A stretch of DNA of 47,629 nt, taken from NCBI GenBank assembly GCA_025965315.1, contig JAOPXD010000012.1, forward strand, positions 1 to 47,629. The letters are read 5' to 3'. The position numbers and the translations under genes are program-made. A model generated the notes under the pieces. The model had not been told where the DNA came from and made no database searches. It saw only the letters and a list, made by a program, of their open reading frames with translations. The DNA comes from Marmoricola sp. (GTDB lineage Bacteria; Actinomycetota; Actinomycetes; Propionibacteriales; Nocardioidaceae). This document shows, piece after piece, positions 1 through 47,629 of this stretch (positions within the stretch are counted from its first letter, which is position 1; each line of letters starts with the position of its first letter).

Positions 1-285
1 GTCGTTGCCGGTACCCGCCGGTACCAGCCCGAGCCGGGTCGCCGTGCCGGCGAGCGCCTGGACTGCCAGGTGCACCATGCCGTCCCCACCGATGACCACC
101 AGCGACTCGATGCCGTCGGTGACGCACTGGCGAGCGAGATCGAGGGCTTCGTCGGCGTCACGACCGACGAGCGCTCGGACGTCGTACCCGGCATCGGTCA
201 GTCGTGGGATCACGGTCTCGCCGATCCGGCTGCCCTTGCCCTTGCCCGACGTGGGATTGGTCAGGACAGCGATCTGCTTGCGCAC
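1..285 (-). CDS. Diacylglycerol kinase-like lipid kinase, N-terminal part (runs off window)
   Basis: The first 95 residues of a DAGK/YegS-type lipid kinase are present; the rest lies beyond position 1. These enzymes phosphorylate diacylglycerol or related lipids with ATP at the inner membrane face. The N-terminal segment reads as a Rossmann-like strand with NPTSGKGKG near residues 10-18. The nucleotide-binding GGDG motif is near residue 70 and PAGTGND is at the window edge. The start is the GTG at 285, which sits seven bases after a TAGGGT hexamer, so a leaderless transcript is likely. The gene lies 33 bases downstream of tatC on the same strand, an arrangement common in actinobacteria. The family is clear; the exact lipid substrate is not. 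Confidence 0.85.
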   Translation of the reverse strand, partial: MRKQIAVLTNPTSGKGKGSRIGETVIPRLTDAGYDVRALVGRDADEALDLARQCVTDGIESLVVIGGDGMVHLAVQALAGTATRLGLVPAGTGND

Positions 286-292
286 GCTGGAG

Positions 293-298
293 ACCCTA
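293..298 (-). promoter_or_regulatory. -10 box for leaderless lipid kinase gene
   Basis: TAGGGT on the minus strand, followed by seven bases and the GTG start at 285. Transcription would begin at or next to the start codon. Confidence 0.5.
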
Positions 299-318
299 GC
301 GGCCCATCGACGCGCAGA

Positions 319-1161
319 TCACTGCGCGTCGATCGGGGAAACTTCGTCATCGCTCCACTCCGACGAGCTCGCGGCTCGGCGTCGGTCCACCAGACGTGCC
401 ACGATCTCGGAGATCATGAACAGCACCGTCATCGGGATGGCCAGCATGCACATGGTGAACGGGTCCGTGCTCGGTGTCGCGACGGCGGCGAAGGCGAAGA
501 CCCCGATGATGATCCACGGCCGATGCTGACCCAGGGTCCGGCCGCTGATCACGCCGGCCAGGTTCAGCATCACCACGAACAAGGGGATCTCGAAGGCGAC
601 TCCGAAGAGCAGGAGGAGCCGTACGACGAACGAGAAGTAGTCGTTGAACTCGACCAGGCTCTCGACGCTCTTGGGCGTCAGGCCCAGCAGCACGTGCAGG
701 CCCTTCGGCAGGATCCAGTAGCCAGTGCCGACGCCTGCGAGGAACAGCGGCCCTGCGACCGCGGCGAAGATCCGGGTCCACCTGCGCTCCCGCGGATGCA
801 GGCCGGGGAGGATGAAGGCCCAGATCTGGTACAGCCAGAACGGGCTGCTGGCAACCACGGCGGCCGCCGCGCACAGCTTGATCTGGAGCAGGAAGGGTCC
901 GCCGACCCCGCTGATGACAGGCTGGCTGACCCGGCCGTGTCCCAGGAGCTCACGCGCGTGGTTGTACGGGGTCAGCAGCAGGTCGAAGAGTCTGTTGTAG
1001 AAGAAGAATGCGATGACGACAAAGACGAGGAAGATCAGCGCCGACTGGAAGAGCCGACCGCGAAGTTCAAGGAAATGGTCGTACAACGCCATCCGACCGC
1101 CCTCGCCGACCTTCGACCGGGGCTTGGTCGAGAAGGCGCCGACGACGCGGCTCAGCGCCAT
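319..1161 (-). CDS. tatC: Sec-independent protein translocase TatC
   Basis: TatC is the multi-spanning core of the twin-arginine translocase that recognises RR signal peptides of folded proteins. The 280-residue product starts with a short basic tail, then the family signature HFLELRGR near residues 29-36. Six hydrophobic segments follow (about 38-60, 89-115, 130-152, 172-203, 213-230 and 235-255), ending in a charged cytoplasmic tail. An internal ATG (residue 24, position 1092) preceded by a purine-rich stretch is an alternative start; many family members carry an N-terminal extension like this one, so I kept the longer form. It lies 11 bases after tatA, so the two form an operon. No tatB is visible here, as usual for actinobacteria, where it sits elsewhere. 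Confidence 0.95.
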   Translation of the reverse strand: MALSRVVGAFSTKPRSKVGEGGRMALYDHFLELRGRLFQSALIFLVFVVIAFFFYNRLFDLLLTPYNHARELLGHGRVSQPVISGVGGPFLLQIKLCAAAAVVASSPFWLYQIWAFILPGLHPRERRWTRIFAAVAGPLFLAGVGTGYWILPKGLHVLLGLTPKSVESLVEFNDYFSFVVRLLLLFGVAFEIPLFVVMLNLAGVISGRTLGQHRPWIIIGVFAFAAVATPSTDPFTMCMLAIPMTVLFMISEIVARLVDRRRAASSSEWSDDEVSPIDAQ

Positions 1162-1172
1162 GAGTGGGCGGG

Positions 1173-1457
1173 TCAGTCAGTACTGGCGTCGTGCCGCGCA
1201 GCTTCAGCCTGCGGCGCGGGCGGCTGGGCCGTGACCCCGGGGGCGTCGATCACACGCGCTGCGGTTCCGGTATCCGCAGTCTTACCGGCGTCGTCGTCCT
1301 CGTCGTCAGTCATCAGGCCCTTGGTCTCTGCCTTGAAGATACGGAGGGCTCGCCCGCTGCCACGGGCAAGCTCAGGAAGCTTCTTGCCACCGAAGACGAG
1401 CAGGACCACTACGAGCAAGACGATGATGTGCCAGGGCTCCAAGCCGTTCCTGAGCAT
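1173..1457 (-). CDS. tatA: Twin-arginine translocase subunit TatA
   Basis: TatA oligomerises to form the Tat translocation pore. The 94-residue product has one N-terminal transmembrane helix (residues 8-22), the hinge FGGKKLPELARGSG (22-35), an amphipathic helix and a low-complexity acidic, Ala/Pro-rich tail. The FGGKKLPE hinge is diagnostic of the TatA/E family. ATG at 1457 is preceded by a moderate AAGAG Shine-Dalgarno. The gene precedes tatC with an 11-base gap, so the two are translated from one message. Confidence 0.95.
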   Translation of the reverse strand: MLRNGLEPWHIIVLLVVVLLVFGGKKLPELARGSGRALRIFKAETKGLMTDDEDDDAGKTADTGTAARVIDAPGVTAQPPAPQAEAARHDASTD

Positions 1458-1493
1458 TTCGTAGTCTCTTTTCCGTATCGAAGGCGAAGCCCC

Positions 1494-1499
1494 ATCCTA
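1494..1499 (-). promoter_or_regulatory. Putative -10 box of the tatA-tatC operon
   Basis: TAGGAT on the minus strand about 36 bases before the tatA ATG, giving a leader of about 30 bases. It separates tat from the upstream paf genes. No clear -35 is seen. Confidence 0.35.
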
Positions 1500-1547
1500 G
1501 CGCGGCCTCGCCTGTCGGGTCGCTGATGGGTGAATAATCGATCGGGT

Positions 1548-2531
1548 CTACGCCGTGGCGCGTTGCAACCGGAGCGCTTCGGCGGCCACCGCGCTCAGCC
1601 TATCCCCGAGAAGAGCAGGATCCAGCACGGTCAGCCCGTGCCCGAAGCGCATCGCCAACCGGAGCAACCAGCCTTCGTCCGCGACGGCGAGGGTGACCTC
1701 GAGGCCACCGTCCGACGTCTCGACCGACGTCAGCACCGGGTAGTACTCAGCGAACCAGCGCATCTCCTGGCTCAGCCGCAACCGCGCGATGAGGTCGTCG
1801 GGGCCTGATGCGAACAGGCCCTCGGCGAGATCGCGGGGTCGGAGCTTCGGAACGGCCCGCGGTGTGTCCAGCACCGTGACCGAGGCAACCCGGTCCAGCC
1901 GGAACAGCCGTCGGTCGTCCGCCAGGTGGCACCAGGCGTCGAGGTAACCGCGTCCGTCGCGCTCCAGGAGCGCGATCGGGTCGACGACCCGGTCGGTGGC
2001 TTCGTCGCGGCTGGGAACCAGGTAGGAGATCTGCAGCTGCCGGTCTGCTTTCAGCGCCTGCTCGATCGGGCCCCGGATGGCCTGCTCTGTCACCCGCTGT
2101 GCCGGGATCCGGACGTCCACCAGCGGTGTCGACCCGGCCTCGGTGGCGGCCTCGAGCTTGGCCAGGGTGCGCTCGACGACCTCGCGCGAGGCCACCGTGC
2201 TCGAGTCCAGGAGCGCCCGGAGCGCGACGATAAGCGCGAACGCTTCGTTGCTGCCCAGCCGGAGCGGTCGCGCGAGGAAGTCGGCGTTGTCGATCCGGAC
2301 GATGCCGTCCGGGTCGTCGACGAGCGCCTCGACGTTGATGTCGATCAGCTCGGCGGGCCCGAATCCGGGGAGCCCGCACATGTACAGCACCCGCAGGTCC
2401 TTGAGCATCTGGTCACGCGAGACCCCGAAGTCGGCCGCCACCTCGTGCAGCGGAACCCCACCGCGGGTCTGCAGGTACGGCGCCAGGGCGAGCAACCTGG
2501 TCAGCTGGTCGCGGGTCGATGCACCGCTCAC
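1548..2531 (-). CDS. pafC: WYL-domain transcriptional activator PafC
   Basis: PafC pairs with PafB to form the PafBC activator of the LexA/RecA-independent DNA-damage response in actinobacteria. The 327-residue protein has an N-terminal winged-helix/HTH (about 5-55, with the recognition segment DFGVSRDQMLKDL), then a WYL domain (about 145-225) with the variant core GYLDAWC and RRLFRLDRV. A WCX-type C-terminal domain follows. The start overlaps the pafB stop by four bases (ATGA), so translation is coupled and the subunits are made in step. The pairing with an adjacent sister gene and the place downstream of pafA support the name. Confidence 0.93.
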   Translation of the reverse strand: MSGASTRDQLTRLLALAPYLQTRGGVPLHEVAADFGVSRDQMLKDLRVLYMCGLPGFGPAELIDINVEALVDDPDGIVRIDNADFLARPLRLGSNEAFALIVALRALLDSSTVASREVVERTLAKLEAATEAGSTPLVDVRIPAQRVTEQAIRGPIEQALKADRQLQISYLVPSRDEATDRVVDPIALLERDGRGYLDAWCHLADDRRLFRLDRVASVTVLDTPRAVPKLRPRDLAEGLFASGPDDLIARLRLSQEMRWFAEYYPVLTSVETSDGGLEVTLAVADEGWLLRLAMRFGHGLTVLDPALLGDRLSAVAAEALRLQRATA

Positions 2532-3508
2532 GAGCTGGCTCCGCTCAGCGCCGAGAGCCGCTCGACGACCAGGGCGACCAGCTCGGGCGGCGCGACCGCG
2601 ACCACGTCGCCCAGATGGCTCAGCACGTCACCGGCGAGGTCGTCGCGCGAGTACATCGTGACCCGTAGCCGGTCCCACTCCGTGCCCGGATCGGGGCCGG
2701 GGACCGGGCCGGTGACCTCCAGCGCACGCCGGCGGAGCAGCACGGCACTCCCCCGCCGGGCGAGCACGGTCGCCTCGCTGGTGGGCCTGACCGGGGTCAG
2801 GTTCGCGGTCAGTGCCCGGACATCGGTGCCCTCGGGCACTGCGAAGGACCCTGGTCTGCCGTCGGCGACGACCTCGCCCTCGACCCGGCTCAGCCGGAAC
2901 ATCCGTGGTTCCCTCCGGTCGCGGTCGAACCCGACGACGTACCAGCGCTCGCGGGAGGTCACGACGCCCCAGGGTTCGACGTGCCGGGTCGTCGGCGCCG
3001 GGTCGGAGGGGCGCCGGTAGCCGAAGCGGATCGGGGTCCGGCTGATCGTCATCGCCCACATCGCGTCGAACGCCGGCTCGTCGGCCTGCACCCGCGGCTG
3101 GAGGACGTCGAGCACCTCCCGGTCGACGTCGTACCCGGCGGCACGCAGCTTGACCAGCGCGTCCGAGGTCGCCGATGCCAGGCCGGCGTGCTGCCAGACC
3201 CGGGCAGCGAGCCCGAGGACGGCGACCTCGTCCGGCTCGAACGCGAGATCGGGCAGCTCGAACGCGTCCCGGGCGATCCGGTAGCCCTGCTCGTCCTCGA
3301 AGAACTTGTCGACGAACCCGAGCTCCAGCGGGATCCCGATCGCACGGAGCTCGGCCTTGTCACGCTCGAACATCTTCTCGAAGGCCTCGTCCTCGGACCC
3401 GTGGTAGCCCTCGATGACCTCGCGGATGCGGTCCTTGGTCACGTAGGTCCGCGAGACCAGCAGCATGATGACGAGGTTCATCAGCCGCTCTGACTTCGAC
3501 GCGGTCAT
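2528..3508 (-). CDS. pafB: WYL-domain transcriptional activator PafB
   Basis: PafB is the partner of PafC in the PafBC heterodimer that induces DNA-repair genes after genotoxic stress. The 326-residue protein opens with an HTH (about 4-50, SKSERLMNLVIMLL onward). A WYL domain has the core ERWYVVGFDRDRREPRMFRL around residues 187-206, followed by a C-terminal WCX domain. The ATG at 3508 has an AAGGGG Shine-Dalgarno seven bases upstream. It begins 22 bases after pafA and overlaps pafC by four bases, so it sits inside a pafA-pafB-pafC transcript. Confidence 0.93.
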   Translation of the reverse strand: MTASKSERLMNLVIMLLVSRTYVTKDRIREVIEGYHGSEDEAFEKMFERDKAELRAIGIPLELGFVDKFFEDEQGYRIARDAFELPDLAFEPDEVAVLGLAARVWQHAGLASATSDALVKLRAAGYDVDREVLDVLQPRVQADEPAFDAMWAMTISRTPIRFGYRRPSDPAPTTRHVEPWGVVTSRERWYVVGFDRDRREPRMFRLSRVEGEVVADGRPGSFAVPEGTDVRALTANLTPVRPTSEATVLARRGSAVLLRRRALEVTGPVPGPDPGTEWDRLRVTMYSRDDLAGDVLSHLGDVVAVAPPELVALVVERLSALSGASS

Positions 3509-3530
3509 CGTGCCCCTTCGCTGGTCCGGA

Positions 3531-4892
3531 TCACATGCCTTCGATCAATCGCTCGACGCGTTCGTCGTGCGACCGGAAAGGATCCTTGCAGAGCACGGTC
3601 CGTTGCGCCTGGTCGTTGAGCTTGAGGTGCACCCAGTCGACGGTGAAGTCGCGGCGCCGTTCCTGCGCCTTCTTGATGAAGTTGCCGCGGAGGCGGGCGC
3701 GGGTGGTCTGCGGCGGGATCGACTTGGCGGCGAACACGTCCAGGTCGTTGGTGACCCGGGCGACCGCGCCGCGCTTCTCCAGCAGGTAGTAGAGCCCGCG
3801 GTCCCGGTGGATGTCGTGGTACGCGAGGTCGAGCTGGGCGATCCGCGGGTGCCCGAGAGTGAGGTCGTTCTGCGCGCGGTAGCGGTCGATGAGCTTCCAC
3901 TTGATCACCCAGTCGATCTCGCGCTCGACCAGGGACAGGTCGCCCGACTCGACGGCCTTGAGGCCGCGCTCCCAGAGATCGAGGGACCGCTCGATCACCG
4001 GCGTGTGCAGCTCGCGACGATCGACGAAGTCGCGGGCCCGGGACAGGTACTCCGACTGGATCTCCAGGACGGTGGCCTCGCGCCCGTTGGCGAGCAGGAC
4101 CTTGCGACGACCGGTCATGTCGTGCGAGATCTCCCGGATCGCCCGGATCGGGTTCTCCATCGTGAGGTCGCGCATCACGACGCCCTCCTCGATCATCCGC
4201 AGCACCAGGTCGCAGCTGGCGACCTTGAGCATCGTGGTCGTCTCGCTCATGTTCGAGTCGCCGACGATCACGTGCAGCCGACGGAAGCGCTCCGCGTCGG
4301 CGTGCGGCTCGTCCCGGGTGTTGATGATCGGCCGTGACCGGGTGGTGGCGCTGGAGACGCCTTCCCAGATGTGCTCGGCGCGCTGGCTCAACGAGTACGA
4401 CGCGCCCCGCGGCGTCTGGATGACCTTGCCGGCCCCGACGATGACCTGCCGGGTCACCAGGAACGGGATCAGCACGTCGGCGAGCTTGCTGAACTCCCCG
4501 TTGCGGCTGACCAGGTAGTTCTCGTGGCAGCCGTAGGAGTTCCCGGCCGAGTCGGTGTTGTTCTTGAACAGGTAGACGTCCCCGGAGATGCCCTCGTCGT
4601 GCAGCCGACGCTCAGCATCGATCAGCAGGCCCTCGAGGATGCGCTCCCCGGCCTTGTCATGGGTGACCAGGTCGACGATGTCGTCGCACTCGGGGGTGGC
4701 GTACTCGGGGTGGCTGCCGACGTCGAGGTAGAGCCGCGCGCCGTTGCGCAGGAAGACGTTGCTGCTGCGTCCCCAGCTGACGACCTTGCGGAACAGGTAG
4801 CGGGCGACCTCGTCCGGCGAGAGACGCCGCTGCCCCTTGAAGGTGCAGGTGACGCCGTACTCGTTCTCGATCCCGAAGATGCGCCGGTCCAC
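3531..4892 (-). CDS. pafA: Pup-protein ligase PafA
   Basis: PafA activates the C-terminal glutamate of Pup with ATP and forms an isopeptide bond to lysines of target proteins. At 453 residues it has the family length and the carboxylate-amine ligase (glutamine-synthetase-like) fold. The Mg-binding GIENEYG is at residues 7-13 (Glu9), the catalytic Asp57 lies in [15 protein letters not shown], and [18 protein letters not shown] (about 109-126) is present. The [10 protein letters not shown] stretch and a C-terminal PafA-type domain follow. GTG at 4892 is chosen because TAGGCT ends exactly six bases upstream, which implies leaderless transcription independent of prcA. It is homologous to dop (6752-8257); the lack of the Dop loop and the shorter length separate the two. 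Confidence 0.97.
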
Positions 4893-4898
4893 AGGTCG

Positions 4899-4904
4899 AG
4901 CCTA
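4899..4904 (-). promoter_or_regulatory. -10 box of pafA overlapping the prcA stop codon
   Basis: TAGGCT on the minus strand ends six bases before the pafA GTG. Its first three bases are the TAG stop codon of prcA. Confidence 0.55.
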
Positions 4905-5612
4905 TGCCTCCACGGGCGAGCCCGAGAGGGAATCGCCGTCCAGCCTGCGGAACTTGCGCTGCTGGGTGCGGGTCCGGTCCAGGATCGCGATCTCGAGATC
5001 CGCGGCCGGGATGGTCCTGTCCTCGGTGCCTCCCGGGGCGCCGGAGCGGCCCAGGGCCTCGACTGCCAGGGCGATCGCGGCGTCCAGGGACAGGCCCGCC
5101 GCGTAGTGCTCCTTGAGGTACGCCGACACCGCCTCCGCGTCGCCGCCCATCGCCGCGAACTCGTGCTCGTCGGCGACCTGGCCGTCGTAGGTGAGCCGGA
5201 AGATCTGGTCGTCGGCCACGTCGTCCCCGACCTCGGCGACGAAGATCTCCACCTCGTAGGGCTTCTCGCCGCCGGAGGAGAAGATCGTGCCGAGGGTCTG
5301 CGCGTAGGCGTTCGCAAGGCCGCGCCCGGTGACGTCGCGGCGGTCGTAGGAGTAGCCACGGAGGTCGGCGAGCCGGACACCGGCGATCCGGAGGTTCTCG
5401 AACTCGTTGTAGCGCCCGACGGCGGCGAACGCGATCCGGTCGTAGATCTCGCTGACCTTGTGCAGCGCCTTCGAGGGGTTCTCGGAGACGAACACGATCC
5501 CGTCGGCGTACTGGACGACAGCCACCGACCGGCCGCGGGCGATGCCCTTGCGGGCGAAGTCCGCCCGGTCCTTCATCAGCTGTTCGGGGGAAACGTAGAA
5601 CGGCATCGTCAT
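4902..5612 (-). CDS. prcA: 20S proteasome alpha subunit PrcA
   Basis: PrcA forms the outer seven-membered rings that gate the actinobacterial 20S proteasome and bind the C-termini of ring activators. The 236-residue product begins [11 protein letters not shown] and keeps the alpha-subunit H0 helix and gate region ([22 protein letters not shown]). The [20 protein letters not shown] stretch (about 45-65) and the [11 protein letters not shown] motif follow. The C-terminal tail is Ser/Gly-rich and probably flexible. ATG 5612 has a GGAG Shine-Dalgarno eight bases upstream; the Met at residue 3 is a weaker alternative. It lies 40 bases downstream of prcB. Confidence 0.96.
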
Positions 5613-5652
5613 GGTGGGTTCTCCGGTGATCGAGCGTAGTCGAGGTTCAGGC

Positions 5653-6504
5653 TCAGGTCAGGGCTGCTGCGGGACCGTCAGGACGCCGCATCCGGGCGGC
5701 CACCACCCGGTCGGCGGTCGCCGCCACCTCGGCATCCGGTACCCGGTGCTGGCCCTCGGCGGTGATCACGTGCACCACCGGGAAGATCCGCCGGGTCAGG
5801 TCGGGTCCGCCGGTGGCGGAGTCGTCGTCGGCAGCGTCGTACAGGGCCTGGACGGCGGCGGTGACGCACTCGTCGGCGTTGAAGTCGCCGCGGTAGAGCT
5901 TCTTCAGCGACCCGCGGGCGAAGACCGACCCGGAGCCCACGGAGTGGAACGCGGTCTCCTCGTAGCGGCCACCGGTGACGTCGTAGCTGAAGATCCGGCC
6001 GATGCCGGCGCGGCGGTCGTACCCGGCGAAGAGCGGCACCACGGCAAGGCCCTGCATCGCCAGGGCGAGGTTGTTGCGGATCAGCGCCGAGAGCCGGTTG
6101 GCCTTGCCGTCGATCGAGAGCGTGCTGCCCTCGATCTTCTCGTAGTGCTCGAGCTCGGTCTGGAACAGCCGCACCATCTCGACGGCGAGGCCGGCGGTCC
6201 CCGCGATGCCGACGCAGGAGTACTCGTCGGCGGGGAAGACCTTCTCGATGTCCCGCTGGGCGATCACGTTGCCCATCGTTGCCCGGCGATCGCCGGCCAT
6301 CACGACTCCATCGGCGAAGGTCGCGGCGACGATCGTGGTCCCGTGCGGTGCCAGGTCGACCGGGCTGTGCGCCGGCAGCGCGCGGCGCGCGGGCAGCAGC
6401 TCGGGAGCAACCGTGCCCAGGAAGTCGGCGAACGACGACGTGCCCGGACTCAGGAAGACGTCCGCGAGGCGCGCCATGTTGCGCGAGGAAGAATCGGTGC
6501 TCAC
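5653..6504 (-). CDS. prcB: 20S proteasome beta subunit PrcB (proprotein)
   Basis: PrcB forms the inner catalytic rings. The 283-residue precursor carries a propeptide of 55 residues that is removed autocatalytically between Gly55 and Thr56 in APHGTTIVA. Thr56 becomes the N-terminal nucleophile. The sequence [23 protein letters not shown] that follows is the Ntn-hydrolase signature, including the Asp and Arg/Lys region of the active site. [22 protein letters not shown] and the [19 protein letters not shown] stretch are also typical. The start overlaps the pup stop by four bases (ATGA), so prcB translation is coupled to pup. Confidence 0.97.
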
Positions 6505-6704
6505 TGGCCGCCCTTCTGGATGAACGACTTCACGAAGTCCTCGGCGTTGACCTCGAGCACGTCGTCGATCTCGTCGAGGATCGCGTCGATGTCCTCGTCG
6601 AGCTTCTCCTTGCGCTCGGCGACACTGCCGTCGGTGGTCGTGGTCTCCTCGACCGTCTCCTCGACCTCGGACGACTTGCGCGGCTGCTTGTGCTCCTGGG
6701 CCAT
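6501..6704 (-). CDS. pup: Prokaryotic ubiquitin-like protein Pup
   Basis: Pup is the small disordered tag that PafA attaches to lysines and that ARC recognises. The 67-residue product is rich in Glu, Asp, Lys and Thr. It has the helix-forming ARC-binding segment (about 30-55, [18 protein letters not shown]) and ends in Gly-Gly-Gln. Because the last residue is Gln and not Glu, Dop must deamidate it before ligation. A strong AAGGAG Shine-Dalgarno lies seven bases upstream of the ATG, in contrast to the many leaderless neighbours, which fits a protein needed in quantity. The stop overlaps prcB by four bases. Confidence 0.98.
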
Positions 6705-6748
6705 GGCGCTTCTCCTTCAGCTCACACCGGGATCCTCCGGTAACAACG

Positions 6749-6754
6749 ACCCTA
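6749..6754 (-). promoter_or_regulatory. Putative -10 box of pup-prcB-prcA overlapping the dop stop codon
   Basis: TAGGGT on the minus strand begins with the TAG stop of dop. It would give a leader of roughly 38 bases that contains the strong pup Shine-Dalgarno. Confidence 0.45.
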
Positions 6755-8257
6755 GCGAGTCAGGGCTGAGAACAGGGCGAGAGCCGTGTCACTGTTGTCG
6801 ATCAATTCGCCGACATGGGCCTTGCTGCCGCGCATCGGGTCGATGGTCGGGACCCGCTGGAGGGAGTCGTGACCCGGCAGGTCGAAGATCACCGAGTCCC
6901 ACGAGGCCGCCGCGATGCTGTCGGGGTACTTCTCCAGGCACCGGCCGCGGAAGTAGGCCCGGGTGTCCTCCGGCGGTTCGTGCATGGCCGCCGTGACCGC
7001 CTCGTCGGTGAGCAGCCGTTGCATCCGGCCGAGCCGCACCAGCCGGTGGTACAGCCCCTTCTCGGGGCGGATGTCGGCGTACTGGAGGTCGATCAGGTGC
7101 AGCTTGGCGTCGTCCCAGTCGAGGCCGTCGCGCTCGCGGTAGGACTCCAGCAGCTTCAGCTTGGCGACCCAGTCCAGCTCGGTGGCGCACTCGAACGGGT
7201 CGCGCTCCAGCCGGGTCAGCACCGACTCCCACCGCTCCAGCACCCCCGCGGTGTCGGCGTCGACGTCGTCGCCGTACCGCTGCGCGACGTACGCCGAGGC
7301 GAGCGTGAAGTACTCCCACTGCAGCTGGACCGCGGTCAGGGTCTGCCCGTTCGGACGCTCCAGCAGGTACTGGAGCGTCGGGTCGTGGCTCACCGCCCGC
7401 AGGGACGCCACCGGGTTGACCACGGTCAGCTCGTTGGTGATGAACCGGTTCTCGATCATGTCGAGGACCAGCGCCGCGGTGCCCACCTTCAGGTACGTCG
7501 AGATCTCCGACAGGTTGGCGTCCCCGATGATCACGTGCAGCCGCCGGGACTTCTCGGGGTCGGCGTGCGGCTCGTCCCGGGTGTTGATCAGCGGCCGCTT
7601 GAGGGTGGTCTCCAGCCCGACCTCGACCTCGAAGAAGTCCGAGCGCTGGGCGATCTGGAAGCCGTGCTCGCGGCCGTCCTGGCCGATCCCGACCCGTCCC
7701 GCGCCGCAGACCACCTGCCGGGAGACGAAGAACGGGATCAGGTGCTTGACGATGTCGCCGAACGGGGTCGAGCGGTTCATCAGGTAGTTCTCGTGGGCGC
7801 CGTACGACGCGCCCTTGTTGTCGGTGTTGTTCTTGTAGAGCACCAGGTCGGGCTCGCCGGCCACGGACGCGAAACGGCAGGCGTCCAGCGCGACCTGCTC
7901 CCCCGCCTTGTCCCACAGCACCGCATCGAGCGGGTTGGTGACCTCGGGGCTCGAGTACTCCGGGTGCGCGTGGTCGACGTACAGGCGGGCACCGTTGGTG
8001 AGGATCACGTTCGCGAGCCCGAGGTCCTCGTCGGTCAGCTGGCTCGGGTCTGCGGTCTCGCGGGCGAGGTCGAAACCTCGCGCGTCACGCAGCGGGGACT
8101 CCTCCTCGAAGTCCCAGCGGGCACGCCGCACGTGCAGCTCGGCACTCGCGTAGGCGTTCACCAGGCGGGTGCTGGCGACCATCGGGTTGGCGTGCGGCTG
8201 GCCGACGACCGAGATGCCGAACTCGGTCTCAGTTCCCATGATCCTGCGCACACTCAT
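6752..8257 (-). CDS. dop: Pup deamidase/depupylase Dop
   Basis: Dop deamidates the Gln of Pup and also removes Pup from substrates. With the start at 8257 it has 501 residues, the length of the mycobacterial enzyme. It shares the glutamine-synthetase-like fold with PafA: GTETEFG at residues 8-14, the catalytic Asp95 in [15 protein letters not shown], then [18 protein letters not shown] and [10 protein letters not shown]. The insertion between about residues 38 and 80 is the Dop-specific loop. An open reading frame extends 15 codons further upstream, but the ATG at 8257 is six bases after TACCCT and matches family N-termini ([14 protein letters not shown]), so I chose it. Confidence 0.97.
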
Positions 8258-8263
8258 GCCGCG

Positions 8264-8269
8264 AGGGTA
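8264..8269 (-). promoter_or_regulatory. -10 box of leaderless dop
   Basis: TACCCT on the minus strand, then six bases, then the dop ATG. Confidence 0.5.
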
Positions 8270-8324
8270 CGCGCGAGCGTCCCACCGGTTCGCCGGTACC
8301 ACCTGCTCACTCAGCGAACCGTGT

Positions 8325-8330
8325 TATTTT
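8325..8330 (+). promoter_or_regulatory. Putative -10 box of the PLD-like gene
   Basis: TATTTT in the AT-richest spot between dop and the PLD-like gene, about 40 bases before the TTG start. It gives a leader that contains a GGGAG Shine-Dalgarno. Confidence 0.35.
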
Positions 8331-8369
8331 CGGCGGCACTCGGAAACGCATGACGAATGGGAGCAACCC

Positions 8370-10055
8370 TTGCCGCGCACTCGTACGACCCTCAGGGCCG
8401 GCAGTGTCCTCTCGATGATTGCGTTGGTCTCAGGATGCCTCCTGCTCGGGACGCTCGGCGCCTCCGCCGTGGCCACCGACCAGCCGGTCCCGCCGGTCGA
8501 TTCTGCGAGTGCGACCCCGAGCGCGACCCCGACCCAGGACCCCAGGGCGGCGAACCCGACGCCCACGCCCGGGGTCCCGCTCGCCGCCAGGAACGACTCA
8601 GGCACCCAGCGGTCGTACTCCACCGCACTGCACACGGTGCTGGGCAACGACACCTGCGCGAGCATCAGCCCCTGCAGCACCGCCGACCTGACCGCGCCGC
8701 TGGCCGTCACCGCCGTGCCCACGGGCTGGACCGTGCGCGTCATGCCCGCCGGCAAGCTGCAGGTACGCATCCCCGGGAACAACGTCGCCGGTACCCAGGC
8801 GATCGCGTACACGATCACGGACGCCTCCGGCACCTCGACCGCCACCCTGTCGATCAAGGTGACGCTGCCGAAGACACCGGACCACTACAACACCCCGCAG
8901 GGCTCGAAGTTCAGCCGCGCGTTCGTGAAGAGCTCGTTCTACCGGATCCGGCGGCACACGCTGCGCACTATCAACAGCGTTCCTGCCGGGAGCCAGATCA
9001 GGATCATCAGCTGGTCCTTCAGCGGCAAGGCGTACGACGACGCCCTGTACGCCGCGATGAAGCGCGGGGTCAGCGTCCAGATCATCATGTCGCCCCCGGC
9101 GGACCCCAAGCAGTCCGACTACGGCCACCTGCTGAAGCTCTTCGGCGGCAAGCGGTACCACAAGAACCCGGACACCGGTAGCTGGGTCTACGCCTGCCAC
9201 AAGTCGTGCCGTGGAGGCAGCGGCACGATGCATGCCAAGGTGTTCCTGTTCAGCCAGGCGTACAACACCCGCTGGGTGGTGATGTCGGGCTCCGGGAACA
9301 TGACCGACTACGCGGCCCAGATGCAGTGGAACCAGCAGTACACGACCACGAACAACCAGGCGATCTACGACTCGATCCTGAGCAAGTTCTTCCTGCAGGC
9401 CAAGCGCGACACCCCGGAGAAGCCGCTCCAGCTGACGCTCACCTTCCCGAGCACGACGTACTACTTCCCACCGCTGACGAAGCAGTCGACCACCTACGAC
9501 TTCATGTACCAGGCGCTCCGGCAGGTCTCCTGCACCGGAGCCCGCACGCCGGGCGGACGGACGAAGATCCGGATCGCCATGTACGTCTGGCGCGGCAACC
9601 GGGGGCTGTGGATGGCGCACGAGGTCCGCAGCCTGTGGAACAAGGGCTGCGACGTGGCGATCATCTACTCGATCATGGGGAACAAGGCCAAGAACGTCCT
9701 GTACTCACCGAGCGGTCGGGGTCGGGTCCCGATGCGGCAGACGATCCTGGTCGACGTGGACCACCAACCGATCTGGTACCTGCACCAGAAGTACGTCGCG
9801 ATCGGCGGCAAGATCGGCACGAACCCGGACGCGTTCGCGACCTACCAGGGGTCCTTCAACTTCTCCGACCTCGGGATGCACTCGGACGAGAACTTCCAGA
9901 AGCTGAACGGCTACAAGATCTACGCGCCGTACGTGACCGACTTCAACCAGGTCTGGTCCCAGCCCGAGACCCGGGCACCGGACCCCAACAGCTACGTGCT
10001 GCAGGAGGACCGCCAGCTGGGCACCGGTCGGTACAAGTACATGGAGAAGGACTGA
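8370..10055 (+). CDS. Secreted phospholipase D-like protein
   Basis: A 561-residue secreted member of the phospholipase D superfamily. I chose the TTG at 8370, six bases after GGGAG, because it gives a standard signal peptide (basic MPRTRTTLR, hydrophobic core about 14-34). ATG 8415 is an alternative. A Pro/Thr/Ser-rich linker (about 36-70) and a small beta-rich domain (about 75-165) precede two HKD-type half-domains. Half 1 has His288-x-Lys290 followed by GSGNMT. Half 2 has His472-x-Lys474 followed by GSFNFS. The Asp that normally ends HxKxxxxD is absent in both, so catalysis is not assured. The gene interrupts the usual dop-arc neighbourhood and looks like an accessory insertion. Confidence 0.8.
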   Translation: MPRTRTTLRAGSVLSMIALVSGCLLLGTLGASAVATDQPVPPVDSASATPSATPTQDPRAANPTPTPGVPLAARNDSGTQRSYSTALHTVLGNDTCASISPCSTADLTAPLAVTAVPTGWTVRVMPAGKLQVRIPGNNVAGTQAIAYTITDASGTSTATLSIKVTLPKTPDHYNTPQGSKFSRAFVKSSFYRIRRHTLRTINSVPAGSQIRIISWSFSGKAYDDALYAAMKRGVSVQIIMSPPADPKQSDYGHLLKLFGGKRYHKNPDTGSWVYACHKSCRGGSGTMHAKVFLFSQAYNTRWVVMSGSGNMTDYAAQMQWNQQYTTTNNQAIYDSILSKFFLQAKRDTPEKPLQLTLTFPSTTYYFPPLTKQSTTYDFMYQALRQVSCTGARTPGGRTKIRIAMYVWRGNRGLWMAHEVRSLWNKGCDVAIIYSIMGNKAKNVLYSPSGRGRVPMRQTILVDVDHQPIWYLHQKYVAIGGKIGTNPDAFATYQGSFNFSDLGMHSDENFQKLNGYKIYAPYVTDFNQVWSQPETRAPDPNSYVLQEDRQLGTGRYKYMEKD

Positions 10056-10062
10056 CCGAGGG

Positions 10063-12087
10063 TCACAGACCCTGGGTGGCGCCGCTGCGGACGAACAGGT
10101 CCCAGATCTTGGCCCTGTTCGCGACCGCGAAGCCGGTCATGATGTGGTGCCGGTCCCGGAAGACGATCTGGCCGCCCCGGTACGGCACGCAGAGCGGCGG
10201 TGTCGGGCAGACGACCGGGTCGATGCTCGCCGTCGAGACCCCGGCCAGCGAGGCTGCCAGGGCCTGCATGTACCCATCACTGGCCGGGAAGACCGTCGGG
10301 TACTTCACGGCGCACTGGCTGAGCCGGGTGGACCTGGCCAGGCAGTTCAACGGCAGCGCCGGGGAAGCATCGAGCACGGACTGGAGCAGCAGCACCTTCG
10401 GCCCCAACCCGCGGATCTGCTTCACCGTGTCGCTCATGGTCCGGTAGATCAGCTGGCTCGGGGTGAGCGAGGACAGCTGACCGGACCTGGACTTCTCCAG
10501 GGTGGCCAGGTGCGGCGTGGTGTCGCGCGGCTTCATCACCAGGACGACCAGTGCCGGCTTGAGCTGCGGCAGCGCGGTCGCGTACCAGTGCTCCCGGGCC
10601 GTGGCGCACTGGGACTGCAACGCATGCGTCTGGGCGCTGTCGACCAGGTCGCTCGGCCACGGACAGCCCTGGACCACGTTCTGGGCCAGGGAGAAACCGT
10701 GGTCCCGCGCCAGCTTCACGAACATCGGGCCGAGCATGTTGGCGAAGGAATCCCCGACCACCAGGACCAGCGGGCCGTTGTTCGCTACGACCATGCACGC
10801 CTTCACGTCGGTGGCCGGACAATTTTTGCTGTGGCCGAGGTCGTGCACGGCGGCCTTCCAGTCGATCCCCTTCGGAACCGGCCCGTCCCCGGGGATCTTG
10901 GCCTTCGCTGCAGCCGCTGCTGCGCTCGCACCGCCGAACGACCGCAGCGCCGGGAGCCGATCCGCCTGGAGGACCGGGGCGACCAGGAAGGCCGCTACCA
11001 GGGCCGAGGTGGTCAGTCCCGCAAGGACGGCGGACCAGCGCAGCGTCACCAACCGGGGCTGGGTCCGGATGGGCAGCTCGAAGATCTGGTAGCTGAGTGC
11101 AGCGAGGCCGGTGCTCAACGCGAAGGCCAGCGCCGCGATCGTGTACGGCCGCACCGTGAGGACCTCCCGCAGCACCAGGATCACCGGCCAGTGCCACAGG
11201 TACGTGCCGTAGGAGATCTTGCCCAGGTAGACGGGCGTCGGTCGGCTCAGCAGCCGCGCGAGCCAGCCGTCCGGAAGCATCGTCAGGCCGCCGATCACTG
11301 CGACCGATGCGCCGGTGGCGACGAAGCCCCGCACCGAGGCCGACACGTCGACCCGGTTCGAGGCGAACAGCAGGATCGCGACGATCCCTGCGACGGACAG
11401 GACCCGACCGCGGACTCCGGCGAGGACCTGCGGACGGGCGCGCAGCAGCAGCGCCAGCAGCACGCCGGCCAACAGCTGGTACAGCCGCGCGTCGGTCCCG
11501 TAGTACGCGTGGTTGGGCTCCCGGAAGGCCCAGAAGATCTGCGACGCGACAGATCCGGCGAACAGGATGCCGCACACCACCGCCGTTGCGCGGGCGAACC
11601 TCGTCGCGCGGCGGACCAGGATCGCGATCAGGATCGGGAAGAAGATGTAGAACTGCTCCTCGACCGCGAGCGACCAGAAGTGCAGGAACGGGCTCGGCTC
11701 GAGATCCTGGGCGAAGTAGTCGGTCGACTGGCTCAGGAAGTGCCAGTTGGCGTAGTAGAGCAGCGCCGCCCGGGCGTCGCTGACCATCGAGATCCGGCGT
11801 ACGACGTCCGAGACGATCACGAACGCCACCGAGGTCGCCACCACGACCAGCACCGCGGCCGGGAGCAACCGGCGCACACGACGGGCGTAGAACCCACCGA
11901 GACTGAACCGGCCGCGCTTGTCGATCTCGGCGAAGATCACGTTCGAGACCAGGAAGCCGGAGAGCACGAAGAACAGGTCGACGCCGATGAATCCACCGGT
12001 GACCTGGCTCAGCCTGGCGTGGTACAGCAGGACCAGGTACACCGCGATCGCACGCAGGCCGTCGAGCTGCGGCAGGTAGGTCCACAT
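10063..12087 (-). CDS. Acyltransferase 3 / SGNH fusion (OafA/YrhL-type)
   Basis: A 674-residue membrane O-acyltransferase that probably acetylates a cell-surface glycan. The N-terminal acyltransferase-3 domain (about 1-360) begins LPQLDGLRAIAV, carries the catalytic-type His in YHAR near residue 23, and GGFIGVDLFFVLSGFL, then about ten hydrophobic segments. The C-terminal SGNH hydrolase-like domain (about 410-674) has GDSFANM near residue 443 and a closing D-x-x-H (RDRHHIMTG), the expected Ser and Asp/His elements. The ATG at 12087 is preceded by TAGAGT eight bases upstream. It converges on the PLD-like gene with a seven-base gap. The acceptor polymer cannot be told from sequence. Confidence 0.88.
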   Translation of the reverse strand: MWTYLPQLDGLRAIAVYLVLLYHARLSQVTGGFIGVDLFFVLSGFLVSNVIFAEIDKRGRFSLGGFYARRVRRLLPAAVLVVVATSVAFVIVSDVVRRISMVSDARAALLYYANWHFLSQSTDYFAQDLEPSPFLHFWSLAVEEQFYIFFPILIAILVRRATRFARATAVVCGILFAGSVASQIFWAFREPNHAYYGTDARLYQLLAGVLLALLLRARPQVLAGVRGRVLSVAGIVAILLFASNRVDVSASVRGFVATGASVAVIGGLTMLPDGWLARLLSRPTPVYLGKISYGTYLWHWPVILVLREVLTVRPYTIAALAFALSTGLAALSYQIFELPIRTQPRLVTLRWSAVLAGLTTSALVAAFLVAPVLQADRLPALRSFGGASAAAAAAKAKIPGDGPVPKGIDWKAAVHDLGHSKNCPATDVKACMVVANNGPLVLVVGDSFANMLGPMFVKLARDHGFSLAQNVVQGCPWPSDLVDSAQTHALQSQCATAREHWYATALPQLKPALVVLVMKPRDTTPHLATLEKSRSGQLSSLTPSQLIYRTMSDTVKQIRGLGPKVLLLQSVLDASPALPLNCLARSTRLSQCAVKYPTVFPASDGYMQALAASLAGVSTASIDPVVCPTPPLCVPYRGGQIVFRDRHHIMTGFAVANRAKIWDLFVRSGATQGL

Positions 12088-12095
12088 GGGCGCGA

Positions 12096-12101
12096 ACTCT
12101 A
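12096..12101 (-). promoter_or_regulatory. Putative -10 box of the acyltransferase gene
   Basis: TAGAGT on the minus strand, eight bases before the ATG at 12087, consistent with a leaderless or nearly leaderless message. Confidence 0.4.
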
Positions 12102-12133
12102 CCTACCGGCCAGAGCGTGCACCGAGGCCGGGA

Positions 12134-13894
12134 TCAGAGGTACTGGCCGGTGTTCGCCACCGTGTCGATGGAGCGTCCGGGCTCGGTGCCCTGCTTGCCG
12201 GTGATGAGCGTCCGGATGAAGACGATCCGCTCGCCCTTCTTGCCGGAGATGCGTGCCCAGTCGTCCGGGTTCGTGGTGTTCGGGAGGTCCTCGTTCTCCT
12301 TGAACTCGTCGACGCAGGCCTGCAGCATGTGCTGGACGCGTAGGCCTCGCTGGTCGTTGTCGAGCAGGTCCTTGATCGCCATCTTCTTGGCCCGGTCGAC
12401 GATGTTCTGGATCATCGCGCCGGAGTTGAAGTCCTTGAAGTACAGGACCTCTTTGTCGCCGTTGGCGTACGTGACCTCGAGGAACCTGTTCTCGTCGGTC
12501 TCGGTGTACATCCGCTCGACGGTGGCGGTGATCATCCCGTTGACCGTCGCCTGCCGGTCCCCGCCGAACTCGGCCAGGTCGTCGGCGTGCAACGGCAGCG
12601 TGGCGAGCAGGTACTTGGAGAAGATGTCACGCGCGGACTCGGCGTCCGGGCGCTCGATCTTGATCTTCACGTCGAGGCGGCCGGGACGCAGGATCGCCGG
12701 GTCGATCATGTCCTCGCGGTTGGAGGCGCCGATGACCAGGACGTTCTCCAGGAGCTCGACGCCGTCGATCTCGCTGAGCAGCTGCGGCACGATCGTGTTC
12801 TCGACGTCCGAGGAGACGCCCGAGCCACGGGTGCGGAACAGCGAGTCCATCTCGTCGAAGAATACGATCACGGGCGTGCCCTCGCTGGCCTTCTCCCGCG
12901 CGCGCTGGAAGACGAGGCGGATGTGACGCTCGGTCTCGCCGACGTACTTGTTGAGCAGCTCGGGGCCCTTGATGTTCAGGAAGTAGGACTTGACCTCGCG
13001 GCCGTTGCCGTCCAGCTGGTTCTTGGCGGCGACCTTCTTGGCCAGCGAGTTGGCGACCGCCTTGGCGATCAACGTCTTGCCGCAGCCCGGAGGACCGTAG
13101 AGCAGGATCCCCTTCGGTGGCTTCAGCTGGTGCTCGAGGAACAGCTCGGGGTGCAGGTAGGGCAGCTCGACGGCGTCGCGGATGGCGTCGATCTGGCTGG
13201 CGAGACCGCCGATGTCGCTGTAGTCGATGTCCGGGACCTCTTCGAGGACGAGCTCCTCGACCTCGGACTTCGGGACCTTCTCGTAGACGTAGCCGGAGCG
13301 ACCGTCGAGCAGCAGCGAGTCGCCGGCGCGAAGCTTCTCGGTGCGCAGCGGCTGGGCCAGCCGGACGACCCGTTCCTCGTCGGCGTTGCCGATGATCAGG
13401 GCGCGTTCTCCGTCAGCGAGCAGCTCCTTGAACATCACCACCTCGCCGATCTGCTCGAACTCGAGGGCGGCGACGACGTTCATGGCCTCGTTGAGCATCA
13501 CTTCCTGGCCCTTGGTCAGCTTGTCCAGGTCGACCGCGGGGCTCACGGTCACCCGCAGCTTGCGGCCGCCGGTGAACACGTCGACCGAGTCGTCCTCGTT
13601 GCGCGCGACGAACGTGCCGAAGCCGGTCGGCGGCTGTGCGAGCCGGTCGACCTCCTCCTTCAGCGTCGTGATCTGGTCGCGGGCCTCGCGCAGCGTGCTG
13701 GCGAGGCGCTCGTTCTGCGACGTCACGGCAGCGAGCGAGCGCTGGGTGTCGACGAGGCGCTGGTCGAGCAGGCGCGAGCCTTCCGGGGCCTCGGTGGCAA
13801 GACGGCGTCGGAGCTCGCCCACCTCGGCCTCGAGGAAGGACAGCTGGCTGAGCAGCTGCGCGGTGTCTTGTCCTTCAGCGCCGGCGCTTGTCAT
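12134..13894 (-). CDS. arc: Proteasome-associated AAA ATPase ARC/Mpa
   Basis: This hexameric ATPase binds Pup through its N-terminal coiled coils, unfolds the tagged protein and feeds the 20S chamber. The 586-residue product has a coiled coil (about 13-86) and tandem OB domains (about 90-215). The AAA module has Walker A GPPGCGKT at 267-274, Walker [10 protein letters not shown] at about 342-350, and a second region of homology near AILRPGRLD. It ends Gly-Gln-Tyr-Leu, the C-terminal motif that docks into pockets of the PrcA ring. ATG 13894 has a GGAGG Shine-Dalgarno eight bases upstream; the reading frame stays open for 68 codons further, but those lack family similarity. Confidence 0.97.
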
Positions 13895-13929
13895 CGGACC
13901 CACCTCCAGGGGAGCGTTCGTCTGATTCG

Positions 13930-13935
13930 ACCCTA
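13930..13935 (-). promoter_or_regulatory. Putative -10 box of arc
   Basis: TAGGGT on the minus strand, about 35 bases before the arc ATG, giving a leader of about 29 bases with the GGAGG site. The 139-base gap to trmI holds nothing else I recognise. Confidence 0.4.
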
Positions 13936-14033
13936 CCCGGGCGGGTGGCTCCATGCTCAGAAGATTCGACACGTGTGCGTGTCGGTCGGGTGAGATCGGC
14001 CACCTGTCGCCGCCGGCGTACCCGATCAGTGCG

Positions 14034-16138
<2,105 letters not shown>

Positions 16139-16144
16139 AGCGAG

Positions 16145-16150
16145 ACGCTA
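16145..16150 (-). promoter_or_regulatory. -10 box of leaderless M50 protease-trmI operon
   Basis: TAGCGT on the minus strand, six bases before the GTG at 16138. It lies 13 bases from the divergent TATCCT box of the gtrA-like gene. Confidence 0.5.
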
Positions 16151-16163
16151 TCGCGGGTTGTCA

Positions 16164-16169
16164 TATCCT
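16164..16169 (+). promoter_or_regulatory. -10 box of leaderless gtrA-like gene
   Basis: TATCCT followed by six bases and the GTG at 16176. Confidence 0.5.
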
Positions 16170-16175
16170 CGGCGC

Positions 16176-16754
16176 GTGCCCAAGCTCGAGCGCCTCCTCC
16201 ACAGCCACCACCCGATGACCCAGGCTGCGCGCTTCCTCGCGGTCGGCGGTACCGGTCTGGTGGTCAACCTGCTGGCCGTCGTCATCGCGAACGAGGTCGG
16301 CCCGGCCGCGCACCTGGTGGCGATCAACCTTCCGGCGACGTCGTTCAACGTCCGCTGGTACCACGTCTACGCGACGGTCGCGTTCCTGATCGCCAATGCC
16401 TGGAACTTCCAGCTCAACCGCTCCTTCACGTTCCGGACCACCCAGCACGCCCGTTGGATCAAGGAGTACTGGCCCTCCCTGGTCACCGGGCTGGTCGGGC
16501 TGGTCATCAACCTGGTCGTCCTGACGCTGCTGCTGCACCCGAGCTCGGTCGTGGGCCTGTCCACCCACGCCTTCGACGACTCCGGACCGCTGCGGACCCG
16601 GTTGTACTGGGCCCAGTTCATCGCGCTGGTCGTCGTCACCCCGGTCAGCTTCGTGATCAACAAGTTCTGGACCTTCGGCGCGGTCCTGGGGATGGCCGAC
16701 CGCACCGTCCATGGGCCCGACGACGTCGCCGAGAATGTCGGGGCCACCACCTAA
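16176..16754 (+). CDS. GtrA family membrane protein
   Basis: A 192-residue GtrA-like protein with four hydrophobic segments (about 18-37, 60-80, 103-130 and 153-178). The conserved stretches are RFLAVGGTGLVVNLL, NAWNFQLNRSFTFR and SFVINKFWTFG. GtrA proteins are thought to flip or present polyprenyl-linked sugars for surface glycosylation. The GTG start is fixed by the TATCCT box six bases upstream; the frame is open further upstream but that would run into the M50 gene start. Its TAA stop forms part of the -10 box of the next gene. Confidence 0.88.
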   Translation: MPKLERLLHSHHPMTQAARFLAVGGTGLVVNLLAVVIANEVGPAAHLVAINLPATSFNVRWYHVYATVAFLIANAWNFQLNRSFTFRTTQHARWIKEYWPSLVTGLVGLVINLVVLTLLLHPSSVVGLSTHAFDDSGPLRTRLYWAQFIALVVVTPVSFVINKFWTFGAVLGMADRTVHGPDDVAENVGATT

Positions 16755-16757
16755 GGT
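16752..16757 (+). promoter_or_regulatory. -10 box of recB-like gene overlapping gtrA-like stop
   Basis: TAAGGT, whose first three bases are the TAA stop of the gtrA-like gene. It ends seven bases before the ATG at 16765. Confidence 0.45.
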
Positions 16758-16764
16758 CGGTGCC

Positions 16765-17736
16765 ATGGCCAAGTCGGTGACCGAGCAGGTCCGCAACGGC
16801 ACCCCGGTCGACGGCGTGGATGTGATCGGTGCGCTCTCCCCCAGCCGTGCCGGGGATTTCAAGACGTGTCCGCTGATGTACCGCTACAGGACGATCGACA
16901 AGCTGCCCGAGCCGCCCTCGCCGGCCGCCGTCCGGGGCACCGTCGTGCACAAGGTCCTCGAGGACCTCTTCGACCTGCCTGCTGCGGAGCGCACACCGGA
17001 GCGTGCGAGCACCATGATCGGAGCCGCCTGGGAGTACGTGCTGGACGACGACGACCGGGCCGCGCTGCTCTTCGCCGACGGCGACGAGCAGGCTGAGGCC
17101 GCCTGGCTCGCGACCTGCCGCACGGTCCTGCAGCGCTACTTCGAGCTCGAGGACCCGCGCACGCTCGAGCCCGCCGAGCGCGAGCTGTACGTCGAGACCG
17201 TGCTCGACTCGAAGCTGCTCCTGCGAGGGTTCGTCGATCGTCTCGACATCGCGCCGAACGGCGCGATCAGGGTGGTCGACTACAAGAGCGGGGTCTCGAG
17301 TGCCGAGGGTTTCGAGGCCAAGGCCCTGTTCCAGATGCGGTTCTACGCCTTGGTGCTCTGGAAGACCCGCGGCGTGATCCCGGCAATGCTCCGGCTGATC
17401 TACCTGGGCAACGGCGAGATGCTCAGCTACGTGCCGGACGAGCAGGACCTGTGCTCCACCGAGCGCCAGCTGCAAGCGATCTGGACGGCGATCGAGCTGG
17501 CCACCGAGACCGAGGACTGGCGCCCGAGCCGGTCCCGGCTGTGCGACTGGTGCAGCTTCAAGGCGCACTGCCCCGAATTCGGCGGGACGATCCTGCCGCT
17601 ACCCGTTCGCGAAGAGCTCCTGCAACCCGGCGACGTCCAGTCCGGCGAGCGAGTCGCGGAAGATGCGTCGCTCGCCCTCGAGCACGGGGACGTGGTTCGG
17701 CACGACCAGGACGGTGCACCCGGCCGCGACCGCTGA
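16765..17736 (+). CDS. RecB-family PD-(D/E)XK exonuclease with Cas4-type cysteines
   Basis: A 323-residue nuclease of the RecB/Cas4-like family that stands alone in actinobacteria near the proteasome genes. GTVVHKVLED (about 61-70) supplies the early His. GFVDRLD and VVDYKSG (about 158-178) give the catalytic Asp and D-x-K motif. Four cysteines (Cys35, Cys260, Cys263, Cys269) are placed as in Cas4/AddB iron-sulphur clusters. The last 48 residues, after CPEFGG, run antisense through the end of the HAD gene, have no family look and may be a recent extension. The ATG follows a TAAGGT box by seven bases. Confidence 0.88.
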   Translation: MAKSVTEQVRNGTPVDGVDVIGALSPSRAGDFKTCPLMYRYRTIDKLPEPPSPAAVRGTVVHKVLEDLFDLPAAERTPERASTMIGAAWEYVLDDDDRAALLFADGDEQAEAAWLATCRTVLQRYFELEDPRTLEPAERELYVETVLDSKLLLRGFVDRLDIAPNGAIRVVDYKSGVSSAEGFEAKALFQMRFYALVLWKTRGVIPAMLRLIYLGNGEMLSYVPDEQDLCSTERQLQAIWTAIELATETEDWRPSRSRLCDWCSFKAHCPEFGGTILPLPVREELLQPGDVQSGERVAEDASLALEHGDVVRHDQDGAPGRDR

Positions 17737-18267
17737 CTTGGCGCCGGTGTTGGAGTCCTCGATCGCCAGGCAGTCAGCCGCATCCACGCCCAGTCCGGCA
17801 GCTGCCTGCAGGTACGGCTCCGGATGCGGCTTGCCGATCGACACCCGGTCCCCCGTCACCACGGTCGCGAACGTGTCCGGCGGCAGCACCGCGAGCACGG
17901 GCGCGACGAAGCGCTCGTAGGACATCGTCACCAGTCCGCACGGGATGCCCGCGGCCCCGAGCGCTGCCAGCAGGTCGACAGCGCCCGGCTGCCACGGGAC
18001 CCGGTCGTTGATCCGGGCGATCACGCCGTCGAGCAGCCGTTCGACGATCACCGCGTCGGGCAGCTGCACTCCCCCGTGCTCGCGGATGTACGCCGCGGAC
18101 ACGAGCAGGTCGTTGCCCACTAGGGTCAGCGCGTGCTCCATGCTCCAGGTCCCGCCGAACTCGGCGACGAGTGCGAACTCGACCTCGATCCAGTACGGCT
18201 CGGTGTCGACCAGGGTGCCGTCCATGTCCCACAGGACGGCCGCGAACGAGTCGAGTCTGCGCCGCAC
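17599..18267 (-). CDS. HAD-superfamily phosphatase (beta-phosphoglucomutase-like)
   Basis: A 222-residue HAD hydrolase. Motif I is WDMDGTLVDTE near residues 13-23 (nucleophile Asp and acid/base Asp). Motif II is in GLVTMSYERF, motif III is the Lys in GKPHPEPYL, and motif IV is IEDSNTGAKSA. A C1 helical cap lies between motifs I and II. The start is uncertain: the frame is open to a GTG at 18405, but that GTG abuts a TAGGGT box, so a transcript from it would begin inside that codon's vicinity. I prefer the GTG at 18267, which gives the usual family length. The 3' end overlaps the convergent nuclease gene by 138 bases. The substrate is unknown, likely a small sugar or polyol phosphate. Confidence 0.85.
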   Translation of the reverse strand: MRRRLDSFAAVLWDMDGTLVDTEPYWIEVEFALVAEFGGTWSMEHALTLVGNDLLVSAAYIREHGGVQLPDAVIVERLLDGVIARINDRVPWQPGAVDLLAALGAAGIPCGLVTMSYERFVAPVLAVLPPDTFATVVTGDRVSIGKPHPEPYLQAAAGLGVDAADCLAIEDSNTGAKSAVAAGCTVLVVPNHVPVLEGERRIFRDSLAGLDVAGLQELFANG

Positions 18268-18405
18268 CCCGCCGTCTGCCTGCAGATCTGCAGCGTCCCG
18301 GGACCTGGCGGTACTCAGAATGGCCTCCGAAACGTCCTGATGGGTCCCCAGGTGACGATCGCCCCTGGATTGGCCGGCTGCGCACCTGCACGGTCGAGCA
18401 ACCAC

Positions 18406-18411
18406 ACCCTA
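18406..18411 (-). promoter_or_regulatory. Putative -10 box upstream of the HAD gene
   Basis: TAGGGT on the minus strand directly before the GTG at 18405. A start site about seven bases on would give a leader of some 130 bases to the preferred start codon. The rest of the 200-base gap up to 18468 holds nothing else I recognise. Confidence 0.3.
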
Positions 18412-18467
18412 GCGATCCCGATCACCAGGTCGGCCCCGGTGCACACCGCGGACCGCGAGAAGCAAGG

Positions 18468-21400
18468 TCAGTTGTCGGAATCGGCGTTGGGCACGTAGGC
18501 GCCCGGGACCTGCAACGGAGCAAGGATGCTCCTGTCCCCCGGGTACGGCCTGCTCCAGTCGTAGCTGCGATACCAGGTGTAGCGGTTCATCAGCTCCGGG
18601 TTGGCGTAGTCGGCGACAGCCAGACCCCCGCGGAGGTGCTGGTGCGAGGCCCAGGTGGCCCACTCGCTGGCCAGCGTCTCCTCCGAGGCCGGCACCTTCA
18701 CCGCCGCACGCGCGGCGGCCTGCACCTTCGAAGCTGCGGCACCCGCCTGACCGAGGTTGTCGTTGCCGCAGGTCGGGGTCCCGCCGATGAGGCCCTCGGT
18801 GAGCGGGACCTGGTTGGCGACGGCGTCGTACGGCGCATAGTCGGGCTTGCTCGTGAACGCGTCGTACATCGGCGTGGCCGCGGCGACCTTCTCGTTGAGG
18901 GGGGTCGCGCCGAGGACCTGCTCGATCGTGCGGACCATGCTGATCTGCGAGTAGTAGGTGTCGATGACCTTGCCGTGCTGGGCCCACGGACTGATGACCT
19001 GGATCGGGGCACGGTGACCGTCGACGTGGTCGACACCGGCCTGGCTGTCGTCCTCAGCCACGAAGATGACCGAGTCCTTCCAGATCGATGAGTGCGAGAT
19101 CGCGTCGACGACCCTGCCAACGGCGAGATCGTTGTCGGCGACCTGTGCCTCGGGAGCAGCCTGACTGCTGGTGTGGTCGCTGGAGAACCACATCATGTTG
19201 AAGTTCGGCACACCCTTGTCGGCGCTCTTCGGGCTCGTGAGCTGGTTCTTGAAGTCCTGCTGCCAGATCGCCTCGCGGTAGATGTCCGGGATCGAGGTGT
19301 CGAACGACGGGGACAGCGGGTCGCTGATCGTGTTGAGCGACGGGATGACCGAGCCGTAGCTCGCGCCTGCGAGCGGTCCCGCCGTCAGCTGCGAGGCGTC
19401 GCCCGAGGTGTCGTAGGCCGTCGCAGGGCAGTAGAACTGCTGCCAGGTCGGCGAGTCGGCGACGGTCGCGTGCCCCGGCTTGCCTTCGCCGTACTCGAAC
19501 TCGCCGTAGTTCTTGGCCGTTCCGCCGGCCGCCTCGATCGACGTCCAGAGGAACCCCGAGCGTTGGTGACCGAGCACGTCCTCCTCGGTGTCGTACGAGC
19601 GGGTGTACTCGCCGGCCGAGGACTCGTTGTACTCGGGGTTGTCGCCCATCATCATCCAGTCGTGCCCCTCGGAGGAGTTCGTCCCGACGTCATAGGTGTT
19701 GTCGTAGAGCCCGAACTGCGACGCGAGCGCGTGCTGGTTGGGAGTGACCTGCTGGCCGAACTGCGCCAGTGACATGTCACCGTTGCCCTCCTTCATATCT
19801 CCGAAGACCTGGTCGTAGGTGCGGTTCTCCTTGACGATCAGGAACACGTGCTTGATCTTCGAGGAGGCCTCACCGATCTTGGTCGGAACGGGGTTCGCGC
19901 TCGGCACCTTCAGGGTCTTCGTGGTGCAGACCTTCTTGGGCACCAGCTTGAAGAGCGGCTTCTTGTGCCGCGGGTGCGTCCGGTTGTAGGCCTCGGCACG
20001 GGTCAGCGCCTTGCCCTTGAGCTTGACCCTCGACCTCACCGTCTTGCACGTCCTGACCTCCTGCTTCGTCGTCGTCGAGGGGTCGGCGCTCCAGCCGTTC
20101 TGCTGGAAGACCTCGGCGGTGTCGGCCTTGATGGCGGTGTCGCTCGGCCAGGCGAAACGGGTCAGTGACGCCGTCGTGGAGTGCGTGCCGTGGTTCGAGG
20201 CCGCGGTCGTGTTCTGGCCCTGGGAGGAGGTCACGAACGGCGCTCGGGCGTCGACGCCTCGACGGTTCGCGACGACGATGTCGCCCGAGGAGTCGGTGAA
20301 CACACCCGAGGGGTAGTAGTCGGTCGGTAGCAGACCGATCTCGCGGACCGGGTCCAGTGCGGTGGTGCCGAGACCGAAGACCTCGATGGCGTTGGCCCGG
20401 CCCAGCGAGACCAGCAGGTGGTTGTCGACCACGTCGATCGAGTCGGGCTGGTAGCCGACGCCCGAGCCGCTCCAGGGTTGGGTGCTGATGGTCTGAACGA
20501 CGTTGCCCGAGGCGGTGTCGATCACCGAGACGGTGTCGCCGTTGGTGTTCGCGACGTACATCGATGTGCCGTGACCGTAGATGGCGGTGGGGTGGAGTCC
20601 GACGCTGATCGTGGAGGCGGTGGCCGCAGTGCTGCTCGGGTCGATGACCGAGACGGTGCCGGTGGTCGAGGAGCCGGTGGTGCCGTTGGCGACGACCTCG
20701 CTGCCGTACGACTGCAGGGTGGTGTCCCCGGTCACCGGCGTGCGGCCACCCTCGTCGGTGATGTAGAGCTTGCCGTTGGGGGCGAACGCGACCTGACGGG
20801 GCGCGACCCCTACCTGCCAATGCTTGACGACGGCGCCGGAAGACGGGTCGATCTCGTCGACAGCGTCCTGGCCGTTCAGTGCGGCGTACAGGTTTCCGTC
20901 CGGGCCGAAGGCGGAGCCCGCGGTCAGCGGCAGCTCGGTCGTCGTCGTGGCGAACGGGTTGGCGGTCCCGGTGACGATCTGACGGGCAGCCGTCACCGTC
21001 GGCAGGAACAGGGTGGTCGGCGCGCTCACGGTGCCGGACGCGTCAACCGAGTAGACGTCGAAGCCGCACGACACCGGGACGTAGAGCCTGGTGCCGTCAG
21101 GCGAGAACGTCGGGTTGCCCTGGCCGACCGTGCCGTCGAGGCTCGTGCCGCCCGGTGTGCACGTGCCGGCGCTCGTCTGCCCCGTCGGGGCATTGATGTA
21201 GGCGATCGACGAGGCGGTCGAGCTGGTCGCGAAGCCGGCCGCGATCGCGGCGGCATTCGCGCTCGCTACCGTCGCCGTGCCGGCCGCGGAGACCGGCGCG
21301 TACGTACCCATGTCGAACATCTGGAGGTCGACCGAGCGGTCGGTGCTGGTGGCCGCGACGAGCTTCCCGTCCGGGCTGATCGTGGACCCCATGATCTTGC

Positions 21401-21650
21401 CGAACGGCGTCATGAGACGGTCCCCGATCGGGTGAACGGCCTGGTCGTCAGAGACCTGGAGACTGCCGTCGTGATACGTGGAGCCGACGGTGTGGTTGCC
21501 GAACCCTGTCGTCGACGCGACAGCGAAGCCGCCGGTCGTGAGCGCGAGAGCGGCGCCTGTTGCTGCGACGAGACGGAGACGTCTGCCTCCGAGGATACCC
21601 CTCCTGGCTTGAGAGCGCTGAGGGGCCTGACGCCGACGCGTGACATTCAT
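18468..21650 (-). CDS. Secreted beta-propeller / PLC-type phosphoesterase fusion
   Basis: A 1060-residue exported protein. A basic N-terminus with RR (about 5-27) and a hydrophobic core (28-46) form a signal peptide. Residues about 60-480 are YncE-like beta-propeller repeats, with FSPDGTRLYVPV, FGPDGNLYAALNG, FAPNGKLYITD and MYVANTNGDTVSVID. A basic, Cys-containing linker (about 530-595) leads into a PLC/AcpA-type phosphoesterase (PF04185-like, about 598-965). This starts KHVFLIVKENRTYDQVFGD, includes SSEGHDWMMMGDNPEY and the late metal-site segment AEDDSQAGVDHVDGHRAP. ATG 21650 has an AAAGGA Shine-Dalgarno. It follows the ABC permease by 60 bases, so co-transcription is likely. The substrate is unknown. 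Confidence 0.85.
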   Translation of the reverse strand: MNVTRRRQAPQRSQARRGILGGRRLRLVAATGAALALTTGGFAVASTTGFGNHTVGSTYHDGSLQVSDDQAVHPIGDRLMTPFGKIMGSTISPDGKLVAATSTDRSVDLQMFDMGTYAPVSAAGTATVASANAAAIAAGFATSSTASSIAYINAPTGQTSAGTCTPGGTSLDGTVGQGNPTFSPDGTRLYVPVSCGFDVYSVDASGTVSAPTTLFLPTVTAARQIVTGTANPFATTTTELPLTAGSAFGPDGNLYAALNGQDAVDEIDPSSGAVVKHWQVGVAPRQVAFAPNGKLYITDEGGRTPVTGDTTLQSYGSEVVANGTTGSSTTGTVSVIDPSSTAATASTISVGLHPTAIYGHGTSMYVANTNGDTVSVIDTASGNVVQTISTQPWSGSGVGYQPDSIDVVDNHLLVSLGRANAIEVFGLGTTALDPVREIGLLPTDYYPSGVFTDSSGDIVVANRRGVDARAPFVTSSQGQNTTAASNHGTHSTTASLTRFAWPSDTAIKADTAEVFQQNGWSADPSTTTKQEVRTCKTVRSRVKLKGKALTRAEAYNRTHPRHKKPLFKLVPKKVCTTKTLKVPSANPVPTKIGEASSKIKHVFLIVKENRTYDQVFGDMKEGNGDMSLAQFGQQVTPNQHALASQFGLYDNTYDVGTNSSEGHDWMMMGDNPEYNESSAGEYTRSYDTEEDVLGHQRSGFLWTSIEAAGGTAKNYGEFEYGEGKPGHATVADSPTWQQFYCPATAYDTSGDASQLTAGPLAGASYGSVIPSLNTISDPLSPSFDTSIPDIYREAIWQQDFKNQLTSPKSADKGVPNFNMMWFSSDHTSSQAAPEAQVADNDLAVGRVVDAISHSSIWKDSVIFVAEDDSQAGVDHVDGHRAPIQVISPWAQHGKVIDTYYSQISMVRTIEQVLGATPLNEKVAAATPMYDAFTSKPDYAPYDAVANQVPLTEGLIGGTPTCGNDNLGQAGAAASKVQAAARAAVKVPASEETLASEWATWASHQHLRGGLAVADYANPELMNRYTWYRSYDWSRPYPGDRSILAPLQVPGAYVPNADSDN

Positions 21651-21710
21651 GGGGTGTCCTTTTCCTGTTCCTACGGGTGGGTGGAACCACTGGTGGGGGC
21701 CGTGCAGGTG

Positions 21711-23072
21711 CTACTTCGTCATCAGGTCGACAAGACCGTCGAACTGCCAGAGGGGATTGGGTGCGTCGCCGTGCACGGTGCGGAGCTGGAACGAGCCGTT
21801 GACCTCGATCGGGCCGTCACCGTCGGCGACGTAACGGCCGTCGGCCGCCACGTCGAGCTGGAACGTGGCCCGGCCCACGAAGGCGGTGCCGGAGGTGTGC
21901 CACGAGACGATGCAGCGCCAGTCGTTGCCCGGACCGCTGTCCGCATCGTTCGAGCCGCCCTTGTCGCAAGCGGCGGCGGTCCGCATCACTGCCTCCGTGA
22001 CTGCGGGCCGGTGGAGCTCGCTCGTCTGCAGGACATAGAGGTGGCTGAAGGTCGTCGAGAGGGAGTCCTGCACCTTGGCCCGGGTGATGCCCGAGCCCGT
22101 ACCGGGCGCCGCGACGACCAGCCCGACCGCCGCGACGACGCTCACGATCGCCAGTGGCAGGAGCCCCTTCAGGGTGACGCGCCAGCCCGACCCGTCGTGC
22201 GTGCGGTCACTGAAGTCCCGGCGGACGAAGAAGCGGTACGCCGTGGCCGTAGCGACGATCGCCCACGCGAGACTGACCAGGAGACCGGCCCAGAGAGGAC
22301 CCAGCTGCGCCGGTTCGGTGAACAACCCGCGCCAGGCCAGGAAGGCGTTGCTCGGCAGCGACATCCGTACAGCGGCCGGCATCGGCAGCATGGTGACGAT
22401 CTGGAGGAGCAGCGCGATCAGGGCCGGAAGTAGCAGGCCCATCGGCGAGCGGCCCATGATGACCGAGCCGAGCAGTCCGATGGCGGCGTACGCCAGGGTC
22501 GGCAGGAGCACGCAGAGCCAGGCGAGCAGCGCACGCCGACCGGCCTCGGCAACGCTGAGCGTGTGGCCGTCGAGGCCGATCAGGGGATGGTTGCCGATGC
22601 CGACCAGGCCGCCGGCGGTCGATGACAGTGCGATGCAGGCCATCAGGACCGCCACGACCAGCAGACTGGCCAGTGCCTTGGCGATGAAGATGCGGCGCGG
22701 CGAGCGCACGGCGACGGCGAGATAGGCCCACGTACCCAGACGGTCCTCGATCGCGAAGATGTCACCTGCGACCAGTGACGTGATCAGTGGCAACGCCCAG
22801 GAGCCGCAGAAGGCCAGTACGACCAAAGGGCCGGCCCAGCCGCTGAGCGCCATCCAGCGCCCGAACACGGTGTCGGCAGGTAGCGAGCTCTGCTGGCCCA
22901 CCGACGCGACGAAAGCACCTGGAGCGACAAGGCAGACGAGCAGCAACAGTCGGATCCGCCACTGGGCGAGGAGCTTGACCAGCTCGAAGCCGAAGGCACG
23001 GCGCACGGACGTCGGACGGATCGGTGCGAGCTCGGCGGCGCCGAGCGGACTGTCGGTGGCGAGCGTGCTCAT
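21711..23072 (-). CDS. ABC-2 type transporter permease with exported C-terminal domain
   Basis: A 453-residue membrane permease. Hydrophobic segments at about 36-55, 75-100, 130-155, 180-200, 208-232, 255-275 and 300-322 fit an ABC-2 permease. After the last helix about 120 residues remain outside, containing two cysteines (CDKGG and WRCIVSW, about 376-392) that could form a disulphide. The start overlaps the ATPase stop by four bases (ATGA), so ATPase and permease are made together. The exported tail is unusual for the family and may bind the cargo. No substrate can be named. Confidence 0.8.
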   Translation of the reverse strand: MSTLATDSPLGAAELAPIRPTSVRRAFGFELVKLLAQWRIRLLLLVCLVAPGAFVASVGQQSSLPADTVFGRWMALSGWAGPLVVLAFCGSWALPLITSLVAGDIFAIEDRLGTWAYLAVAVRSPRRIFIAKALASLLVVAVLMACIALSSTAGGLVGIGNHPLIGLDGHTLSVAEAGRRALLAWLCVLLPTLAYAAIGLLGSVIMGRSPMGLLLPALIALLLQIVTMLPMPAAVRMSLPSNAFLAWRGLFTEPAQLGPLWAGLLVSLAWAIVATATAYRFFVRRDFSDRTHDGSGWRVTLKGLLPLAIVSVVAAVGLVVAAPGTGSGITRAKVQDSLSTTFSHLYVLQTSELHRPAVTEAVMRTAAACDKGGSNDADSGPGNDWRCIVSWHTSGTAFVGRATFQLDVAADGRYVADGDGPIEVNGSFQLRTVHGDAPNPLWQFDGLVDLMTK

Positions 23073-24037
23073 CGGGCATCCCCTTCGGCACTGGAGCTGC
23101 CGCTGGTGAGAGCCAGGAAGGCTGCCTCGAGCGGTGGGATGACCGGGGCGAGCTCGCGGACGGCAATGCCGGCCCGGACCAAGCGGGTGACGAGGTGGTC
23201 CATGGCTGGCACCGGTCCGCGTACGACCAGGGCCGCGTCGAGTGCCGCCCCGCTGCCGTACGGATCAGCGTGCAGGACGGAGTCCCCCAGCACCGTGATG
23301 CCGTCGGTGCTCATGGCCACCGCGCAGGCGCAGGCCCCGTCGGAGGTGAGGACGCGGTACTCGAGGTCGCCGCTCTCGGCAGCCAGCTTGGCGAGCGGAC
23401 CGGAGAAGACCACCCGGCCGGTCGAGAGCAGGGTGACCTCGGCGCACAGGGCTGCGAGGTCGTCCATGCGGTGGCTGGAGACGACGACCGTGGCGCCCGC
23501 GGCGGCCAGCGCGCTGATCACGCGGTGTACCTGACGCCTCCCGGAAGGGTCGAGTCCGTTGGACGGCTCGTCGAGGACAAGGAGGCGTGGCGTTCCGAGA
23601 AGTGCGGCGGCAAGTCCCAGCCGCTGACGCATGCCGAGCGAGAAACCCCGCACCGGGTCGTCGGCAACCTCGAGCAGGCCGACCTGATCGAGCGCATCGT
23701 CGATGGCCGATGCGGCGTGCCCGCGCATCCTGGCCAGCGCGCGGAGATTCCTGCGGGCTGTCAGGGCAGGGTAGAGACCGGGACCGTCGACGAAACCAGC
23801 GACACCCTCGGGGAGCGGCAGATGGCGACCGACCGGGCGTCCCAGGATCTCCAGCTCGCCGCTGTCGGCTGCTGAGAGTCCGAGCAGCATGCCGAACAGA
23901 GTGGTCTTCCCCGCGCCGTTCGGGCCGGCCACGCCGTGGATCTGGCCCGCCGCGACATTGATGTCGACCCCGTCGAGGGCGACGACCTCTCCGAACACCT
24001 TGGTGACGCCTAGCGCCCTGATCGCTGGGAGATCCAT
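23069..24037 (-). CDS. ABC transporter ATP-binding protein
   Basis: A 322-residue ATPase. Walker A is GPNGAGKTT (about 39-47), the Q-loop region is near GFVDGPGLYP, and the signature is the variant FSLGMRQRLGLA (about 131-142). Walker B is RLLVLDEPSNGLDP (about 151-164), with the switch His in SSHRMDDL. About 90 C-terminal residues form an extra domain as in CcmA/NatA-type exporters. ATG 24037 has a GGAAGG Shine-Dalgarno. It is the first gene of the unit ATPase-permease-phosphoesterase. Confidence 0.92.
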   Translation of the reverse strand: MDLPAIRALGVTKVFGEVVALDGVDINVAAGQIHGVAGPNGAGKTTLFGMLLGLSAADSGELEILGRPVGRHLPLPEGVAGFVDGPGLYPALTARRNLRALARMRGHAASAIDDALDQVGLLEVADDPVRGFSLGMRQRLGLAAALLGTPRLLVLDEPSNGLDPSGRRQVHRVISALAAAGATVVVSSHRMDDLAALCAEVTLLSTGRVVFSGPLAKLAAESGDLEYRVLTSDGACACAVAMSTDGITVLGDSVLHADPYGSGAALDAALVVRGPVPAMDHLVTRLVRAGIAVRELAPVIPPLEAAFLALTSGSSSAEGDAR

Positions 24038-24209
24038 GGAGCTGCCCTTCCGCGTGGCAGCGCCCGCCCCGATGACAGGCGCTGGCCTCGCCCTTAGAAG
24101 GTAGGGATCGCAGGCGTACCGGACGAGGTCACGCAGTCGAACGTTCGATGAACGGCACAGGGCCGATTCGTCCGCACGACGCGCGCGACCGCTTCAGGTT
24201 CCGGGGAGG
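24038..24209 (-). other. 172-base gap between metH and the ABC unit
   Basis: This gap should hold the metH 3' end and the promoter of the ABC unit. I see TACCTT about 70 bases before the ATPase ATG as a weak -10 candidate, and a 12-base perfect palindrome TCGAACGTTCGA at 24137-24148. No convincing terminator hairpin is present. Confidence 0.4.
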
Positions 24210-27953
<3,744 letters not shown>

Positions 27954-27973
27954 GTGTGTTCCTTCCATGGCGG

Positions 27974-28040
27974 AAGGCGTCCTTGCACTCGGCCGAGCGT
28001 GGCGGGCACCCTGACGGAACCCGTTGCAACGCCTCTCGAC
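27974..28040 (-). ncRNA. Candidate S-adenosylhomocysteine (SAH) riboswitch upstream of metH
   Basis: The minus-strand leader contains the elements I associate with the SAH aptamer. These are a 5' GAGAGGCGTTGCAACGG, a short hairpin ACGG-GTT-CCGT, then GCCACGCTCGG, and a closing GCAAGGACGCC. The outer stem pairs GGCGT (28029-28033) with ACGCC (27976-27980). The 5' CGAG and the downstream CTCG could form the pseudoknot. The metH Shine-Dalgarno lies 10 bases beyond the stem, which suits translational control. SAH riboswitches typically precede metH, metE or ahcY. I could not run a covariance model. Confidence 0.62.
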
Positions 28041-28046
28041 CCGAAG

Positions 28047-28052
28047 AGTCTA
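28047..28052 (-). promoter_or_regulatory. -10 box of metH, placing transcription start at the riboswitch 5' edge
   Basis: TAGACT on the minus strand. The expected start about seven bases downstream coincides with the first bases of the putative aptamer. Confidence 0.45.
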
Positions 28053-28185
28053 CGTGGTGGGCAGTCCAACCCCCGGCTGTTTTCTCATGTCGGTACCCAC
28101 GTTCGCCGTGATCGTCGCTGCGCTCCTCAACGTTTCTCGCTCCGCCGACAGTCGAGCAAGCTCGATGCGGCTCCGCTCGTGCACG

Positions 28186-28191
28186 TAGGCT
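28186..28191 (+). promoter_or_regulatory. -10 box of leaderless PAC2 gene
   Basis: TAGGCT followed by six bases and the GTG at 28198. Confidence 0.55.
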
Positions 28192-28197
28192 GAACCA

Positions 28198-29058
28198 GTG
28201 ATCGAGATCGATGAGGTCCGCCCGCTGGTCAACGCGGTCATGCTCAGCGCCTTCGAGGGCTGGAATGATGCTGCCGGAGCGGCTACGGGGGTGCTCGACC
28301 ACCTCATCGACGTCTGGGACGCCCAGATGGTGGCCGCGATCGACCCGGAGGAGTTCTACGACTTCCAGGTCAACCGGCCGATGGTGGGCACCTCCGAGGA
28401 CGGCATCCGCCGGATCACCTGGCCCTCGACCCAGCTCTACGTCGCCCGGCCTCCGGGCTCGCACCGCGACGTGGTGCTGCTGCGCGGGATCGAGCCGAAC
28501 ATGCGCTGGCGCCAGTTCTGCGCCGAGCTGCTGGCCGCGGCCGACGACCTGGAAGTGGTCCAGGTGGTCACGCTCGGCGCCCTGCTGGCCGAGACACCGC
28601 ACACCCGCCCGATCCCGGTGACCGGGACGGCGACCGAGCTCGACCTGGACGACCGGCTCAAGCTGGAGCCGTCGACGTACGAGGGACCGACCGGGATCGT
28701 CGGCGTCTTCCAGGACGCGTGCGCGCGGCTCGACATCCCGGCCGTGTCGTTCTGGGCAGCGGTCCCGCACTACCTGCCGCAGGCGCCGTGCCCGAAGGGC
28801 ACCCTCGCCCTGCTGACCCAGGTCGAGGACCTGCTGGAGATCAGCATCCCGCTCGGCGACCTGCCCGAGGAGACCCGGGCGTGGGAGCGCGGCGTCGCCG
28901 AGCTGGCCGAGGAGGACGAGGACGTCGCCGAGTACGTGCGCAGCCTCGAGGAGTCCAAGGACACCGCCGATCTGCCCGAGGCCAGCGGCGAGGCGATCGC
29001 CCGTGAGTTCGAGCGCTACCTCAAGCGGCGCGAGAACCCCGGGGACGGCCCGGTCTGA
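28198..29058 (+). CDS. PAC2 family protein (proteasome-assembly-chaperone-like)
   Basis: A 286-residue cytosolic PAC2-domain protein. Recognisable segments are LSAFEGWNDAAGAA (about 17-30), EEFYDFQVNRPMV, LLRGIEPNMRW and the GLLxxxPHTRPIPVTG-like stretch at about 128-142. The acidic C-terminal region (about 235-286) looks helical. Eukaryotic PAC2 helps assemble the 20S alpha ring. Bacterial members have no proven proteasome role, though this one is in the extended proteasome neighbourhood, as in mycobacteria. The GTG start is fixed by TAGGCT six bases upstream. The stop abuts the convergent mshC stop exactly (TGA then TCA). Confidence 0.88.
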   Translation: MIEIDEVRPLVNAVMLSAFEGWNDAAGAATGVLDHLIDVWDAQMVAAIDPEEFYDFQVNRPMVGTSEDGIRRITWPSTQLYVARPPGSHRDVVLLRGIEPNMRWRQFCAELLAAADDLEVVQVVTLGALLAETPHTRPIPVTGTATELDLDDRLKLEPSTYEGPTGIVGVFQDACARLDIPAVSFWAAVPHYLPQAPCPKGTLALLTQVEDLLEISIPLGDLPEETRAWERGVAELAEEDEDVAEYVRSLEESKDTADLPEASGEAIAREFERYLKRRENPGDGPV

Positions 29059-30303
29059 TCAGAGCGCGACGCCCAGAGCGGCGTCGGCGAGGGTACGGAT
29101 CACGTCGCCCGCCCCGGGCTCACCCTGGTCACCGGCACTGGTGCGGTCGGCCCACTCGCGGAGGGCACCCAGCGCCCGTGGTGCGTCCAGGTCGTCGGCC
29201 AGGGCCGTCAGCACCGCCTCGACGACCGGTCCGCTCGCCGCACCGGCCGGGGCGGTGGCCGCCTCGCGAAGCCTGCCGAGCAGGACGACCGAGCGGGCCA
29301 GCTCGTTCGGCTTCCACTCCCAGTCGCTGCGGTAGTGGTGGCCCAGCAGGGTCAGCCGGATCGCCATCGGGTCGACCCCCTGCCCGCGCAGCCGGGAGAC
29401 GAGCTCGAGGTTCCCCTTGGACTTCGACATCTTCTCGCCGTCCAGCGCGACCATGCCGGCGTGCACGTAGGCACGGGCGAACCGGTGCTCCGGATCGGCC
29501 ACCTGGGCCTCCGCGGCGCTCATCTCGTGGTGCGGGAACACCAGGTCGCTGCCGCCACCCTGGACCTCGAAGTTCGCGCCGAGGTGCTCGCGCGAGATCG
29601 CGGAGCACTCGATGTGCCAGCCGGGCCGGCCACGGCCCAGGACGGAGTCCCAGGCGGGGTCGTCGGGGCGCTCACCCTGCCAGAGCAGGCAGTCCAGCGG
29701 GTCCTTCTTGCCCGGGCGCTCGGGGTCTCCCCCGCGCTCGGCGAAGATCCGCAGCATCTGGTCGCGGTCCCAGCCGGAGACCGCGCCGAAGTCCGGGTCG
29801 GCGGTCACCGAGAAGTAGAGATCGTCGCCGCCCCCGTCGGTCGGCACGGCGTAGACGGCACCGGCGTCCTGCAGCCGCTGGATCATCGAGACCACCAGCG
29901 GGATCGACTCGACGGCGCCGACGTACTCGTCCGGCGGGAGCACCCGCAGGGCCTCCATGTCGGTACGGAACAGCTCGGTCTCACGTTCCGCCAGCGTCAC
30001 CCAGTCCTCGCCGGTCGCGGCCGCCCGCTCGAGCAACGGGTCGTCGACGTCGGTCACGTTCTGGACGTAGCGGACCGCGTGCCCGGCGCTGCGCCAGGCC
30101 CGGTTCAGCAGGTCGAACGCGACGTACGTCGACGCGTGCCCCAGGTGGGTGGCGTCGTACGGCGTGATGCCGCAGACGTACATCCGGGCGGTACCGGAGT
30201 CCGGGACGAGCTCGACCAGGTCCTGGGTGCTCGAGTCGAACACCTGCACCTCGGGACCCGCGCTCGGAAGGGTGGGTACGACGGGGGCAGACCAGGCACG
30301 CAT
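29059..30303 (-). CDS. mshC: Mycothiol ligase MshC (Cys:GlcN-Ins ligase)
   Basis: MshC joins cysteine to glucosaminyl-inositol with ATP, the third step of mycothiol synthesis. The 414-residue protein is a cysteinyl-tRNA-synthetase paralogue lacking the tRNA-binding C-terminus. Cys44 (YVCGITPYD) is a zinc ligand, HLGH at 53-56 is the HIGH motif, GWHIECS is in the second half, and KMSKSKGN is the KMSKS motif. The short length and the [11 protein letters not shown]-terminus separate it from CysS. ATG 30303 is six bases after TACTCT, so the message is probably leaderless. The gene shows that the organism makes mycothiol. Confidence 0.95.
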
Positions 30304-30309
30304 GCCACG

Positions 30310-30315
30310 AGAGTA
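30310..30315 (-). promoter_or_regulatory. -10 box of leaderless mshC
   Basis: TACTCT on the minus strand, six bases before the ATG at 30303. Confidence 0.5.
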
Positions 30316-30325
30316 ACGAAGCGGT

Positions 30326-31123
30326 TCAGAACGCCGGCCACGGGAGCGACGGCCACCCGGGTCCGGGGTCCGGAAAGTGGCCCAGGCGCAGCAGCCGCTC
30401 GGTCCGCATCCGGGTCCTCGCCCGTTCGGGACCGGTCAGCAGCGGCACCAGCAGACCGTCCAGGTCGGTCTGCAGGCGGAGCTCCAGGCCTTCGAGACCA
30501 GCGATCTCCTCGGCGGTGAACGGCTGACCGGCCCACCCCCACAACACCGTCCGGAGCTTGTCGTCGACGTGGAAGCAGACACCGTGGTCGACGCCGTACC
30601 GGTGCCCGTCTGACATCGCCAGCACGTGACCGCCCTTGCGGTCGGTGTTGTTGACGACCAGGTCGAAGATCGCCATCCGGCGCAGCGACGGAGTGTCCTC
30701 GTGGACCAGCACCACCGGCCGTTCGTGGTCGTCGAACGCATCGACCACAGCCAGCTGCCCCGGCGCGACCTCACCGGCCAGCACGATGTCGACCGGGTCC
30801 TGGTCCGGGTCCGGCTCGCACCACAGCTGCACCATCCCGCTGCCTGCAGGACCGTCGCGCAGCAACGTCGGCGGGACCACGGACCAGCCGAGCGCCTCGG
30901 AGACCAGGCGCGCGGCGTACTCCCGGTCCGCCAGCGTTCCCTCGGGGAAGTCCCAGAGCGGTCGTTCGCCGGAAACGGGCTTGTAGACGGCCTGGACGCC
31001 TGCGTCCTCGGGACCGAGGCGGCACAACCAGGTCTGGTTCGAGGCAGGCATGATCCGGCCCAGCAGGGTCATCTCGCCGTGCGCCAGCAGGTCCGCTGCG
31101 GCGGGCTCGATGGCCGGGGTCAC
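30326..31123 (-). CDS. SCO1664-family PI3/4-kinase-like protein
   Basis: A 265-residue actinobacterial family with a lipid/protein-kinase-like fold. A glycine-poor N-lobe leads to [17 protein letters not shown] (candidate ATP-binding Lys). [14 protein letters not shown] (candidate catalytic Asp/Asn) and [10 protein letters not shown] (metal-binding DHG in place of DFG) follow. The function is not established. I start at the GTG at 31123 because it overlaps the DUF3090 stop by four bases (GTGA); an in-frame GTG at 31159 is possible but would overlap by 40 bases. It lies downstream of DUF3090 in what looks like one operon. Confidence 0.85.
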
Positions 31124-31710
31124 GGGCGGGTGCGCCGGAATCCGTTGGCGCGTGGACACAGGTGCCCGGCCGGGTCGACCGGGCCACCGCAGAACTGGCA
31201 CGACGGGCGTCCCGCCTGGACGACCGAGGCAGCCCGGGTCGCGAAGACCCTGGCGAGCACCGGGGTCAGCCGGACCACGAACATCTCCTCGGGCTCCGGT
31301 TCGTCGATCGGCAGGTCGACCAGGTCGTCCTCGTCGGCCTCGATCGGCACCTCGACCTCGACCACGGGAAACACCTCGATCACGATCCGCTCGTCCTCGG
31401 CGTCCCAGGACAGCGTGATCGTCCCGGCGCGGAACTCCTCGGCGATCGGCTGCTCCAGCGGAGCGGTGTCGATCATGTCCACCGGTGTCACCGCCGGGAT
31501 CAGGGCCGCCACCCCGCCGGCTCCGAGAAGCTCGTCGAGAAGCTCGTCGATCCGCTCGCCGAGGATCTCGACCTGCTGCTTCTCCAGCGCGACGCTGGTC
31601 ACCCGGGGCCCGGAGCGCGCCTGCAGGAAGAAGGCGCGGGCTCCCGGTTCTCCGACGGTTCCGGCGATGAACCGCTCGGGGGGGTCGAAGCGGTGGACGA
31701 GGGGCGGCAT
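31120..31710 (-). CDS. DUF3090 family protein
   Basis: A 196-residue actinobacterial family of unknown function. The N-terminus (RFDPPERFIAGTVGEPGARAF) and the segment VALEKQQVEILGERIDELLDEL (about 40-61) are typical. The last 25 residues hold a zinc-knuckle-like cluster, CQFCGGPVDPAGHLCP. The ATG at 31710 follows TAGGCT by six bases. The stop overlaps the kinase-like SCO1664 gene by four bases, and the histidine-phosphatase gene is 42 bases upstream, so the three probably share a pathway. Confidence 0.88.
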   Translation of the reverse strand: MPPLVHRFDPPERFIAGTVGEPGARAFFLQARSGPRVTSVALEKQQVEILGERIDELLDELLGAGGVAALIPAVTPVDMIDTAPLEQPIAEEFRAGTITLSWDAEDERIVIEVFPVVEVEVPIEADEDDLVDLPIDEPEPEEMFVVRLTPVLARVFATRAASVVQAGRPSCQFCGGPVDPAGHLCPRANGFRRTRP

Positions 31711-31716
31711 GGTCCG

Positions 31717-31722
31717 AGCCTA
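31717..31722 (-). promoter_or_regulatory. -10 box of leaderless DUF3090-SCO1664 pair
   Basis: TAGGCT on the minus strand, six bases before the ATG at 31710. Confidence 0.5.
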
Positions 31723-31752
31723 CGGTGTCCGTGACAACGATCCGCAGACGCC

Positions 31753-32436
31753 TCAGGCCGTCGGCCCGGCCCCGCCACCGAGCTTCTCGTCGGGCTTCTC
31801 GGCCTGCTTGGCCAGGTGCCCCAACGACCCGCTGCTGGTGTTCATGGCCAGCACGAACGAGCGCTTGGGGGTGTATCGGATCATCGACAGGCTCGCCGGA
31901 TCCACCACGATCCGCTGGAACGCGTCCAGGTGCATCCCCAGGGCATCAGCCAGGATCGCCTTGATCACGTCGCCGTGCGCGACCGCGATCCAGACAGCGT
32001 CGTCGCCGTGCTCGGCGGTCACCCGCGCGTCGCAGTCCCGGACCGCGGCGATCGACCGTGCCGACATCTCCGCCATCGACTCGCCTCCCGGGAACCGGAC
32101 ACCGGCCGGATGCGCCTGGACGACCTTCCAGAGGTCCTCCTTGACCAGGTCCTTCATCGACCGGCCGGCCCAGTCTCCGTAGTCGCACTCGTTGAGGCCC
32201 CGTTCGACCCGCGCCTTCAGCCCGGTCCCGCGCAGCAGCAGCGCCGAGGTCTCCTTGCAGCGTTCCAGCGGGCTGGTGAACGCCGCCGCGAGGGTGAGTC
32301 CTTCGAGCCGGGCCGCCGCAGCCTGCGCCTGCGAGGTGCCGACCTCGTCGAGCCGGATCCCCGGCGTACGACCGGCGAGCACCCCGGTCGCGTTCGCCTG
32401 GGTGCGTCCGTGCCGGGCGAGGATCACAGTTGCCAT
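31753..32436 (-). CDS. Histidine phosphatase, MSMEG_4193 family
   Basis: A 227-residue phosphoglycerate-mutase-like phosphatase. It has the phosphohistidine motif ARHGRTQAN (about 7-15), SPLERCKET (about 55-63), an acidic NECDYGDWAG loop and the second catalytic His in AVAHGDVIKA. The Pro/Gly-rich tail is typical of the MSMEG_4193 subgroup, which stands next to DUF3090 and SCO1664-type genes across actinobacteria. The ATG follows TAGGCT by six bases and is divergent from corA with 49 bases between start codons. The substrate is unknown. Confidence 0.88.
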   Translation of the reverse strand: MATVILARHGRTQANATGVLAGRTPGIRLDEVGTSQAQAAAARLEGLTLAAAFTSPLERCKETSALLLRGTGLKARVERGLNECDYGDWAGRSMKDLVKEDLWKVVQAHPAGVRFPGGESMAEMSARSIAAVRDCDARVTAEHGDDAVWIAVAHGDVIKAILADALGMHLDAFQRIVVDPASLSMIRYTPKRSFVLAMNTSSGSLGHLAKQAEKPDEKLGGGAGPTA

Positions 32437-32442
32437 GGGGCG

Positions 32443-32448
32443 AGCCTA
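32443..32448 (-). promoter_or_regulatory. -10 box of leaderless phosphatase gene
   Basis: TAGGCT on the minus strand, six bases before the ATG at 32436; it faces the corA box. Confidence 0.5.
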
Positions 32449-32473
32449 CGCAGCAGCGGATCTGGTCAGGATC

Positions 32474-32479
32474 TAACCT
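32474..32479 (+). promoter_or_regulatory. -10 box of leaderless corA
   Basis: TAACCT followed by six bases and the GTG at 32486. Confidence 0.5.
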
Positions 32480-32485
32480 CGGAGC

Positions 32486-33466
32486 GTGATCGTCGACAAC
32501 GCCCTCTACCGCAGCGGTATCCGGGTCGACTGCGGTACCGCTGTGTCCGACCTCTCCGGTGTCCGTTCCCGGGCGACCGATCCCGGAGACTTCGTCTGGG
32601 TCGGCCTGCACGAGCCGACCGTGCAGGAGATGCGTGCGGTCGCGGAGCTCTACGACCTGCACCCGCTGGCGGTCGAGGACGCCGTCACCGCGCACCAGCG
32701 CCCGAAGCTCGAACGCTACGACGACTCGTTGTTCCTCACCCTCAAGACCCTCTGGTACGTCGACGAGGACGACGCGGTCGAGACCGGCGAGATCAACGTC
32801 TTCATCGGTCACGACTTCGTGGTCACGGTCCGGCACGGCAAGGGCGGGGCCCTGCACGAGGCCCGGGTCGCGCTCGAAGGGATGGAGAAGGTGCTCGCCC
32901 ACGGCCCGTCCGCCGTCGTGTACGCCGTCTGCGACCAGGTCGTGGACCGCTACGAAGCGGTCGCCGAGGAGCTCGTCATCGACGTCGACGAGGTCGAGAC
33001 CTCGGTCTTCGGCGCCCAGCGCACCAACGACTCCGAACGGGTCTACATCCTCAAGCGCGAGCTCGCCGAGATGCGCCGCGCCGTGCTGCCGCTGCGTGAC
33101 CCGGTGGGCCGCTTCGCCAGCGGCGCCGCCCGCGGGATCGATCCGGAGGCGGCGCCGTACTTCCGTGACGTGGCCGACCACCTGGCGCAGGTGGCCGACA
33201 CGATCGACGACCTGGCCGAGCTGCTGAACGCCGCCTTCCAGGCGCACCTGGCCCAGATCTCGATCCAGCAGAACGACGACATGCGGAAGATCTCGGCAGC
33301 GGTCGGACTGGTCGCGGCGCCGACGCTGATCGCGGGCATCTACGGGATGAACTTCGACCACATGCCCGAGCTCGGCTGGGTGGTCGGCTATCCGCTGGCG
33401 TTGCTGCTGATGGCGGCGAGCTCGCTGAGCGTGTGGATCGTCGCCCGCCGTTCCGGCTGGCTCTGA
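32486..33466 (+). CDS. corA: CorA-type magnesium/cobalt channel
   Basis: A 326-residue pentameric divalent-cation channel. A long cytosolic N-terminal domain (about 1-255) contains the stalk helix. Two C-terminal transmembrane segments (about 268-288 and 298-318) are joined by the selectivity loop YGMNFDHMPE (about 286-295), the CorA signature. The GTG start is fixed by TAACCT six bases upstream, so no Mg-sensing leader RNA is possible in this transcript. The stop and the convergent uppP stop are ten bases apart, within a small CTGAG/CTCAG hairpin. Confidence 0.92.
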   Translation: MIVDNALYRSGIRVDCGTAVSDLSGVRSRATDPGDFVWVGLHEPTVQEMRAVAELYDLHPLAVEDAVTAHQRPKLERYDDSLFLTLKTLWYVDEDDAVETGEINVFIGHDFVVTVRHGKGGALHEARVALEGMEKVLAHGPSAVVYAVCDQVVDRYEAVAEELVIDVDEVETSVFGAQRTNDSERVYILKRELAEMRRAVLPLRDPVGRFASGAARGIDPEAAPYFRDVADHLAQVADTIDDLAELLNAAFQAHLAQISIQQNDDMRKISAAVGLVAAPTLIAGIYGMNFDHMPELGWVVGYPLALLLMAASSLSVWIVARRSGWL

Positions 33467-33476
33467 GCCCTGCGAC

Positions 33477-34298
33477 TCAGGTCGCGCTGATCACGTTGAA
33501 CGCGAGCAGGCCGAGGACGACGACGCCGACCGTCACCCGGTAGGGGACGAACTTCCCGATGCTGTGGTGCGCGACGAACTTCAGCAGCCAGGCGACCGAC
33601 GCGTAGGCGACGACGAAGCTGACCAGGGTACCGACCAGCGTGGGTCCGGCACCGATGCCGTGCACGTCCTTGAGCTCGTAGAGCCCGGCAGCGGTCAAGG
33701 ACGGGATCCCCAGGAAGAACGCCATCCGGGTGGCAGCGACCCGGTCGAGGCCCTGAAGCAGGCCGGCGGAGATGGTGGCACCGGAGCGCGACACCCCGGG
33801 CACGAGCGCGACGCACTGCACCAGGCCCATCACGACGGCGTCGCGCAGGGTGAGGCCGTCCTCGCCCCGCGCCTGGGTCCCGCGACTCTCGGCGAACAGC
33901 AGCACACCGGACCAGACGACCAGCGCTGCTCCGACGACCCACAGGGACCGCAGGTCGCCCTTGATGAAGTCCTGGAGCGCGAAGCCGACGATCCCGATCG
34001 GGACCGAGCCGACGATGATGTACCAGCCCATCCGGTGGTCCAGCGAGCCGCGGTACTCGGGCTGGAAGACGCCCTGGACCCAGGCCTTGGCGATCCGCCA
34101 GATGTCGGTCCGGAAGTACAGGACCACGGCCGCGATCGCGCCCATCTGGATCACCGCGGTGAACGCGGTGACCGAGTCCTTGTTGATCGGGAGGCCGAGG
34201 ATCTTCTCCGCGATGGTCAGGTGGCCCGTGCTCGAAACCGGAAGGAACTCGGTGAGTCCCTCGACGATGCCGAGGATGATCGCGTGGATGTAGGTCAC
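33477..34298 (-). CDS. uppP: Undecaprenyl-diphosphatase UppP (BacA)
   Basis: UppP dephosphorylates undecaprenyl pyrophosphate to recycle the lipid carrier of peptidoglycan synthesis. The 273-residue integral membrane protein has both signature loops: GIVEGLTEFLPVSSTGH (about 10-26) and LVPGVSRSGAT (about 165-175). About eight hydrophobic helices are present. I start at the GTG at 34298, giving VTYIHAIILGIVEG, because a TAGGCT box lies eight bases upstream; the frame is open 11 codons further. Confidence 0.95.
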   Translation of the reverse strand: MTYIHAIILGIVEGLTEFLPVSSTGHLTIAEKILGLPINKDSVTAFTAVIQMGAIAAVVLYFRTDIWRIAKAWVQGVFQPEYRGSLDHRMGWYIIVGSVPIGIVGFALQDFIKGDLRSLWVVGAALVVWSGVLLFAESRGTQARGEDGLTLRDAVVMGLVQCVALVPGVSRSGATISAGLLQGLDRVAATRMAFFLGIPSLTAAGLYELKDVHGIGAGPTLVGTLVSFVVAYASVAWLLKFVAHHSIGKFVPYRVTVGVVVLGLLAFNVISAT

Positions 34299-34306
34299 GG
34301 GCCGTG

Positions 34307-34312
34307 AGCCTA
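34307..34312 (-). promoter_or_regulatory. -10 box of uppP
   Basis: TAGGCT on the minus strand, eight bases before the GTG at 34298, consistent with a nearly leaderless message. Confidence 0.42.
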
Positions 34313-34386
34313 CGCGGCAGAACCTGACCACTACCTGACCGGTATCCGACCGGCGAGCCGGTGCGGTTCCGCAGGACTGCGCTGGC

Positions 34387-34392
34387 TAACCT
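34387..34392 (+). promoter_or_regulatory. -10 box of aldo/keto reductase gene
   Basis: TAACCT followed by seven bases and the ATG at 34400. Confidence 0.45.
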
Positions 34393-34399
34393 GTGGCGC

Positions 34400-35359
34400 A
34401 TGCAGCAACGGTTCCTCGGCACCACCGGCCTCAAGGTGTCGCGCCTCGGTCTCGGGTCGATGACGTGGGGCCGCGACACCGACGAGCACGAGGCCCGCGA
34501 CCAGCTCGTCTCCTTCGTCGAGGCCGGCGGCACGCTGCTCGACACGGCAGCCGGGTACGCCAACGGCGACTCCGAACGGGTGATCGGAACGCTCCTCGGC
34601 GACGTCGTCTCCCGCGACGAGATCGTGCTGGCGACCAAGGCCGGGATCGGCCGCCTGCGAGGTGAGCGCGAGACGAACGCGTCCCGGGGTTTCCTGATCA
34701 GCACCCTGGACGCGTCCCTCAAGCGGCTCGGTGTCGACCACGTGGACCTCTGGCAGGTGCACACCTGGGTCGACGACGCCCCGCTCGAGGAGACCCTGAG
34801 CGCACTGGACTACGCGGTCAGCACCGGACGCGCCAGCTACGTCGGCATCTCGAACTACTCCGGCTGGCAGTCGGCCCAGGCCGCGACCTGGCAGCGGGCG
34901 GTACCGGGACGAGCAGTGCTCGCCTCCAACCAGGTCGAGTACTCGCTGCTCAGCCGTGCTGTCGAAGCAGAGGTCATCCCGGCAGCGCAGGCCCTCGGCC
35001 TCGGCATCCTGCCGTGGTCGCCGTTGGGCCGCGGCGTCCTGACCGGCAAGTACCGCACCGGTACGCCGGCCGACTCCCGTGCTGCCTCACCGCACTTCGC
35101 GTCGTTCGTGGGCCGTCACCTCAACGAGCGCTCCCAGGGCATCGTCGAAGCCGTGGTGCGGGCCGCTGAAGGACTGGGCTGGTCCCCCTTGGAGGTCGCG
35201 CTCGCCTGGGTCCGCGATCGGCCCGGGGTGACCGCGCCGATCATCGGGGCCAGGACAGCCGACCAGCTCCGCGCCTCGCTGATGGTCGAGGAGTGCGAGC
35301 TGCCGGACGAGATCGAGGCCGCTCTGAATGATGTCTCTGCTGAGGCGATCGAGCTGTGA
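34400..35359 (+). CDS. Aldo/keto reductase
   Basis: A 319-residue NADPH-dependent TIM-barrel reductase. It has the N-terminal hairpin MQQRFLGTTGLKVSRLGLG, Asp and Tyr of the tetrad in LLDTAAGYANGDSE (about 46-59), Lys in ATKAG (about 78-82), and His in LWQVHTWVDD. ISNYSGWQ and the cofactor-binding GARTADQL near the C-terminus are also present. The ATG follows TAACCT by seven bases. Its stop overlaps the DUF5703 start by four bases (GTGA). It resembles the actinobacterial family neighbouring uppP; substrate unknown. Confidence 0.92.
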   Translation: MQQRFLGTTGLKVSRLGLGSMTWGRDTDEHEARDQLVSFVEAGGTLLDTAAGYANGDSERVIGTLLGDVVSRDEIVLATKAGIGRLRGERETNASRGFLISTLDASLKRLGVDHVDLWQVHTWVDDAPLEETLSALDYAVSTGRASYVGISNYSGWQSAQAATWQRAVPGRAVLASNQVEYSLLSRAVEAEVIPAAQALGLGILPWSPLGRGVLTGKYRTGTPADSRAASPHFASFVGRHLNERSQGIVEAVVRAAEGLGWSPLEVALAWVRDRPGVTAPIIGARTADQLRASLMVEECELPDEIEAALNDVSAEAIEL

Positions 35360-35580
35360 GCCAGCGTCGTGCCCTGCGTCCCGGCGTGGAGTACGAGTAC
35401 GACCAGATCGTGGTCTCGCGCGAGCTGTCGCGCAACGTCGTCACCCGGATGCTCGTCGAGCGTGCCGAGACCGGCGGCTGGGAGCTGGACCGGGTCCGGA
35501 TCACCCCGGACGGGATCCATCGGGTGCAGCTGCGCCGCAAGATCATCCGCCAGCAGCAGCTTTTCTGGTTCGCCAGCTAG
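35356..35580 (+). CDS. DUF5703 family protein
   Basis: A 74-residue basic protein whose core (VEYEYDQIVVSRELSRN, WELDRVRI and the closing RRKIIR) matches the actinobacterial DUF5703 family. Function unknown. The GTG start overlaps the aldo/keto reductase stop by four bases, so translation is coupled. No signal peptide or membrane segment is seen. Confidence 0.85.
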   Translation: MSQRRALRPGVEYEYDQIVVSRELSRNVVTRMLVERAETGGWELDRVRITPDGIHRVQLRRKIIRQQQLFWFAS

Positions 35581-35639
35581 GACAGGACCTGAGTACCTGC
35601 GCTCAGGCACATCCCGATCTGAACACCCATGCTCGAGGC

Positions 35640-36098
35640 ATGCACCCCTCGTTCTCGTTCCGTCGCGTCGCAACGCTCGAGATCGTGCTCACCTTGATCA
35701 TTCCGCTCACCACAGCGCTCGCACCGCTGCTCCTGCACGGTACCCGCGCGTTGGGACGTCATCACATCTACGCCTCGGATCCGGCGGACCCGACGACAGC
35801 GCTCGTTCCGCTCGCCGGCGTGCTCTCCGTCATTGCGGCCCTTGCTGTCCTGCGCGTGCAGTCGACCCGGACTGCTCTCCTGGTCGTTCCGTACGCCCTG
35901 CTCGCCGTGGGCAACGTGCTGGTCTGGACCCGCTTGGTCACCTTCGACCCGTGCTACGGCGACCTGAGCGGATGCGCGGACATCGGCGGCGGGCCGATGA
36001 AAGCACTGTCGTTCTTCGTCGTCACCACCGGGATACCAGTCCTGGCTCTGGTGTGCGGCTTGTCCTGCATCGCTGCGTCGACCCAACCTACGCGCTAG
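35640..36098 (+). CDS. Small membrane protein of unknown function
   Basis: A 152-residue protein with four hydrophobic segments (about 12-32, 53-74, 79-97 and 122-145). A loop between the third and fourth carries two cysteines (FDPCYGDLSGCADIGGG) that could form an extracytoplasmic disulphide. I do not recognise the family. The ATG at 35640 has only a weak GAGG upstream. Its stop overlaps the convergent M20 peptidase stop by four bases. Reading frames on the opposite strand here are arginine-rich shadows. Confidence 0.65.
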   Translation: MHPSFSFRRVATLEIVLTLIIPLTTALAPLLLHGTRALGRHHIYASDPADPTTALVPLAGVLSVIAALAVLRVQSTRTALLVVPYALLAVGNVLVWTRLVTFDPCYGDLSGCADIGGGPMKALSFFVVTTGIPVLALVCGLSCIAASTQPTR

Positions 36099-37405
36099 AG
36101 AGTTCCCAGGAACCGGTCGAAGACGCGCGCCCCGAACTCCAGCGAGTCGACCGGAACGCGCTCGTCGACGCCGTGGAAGAGCGCGGTGAAGTCGAGATCC
36201 TCGGGCAGTCGCAGCGGCGCGAAGCCGAAGCACCGCATCCCGATCTGGGCCCAGTACTTCGCGTCCGTACCGCCGCTCATCAGGTATGGCGCCACGATCG
36301 CGTCCGGGTCCTCGGCGAGCAGGGACGCGGTCATCGCCTCGGCGACCTGTCCGTCGTACGACGTCTCCAGGGCGGACATGTGCACGTCGCGGGTGATCTC
36401 GACGTCCGGCCCGGCCAGCACGGCCACCGTGTCCCAGAACTCGTCCTCGTAGCCCGGCAGGAACCGACCGTCGATCCGCGCCGAGGCCTCCCCCGGCACC
36501 ACGTTCACCTTGTACCCGGCTTCGAGCATCGTCGGGTTGGTGGTGTTGCGGATGACCGCACCGAGCATCCGCGCTGCCGGCCCGAACTCCTCGATCAGGG
36601 ACTCCGCGTTGGCGGGCGTCGCCTCGGTGCCGACGAGCTCGGCGACGGCGGCGAGGAGCACCTCCATCGTCGGGGTCAGCCGCACCGGCCAGGTGTGCTG
36701 GCCGATCCGTGCGACCGCGGTAGCAAGCCGGGTGACGGCGTTGTCGGGATGCACCATCGAGCCGTGACCGGCGTTGCCCCGAGCAGTGAGCCGCAACCAG
36801 CCCATTCCCTTCTCGGCAGCCTCGATCAGGTACACCCGGCGGCCGCGCACCGTCGTGCTGAACCCACCGACCTCGCCGACCGCGGTGGTGCAGCCCTCGA
36901 GGAGGTCGCGGTGCTCGCGGACCAGGTGACCTGCGCCCTTCGCGCCGCCGGCCTCCTCGTCGGCGGTGAAGCAGAGCACGAACGGCCGCTCAGGGACGGC
37001 GCCGGCACGGGCGCGGGCGCGGATGCTGGACAGCAGCATCGCGTCGAAGTCCTTCATGTCCACCGCTCCCCGGCCCCACACCATGCTGTCGCGGACCTCC
37101 CCGGAGAACGGCGGCACGGCCCAGTCGGCAGCGTTCGCCGGCACCACGTCCAGGTGCCCGTGCAGCAGGACGGGTTCTCCGACGTCGCCGCCCCAGCGCC
37201 CGATCAGCGAGGTACGGCCCGGCTCGGACTCGACGACCTGCATCTCGATGCCGACCTCGTCCAGCAGCGCGGCCACGTGCTCGGCGGCCTTGCGCTCCCC
37301 GGGTCCCGAGGAGTCCCCGAAGTTGCTGGTGTCGATACCGATCAGGTCACTGCAGATCGAGACGACCTCGGCTGCGGCGTCGTATTCCGGAGCGCTGGCT
37401 GTCAT
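36095..37405 (-). CDS. M20/M25/M40 family metallopeptidase
   Basis: A 436-residue dizinc amidohydrolase/peptidase. LLHGHLDVVPA (about 81-91) supplies His and Asp. GRGAVDMKDF (about 111-120) holds the bridging Asp. FTADEEAGG (about 146-154) has the catalytic Glu. MSGGTDAKYW and the late FHGVDERVPVD His complete the site. A dimerisation domain lies at about 190-310. The ATG at 37405 is chosen over an upstream in-frame ATG because CAGGAT ends six bases before it and family N-termini begin close to it. Probably cleaves a dipeptide or acyl-amino acid in the cytosol. Confidence 0.92.
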   Translation of the reverse strand: MTASAPEYDAAAEVVSICSDLIGIDTSNFGDSSGPGERKAAEHVAALLDEVGIEMQVVESEPGRTSLIGRWGGDVGEPVLLHGHLDVVPANAADWAVPPFSGEVRDSMVWGRGAVDMKDFDAMLLSSIRARARAGAVPERPFVLCFTADEEAGGAKGAGHLVREHRDLLEGCTTAVGEVGGFSTTVRGRRVYLIEAAEKGMGWLRLTARGNAGHGSMVHPDNAVTRLATAVARIGQHTWPVRLTPTMEVLLAAVAELVGTEATPANAESLIEEFGPAARMLGAVIRNTTNPTMLEAGYKVNVVPGEASARIDGRFLPGYEDEFWDTVAVLAGPDVEITRDVHMSALETSYDGQVAEAMTASLLAEDPDAIVAPYLMSGGTDAKYWAQIGMRCFGFAPLRLPEDLDFTALFHGVDERVPVDSLEFGARVFDRFLGTL

Positions 37406-37411
37406 GGATCC

Positions 37412-37417
37412 ATCCTG
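37412..37417 (-). promoter_or_regulatory. Putative -10 box of the M20 peptidase gene
   Basis: CAGGAT on the minus strand, six bases before the ATG; a C replaces the usual first T. Confidence 0.35.
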
Positions 37418-37453
37418 CCCCACCGACGCCGCGTCCACGCCCGGGATCCGGGG

Positions 37454-39403
37454 TCAGTCGAAGGCAGGCCCTGCCACCTCGGGTTGCGTTCCGTTCGCCA
37501 CCAGCACGAACCGGTGCCTTCCCGGGCGACCCAGCGGCGGGGCGTACCAGCGCGCGACGTACAGGTGCCGGGCAGCTTCGACCCCGGCGTACTGGATGCC
37601 GATCCGCCAGCCCTGGTCGTCCACCGCCCGGCCGTCGTACGAGGCAGGGGCCCAGCCGGTCGGGGTCTCGTGCTCGACCCGTACCAGCGGCTGGTGCCAG
37701 AGCAGGTCGCCGGGAGCGACATCGGTCCACGACATGCTCCAGAACGCGTCCTCGGTCACCGTCGCCTCGACGAACGAGACGTGCCCGGGTCGTCGGTCGG
37801 TGATCTCCCCGGTCGGCTCGGCCAGGTAGCGCCGGACGCCGAAGTCGAAGGACCGCGCCACCGGGGTCGCCCGGATGCCCTGGGCAAGATCCTCGGCGAC
37901 GGCGTGCGCCAGGCCGGCCACCCAGGCCTGCTGCCCGGGGCCGAAGAGGGTCGACGCGCCCTCGTAGTACTGGGCGGAGTACTCCTCCGGCGTGGTCAGG
38001 TAGTCGCAGTGGTCGTCGACGAGCGACGACACGAACGCCGTCCGCACGCCTAGCGCGGAGCCCTCGACCGCAGCACCGATCCGACGCCCGGCCTCGACGG
38101 TGGTCTCGAACGGGAGCCCGATCACGGCCGCGTCGCCGAGGCGGAGCAGGTGCAGGGGCAGCACCTCGGGGAAGTCCTCGTCGCGGCCGACCAGGCGCCG
38201 GTGACCGAGGCGGGTGCCGGCGATCCGCTTCTCCCCGTGCGGGCCCCGGGGGCGTCGCGGGTGCCCGGCCTTGAACGGCGGGATCAGGTGCAGGACCGGC
38301 GTGGTGTTCTCAGCGGCACCGGCCGTCTTGGCCCACCCGATCCGCGGGGCCGCCAGCGAGACGCCGTCCACCTCGGCAGCGTCGGCGATCACGACCTCGT
38401 GCAGGGTCGCATCCACCACGAACCGGTCCGAGAGGCTCCCCGCCAGGGACTGGTGCAGCTCAGCAGCAGCCGCTCCGATCCCCCGGCCGACACGTTCGGC
38501 CTCGGGGAAGACCAACATCCCGGGCCGGACTGCCGGGGTCATGTCACCGTGCGACGCGACGACCGCACCGCACACGGCCGGAACCCCCGTCCTTGCTCGG
38601 ATCCGGTCGGACAGCTCGCCGTTCAGGTAGGCCCACACGTCGGCGTTGTACGACGAGTCGTGGTGGCTGATCCCGGTGCCGTGGATCGAGAACCAGCTGA
38701 AGGCCGCCAACGGGCCGGCAGCGTCATCGACCCGGAGCAGGTGCAACCGCGGATCGACGGCCGCGTACTTGCGCTGGTCCTCGGTACGCCGGTCCTCGAG
38801 GTCGTCGTTCCGGACGAACGCGCCGAGCGAGCGGTTCCGGGTCAGGCCCCAGACCTCGGTCATCCCCAGCGCCGCCCGCGCCGGACCTCGGTTCCCGATC
38901 GCCTGGTTCGCGGCGACGGCGAGCTGGTCGACGAGGAACCGGGTGTACCCGGGGTCGAACCCCGGTCGGTTGGACGCCCAGTCGTTGTAGAAGGCACTAC
39001 CGCTGTACTGACCGGGACCGGCGTGGGTGTGCGTGGCTGCCAGGAACACCCCGGAGACCGGGACGTCGGTGTGCCGCAGGGCCTTGGCGAGCTCGCGCTG
39101 CACGAGCGCGGAGCCGGCGAGCAGGTCGAGAGCCACCAGGACCACCGAGGACCGCCCGGCGCGCAGGTGCACGACTCGCGCCTTGAGCCGGGTCCGGAAC
39201 CCGATCCCGTCCTGGGCGTTCTTCGAGTGTCCCGCCTTGGGCATCCCCGGCGGTGGGGTGATGTCGACCTCGGCCGCACCGGCGAGCAACCGCTCGACGT
39301 CAGGCAGCCCGGGCTCGGGGATCTCCTCGAACGACAGCCGGAAGCGCCGGTCGGTGACTTCGGCGTCGGGCCACGCGTCGTCCTGGGAGGGGTGGCGACT
39401 CAT
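37454..39403 (-). CDS. Neutral ceramidase-like hydrolase
   Basis: A 649-residue member of the neutral/alkaline ceramidase family (PF04734-like). The N-terminus LAGAAEVDITPPPGMPKAG, the zinc-site region ATHTHAGPGQYSG (about 123-135) and FSIHGTGISHH (His241) are all conserved. The C-terminal part (about 520-649) is a beta-sandwich-like domain. Two departures from classical ceramidases matter. The nucleophile motif GDVSPN reads GDMTPA here, with Thr289 in place of Ser. No signal peptide is visible, so the enzyme would be cytosolic. The substrate may be an N-acyl amide other than ceramide. ATG 39403 follows TAGGCT by six bases. Confidence 0.85.
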   Translation of the reverse strand: MSRHPSQDDAWPDAEVTDRRFRLSFEEIPEPGLPDVERLLAGAAEVDITPPPGMPKAGHSKNAQDGIGFRTRLKARVVHLRAGRSSVVLVALDLLAGSALVQRELAKALRHTDVPVSGVFLAATHTHAGPGQYSGSAFYNDWASNRPGFDPGYTRFLVDQLAVAANQAIGNRGPARAALGMTEVWGLTRNRSLGAFVRNDDLEDRRTEDQRKYAAVDPRLHLLRVDDAAGPLAAFSWFSIHGTGISHHDSSYNADVWAYLNGELSDRIRARTGVPAVCGAVVASHGDMTPAVRPGMLVFPEAERVGRGIGAAAAELHQSLAGSLSDRFVVDATLHEVVIADAAEVDGVSLAAPRIGWAKTAGAAENTTPVLHLIPPFKAGHPRRPRGPHGEKRIAGTRLGHRRLVGRDEDFPEVLPLHLLRLGDAAVIGLPFETTVEAGRRIGAAVEGSALGVRTAFVSSLVDDHCDYLTTPEEYSAQYYEGASTLFGPGQQAWVAGLAHAVAEDLAQGIRATPVARSFDFGVRRYLAEPTGEITDRRPGHVSFVEATVTEDAFWSMSWTDVAPGDLLWHQPLVRVEHETPTGWAPASYDGRAVDDQGWRIGIQYAGVEAARHLYVARWYAPPLGRPGRHRFVLVANGTQPEVAGPAFD

Positions 39404-39409
39404 GTGCCG

Positions 39410-39415
39410 AGCCTA
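39410..39415 (-). promoter_or_regulatory. -10 box of leaderless ceramidase-like gene
   Basis: TAGGCT on the minus strand, six bases before the ATG at 39403. Confidence 0.5.
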
Positions 39416-39450
39416 GTGGCCCCCGATTCGGAACTGGGCCGCTGCTTTGC

Positions 39451-39456
39451 TAGGGT
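39451..39456 (+). promoter_or_regulatory. -10 box of tRNA-Leu
   Basis: TAGGGT ending 11 bases before the first base of the tRNA, giving a very short 5' leader. Confidence 0.45.
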
Positions 39457-39467
39457 TACGCCCGCTC

Positions 39468-39552
39468 GTCCGAGTGGCGGAATGGCAGACGCGCTAGCTT
39501 GAGGTGCTAGTGTCCTTTAACGGACGTGGGGGTTCAAGTCCCCCCTCGGACA
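39468..39552 (+). tRNA. tRNA-Leu (anticodon GAG)
   Basis: A complete class II cloverleaf. The acceptor stem pairs GTCCGAG (39468-39474) with CTCGGAC (39545-39551), with discriminator A at 39552. The anticodon arm is CTAGC-TTGAGGT-GCTAG with GAG at 39501-39503. A long variable arm GTCC-TTTAAC-GGAC follows. The T arm is GGGGG-TTCAAGT-CCCCC. The long variable arm and the A discriminator are the leucine identity features. CCA is not encoded (ACG follows). Confidence 0.97.
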
Positions 39553-39561
39553 CGAGTGATC

Positions 39562-39602
39562 AGGCCCCTGACCTGCGGAAACGCGGAATCGGGGGCCTTT
39601 TC
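39562..39602 (+). terminator. Rho-independent terminator after tRNA-Leu
   Basis: AGGCCCC (39562-39568) pairs with GGGGCCT (39592-39598) and is followed by TTTT. A smaller inner stem GCG-GAAA-CGC has a GNRA-type loop. Confidence 0.75.
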
Positions 39603-39650
39603 CATGTGTTGTGCACAGCAGCGGGACCACCACCGGACAGACGAGGAATC

Positions 39651-39890
39651 ATGGCTAGGAACACACCCAAGGCGGACGACGCCAAGCGTCGCGCGCGGAT
39701 CGGTCGCCAGGTCAGCGACATCGTCAACGAGGTCGTCCTGGCCACGGCGGACGAGGACGTCGAGACCGCGATCGACAAGCTGCACACGCGCCTGCAGCGG
39801 GTGAACGGGACGACCTTCGACCGGCTCTGGGCTCAGCGGGCGGTCGAGACGATGCGCCGCGGCGACGTCTGGAAGGTCATCATCAAGTAG
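39651..39890 (+). CDS. 79-residue protein of unknown function
   Basis: A small basic protein, [20 protein letters not shown] at the N-terminus, then a mostly helical body (about 18-60) and a C-terminal [18 protein letters not shown] 39651 is preceded by GAGGA. The codon use is normal for the window (strong G/C third positions), which supports a real gene. I do not recognise the family, and no catalytic motif is visible. It lies alone between the tRNA terminator and the convergent peroxidase gene. Confidence 0.65.
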
Positions 39891-39904
39891 TCAGTGCGCG
39901 GACC

Positions 39905-40393
39905 TCAGGCCAGTACGGCCTGGATCGCCGCGACCACCTGCGGGTCCTCGGGCTCGACGGTCGGGCTGAACCGCGCCACCACCGAACCGTCCGCGTCGAC
40001 GAGGAACTTCTCGAAGTTCCAGGCGACGTCGCCGACCTCGCCCTTCTCGTTCGGCGTCCCGACCAACCCGGCGTAGATCGGGTGCTGGTCGTCGCCGTTG
40101 ACGTCGATCTTCTCCGACATCGGGAAGGTGACGCCGTACGTCGCGGAGCAGAACTCGGCGATCTCCTCGCTGGTGCCGGGCTCCTGGCCCATGAACTGGT
40201 TGCACGGGAACCCGACGACGGTGAAGCCGTTCTCGGCGTACGCCTCCTGCAACCGTTCGAGGCCGCCGTACTGGGGCGTCAGGCCGCACTTGCTGGCGAC
40301 GTTGACCAGCAGGGCCGGGTTGCCGCCGGTCAGCTCGCCGAGGGTGGACGGGGTGCCGTCGAGACGGGCGACAGCTGATTCGAGGATGCTCAT
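39905..40393 (-). CDS. Glutathione-peroxidase-family peroxidase
   Basis: A 162-residue thiol peroxidase of the GPx fold. The peroxidatic Cys is in NVASKCGLTPQY (about Cys36), the Gln/Trp of the tetrad are in GFPCNQF and WNFEKFLV, and the Cys in GFPCNQF is the probable resolving residue. All active-site positions use Cys, not selenocysteine. In an organism that makes mycothiol the reductant is more likely thioredoxin than glutathione. ATG 40393 follows TAGACT by six bases. Confidence 0.92.
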   Translation of the reverse strand: MSILESAVARLDGTPSTLGELTGGNPALLVNVASKCGLTPQYGGLERLQEAYAENGFTVVGFPCNQFMGQEPGTSEEIAEFCSATYGVTFPMSEKIDVNGDDQHPIYAGLVGTPNEKGEVGDVAWNFEKFLVDADGSVVARFSPTVEPEDPQVVAAIQAVLA

Positions 40394-40399
40394 GGGCTC

Positions 40400-40405
40400 A
40401 GTCTA
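40400..40405 (-). promoter_or_regulatory. -10 box of leaderless peroxidase gene
   Basis: TAGACT on the minus strand, six bases before the ATG at 40393. Confidence 0.5.
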
Positions 40406-40427
40406 GGAATCCTCGCAAGCGCTGGTG

Positions 40428-40883
40428 TCAGCGAGCGGCCGCCGGGCTCCGTCGAGCCTTCAGCACGGCAACGACGACCAGGATCAGTGCGGCCACCGCT
40501 GCGATCGCCTGGGCGATACAAGTGTGCGTCTTGTCGGGGTACCAGGACGGTTCGTACATCGACGGCAACGGTCCGATCGCGCCGATGTCGTAGTACCGGT
40601 AGGCGAGCAGCGGGACCAGTCCACCGCCGGAGACCGCCAGCGCGAACAGCGCCACGACCGCCCGGCGCGAGACCAGGATCGCGAGCGCGGCGATGATCGC
40701 CAGCACCGCCTCGACCCGGAACAACCCACCCTGGGTGATCGTGCCGCCGCTGATGCCGTCGTACGCCGGCGCGAGCCGCAGGTGGATCCGGGCATCGACG
40801 GCCAGACCGGCCGCGGTGATCAGCTGGAGCAGGGTCGAGACCGAGAACAGGCTCGAGGTGCGCAGGCGTTCCATCGTGCTCAT
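40428..40883 (-). CDS. Four-helix membrane protein of unknown function
   Basis: A 151-residue membrane protein with hydrophobic segments at about 12-28, 53-71, 74-95 and 125-145. The loop before the last helix (PLPSMYEPSWYPDKTHT) is Tyr/Trp-rich. The arrangement resembles small DoxX-like or DUF-type membrane proteins, but I cannot assign a family. I start at the ATG 40883 with GGAG six bases upstream; the frame is open 36 codons further with no membrane-like content. It sits between the peroxidase and a terminator. Confidence 0.65.
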   Translation of the reverse strand: MSTMERLRTSSLFSVSTLLQLITAAGLAVDARIHLRLAPAYDGISGGTITQGGLFRVEAVLAIIAALAILVSRRAVVALFALAVSGGGLVPLLAYRYYDIGAIGPLPSMYEPSWYPDKTHTCIAQAIAAVAALILVVVAVLKARRSPAAAR

Positions 40884-40978
40884 CACGGACTCCAGGTGAG
40901 GATCGTCGTTCGGGAAAGTACTCACAGCAGGTTCGGCACGACATCCCTCACGGATTGGGGCGACAGCCGTCAGACGCA

Positions 40979-41008
40979 CAGAAGGCCCCACCGAAGCGGG
41001 GCCTTCTG
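40979..41008 (-). terminator. Terminator of the His-repeat lipoprotein gene
   Basis: A perfect 11-base stem CAGAAGGCCCC/GGGGCCTTCTG with an eight-base loop, 22 bases past the stop at 41030. The U-tract is weak. The region 40884-41029 holds this hairpin and the upstream end of the membrane protein gene only. Confidence 0.7.
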
Positions 41009-41029
41009 CAGTGCGGGTGTTGCGTGGGT

Positions 41030-42289
41030 TCAGCTGAGCTTCTTGTTGGCCGCGATGCCGCCGGACAGGACGCCCGCGGTACCCGGCATGTGCGCTGCCG
41101 CGATCGAGAGGTCCTTGAACACGTTTCCGTCACCGGCGACCAGGGAGTCGATCGTGGTGAGCAGGGTGGCGACGTGCGGGACGAGCTCCTGGGCGACCGC
41201 GTCAGCCGGCAGCTCGGGAACGACCGAGTTGATCAGCTGGCCGAACGAGGTCCGGTAACCGTTGAGGTCGGACTTCGCCTTGGCTGCCATCGCCTTGTTC
41301 TTGGTGGCCACACCGAGGGTGTAGTTCACGAAGAACCCGATGTGCTGGCGCCACGACTGCAGGAACGGCGTCTCGGCTGCCGGGTACGCCGCGCCGATCG
41401 CCTTGGACAGGTCGACCGAGTTCTGGTCGAGAGCGCCCACGGCTGCCACGACGGACGGGTCCTTGAGGTTCCCGCCCTTGCTGACGGCCTGGGCCAGCGC
41501 GATGCCGGCCAGGTCGACGTGCGAGTCGAGCAGGTAGGTCAGGCCCGAGCGCAGGTTCGACGCGTCGGAGTCGACGTTGCCGGCCAGGCCCTTGTTCTTC
41601 GCGATGCCGCCGGCCAGGATGTCGGCCGTGCCGGGCATGTGCGCCGCGGCCTTCTCCAGCAGAGCGAACGCGTCGCCCTTGCCGGACACGAGCGAGTCGA
41701 TCGTGGCGAGCAGGGTGGCCACGTGCGGCACGAGCTCCTGGGCAACCGCAGCAGCCGGCAGCTCGGGAACGACCGAGTGGATCAGCTGACCGAACGAGGT
41801 CCGGTAACCGTCGAGGTCGGCCTTGGCCTTGTTCGCCATCGCCGTGTTCTTCGTGGCCACACCGAGGGTGTAGTTGACGAAGAAGCCGATGTGCTGGCGC
41901 CACGACTGCAGGAACGGCTTCTCGGCGGCCGGGTAGACCGAGCCGATCGCCTTGGACAGGGCCACCGAGTTGGCGTCGAGCGCGTTCACAGCAGCGACGA
42001 CGACCGGCTTCTTCAGGTCGCCACCGTTGTCGACAGCCATCTTCAGGGCGATACCGGCCAGGTAGACGTGCTGGGTCAGCAGGTCCGTCAGCGTGGCGCG
42101 CAGGCCGGCTGCAGCGGTGGTCGTGGCAGCCGCGCCGGTCACGGCGGTGGTGCTGGAGCCGCCGGTCGGGGTCGAACCGCCGCTGCTGCTGTTGTCGTTG
42201 CTGCTCGAACCGCACGCAGCCAGCGAGACGGTCATCAAGGTGGCCACGGAGGCGGCCGCCAAACGGGTCTTGCCAGAGTTGAGCATCAT
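41030..42289 (-). CDS. Lipoprotein with two tandem 183-residue four-histidine helical repeats
   Basis: A 419-residue exported lipoprotein: basic N-terminus, hydrophobic core and lipobox SLAAC with Cys26, then a Ser/Gly/Thr linker to about residue 60. Two copies of an all-helical unit follow (about 62-244 and 245-419). They align without a single gap at a period of exactly 183 residues. Each has the same four histidines: His74, 133, 189 and 217 in the first, His257, 316, 372 and 400 in the second. Shared cores are SWRQHIGFFVNYTLGVATKN and QELVPHVATLL. Four His on four helices suggests a metal or heme site. ATG 42289 has AAGGAG. It lies 71 bases after a cupredoxin gene. The function is unknown. 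Confidence 0.85.
   Translation of the reverse strand: MMLNSGKTRLAAASVATLMTVSLAACGSSSNDNSSSGGSTPTGGSSTTAVTGAAATTTAAAGLRATLTDLLTQHVYLAGIALKMAVDNGGDLKKPVVVAAVNALDANSVALSKAIGSVYPAAEKPFLQSWRQHIGFFVNYTLGVATKNTAMANKAKADLDGYRTSFGQLIHSVVPELPAAAVAQELVPHVATLLATIDSLVSGKGDAFALLEKAAAHMPGTADILAGGIAKNKGLAGNVDSDASNLRSGLTYLLDSHVDLAGIALAQAVSKGGNLKDPSVVAAVGALDQNSVDLSKAIGAAYPAAETPFLQSWRQHIGFFVNYTLGVATKNKAMAAKAKSDLNGYRTSFGQLINSVVPELPADAVAQELVPHVATLLTTIDSLVAGDGNVFKDLSIAAAHMPGTAGVLSGGIAANKKLS
41061..42065 (-). repeat. Internal tandem duplication, 549-base period
   Basis: The lipoprotein gene contains two in-frame copies of one unit. For example GTGCTGGCGCCACGACTGCA starts at both 41342 and 41891 on the plus strand, 549 bases (183 codons) apart. 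High nucleotide identity suggests a fairly recent duplication or ongoing gene conversion. Confidence 0.8.
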
Positions 42290-42360
42290 GGGTGTTACTC
42301 CTTGCGGATTGTTTGGATGGTCGAACGTGCGGTGCTACGTGTGGTGCCGAACCGGGGGGA

Positions 42361-42804
42361 TCACGGGGTGACGACGATGACGCCGTTCATGCCGTGGTGG
42401 ATCGAGCAGTAGTAGGTGTACTTGCCGGGCTTGGTGAACGTGTAGGACACGTCGTGGCCCTTGGAGAGCGGCATGTTGACCTTGCCGTCGGGGTGCTGCG
42501 CGGTACGCAGGCCGTCGGAACCAACCGTGAACGTCCCGGTGGTGACCGTGTGGCCGATGCCGTCGCCAGCGACCCAGGTCACCTTGGTGCCGGCCTTGAC
42601 CGTCAGGGTGCCGGGCATGAAGGAGAGCAGCTTGGTGGTGACCGTCGTGGCGCTGTCGTGCTTGGCGGTGCTCGCGGAGCCCGACTTGCCTGACGATGAT
42701 CCGCAGGCGGAGACGAGCAGGAGCGCTACCAGCACGGCAGCCACCGCGGCTGCTCCACGTCGTACGCCGGACTTGCGGCTGAGTGCGTCGGTTGATGTGT
42801 TCAC
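42361..42804 (-). CDS. Cupredoxin (plastocyanin/azurin-like) lipoprotein
   Basis: A 147-residue blue-copper-type protein. The signal is basic plus hydrophobic (about 16-30) with lipobox VSAC, Cys34. The beta-sandwich domain (about 52-147) has type-1 copper ligands His85 (GIGHTV), Cys133, His136 and Met139 (CSIHHGM). The spacing C-x2-H-x2-M matches amicyanin/plastocyanin-like electron carriers. The GTG at 42804 is the only plausible start before the signal. It is upstream of the His-repeat lipoprotein with which it probably shares a message. A 12-base palindrome lies about 34 bases upstream. Confidence 0.88.
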   Translation of the reverse strand: MNTSTDALSRKSGVRRGAAAVAAVLVALLLVSACGSSSGKSGSASTAKHDSATTVTTKLLSFMPGTLTVKAGTKVTWVAGDGIGHTVTTGTFTVGSDGLRTAQHPDGKVNMPLSKGHDVSYTFTKPGKYTYYCSIHHGMNGVIVVTP

Positions 42805-42837
42805 GGGGATACTTCGGCGCTGTCACAGGAACGGATT

Positions 42838-42849
42838 GGAACCAGTTCC
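42838..42849. promoter_or_regulatory. Inverted repeat upstream of the cupredoxin gene, candidate operator
   Basis: GGAACCAGTTCC is a perfect palindrome, and another GGAAC precedes it by 5 bases. It lies between the cupredoxin start and the terminator of the next gene. No regulator is identified. Confidence 0.3.
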
Positions 42850-42902
42850 GAAACTTTCCAACCGGGCGCGAATCGCGCTCCGGAGGGCTCCAGGCACGAA
42901 AA

Positions 42903-42927
42903 AAGACCAGGTCAGCGACCTGGTCTT
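42903..42927 (-). terminator. Terminator of the DUF4333 gene
   Basis: AAGACCAGGTC pairs perfectly with GACCTGGTCTT around a three-base loop and is followed on the minus strand by a run of T. It is 23 bases past the stop at 42950. Confidence 0.85.
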
Positions 42928-42949
42928 CCTTCGTTGCCTGCTGGAGGGG

Positions 42950-43468
42950 CTAGTTCTGGCTGTACTTCCAGGTCACGGCGCCGCTGGCGTCGCGGGAGAC
43001 CGTCGCGGTGACCGACTCGCCGTCCTTGAGCGCGATCGTGCAGGCCGTGGTCGCACCGTTGGTCAGGTCGATCTTGTCGGGGCAGGTCACCGAGGTGATC
43101 GGGTACTTCGGGTTCTGGGAGGCGAAGTCGTCCTTGATCCCCTTCGAGATCGCGGCGCTGCTCAGGTCCTCGGGGATGCTGGTGATGTCGAAGTGCACGT
43201 TGCCCTTGGTGTCCTTGACGGTCACGGTGGCGACGCCCTTGGCGCCGCTTCCGGTCACGAAGCTGCACTTGAAGGTCTTGCCCTTGACCGACTTGACGTC
43301 CGAAGGGCACTTGACGGACTTGACCGTCGTACCGGACTGCTTCTCGTAGTACTTCTTGATCGCCTTCTCGACCTTGGAGTGGTCGATCAGGGTGGTGCAG
43401 GCGGTCAGCGTGAACAGGGCGGTGACGGCAATGACGGCGGCGGCGATGAGCCGAGATGATCGCTTCAT
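42950..43468 (-). CDS. DUF4333 lipoprotein, two repeats
   Basis: A 172-residue surface lipoprotein. The signal peptide ends in lipobox LTAC (Cys24). Two similar modules follow: VKCPSDVKSVKGKTFKCSF (about 50-68) and VTCPDKIDLTNGATTACTI (about 127-145). Each has a pair of cysteines that probably form a disulphide, followed by a beta-hairpin. Such DUF4333 proteins are common on actinobacterial surfaces and have no known role. The ATG follows TAGATT by six bases; a strong terminator follows. Confidence 0.85.
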   Translation of the reverse strand: MKRSSRLIAAAVIAVTALFTLTACTTLIDHSKVEKAIKKYYEKQSGTTVKSVKCPSDVKSVKGKTFKCSFVTGSGAKGVATVTVKDTKGNVHFDITSIPEDLSSAAISKGIKDDFASQNPKYPITSVTCPDKIDLTNGATTACTIALKDGESVTATVSRDASGAVTWKYSQN

Positions 43469-43474
43469 GGCAGA

Positions 43475-43480
43475 AATCTA
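43475..43480 (-). promoter_or_regulatory. -10 box of leaderless DUF4333 gene
   Basis: TAGATT on the minus strand, six bases before the ATG at 43468. Confidence 0.5.
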
Positions 43481-43561
43481 GAGGGATATCCGAGACCTGT
43501 GCGTGCAGGTTGCCGTGTCGTGACCGAGGTGACTAGCCCACCGGGGGCTGAGCTCCGGCGC

Positions 43562-43567
43562 TAGATT
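43562..43567 (+). promoter_or_regulatory. -10 box of leaderless SDR gene
   Basis: TAGATT followed by six bases and the ATG at 43574. Confidence 0.5.
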
Positions 43568-43573
43568 GACCGC

Positions 43574-44437
43574 ATGTCGAACGTGAGGAACAAGGTCGTC
43601 CTGATCACCGGTGGAGCCCGCGGGATCGGTGCCGCAACCGCCCGCGAGCTCGCCAAACGCGGTGCCAGGCTGGTGCTGACCGACATCGATCAGGAACCCC
43701 TCGACGAGATCGCCGCAGAGCTCGGTCCGGACGTCGCCCTGGCGGTCGTCGCCGACGTCACCGACCTGGCCGCCATGGAGGCTGCCGTGGCGGCTGCGAC
43801 CGAGAAGTTCGGCGGGATCGACATCGTCGTGGCCAACGCGGGCATCGCCAGCTACGGCTCCGTCCTCGGCGTGGACCCGGCCACCTTCCGACGGGTGATC
43901 GACATCAACATCACCGGTGTCTTCCACACCGTGCGTGCCGCCCTGCCGTCGGTGATCGAGCGCCAGGGCTACGTCCTGGTGGTCTCCTCGCTCGCCGCGT
44001 TCGCCGCAGCTCCCGGGCTCGCCGCCTACAACGCCAGCAAGGCCGGCGTCGAGCACTTCGGGAACGCACTCCGTCTCGAGGTCGCCCACCACGGCGTCGC
44101 CGTCGGTACGGCGCACATGTCGTGGATCGACACTCCCCTGGTCCAGGACGCCAAGAGCGACCTGTCAGCCTTCGCCGAGATGATCTCGATCCTGCCGGGG
44201 CCGCTGAGCAAGACCACCGACGTCGATGCCTGTGTGCGGGCCTTCGCCAAGGGGATCGAGAAGCGCTCCCGACGCGTCTACGTGCCCGGCTGGGTCGGTC
44301 TCATCCGGGCACGGCGTAACCTGCTGTCCTCGGCCACCGGCGACCGGGCGACGCTCAAGCACGTCCCCCGGCTGCTGCCCAAGATGGACGAGGAGGTCCG
44401 GGCCCTCGGACGCTCCACGAGCGCCCGGAACACGTAG
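43574..44437 (+). CDS. Short-chain dehydrogenase/reductase
   Basis: A 287-residue NAD(P)-dependent oxidoreductase. The cofactor motif TGGARGIG is at 12-19, with Asp at the end of beta-2 (TDID) suggesting NAD preference. NAG in VVANAGIAS (about 86-88), catalytic Ser in VVSSLAAF (about 139-141), and Tyr-x3-Lys in YNASKAG (about 155-159) are all present. The basic C-terminal region (about 235-287) is longer than in minimal SDRs. The ATG follows TAGATT by six bases. Substrate unknown. Confidence 0.92.
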   Translation: MSNVRNKVVLITGGARGIGAATARELAKRGARLVLTDIDQEPLDEIAAELGPDVALAVVADVTDLAAMEAAVAAATEKFGGIDIVVANAGIASYGSVLGVDPATFRRVIDINITGVFHTVRAALPSVIERQGYVLVVSSLAAFAAAPGLAAYNASKAGVEHFGNALRLEVAHHGVAVGTAHMSWIDTPLVQDAKSDLSAFAEMISILPGPLSKTTDVDACVRAFAKGIEKRSRRVYVPGWVGLIRARRNLLSSATGDRATLKHVPRLLPKMDEEVRALGRSTSARNT

Positions 44438-44440
44438 CAG

Positions 44441-44587
44441 TCAGCTGGCCATGAACAGGATGGCCTCGCGGTCGTACTCGCGACCCTCGTGCTCGGCCTT
44501 CAGGTGCGCCTGGACCAGCTCGACCAGGGTGTCCTCGTCGGCAGCCGTGATGTATTCGCCGCAGGGGCAGTTCAGACGGGTCTTCAT
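44441..44587 (-). CDS. DUF1059-like mini-protein (48 residues)
   Basis: A short gene read from ATG 44587 to the stop at 44441. The product begins MKTRLNCPCGEYITAADEDT and ends EAILFMAS. The CPCG pair near residue 7, the helix LVELVQAHLKAEHEG and the closing R-E-A-I-L-F-M match the DUF1059 pattern of small metal-binding proteins. TAGGAT lies exactly six bases before the ATG, so it is probably a leaderless gene in its own right. It converges on the SDR gene with a three-base gap. Confidence 0.75.
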   Translation of the reverse strand: MKTRLNCPCGEYITAADEDTLVELVQAHLKAEHEGREYDREAILFMAS

Positions 44588-44593
44588 GCCACG

Positions 44594-44599
44594 ATCCTA
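44594..44599 (-). promoter_or_regulatory. -10 box of leaderless DUF1059-like gene
   Basis: TAGGAT on the minus strand, six bases before the ATG at 44587, just past the guaB1 stop region. Confidence 0.45.
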
Positions 44600-44610
44600 G
44601 CGCTGGACCC

Positions 44611-46059
<1,449 letters not shown>

Positions 46060-46063
46060 CCGG

Positions 46064-46069
46064 CATGAT
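46064..46069 (+). promoter_or_regulatory. Putative -10 box of leaderless galK
   Basis: CATGAT (consensus-like apart from the first base) followed by six bases and the ATG at 46076. Confidence 0.4.
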
Positions 46070-46075
46070 GACCAG

Positions 46076-47119
46076 ATGCTCCCGACGGCGGTCTCGGCTC
46101 GCGCCCCGGGACGGGTGAACCTGATCGGCGAGCACCTGGACTACAACGGCGGTCGCTCCCTGCCGATCGCCATCGACCTCGCCACGACCGCAACGGTCAC
46201 CCGTTCTGCGGATGGACGGACCCGGTGCCGCAGCAGCGCGGAGACACCGGGCTGGACGGCGTACGTCACCGGGGTGCTCGCGGCGCTGGAGGTCACCGAG
46301 CCGCTGCACGTCACGATCACCTCCGACCTGCCGATCGGCGCGGGCCTGTCGAGCTCGGCTGCTCTGGAGTGCAGCGTCGCGCTGGCTGTGAACGACCTGC
46401 TGGGCCTGGGACGGTCGCGCTCCGAGCTGGTGCAGGCCTGCGTCCGGGCCGAGACCGAGTACGTCGGTGTCCCGACCGGTGGCATGGACCAGACGACCTC
46501 CCTGTACGCCGACGCCGGAGCGGCTCTGCTCCTCGACTTCGCCGACGACTCCCGGACGCCGGTCCCCTTCGACCCGAGCGACGCCGGTCTCACCCTGCTG
46601 GTGATCGACACCCGGGTCAGCCACGCGCTCGTCGACGGCGCGTACGCCGCCAGGCGCGCCGACTGCGAGTCCGCGGCGAAGCACCTCGGCATCCAGCACC
46701 TGGCCTCGGCCACTGCGGACCAGATCGAGGGACTGCCCGGCGGCCGGATCGGACGCCGGGCGCGGCACGTGTTCACCGAGCAGGCCCGTGTCCGGGCGTA
46801 CGTCGATGCCGTCGCCGCCGATCACTGGCAGACCGCCGGGACGCTGATGACCGCATCGCACGAGTCCCTCCGCGACGACTACGAGGTCTCCTGCCCCGAG
46901 CTCGACCTCGCCGCCGGGACGGCCACGGCGCTCGGCGCCCTCGGCGCACGGATGACCGGCGGAGGCTTCGGCGGCAGCGCGATCGCGCTGGCACCCAGCG
47001 ATCTCCTCGAGCGGATCCGCAACGGCGTCGCGGCCGCCTTCGCCGACAACGGCCACGACGCCCCGACCTTCTACGAGGTCGAGGCGTCGCGTGGTGCCGA
47101 GGTGCTGAGCGCTACTTGA
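46076..47119 (+). CDS. galK: Galactokinase (GHMP kinase)
   Basis: Galactokinase phosphorylates galactose at C1 with ATP. The 347-residue product has the substrate signature GRVNLIGEHLDYNGG (about 12-26). The GHMP ATP-binding motif GAGLSSSAALE is at about 87-97, VPTGGMDQTTSLYAD lies near 134-148, and the C-terminal GARMTGGGFGGSAIAL near 295-310. It is somewhat shorter than the usual 380 or so residues. No galT or galE is in the window. ATG 46076 follows CATGAT by six bases. The stop overlaps the convergent acyl-CoA dehydrogenase stop by eight bases. Confidence 0.92.
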   Translation: MLPTAVSARAPGRVNLIGEHLDYNGGRSLPIAIDLATTATVTRSADGRTRCRSSAETPGWTAYVTGVLAALEVTEPLHVTITSDLPIGAGLSSSAALECSVALAVNDLLGLGRSRSELVQACVRAETEYVGVPTGGMDQTTSLYADAGAALLLDFADDSRTPVPFDPSDAGLTLLVIDTRVSHALVDGAYAARRADCESAAKHLGIQHLASATADQIEGLPGGRIGRRARHVFTEQARVRAYVDAVAADHWQTAGTLMTASHESLRDDYEVSCPELDLAAGTATALGALGARMTGGGFGGSAIALAPSDLLERIRNGVAAAFADNGHDAPTFYEVEASRGAEVLSAT

Positions 47120-47629
47120 GCTCGGCCGAGCTCAGCCCGAGGATCCGGCGCGCCACGATCAGCTGCTGGATCTGCTGGGTGCCCTCGAAGATGTCGAGGA
47201 TCTTGGAGTCGCGGCCCCACTTCTCCAGCAAGTCCGTCTCGGAGTAGCCCAGGGTTCCGGCGAGCTCGACGCACCGCAGGGTGACGTCGCTGCCCATCCG
47301 TCCGGCCTTCGCCTTGGCCATCGAGGCCTCCATCGAGTTCGGCTCGCGGTTGTCCGCCATCCAGGCTGACTGCAGGGTCAGCAGGTACGCCGCCTCCCAG
47401 TCCGCCTCGAGCTGGAGGAACGTCGCCGCAGCGGCGTGCTGGTTGAGGGCCGGACGGTCGTAGTCGACCTCCACCCCTGCCACCGCGAGGATCTCGCGGG
47501 TCAGGTCGAGGGACGCACGAGCACAGCCGACGGCCATCGCGGCCACCAGCGGGCGGGTGTTGTCGAAGGTCGCCATCGCGCCGGCGAAGCCCTGCTTCGG
47601 GTCGACATCGGGGTCGCCCAGCAGGTCCT
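47112..47629 (-). CDS. Acyl-CoA dehydrogenase, C-terminal part (runs off window)
   Basis: The last 172 or so residues of an acyl-CoA dehydrogenase, with the start beyond the right edge. The in-frame segment GFAGAMATFDNTRPLVAAMAVG, cut by the window end, is the start of the C-terminal helical domain. FEGTQQIQQLIVARRILG near the end is the FAD-contacting signature. The catalytic Glu position is in or near the missing part and cannot be judged. The enzyme oxidises acyl-CoA thioesters in fatty or branched-chain acid catabolism. Confidence 0.9.
   Translation of the reverse strand, partial: DLLGDPDVDPKQGFAGAMATFDNTRPLVAAMAVGCARASLDLTREILAVAGVEVDYDRPALNQHAAAATFLQLEADWEAAYLLTLQSAWMADNREPNSMEASMAKAKAGRMGSDVTLRCVELAGTLGYSETDLLEKWGRDSKILDIFEGTQQIQQLIVARRILGLSSAELK

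Follow-up and report, generated by a model that had tools for sequence, protein, structure and literature searches.

The 47,629-nucleotide stretch of Marmoricola DNA analysed here (the window) carries a gene for a type-1 cupredoxin lipoprotein followed by a gene for a lipoprotein built of two helical repeats, and we hold with moderate confidence that the pair is a two-gene extracytoplasmic metal/redox module with a three-histidine site in each repeat. Each repeat would be a self-contained helical bundle with one transition-metal ion, most likely copper or iron, near its middle. The candidate ligands are His74, His133 and His189 in the first repeat and His257, His316 and His372 in the second, helped by Asn107 or Asn290 and by the nearby Tyr162. 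The repeat protein would sit lipid-anchored outside the membrane beside the lipid-anchored cupredoxin, which may exchange electrons (or copper) with the bundle sites.

The window cupredoxin matched Pfam Copper-bind (PF00127) with E=2.8e-14 and 53.7 bits against a cut-off of 21.2, and both the four copper ligands and the short spacing to the repeat gene that had been read from the sequence beforehand were confirmed (Table 1). It is the sole PF00127 match in its own genome (217 contigs, 90.5% complete). Because hairpins flank the pair on both sides, the two genes are likely one two-gene transcript; a terminator scan called neither hairpin as a site, and the hairpins are only suggestive. The small membrane-type protein encoded just beyond the repeat gene had no Pfam match over the cut-off, and its homologues are encoded no more than five genes from the module in six further loci of actinobacteria (seven including the window), a tentative link. 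A glutathione peroxidase gene lies two genes downstream of the repeat gene (39905-40393; PF00255, 1.2e-35), and the window also encodes a neutral/alkaline ceramidase-like protein (37454-39403; PF04734, 4.5e-47).

Table 1. Features of the cupredoxin and repeat-protein locus, in window coordinates
Feature	Position	Strand	Details
Small membrane-type protein	40428..40991	-	151-187 aa depending on start
Hairpin, perfect 11 bp	40979..41008	.	Inverted repeat just 3' of repeat gene; possible transcript end
Two-repeat histidine lipoprotein gene	41030..42289	-	419 aa; lipobox Cys26
Repeat 2	41051..41554	-	His257, His316, His372, His400; Asn290; profile match positions 1-167
Repeat 1	41600..42103	-	His74, His133, His189, His217; Asn107; profile match positions 1-167
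Intergenic gap, cupredoxin to repeat gene	42290..42360	-	71 bp
Type-1 cupredoxin lipoprotein gene	42361..42804	-	147 aa; GTG start; lipobox Cys34
Type-1 copper ligands of the cupredoxin			His85, Cys133, His136, Met139; all four present
Hairpin, 18 nt, 89% complementary	42896..42934	.	Between DUF4333 and cupredoxin genes; possible transcript boundary

Residues 63-236 and 246-419 of the repeat protein aligned without a gap and were identical at 134 of 174 positions, and its four histidines recurred at an offset of exactly 183 residues, as the sequence-only reading had described; His171 is an extra histidine without a counterpart in the second repeat. Since both the duplication and the histidines recur in relatives from several phyla, neither is a chance feature. 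AlphaFold2 predicted two helical repeats in a confident all-helical model (pLDDT 96.1, pTM 0.93), and repeat 1 was predicted to fold alone with similar confidence (pLDDT 95.2, pTM 0.89), each repeat having five long helices and a kinked last pair. Of the four histidines proposed to lie on four helices, His74, His133 and His189 sit mid-helix in the model and His217 lies at the kink, making the fourth histidine less like the other three.

A scan of named genomes returned 181 relatives of the repeat protein, the best 80 of which are loci L031 to L110; the search pattern contained His71. The nearest, at 84-88 percent, came from two Marmoricola MAGs and Nocardioides marmorisolisilvae. The family was present in Actinomycetota, Chloroflexota, Bacillota, Alphaproteobacteria, Saccharibacteria MAGs and one haloarchaeon, with carriers that included Saccharothrix, Amycolatopsis, Mycetocola, Cellulomonas, Meinhardsimonia, Halobacillus, Salipaludibacillus and Natronocalculus as well as Chloroflexota and Saccharibacteria MAGs. 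In the Actinomycetota sample, relatives were found at E<=1e-3 in 34 of 296 genomes, including the window's own genome and four (G012, G096, G100, G214) that match over the signal-peptide region only. With a profile at E<=1e-6, and with the centre genomes counted, relatives were found in 16 of the 299 genomes from the phylum of Halobacillus (six with the secreted type, ten with the distant one only), in 19 of the 201 from that of a Chloroflexota MAG (13 secreted, six distant), in two of the 299 from that of Meinhardsimonia and in two of the 196 from that of Natronocalculus (one secreted and one distant in each of the last two).

By profile comparison, the repeat family holds as unrecognised in the libraries searched, Pfam and NCBIfam, in agreement with the earlier claim that it belongs to no established family. 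For the repeat protein and its relatives' repeats there was no match over the cut-off among the Pfam matches shown, no NCBIfam model fitted over the repeats, and PDB sequences included no credible relative. The Pfam family DinB_2 (PF12867) matched 3 of 54 repeats with E values not above 0.1, the best being 0.0071. Titles and abstract beginnings of the open-licence papers listed in literature searches contained no description of the repeat family, which is no proof that it is undescribed.

The expectation that these are surface proteins was supported by secretion or lipobox signals in relatives. Among the best 80 of 181, a simple pattern placed a lipobox-like site ahead of the first repeat in 63 loci. 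Of the remaining 17, two begin inside the gene; a loose test was satisfied by a hydrophobic stretch in the other 15, one of which (L100) owed this to a Ser-rich stretch alone.

In repeat numbering, His12, His71, His127 and His155 correspond to His74, His133, His189 and His217, Asn45 to Asn107, and Tyr100 to Tyr162. Across 134 repeats, taken from the window and from 77 of the best 80 of 181 loci (the repeats of L057, L071 and L086 being too short), His12 was kept in 133 and Asn45, Trp68, His71 and His127 in all 134, the His71 count being biased because this residue lies inside the search pattern. His155 was kept in 104 of the 117 repeats that reach that position and replaced in 13. In an Actinomycetota sample of 57 repeats, drawn by whole-protein similarity without the His71 pattern and including the window's own two, Trp68 was kept in 57, His12 in 56, Asn45 in 55, His127 in 50, His71 in 49 and His155 in 43.

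Distant relatives narrowed this set further. In 19 distant single-domain proteins (L128-L137, L148, L162, L163, L165-L167, L169, L181, L182), Asn45, His71 and His127 were kept in every case and His12 in 14 (four unaligned, one Gln), while Trp68 and Tyr100 were not kept and His155 was present in three. Their retention in these relatives makes the ancestral core look like three histidines and an asparagine, so the conservation expected of the four histidines in homologues was found for three of them plus the asparagine, the fourth being less conserved. Seven of the distant relatives were scanned and had no Pfam or NCBIfam match over the cut-off in the shared region; a signal-like stretch was evident in three (L128, L181, L182) and not in most others. 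The core was also kept in relatives without a cupredoxin match within 1.5 kb. Eight plasmid relatives of one distant member are named glycosyltransferase (two) or hypothetical protein (four) or are unnamed (two), and one plasmid relative is encoded on pNOCA01, a conjugative plasmid from Nocardioides sp. JS614.

Across 246 unique repeats, coevolution strongly linked positions on different helices, and His71 and His127 covaried at rank 23 of 8606 inter-helix pairs. In a coarse model, a rigid-helix reconstruction from coevolution with no restraint between key residues, His12, Asn45, His71, Tyr100 and His127 had a mean C-beta distance of 10.2-10.8 Å compared to about 14 Å for same-level control positions. 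The fraction of controls as tight as this five-residue core was 0.004-0.013 in the 12 best of 97 models, which are near-duplicates and not 12 independent tests. The three histidines alone were 9.8-12.4 Å apart (fraction of controls as tight, 0.009-0.11), a spacing that some models did not clearly separate from the controls, and an earlier, smaller run gave weaker results. Of the four histidines proposed to converge, three came together with the Asn and Tyr, but His155 was modelled 13-24 Å from the site. The coarse model and coevolution support, but do not show, a three-histidine centre, with the fourth histidine (His217) probably outside it.

The number and arrangement of repeats vary across the family. 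Many relatives have two repeats and some have one, and in two Chloroflexota (L065, L070) four repeats are fused in a single frame to one cupredoxin. In 16 two-repeat proteins the last helix is missing from the second repeat, and in 15 of these, L072 being the exception, a copy of that helix with a histidine was found by eye before the first repeat, which we read as a circular permutation. Within-protein repeat identity, measured in 34 two-repeat proteins, ranged between 0.54 and 0.95, a spread that suggests gene conversion or duplication on several occasions. Four members from Bacillota carry a terminal PxTGMGG-hydrophobic-basic tail, and a sortase gene adjoins the repeat gene in L105 and L112 and, by resemblance, in L109; tail and neighbouring sortase together indicate that the tailed members are probably wall-anchored.

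Analysis of gene neighborhoods revealed frequent linkage to a cupredoxin. With a cupredoxin profile iterated on these same loci and genes called by script (the repeat gene of L079 was missed), 58 of the best 80 of 181 loci had a match no more than 1.5 kb away, as did 42 of the 53 with full flanks. The match was upstream on the same strand in 27, downstream on the same strand in 22, divergent in seven and fused in two. Outside this range, 0.84 Mb of sequence contained two more matches, of which one is a second cupredoxin gene of L075 barely past the limit. The type-1 ligand columns were kept in 60-62 of 63 aligned cupredoxins. On a quick tree, the arrangement among adjacent loci changed at least seven times and cupredoxin presence or absence at least ten times. 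Of the best 80 of 181 loci, 22 lacked a nearby cupredoxin, 11 of these without full flanks. A PF00127 search of eight carrier genomes found no match in five of the six Bacillota genomes or in Cellulomonas carbonis, one weak match in the remaining Bacillota genome, and eight matches in the haloarchaeon, on other contigs. The linkage supports the co-occurrence with cupredoxins that the sequence-only reading proposed to test, and carriers without a PF00127 protein indicate that the pairing is not obligatory.

A nearby cupredoxin was found in 23 of 30 loci with an intact three-histidine core and in one of 12 that had lost core histidines (Fisher p 7e-5, kinship not corrected). This hand tally covered secreted-type loci of Actinomycetota (L002-L030) and Chloroflexota, one per genome, and left out the window locus, six Chloroflexota loci of the distant type and another G630 gene, one without a locus. 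Loci with incomplete flanks (L006, L014, L158) were entered as having no cupredoxin, L020, which has intact and degenerate copies, was entered as degenerate with cupredoxin, and two of the cupredoxin matches were weak (L154, 4e-4; L155, 7e-5). No cupredoxin match lay near the degenerate secreted loci L019, L024, L025, L027, L029, L030, L159-L161, L164 and L168. Adding the six Bacillota genomes without cupredoxin gave p 0.002, and the association between histidine loss and cupredoxin loss may reflect a few clades.

The same linkage and histidine conservation could also be explained by copper buffering or hand-over, in which the bundles would hold copper outside the membrane and load or protect the cupredoxin with no electron transfer through the bundle; the four repeats on one cupredoxin in the two Chloroflexota would fit a store feeding a single acceptor. 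We consider this unlikely. The repeat protein differs from Cu(I) stores rich in Cys or Met: the lipobox cysteine is its sole Cys and just one Met, beside the fourth histidine, is fairly conserved (40 of 57 repeats of the Actinomycetota sample). Some carrier genomes, moreover, have no PF00127 protein.

Many relatives also lie near regulatory genes. Within 4 kb, sigma and anti-sigma genes were both present in 30 of the best 80 of 181 loci, a sigma gene only in six, an anti-sigma gene only in five and neither in 39. Neighbor clusters were built by BLAST linkage, with the sigma and anti-sigma members profile-tested in two loci: L061 had a SigK-like sigma factor scoring 220.7 bits, just under the SigK model cut-off of 226, with an anti-sigma factor over the cut-off, and L105 had an ECF sigma factor and an RskA_C protein. 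Because sigma/anti-sigma genes adjoin many relatives, a role of the module in envelope redox or metal stress would be plausible. The conserved mpt83-sigK-rskA cassette is likewise described as including a lipid-anchored protein (PMC7509140). The relatives with both regulators resemble this cassette in that a lipoprotein gene lies close to genes for a sigma and an anti-sigma factor. In contrast to it, the lipoprotein is a different one (MPT83 is a FAS1 protein), and no sigma/anti-sigma pair was recognised next to the window module.

A non-metal protein whose histidines are structural or bind an organic ligand, the cupredoxin linkage reflecting shared regulation only, would also be consistent with the carriers that have no PF00127 protein and with the presence of a sigma or anti-sigma gene close to the module in 41 of the best 80 of 181 loci. 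This seems improbable given the fusion to a cupredoxin in two loci and the retention of core histidines in most of the distant relatives.

Apart from sigma and anti-sigma genes, 99 neighbors were scanned, up to two per locus, and no Pfam family occurred in more than four of them; recurrent ones were Ferritin_2 (four), DUF6529 (three) and DUF4383 (three). This absence of a common partner, and of any enzyme family over the cut-off on the repeat, argues against a metalloenzyme with a catalytic three-His/Asn site to which the cupredoxin would donate, or from which it would accept, electrons, and with other partners in distant relatives. The joint conservation of Asn, Trp, Tyr and His would suit an enzyme, as would a core kept in relatives that have no nearby cupredoxin and mostly no evident signal peptide, and we regard this explanation as quite unlikely.

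Some neighbors are recorded here as observations. Ferritin-like proteins are encoded on both sides of the fused repeat-cupredoxin gene in L065 (8643-9254 and 12372-12983, by resemblance) and L070 (8383-9090 and 12191-12859, by Pfam), one of the latter pair having a Tat match under the cut-off. DUF6529 proteins, which could at a guess be membrane electron carriers, are encoded near the module in L034 (5657-6223) and L040 (10651-11169) by Pfam and in L037 (8717-9220) by clustering. Methionine sulfoxide reductase-type genes (SelR, three of the 99 neighbors) lie beside the repeat gene in L081, L091 and L093, from two Actinotalea genomes and one Cellulomonas genome.

Comparison with known systems suggested that the pair of repeat protein and cupredoxin is closest in design to the EfeO/imelysins (Peptidase_M75, PF09375). 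These are described as extracytoplasmic proteins, often lipoproteins, with a cupredoxin domain and two similar helical bundles and with a circularly permuted member, and EfeM is described as binding copper, iron and zinc (PMC3143127, PMC9174327). The module shares with them the cupredoxin, the duplication of predicted helical bundles, the lipoprotein form and the permuted members, and it may work like an EfeO. Unlike in EfeO, 56 of the 58 linked loci encode the cupredoxin in a gene of its own, and the site probably lies inside each repeat and not between two bundles. M75 was not among the Pfam matches shown for the repeat, and hhalign of the repeat against nine M75 sequences gave probabilities of 0.5 and 0.2 percent. 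The window repeat protein has no HxxE; in M75 the motif is GxHxxE, with one published member described as having a GxxxxE variant instead (PMC3143127). Lacking both profile similarity and HxxE, the repeat protein is not an EfeO/imelysin by sequence. Iron uptake of the EfeO kind, in which the cupredoxin and duplicated bundles would bind and oxidise ferrous iron, matches this architecture down to the circular permutation. It is very unlikely in view of these sequence differences, of the separate M75 matches carried by the same genome and of the window, where no permease gene was recognised beside the module.

Whereas the partner protein belongs to the type-1 cupredoxins by profile and ligands, the repeat protein does not. 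Firmicutes relatives had been suggested to carry the name copper amine oxidase on account of a fused domain. Two Planococcus plasmid proteins so annotated are indeed homologous two-repeat proteins, but three Bacillota relatives had no such domain: neither they nor the window protein contained a catalytic or N-terminal copper amine oxidase domain in Pfam or NCBIfam, and for lack of any detected amine-oxidase domain the name is unsupported. In Planococcus versutus, a plastocyanin-type gene lies divergently beside the so-called copper amine oxidase gene.

Beyond the two-gene module, it is possible, though we propose it tentatively, that the repeats belong to an ancient, widespread superfamily of helical three-His/Asn metal domains that the libraries do not list, with a secreted branch, in tandem and permuted copies and often under sigma/anti-sigma stress control, that was coupled to cupredoxins in many lineages as an extracellular redox relay or metal oxidase.

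In sum, a family with a conserved putative metal site and no Pfam or NCBIfam entry over the cut-off occurs in several bacterial phyla and a haloarchaeon, a copper protein has been kept beside the repeat gene through repeated rearrangement, and at least two public records carry the unsupported name copper amine oxidase. If the site is real, the module would represent an additional copper- or iron-based redox system outside the cytoplasm and would give the sigma/anti-sigma pairs beside many copies a candidate job.
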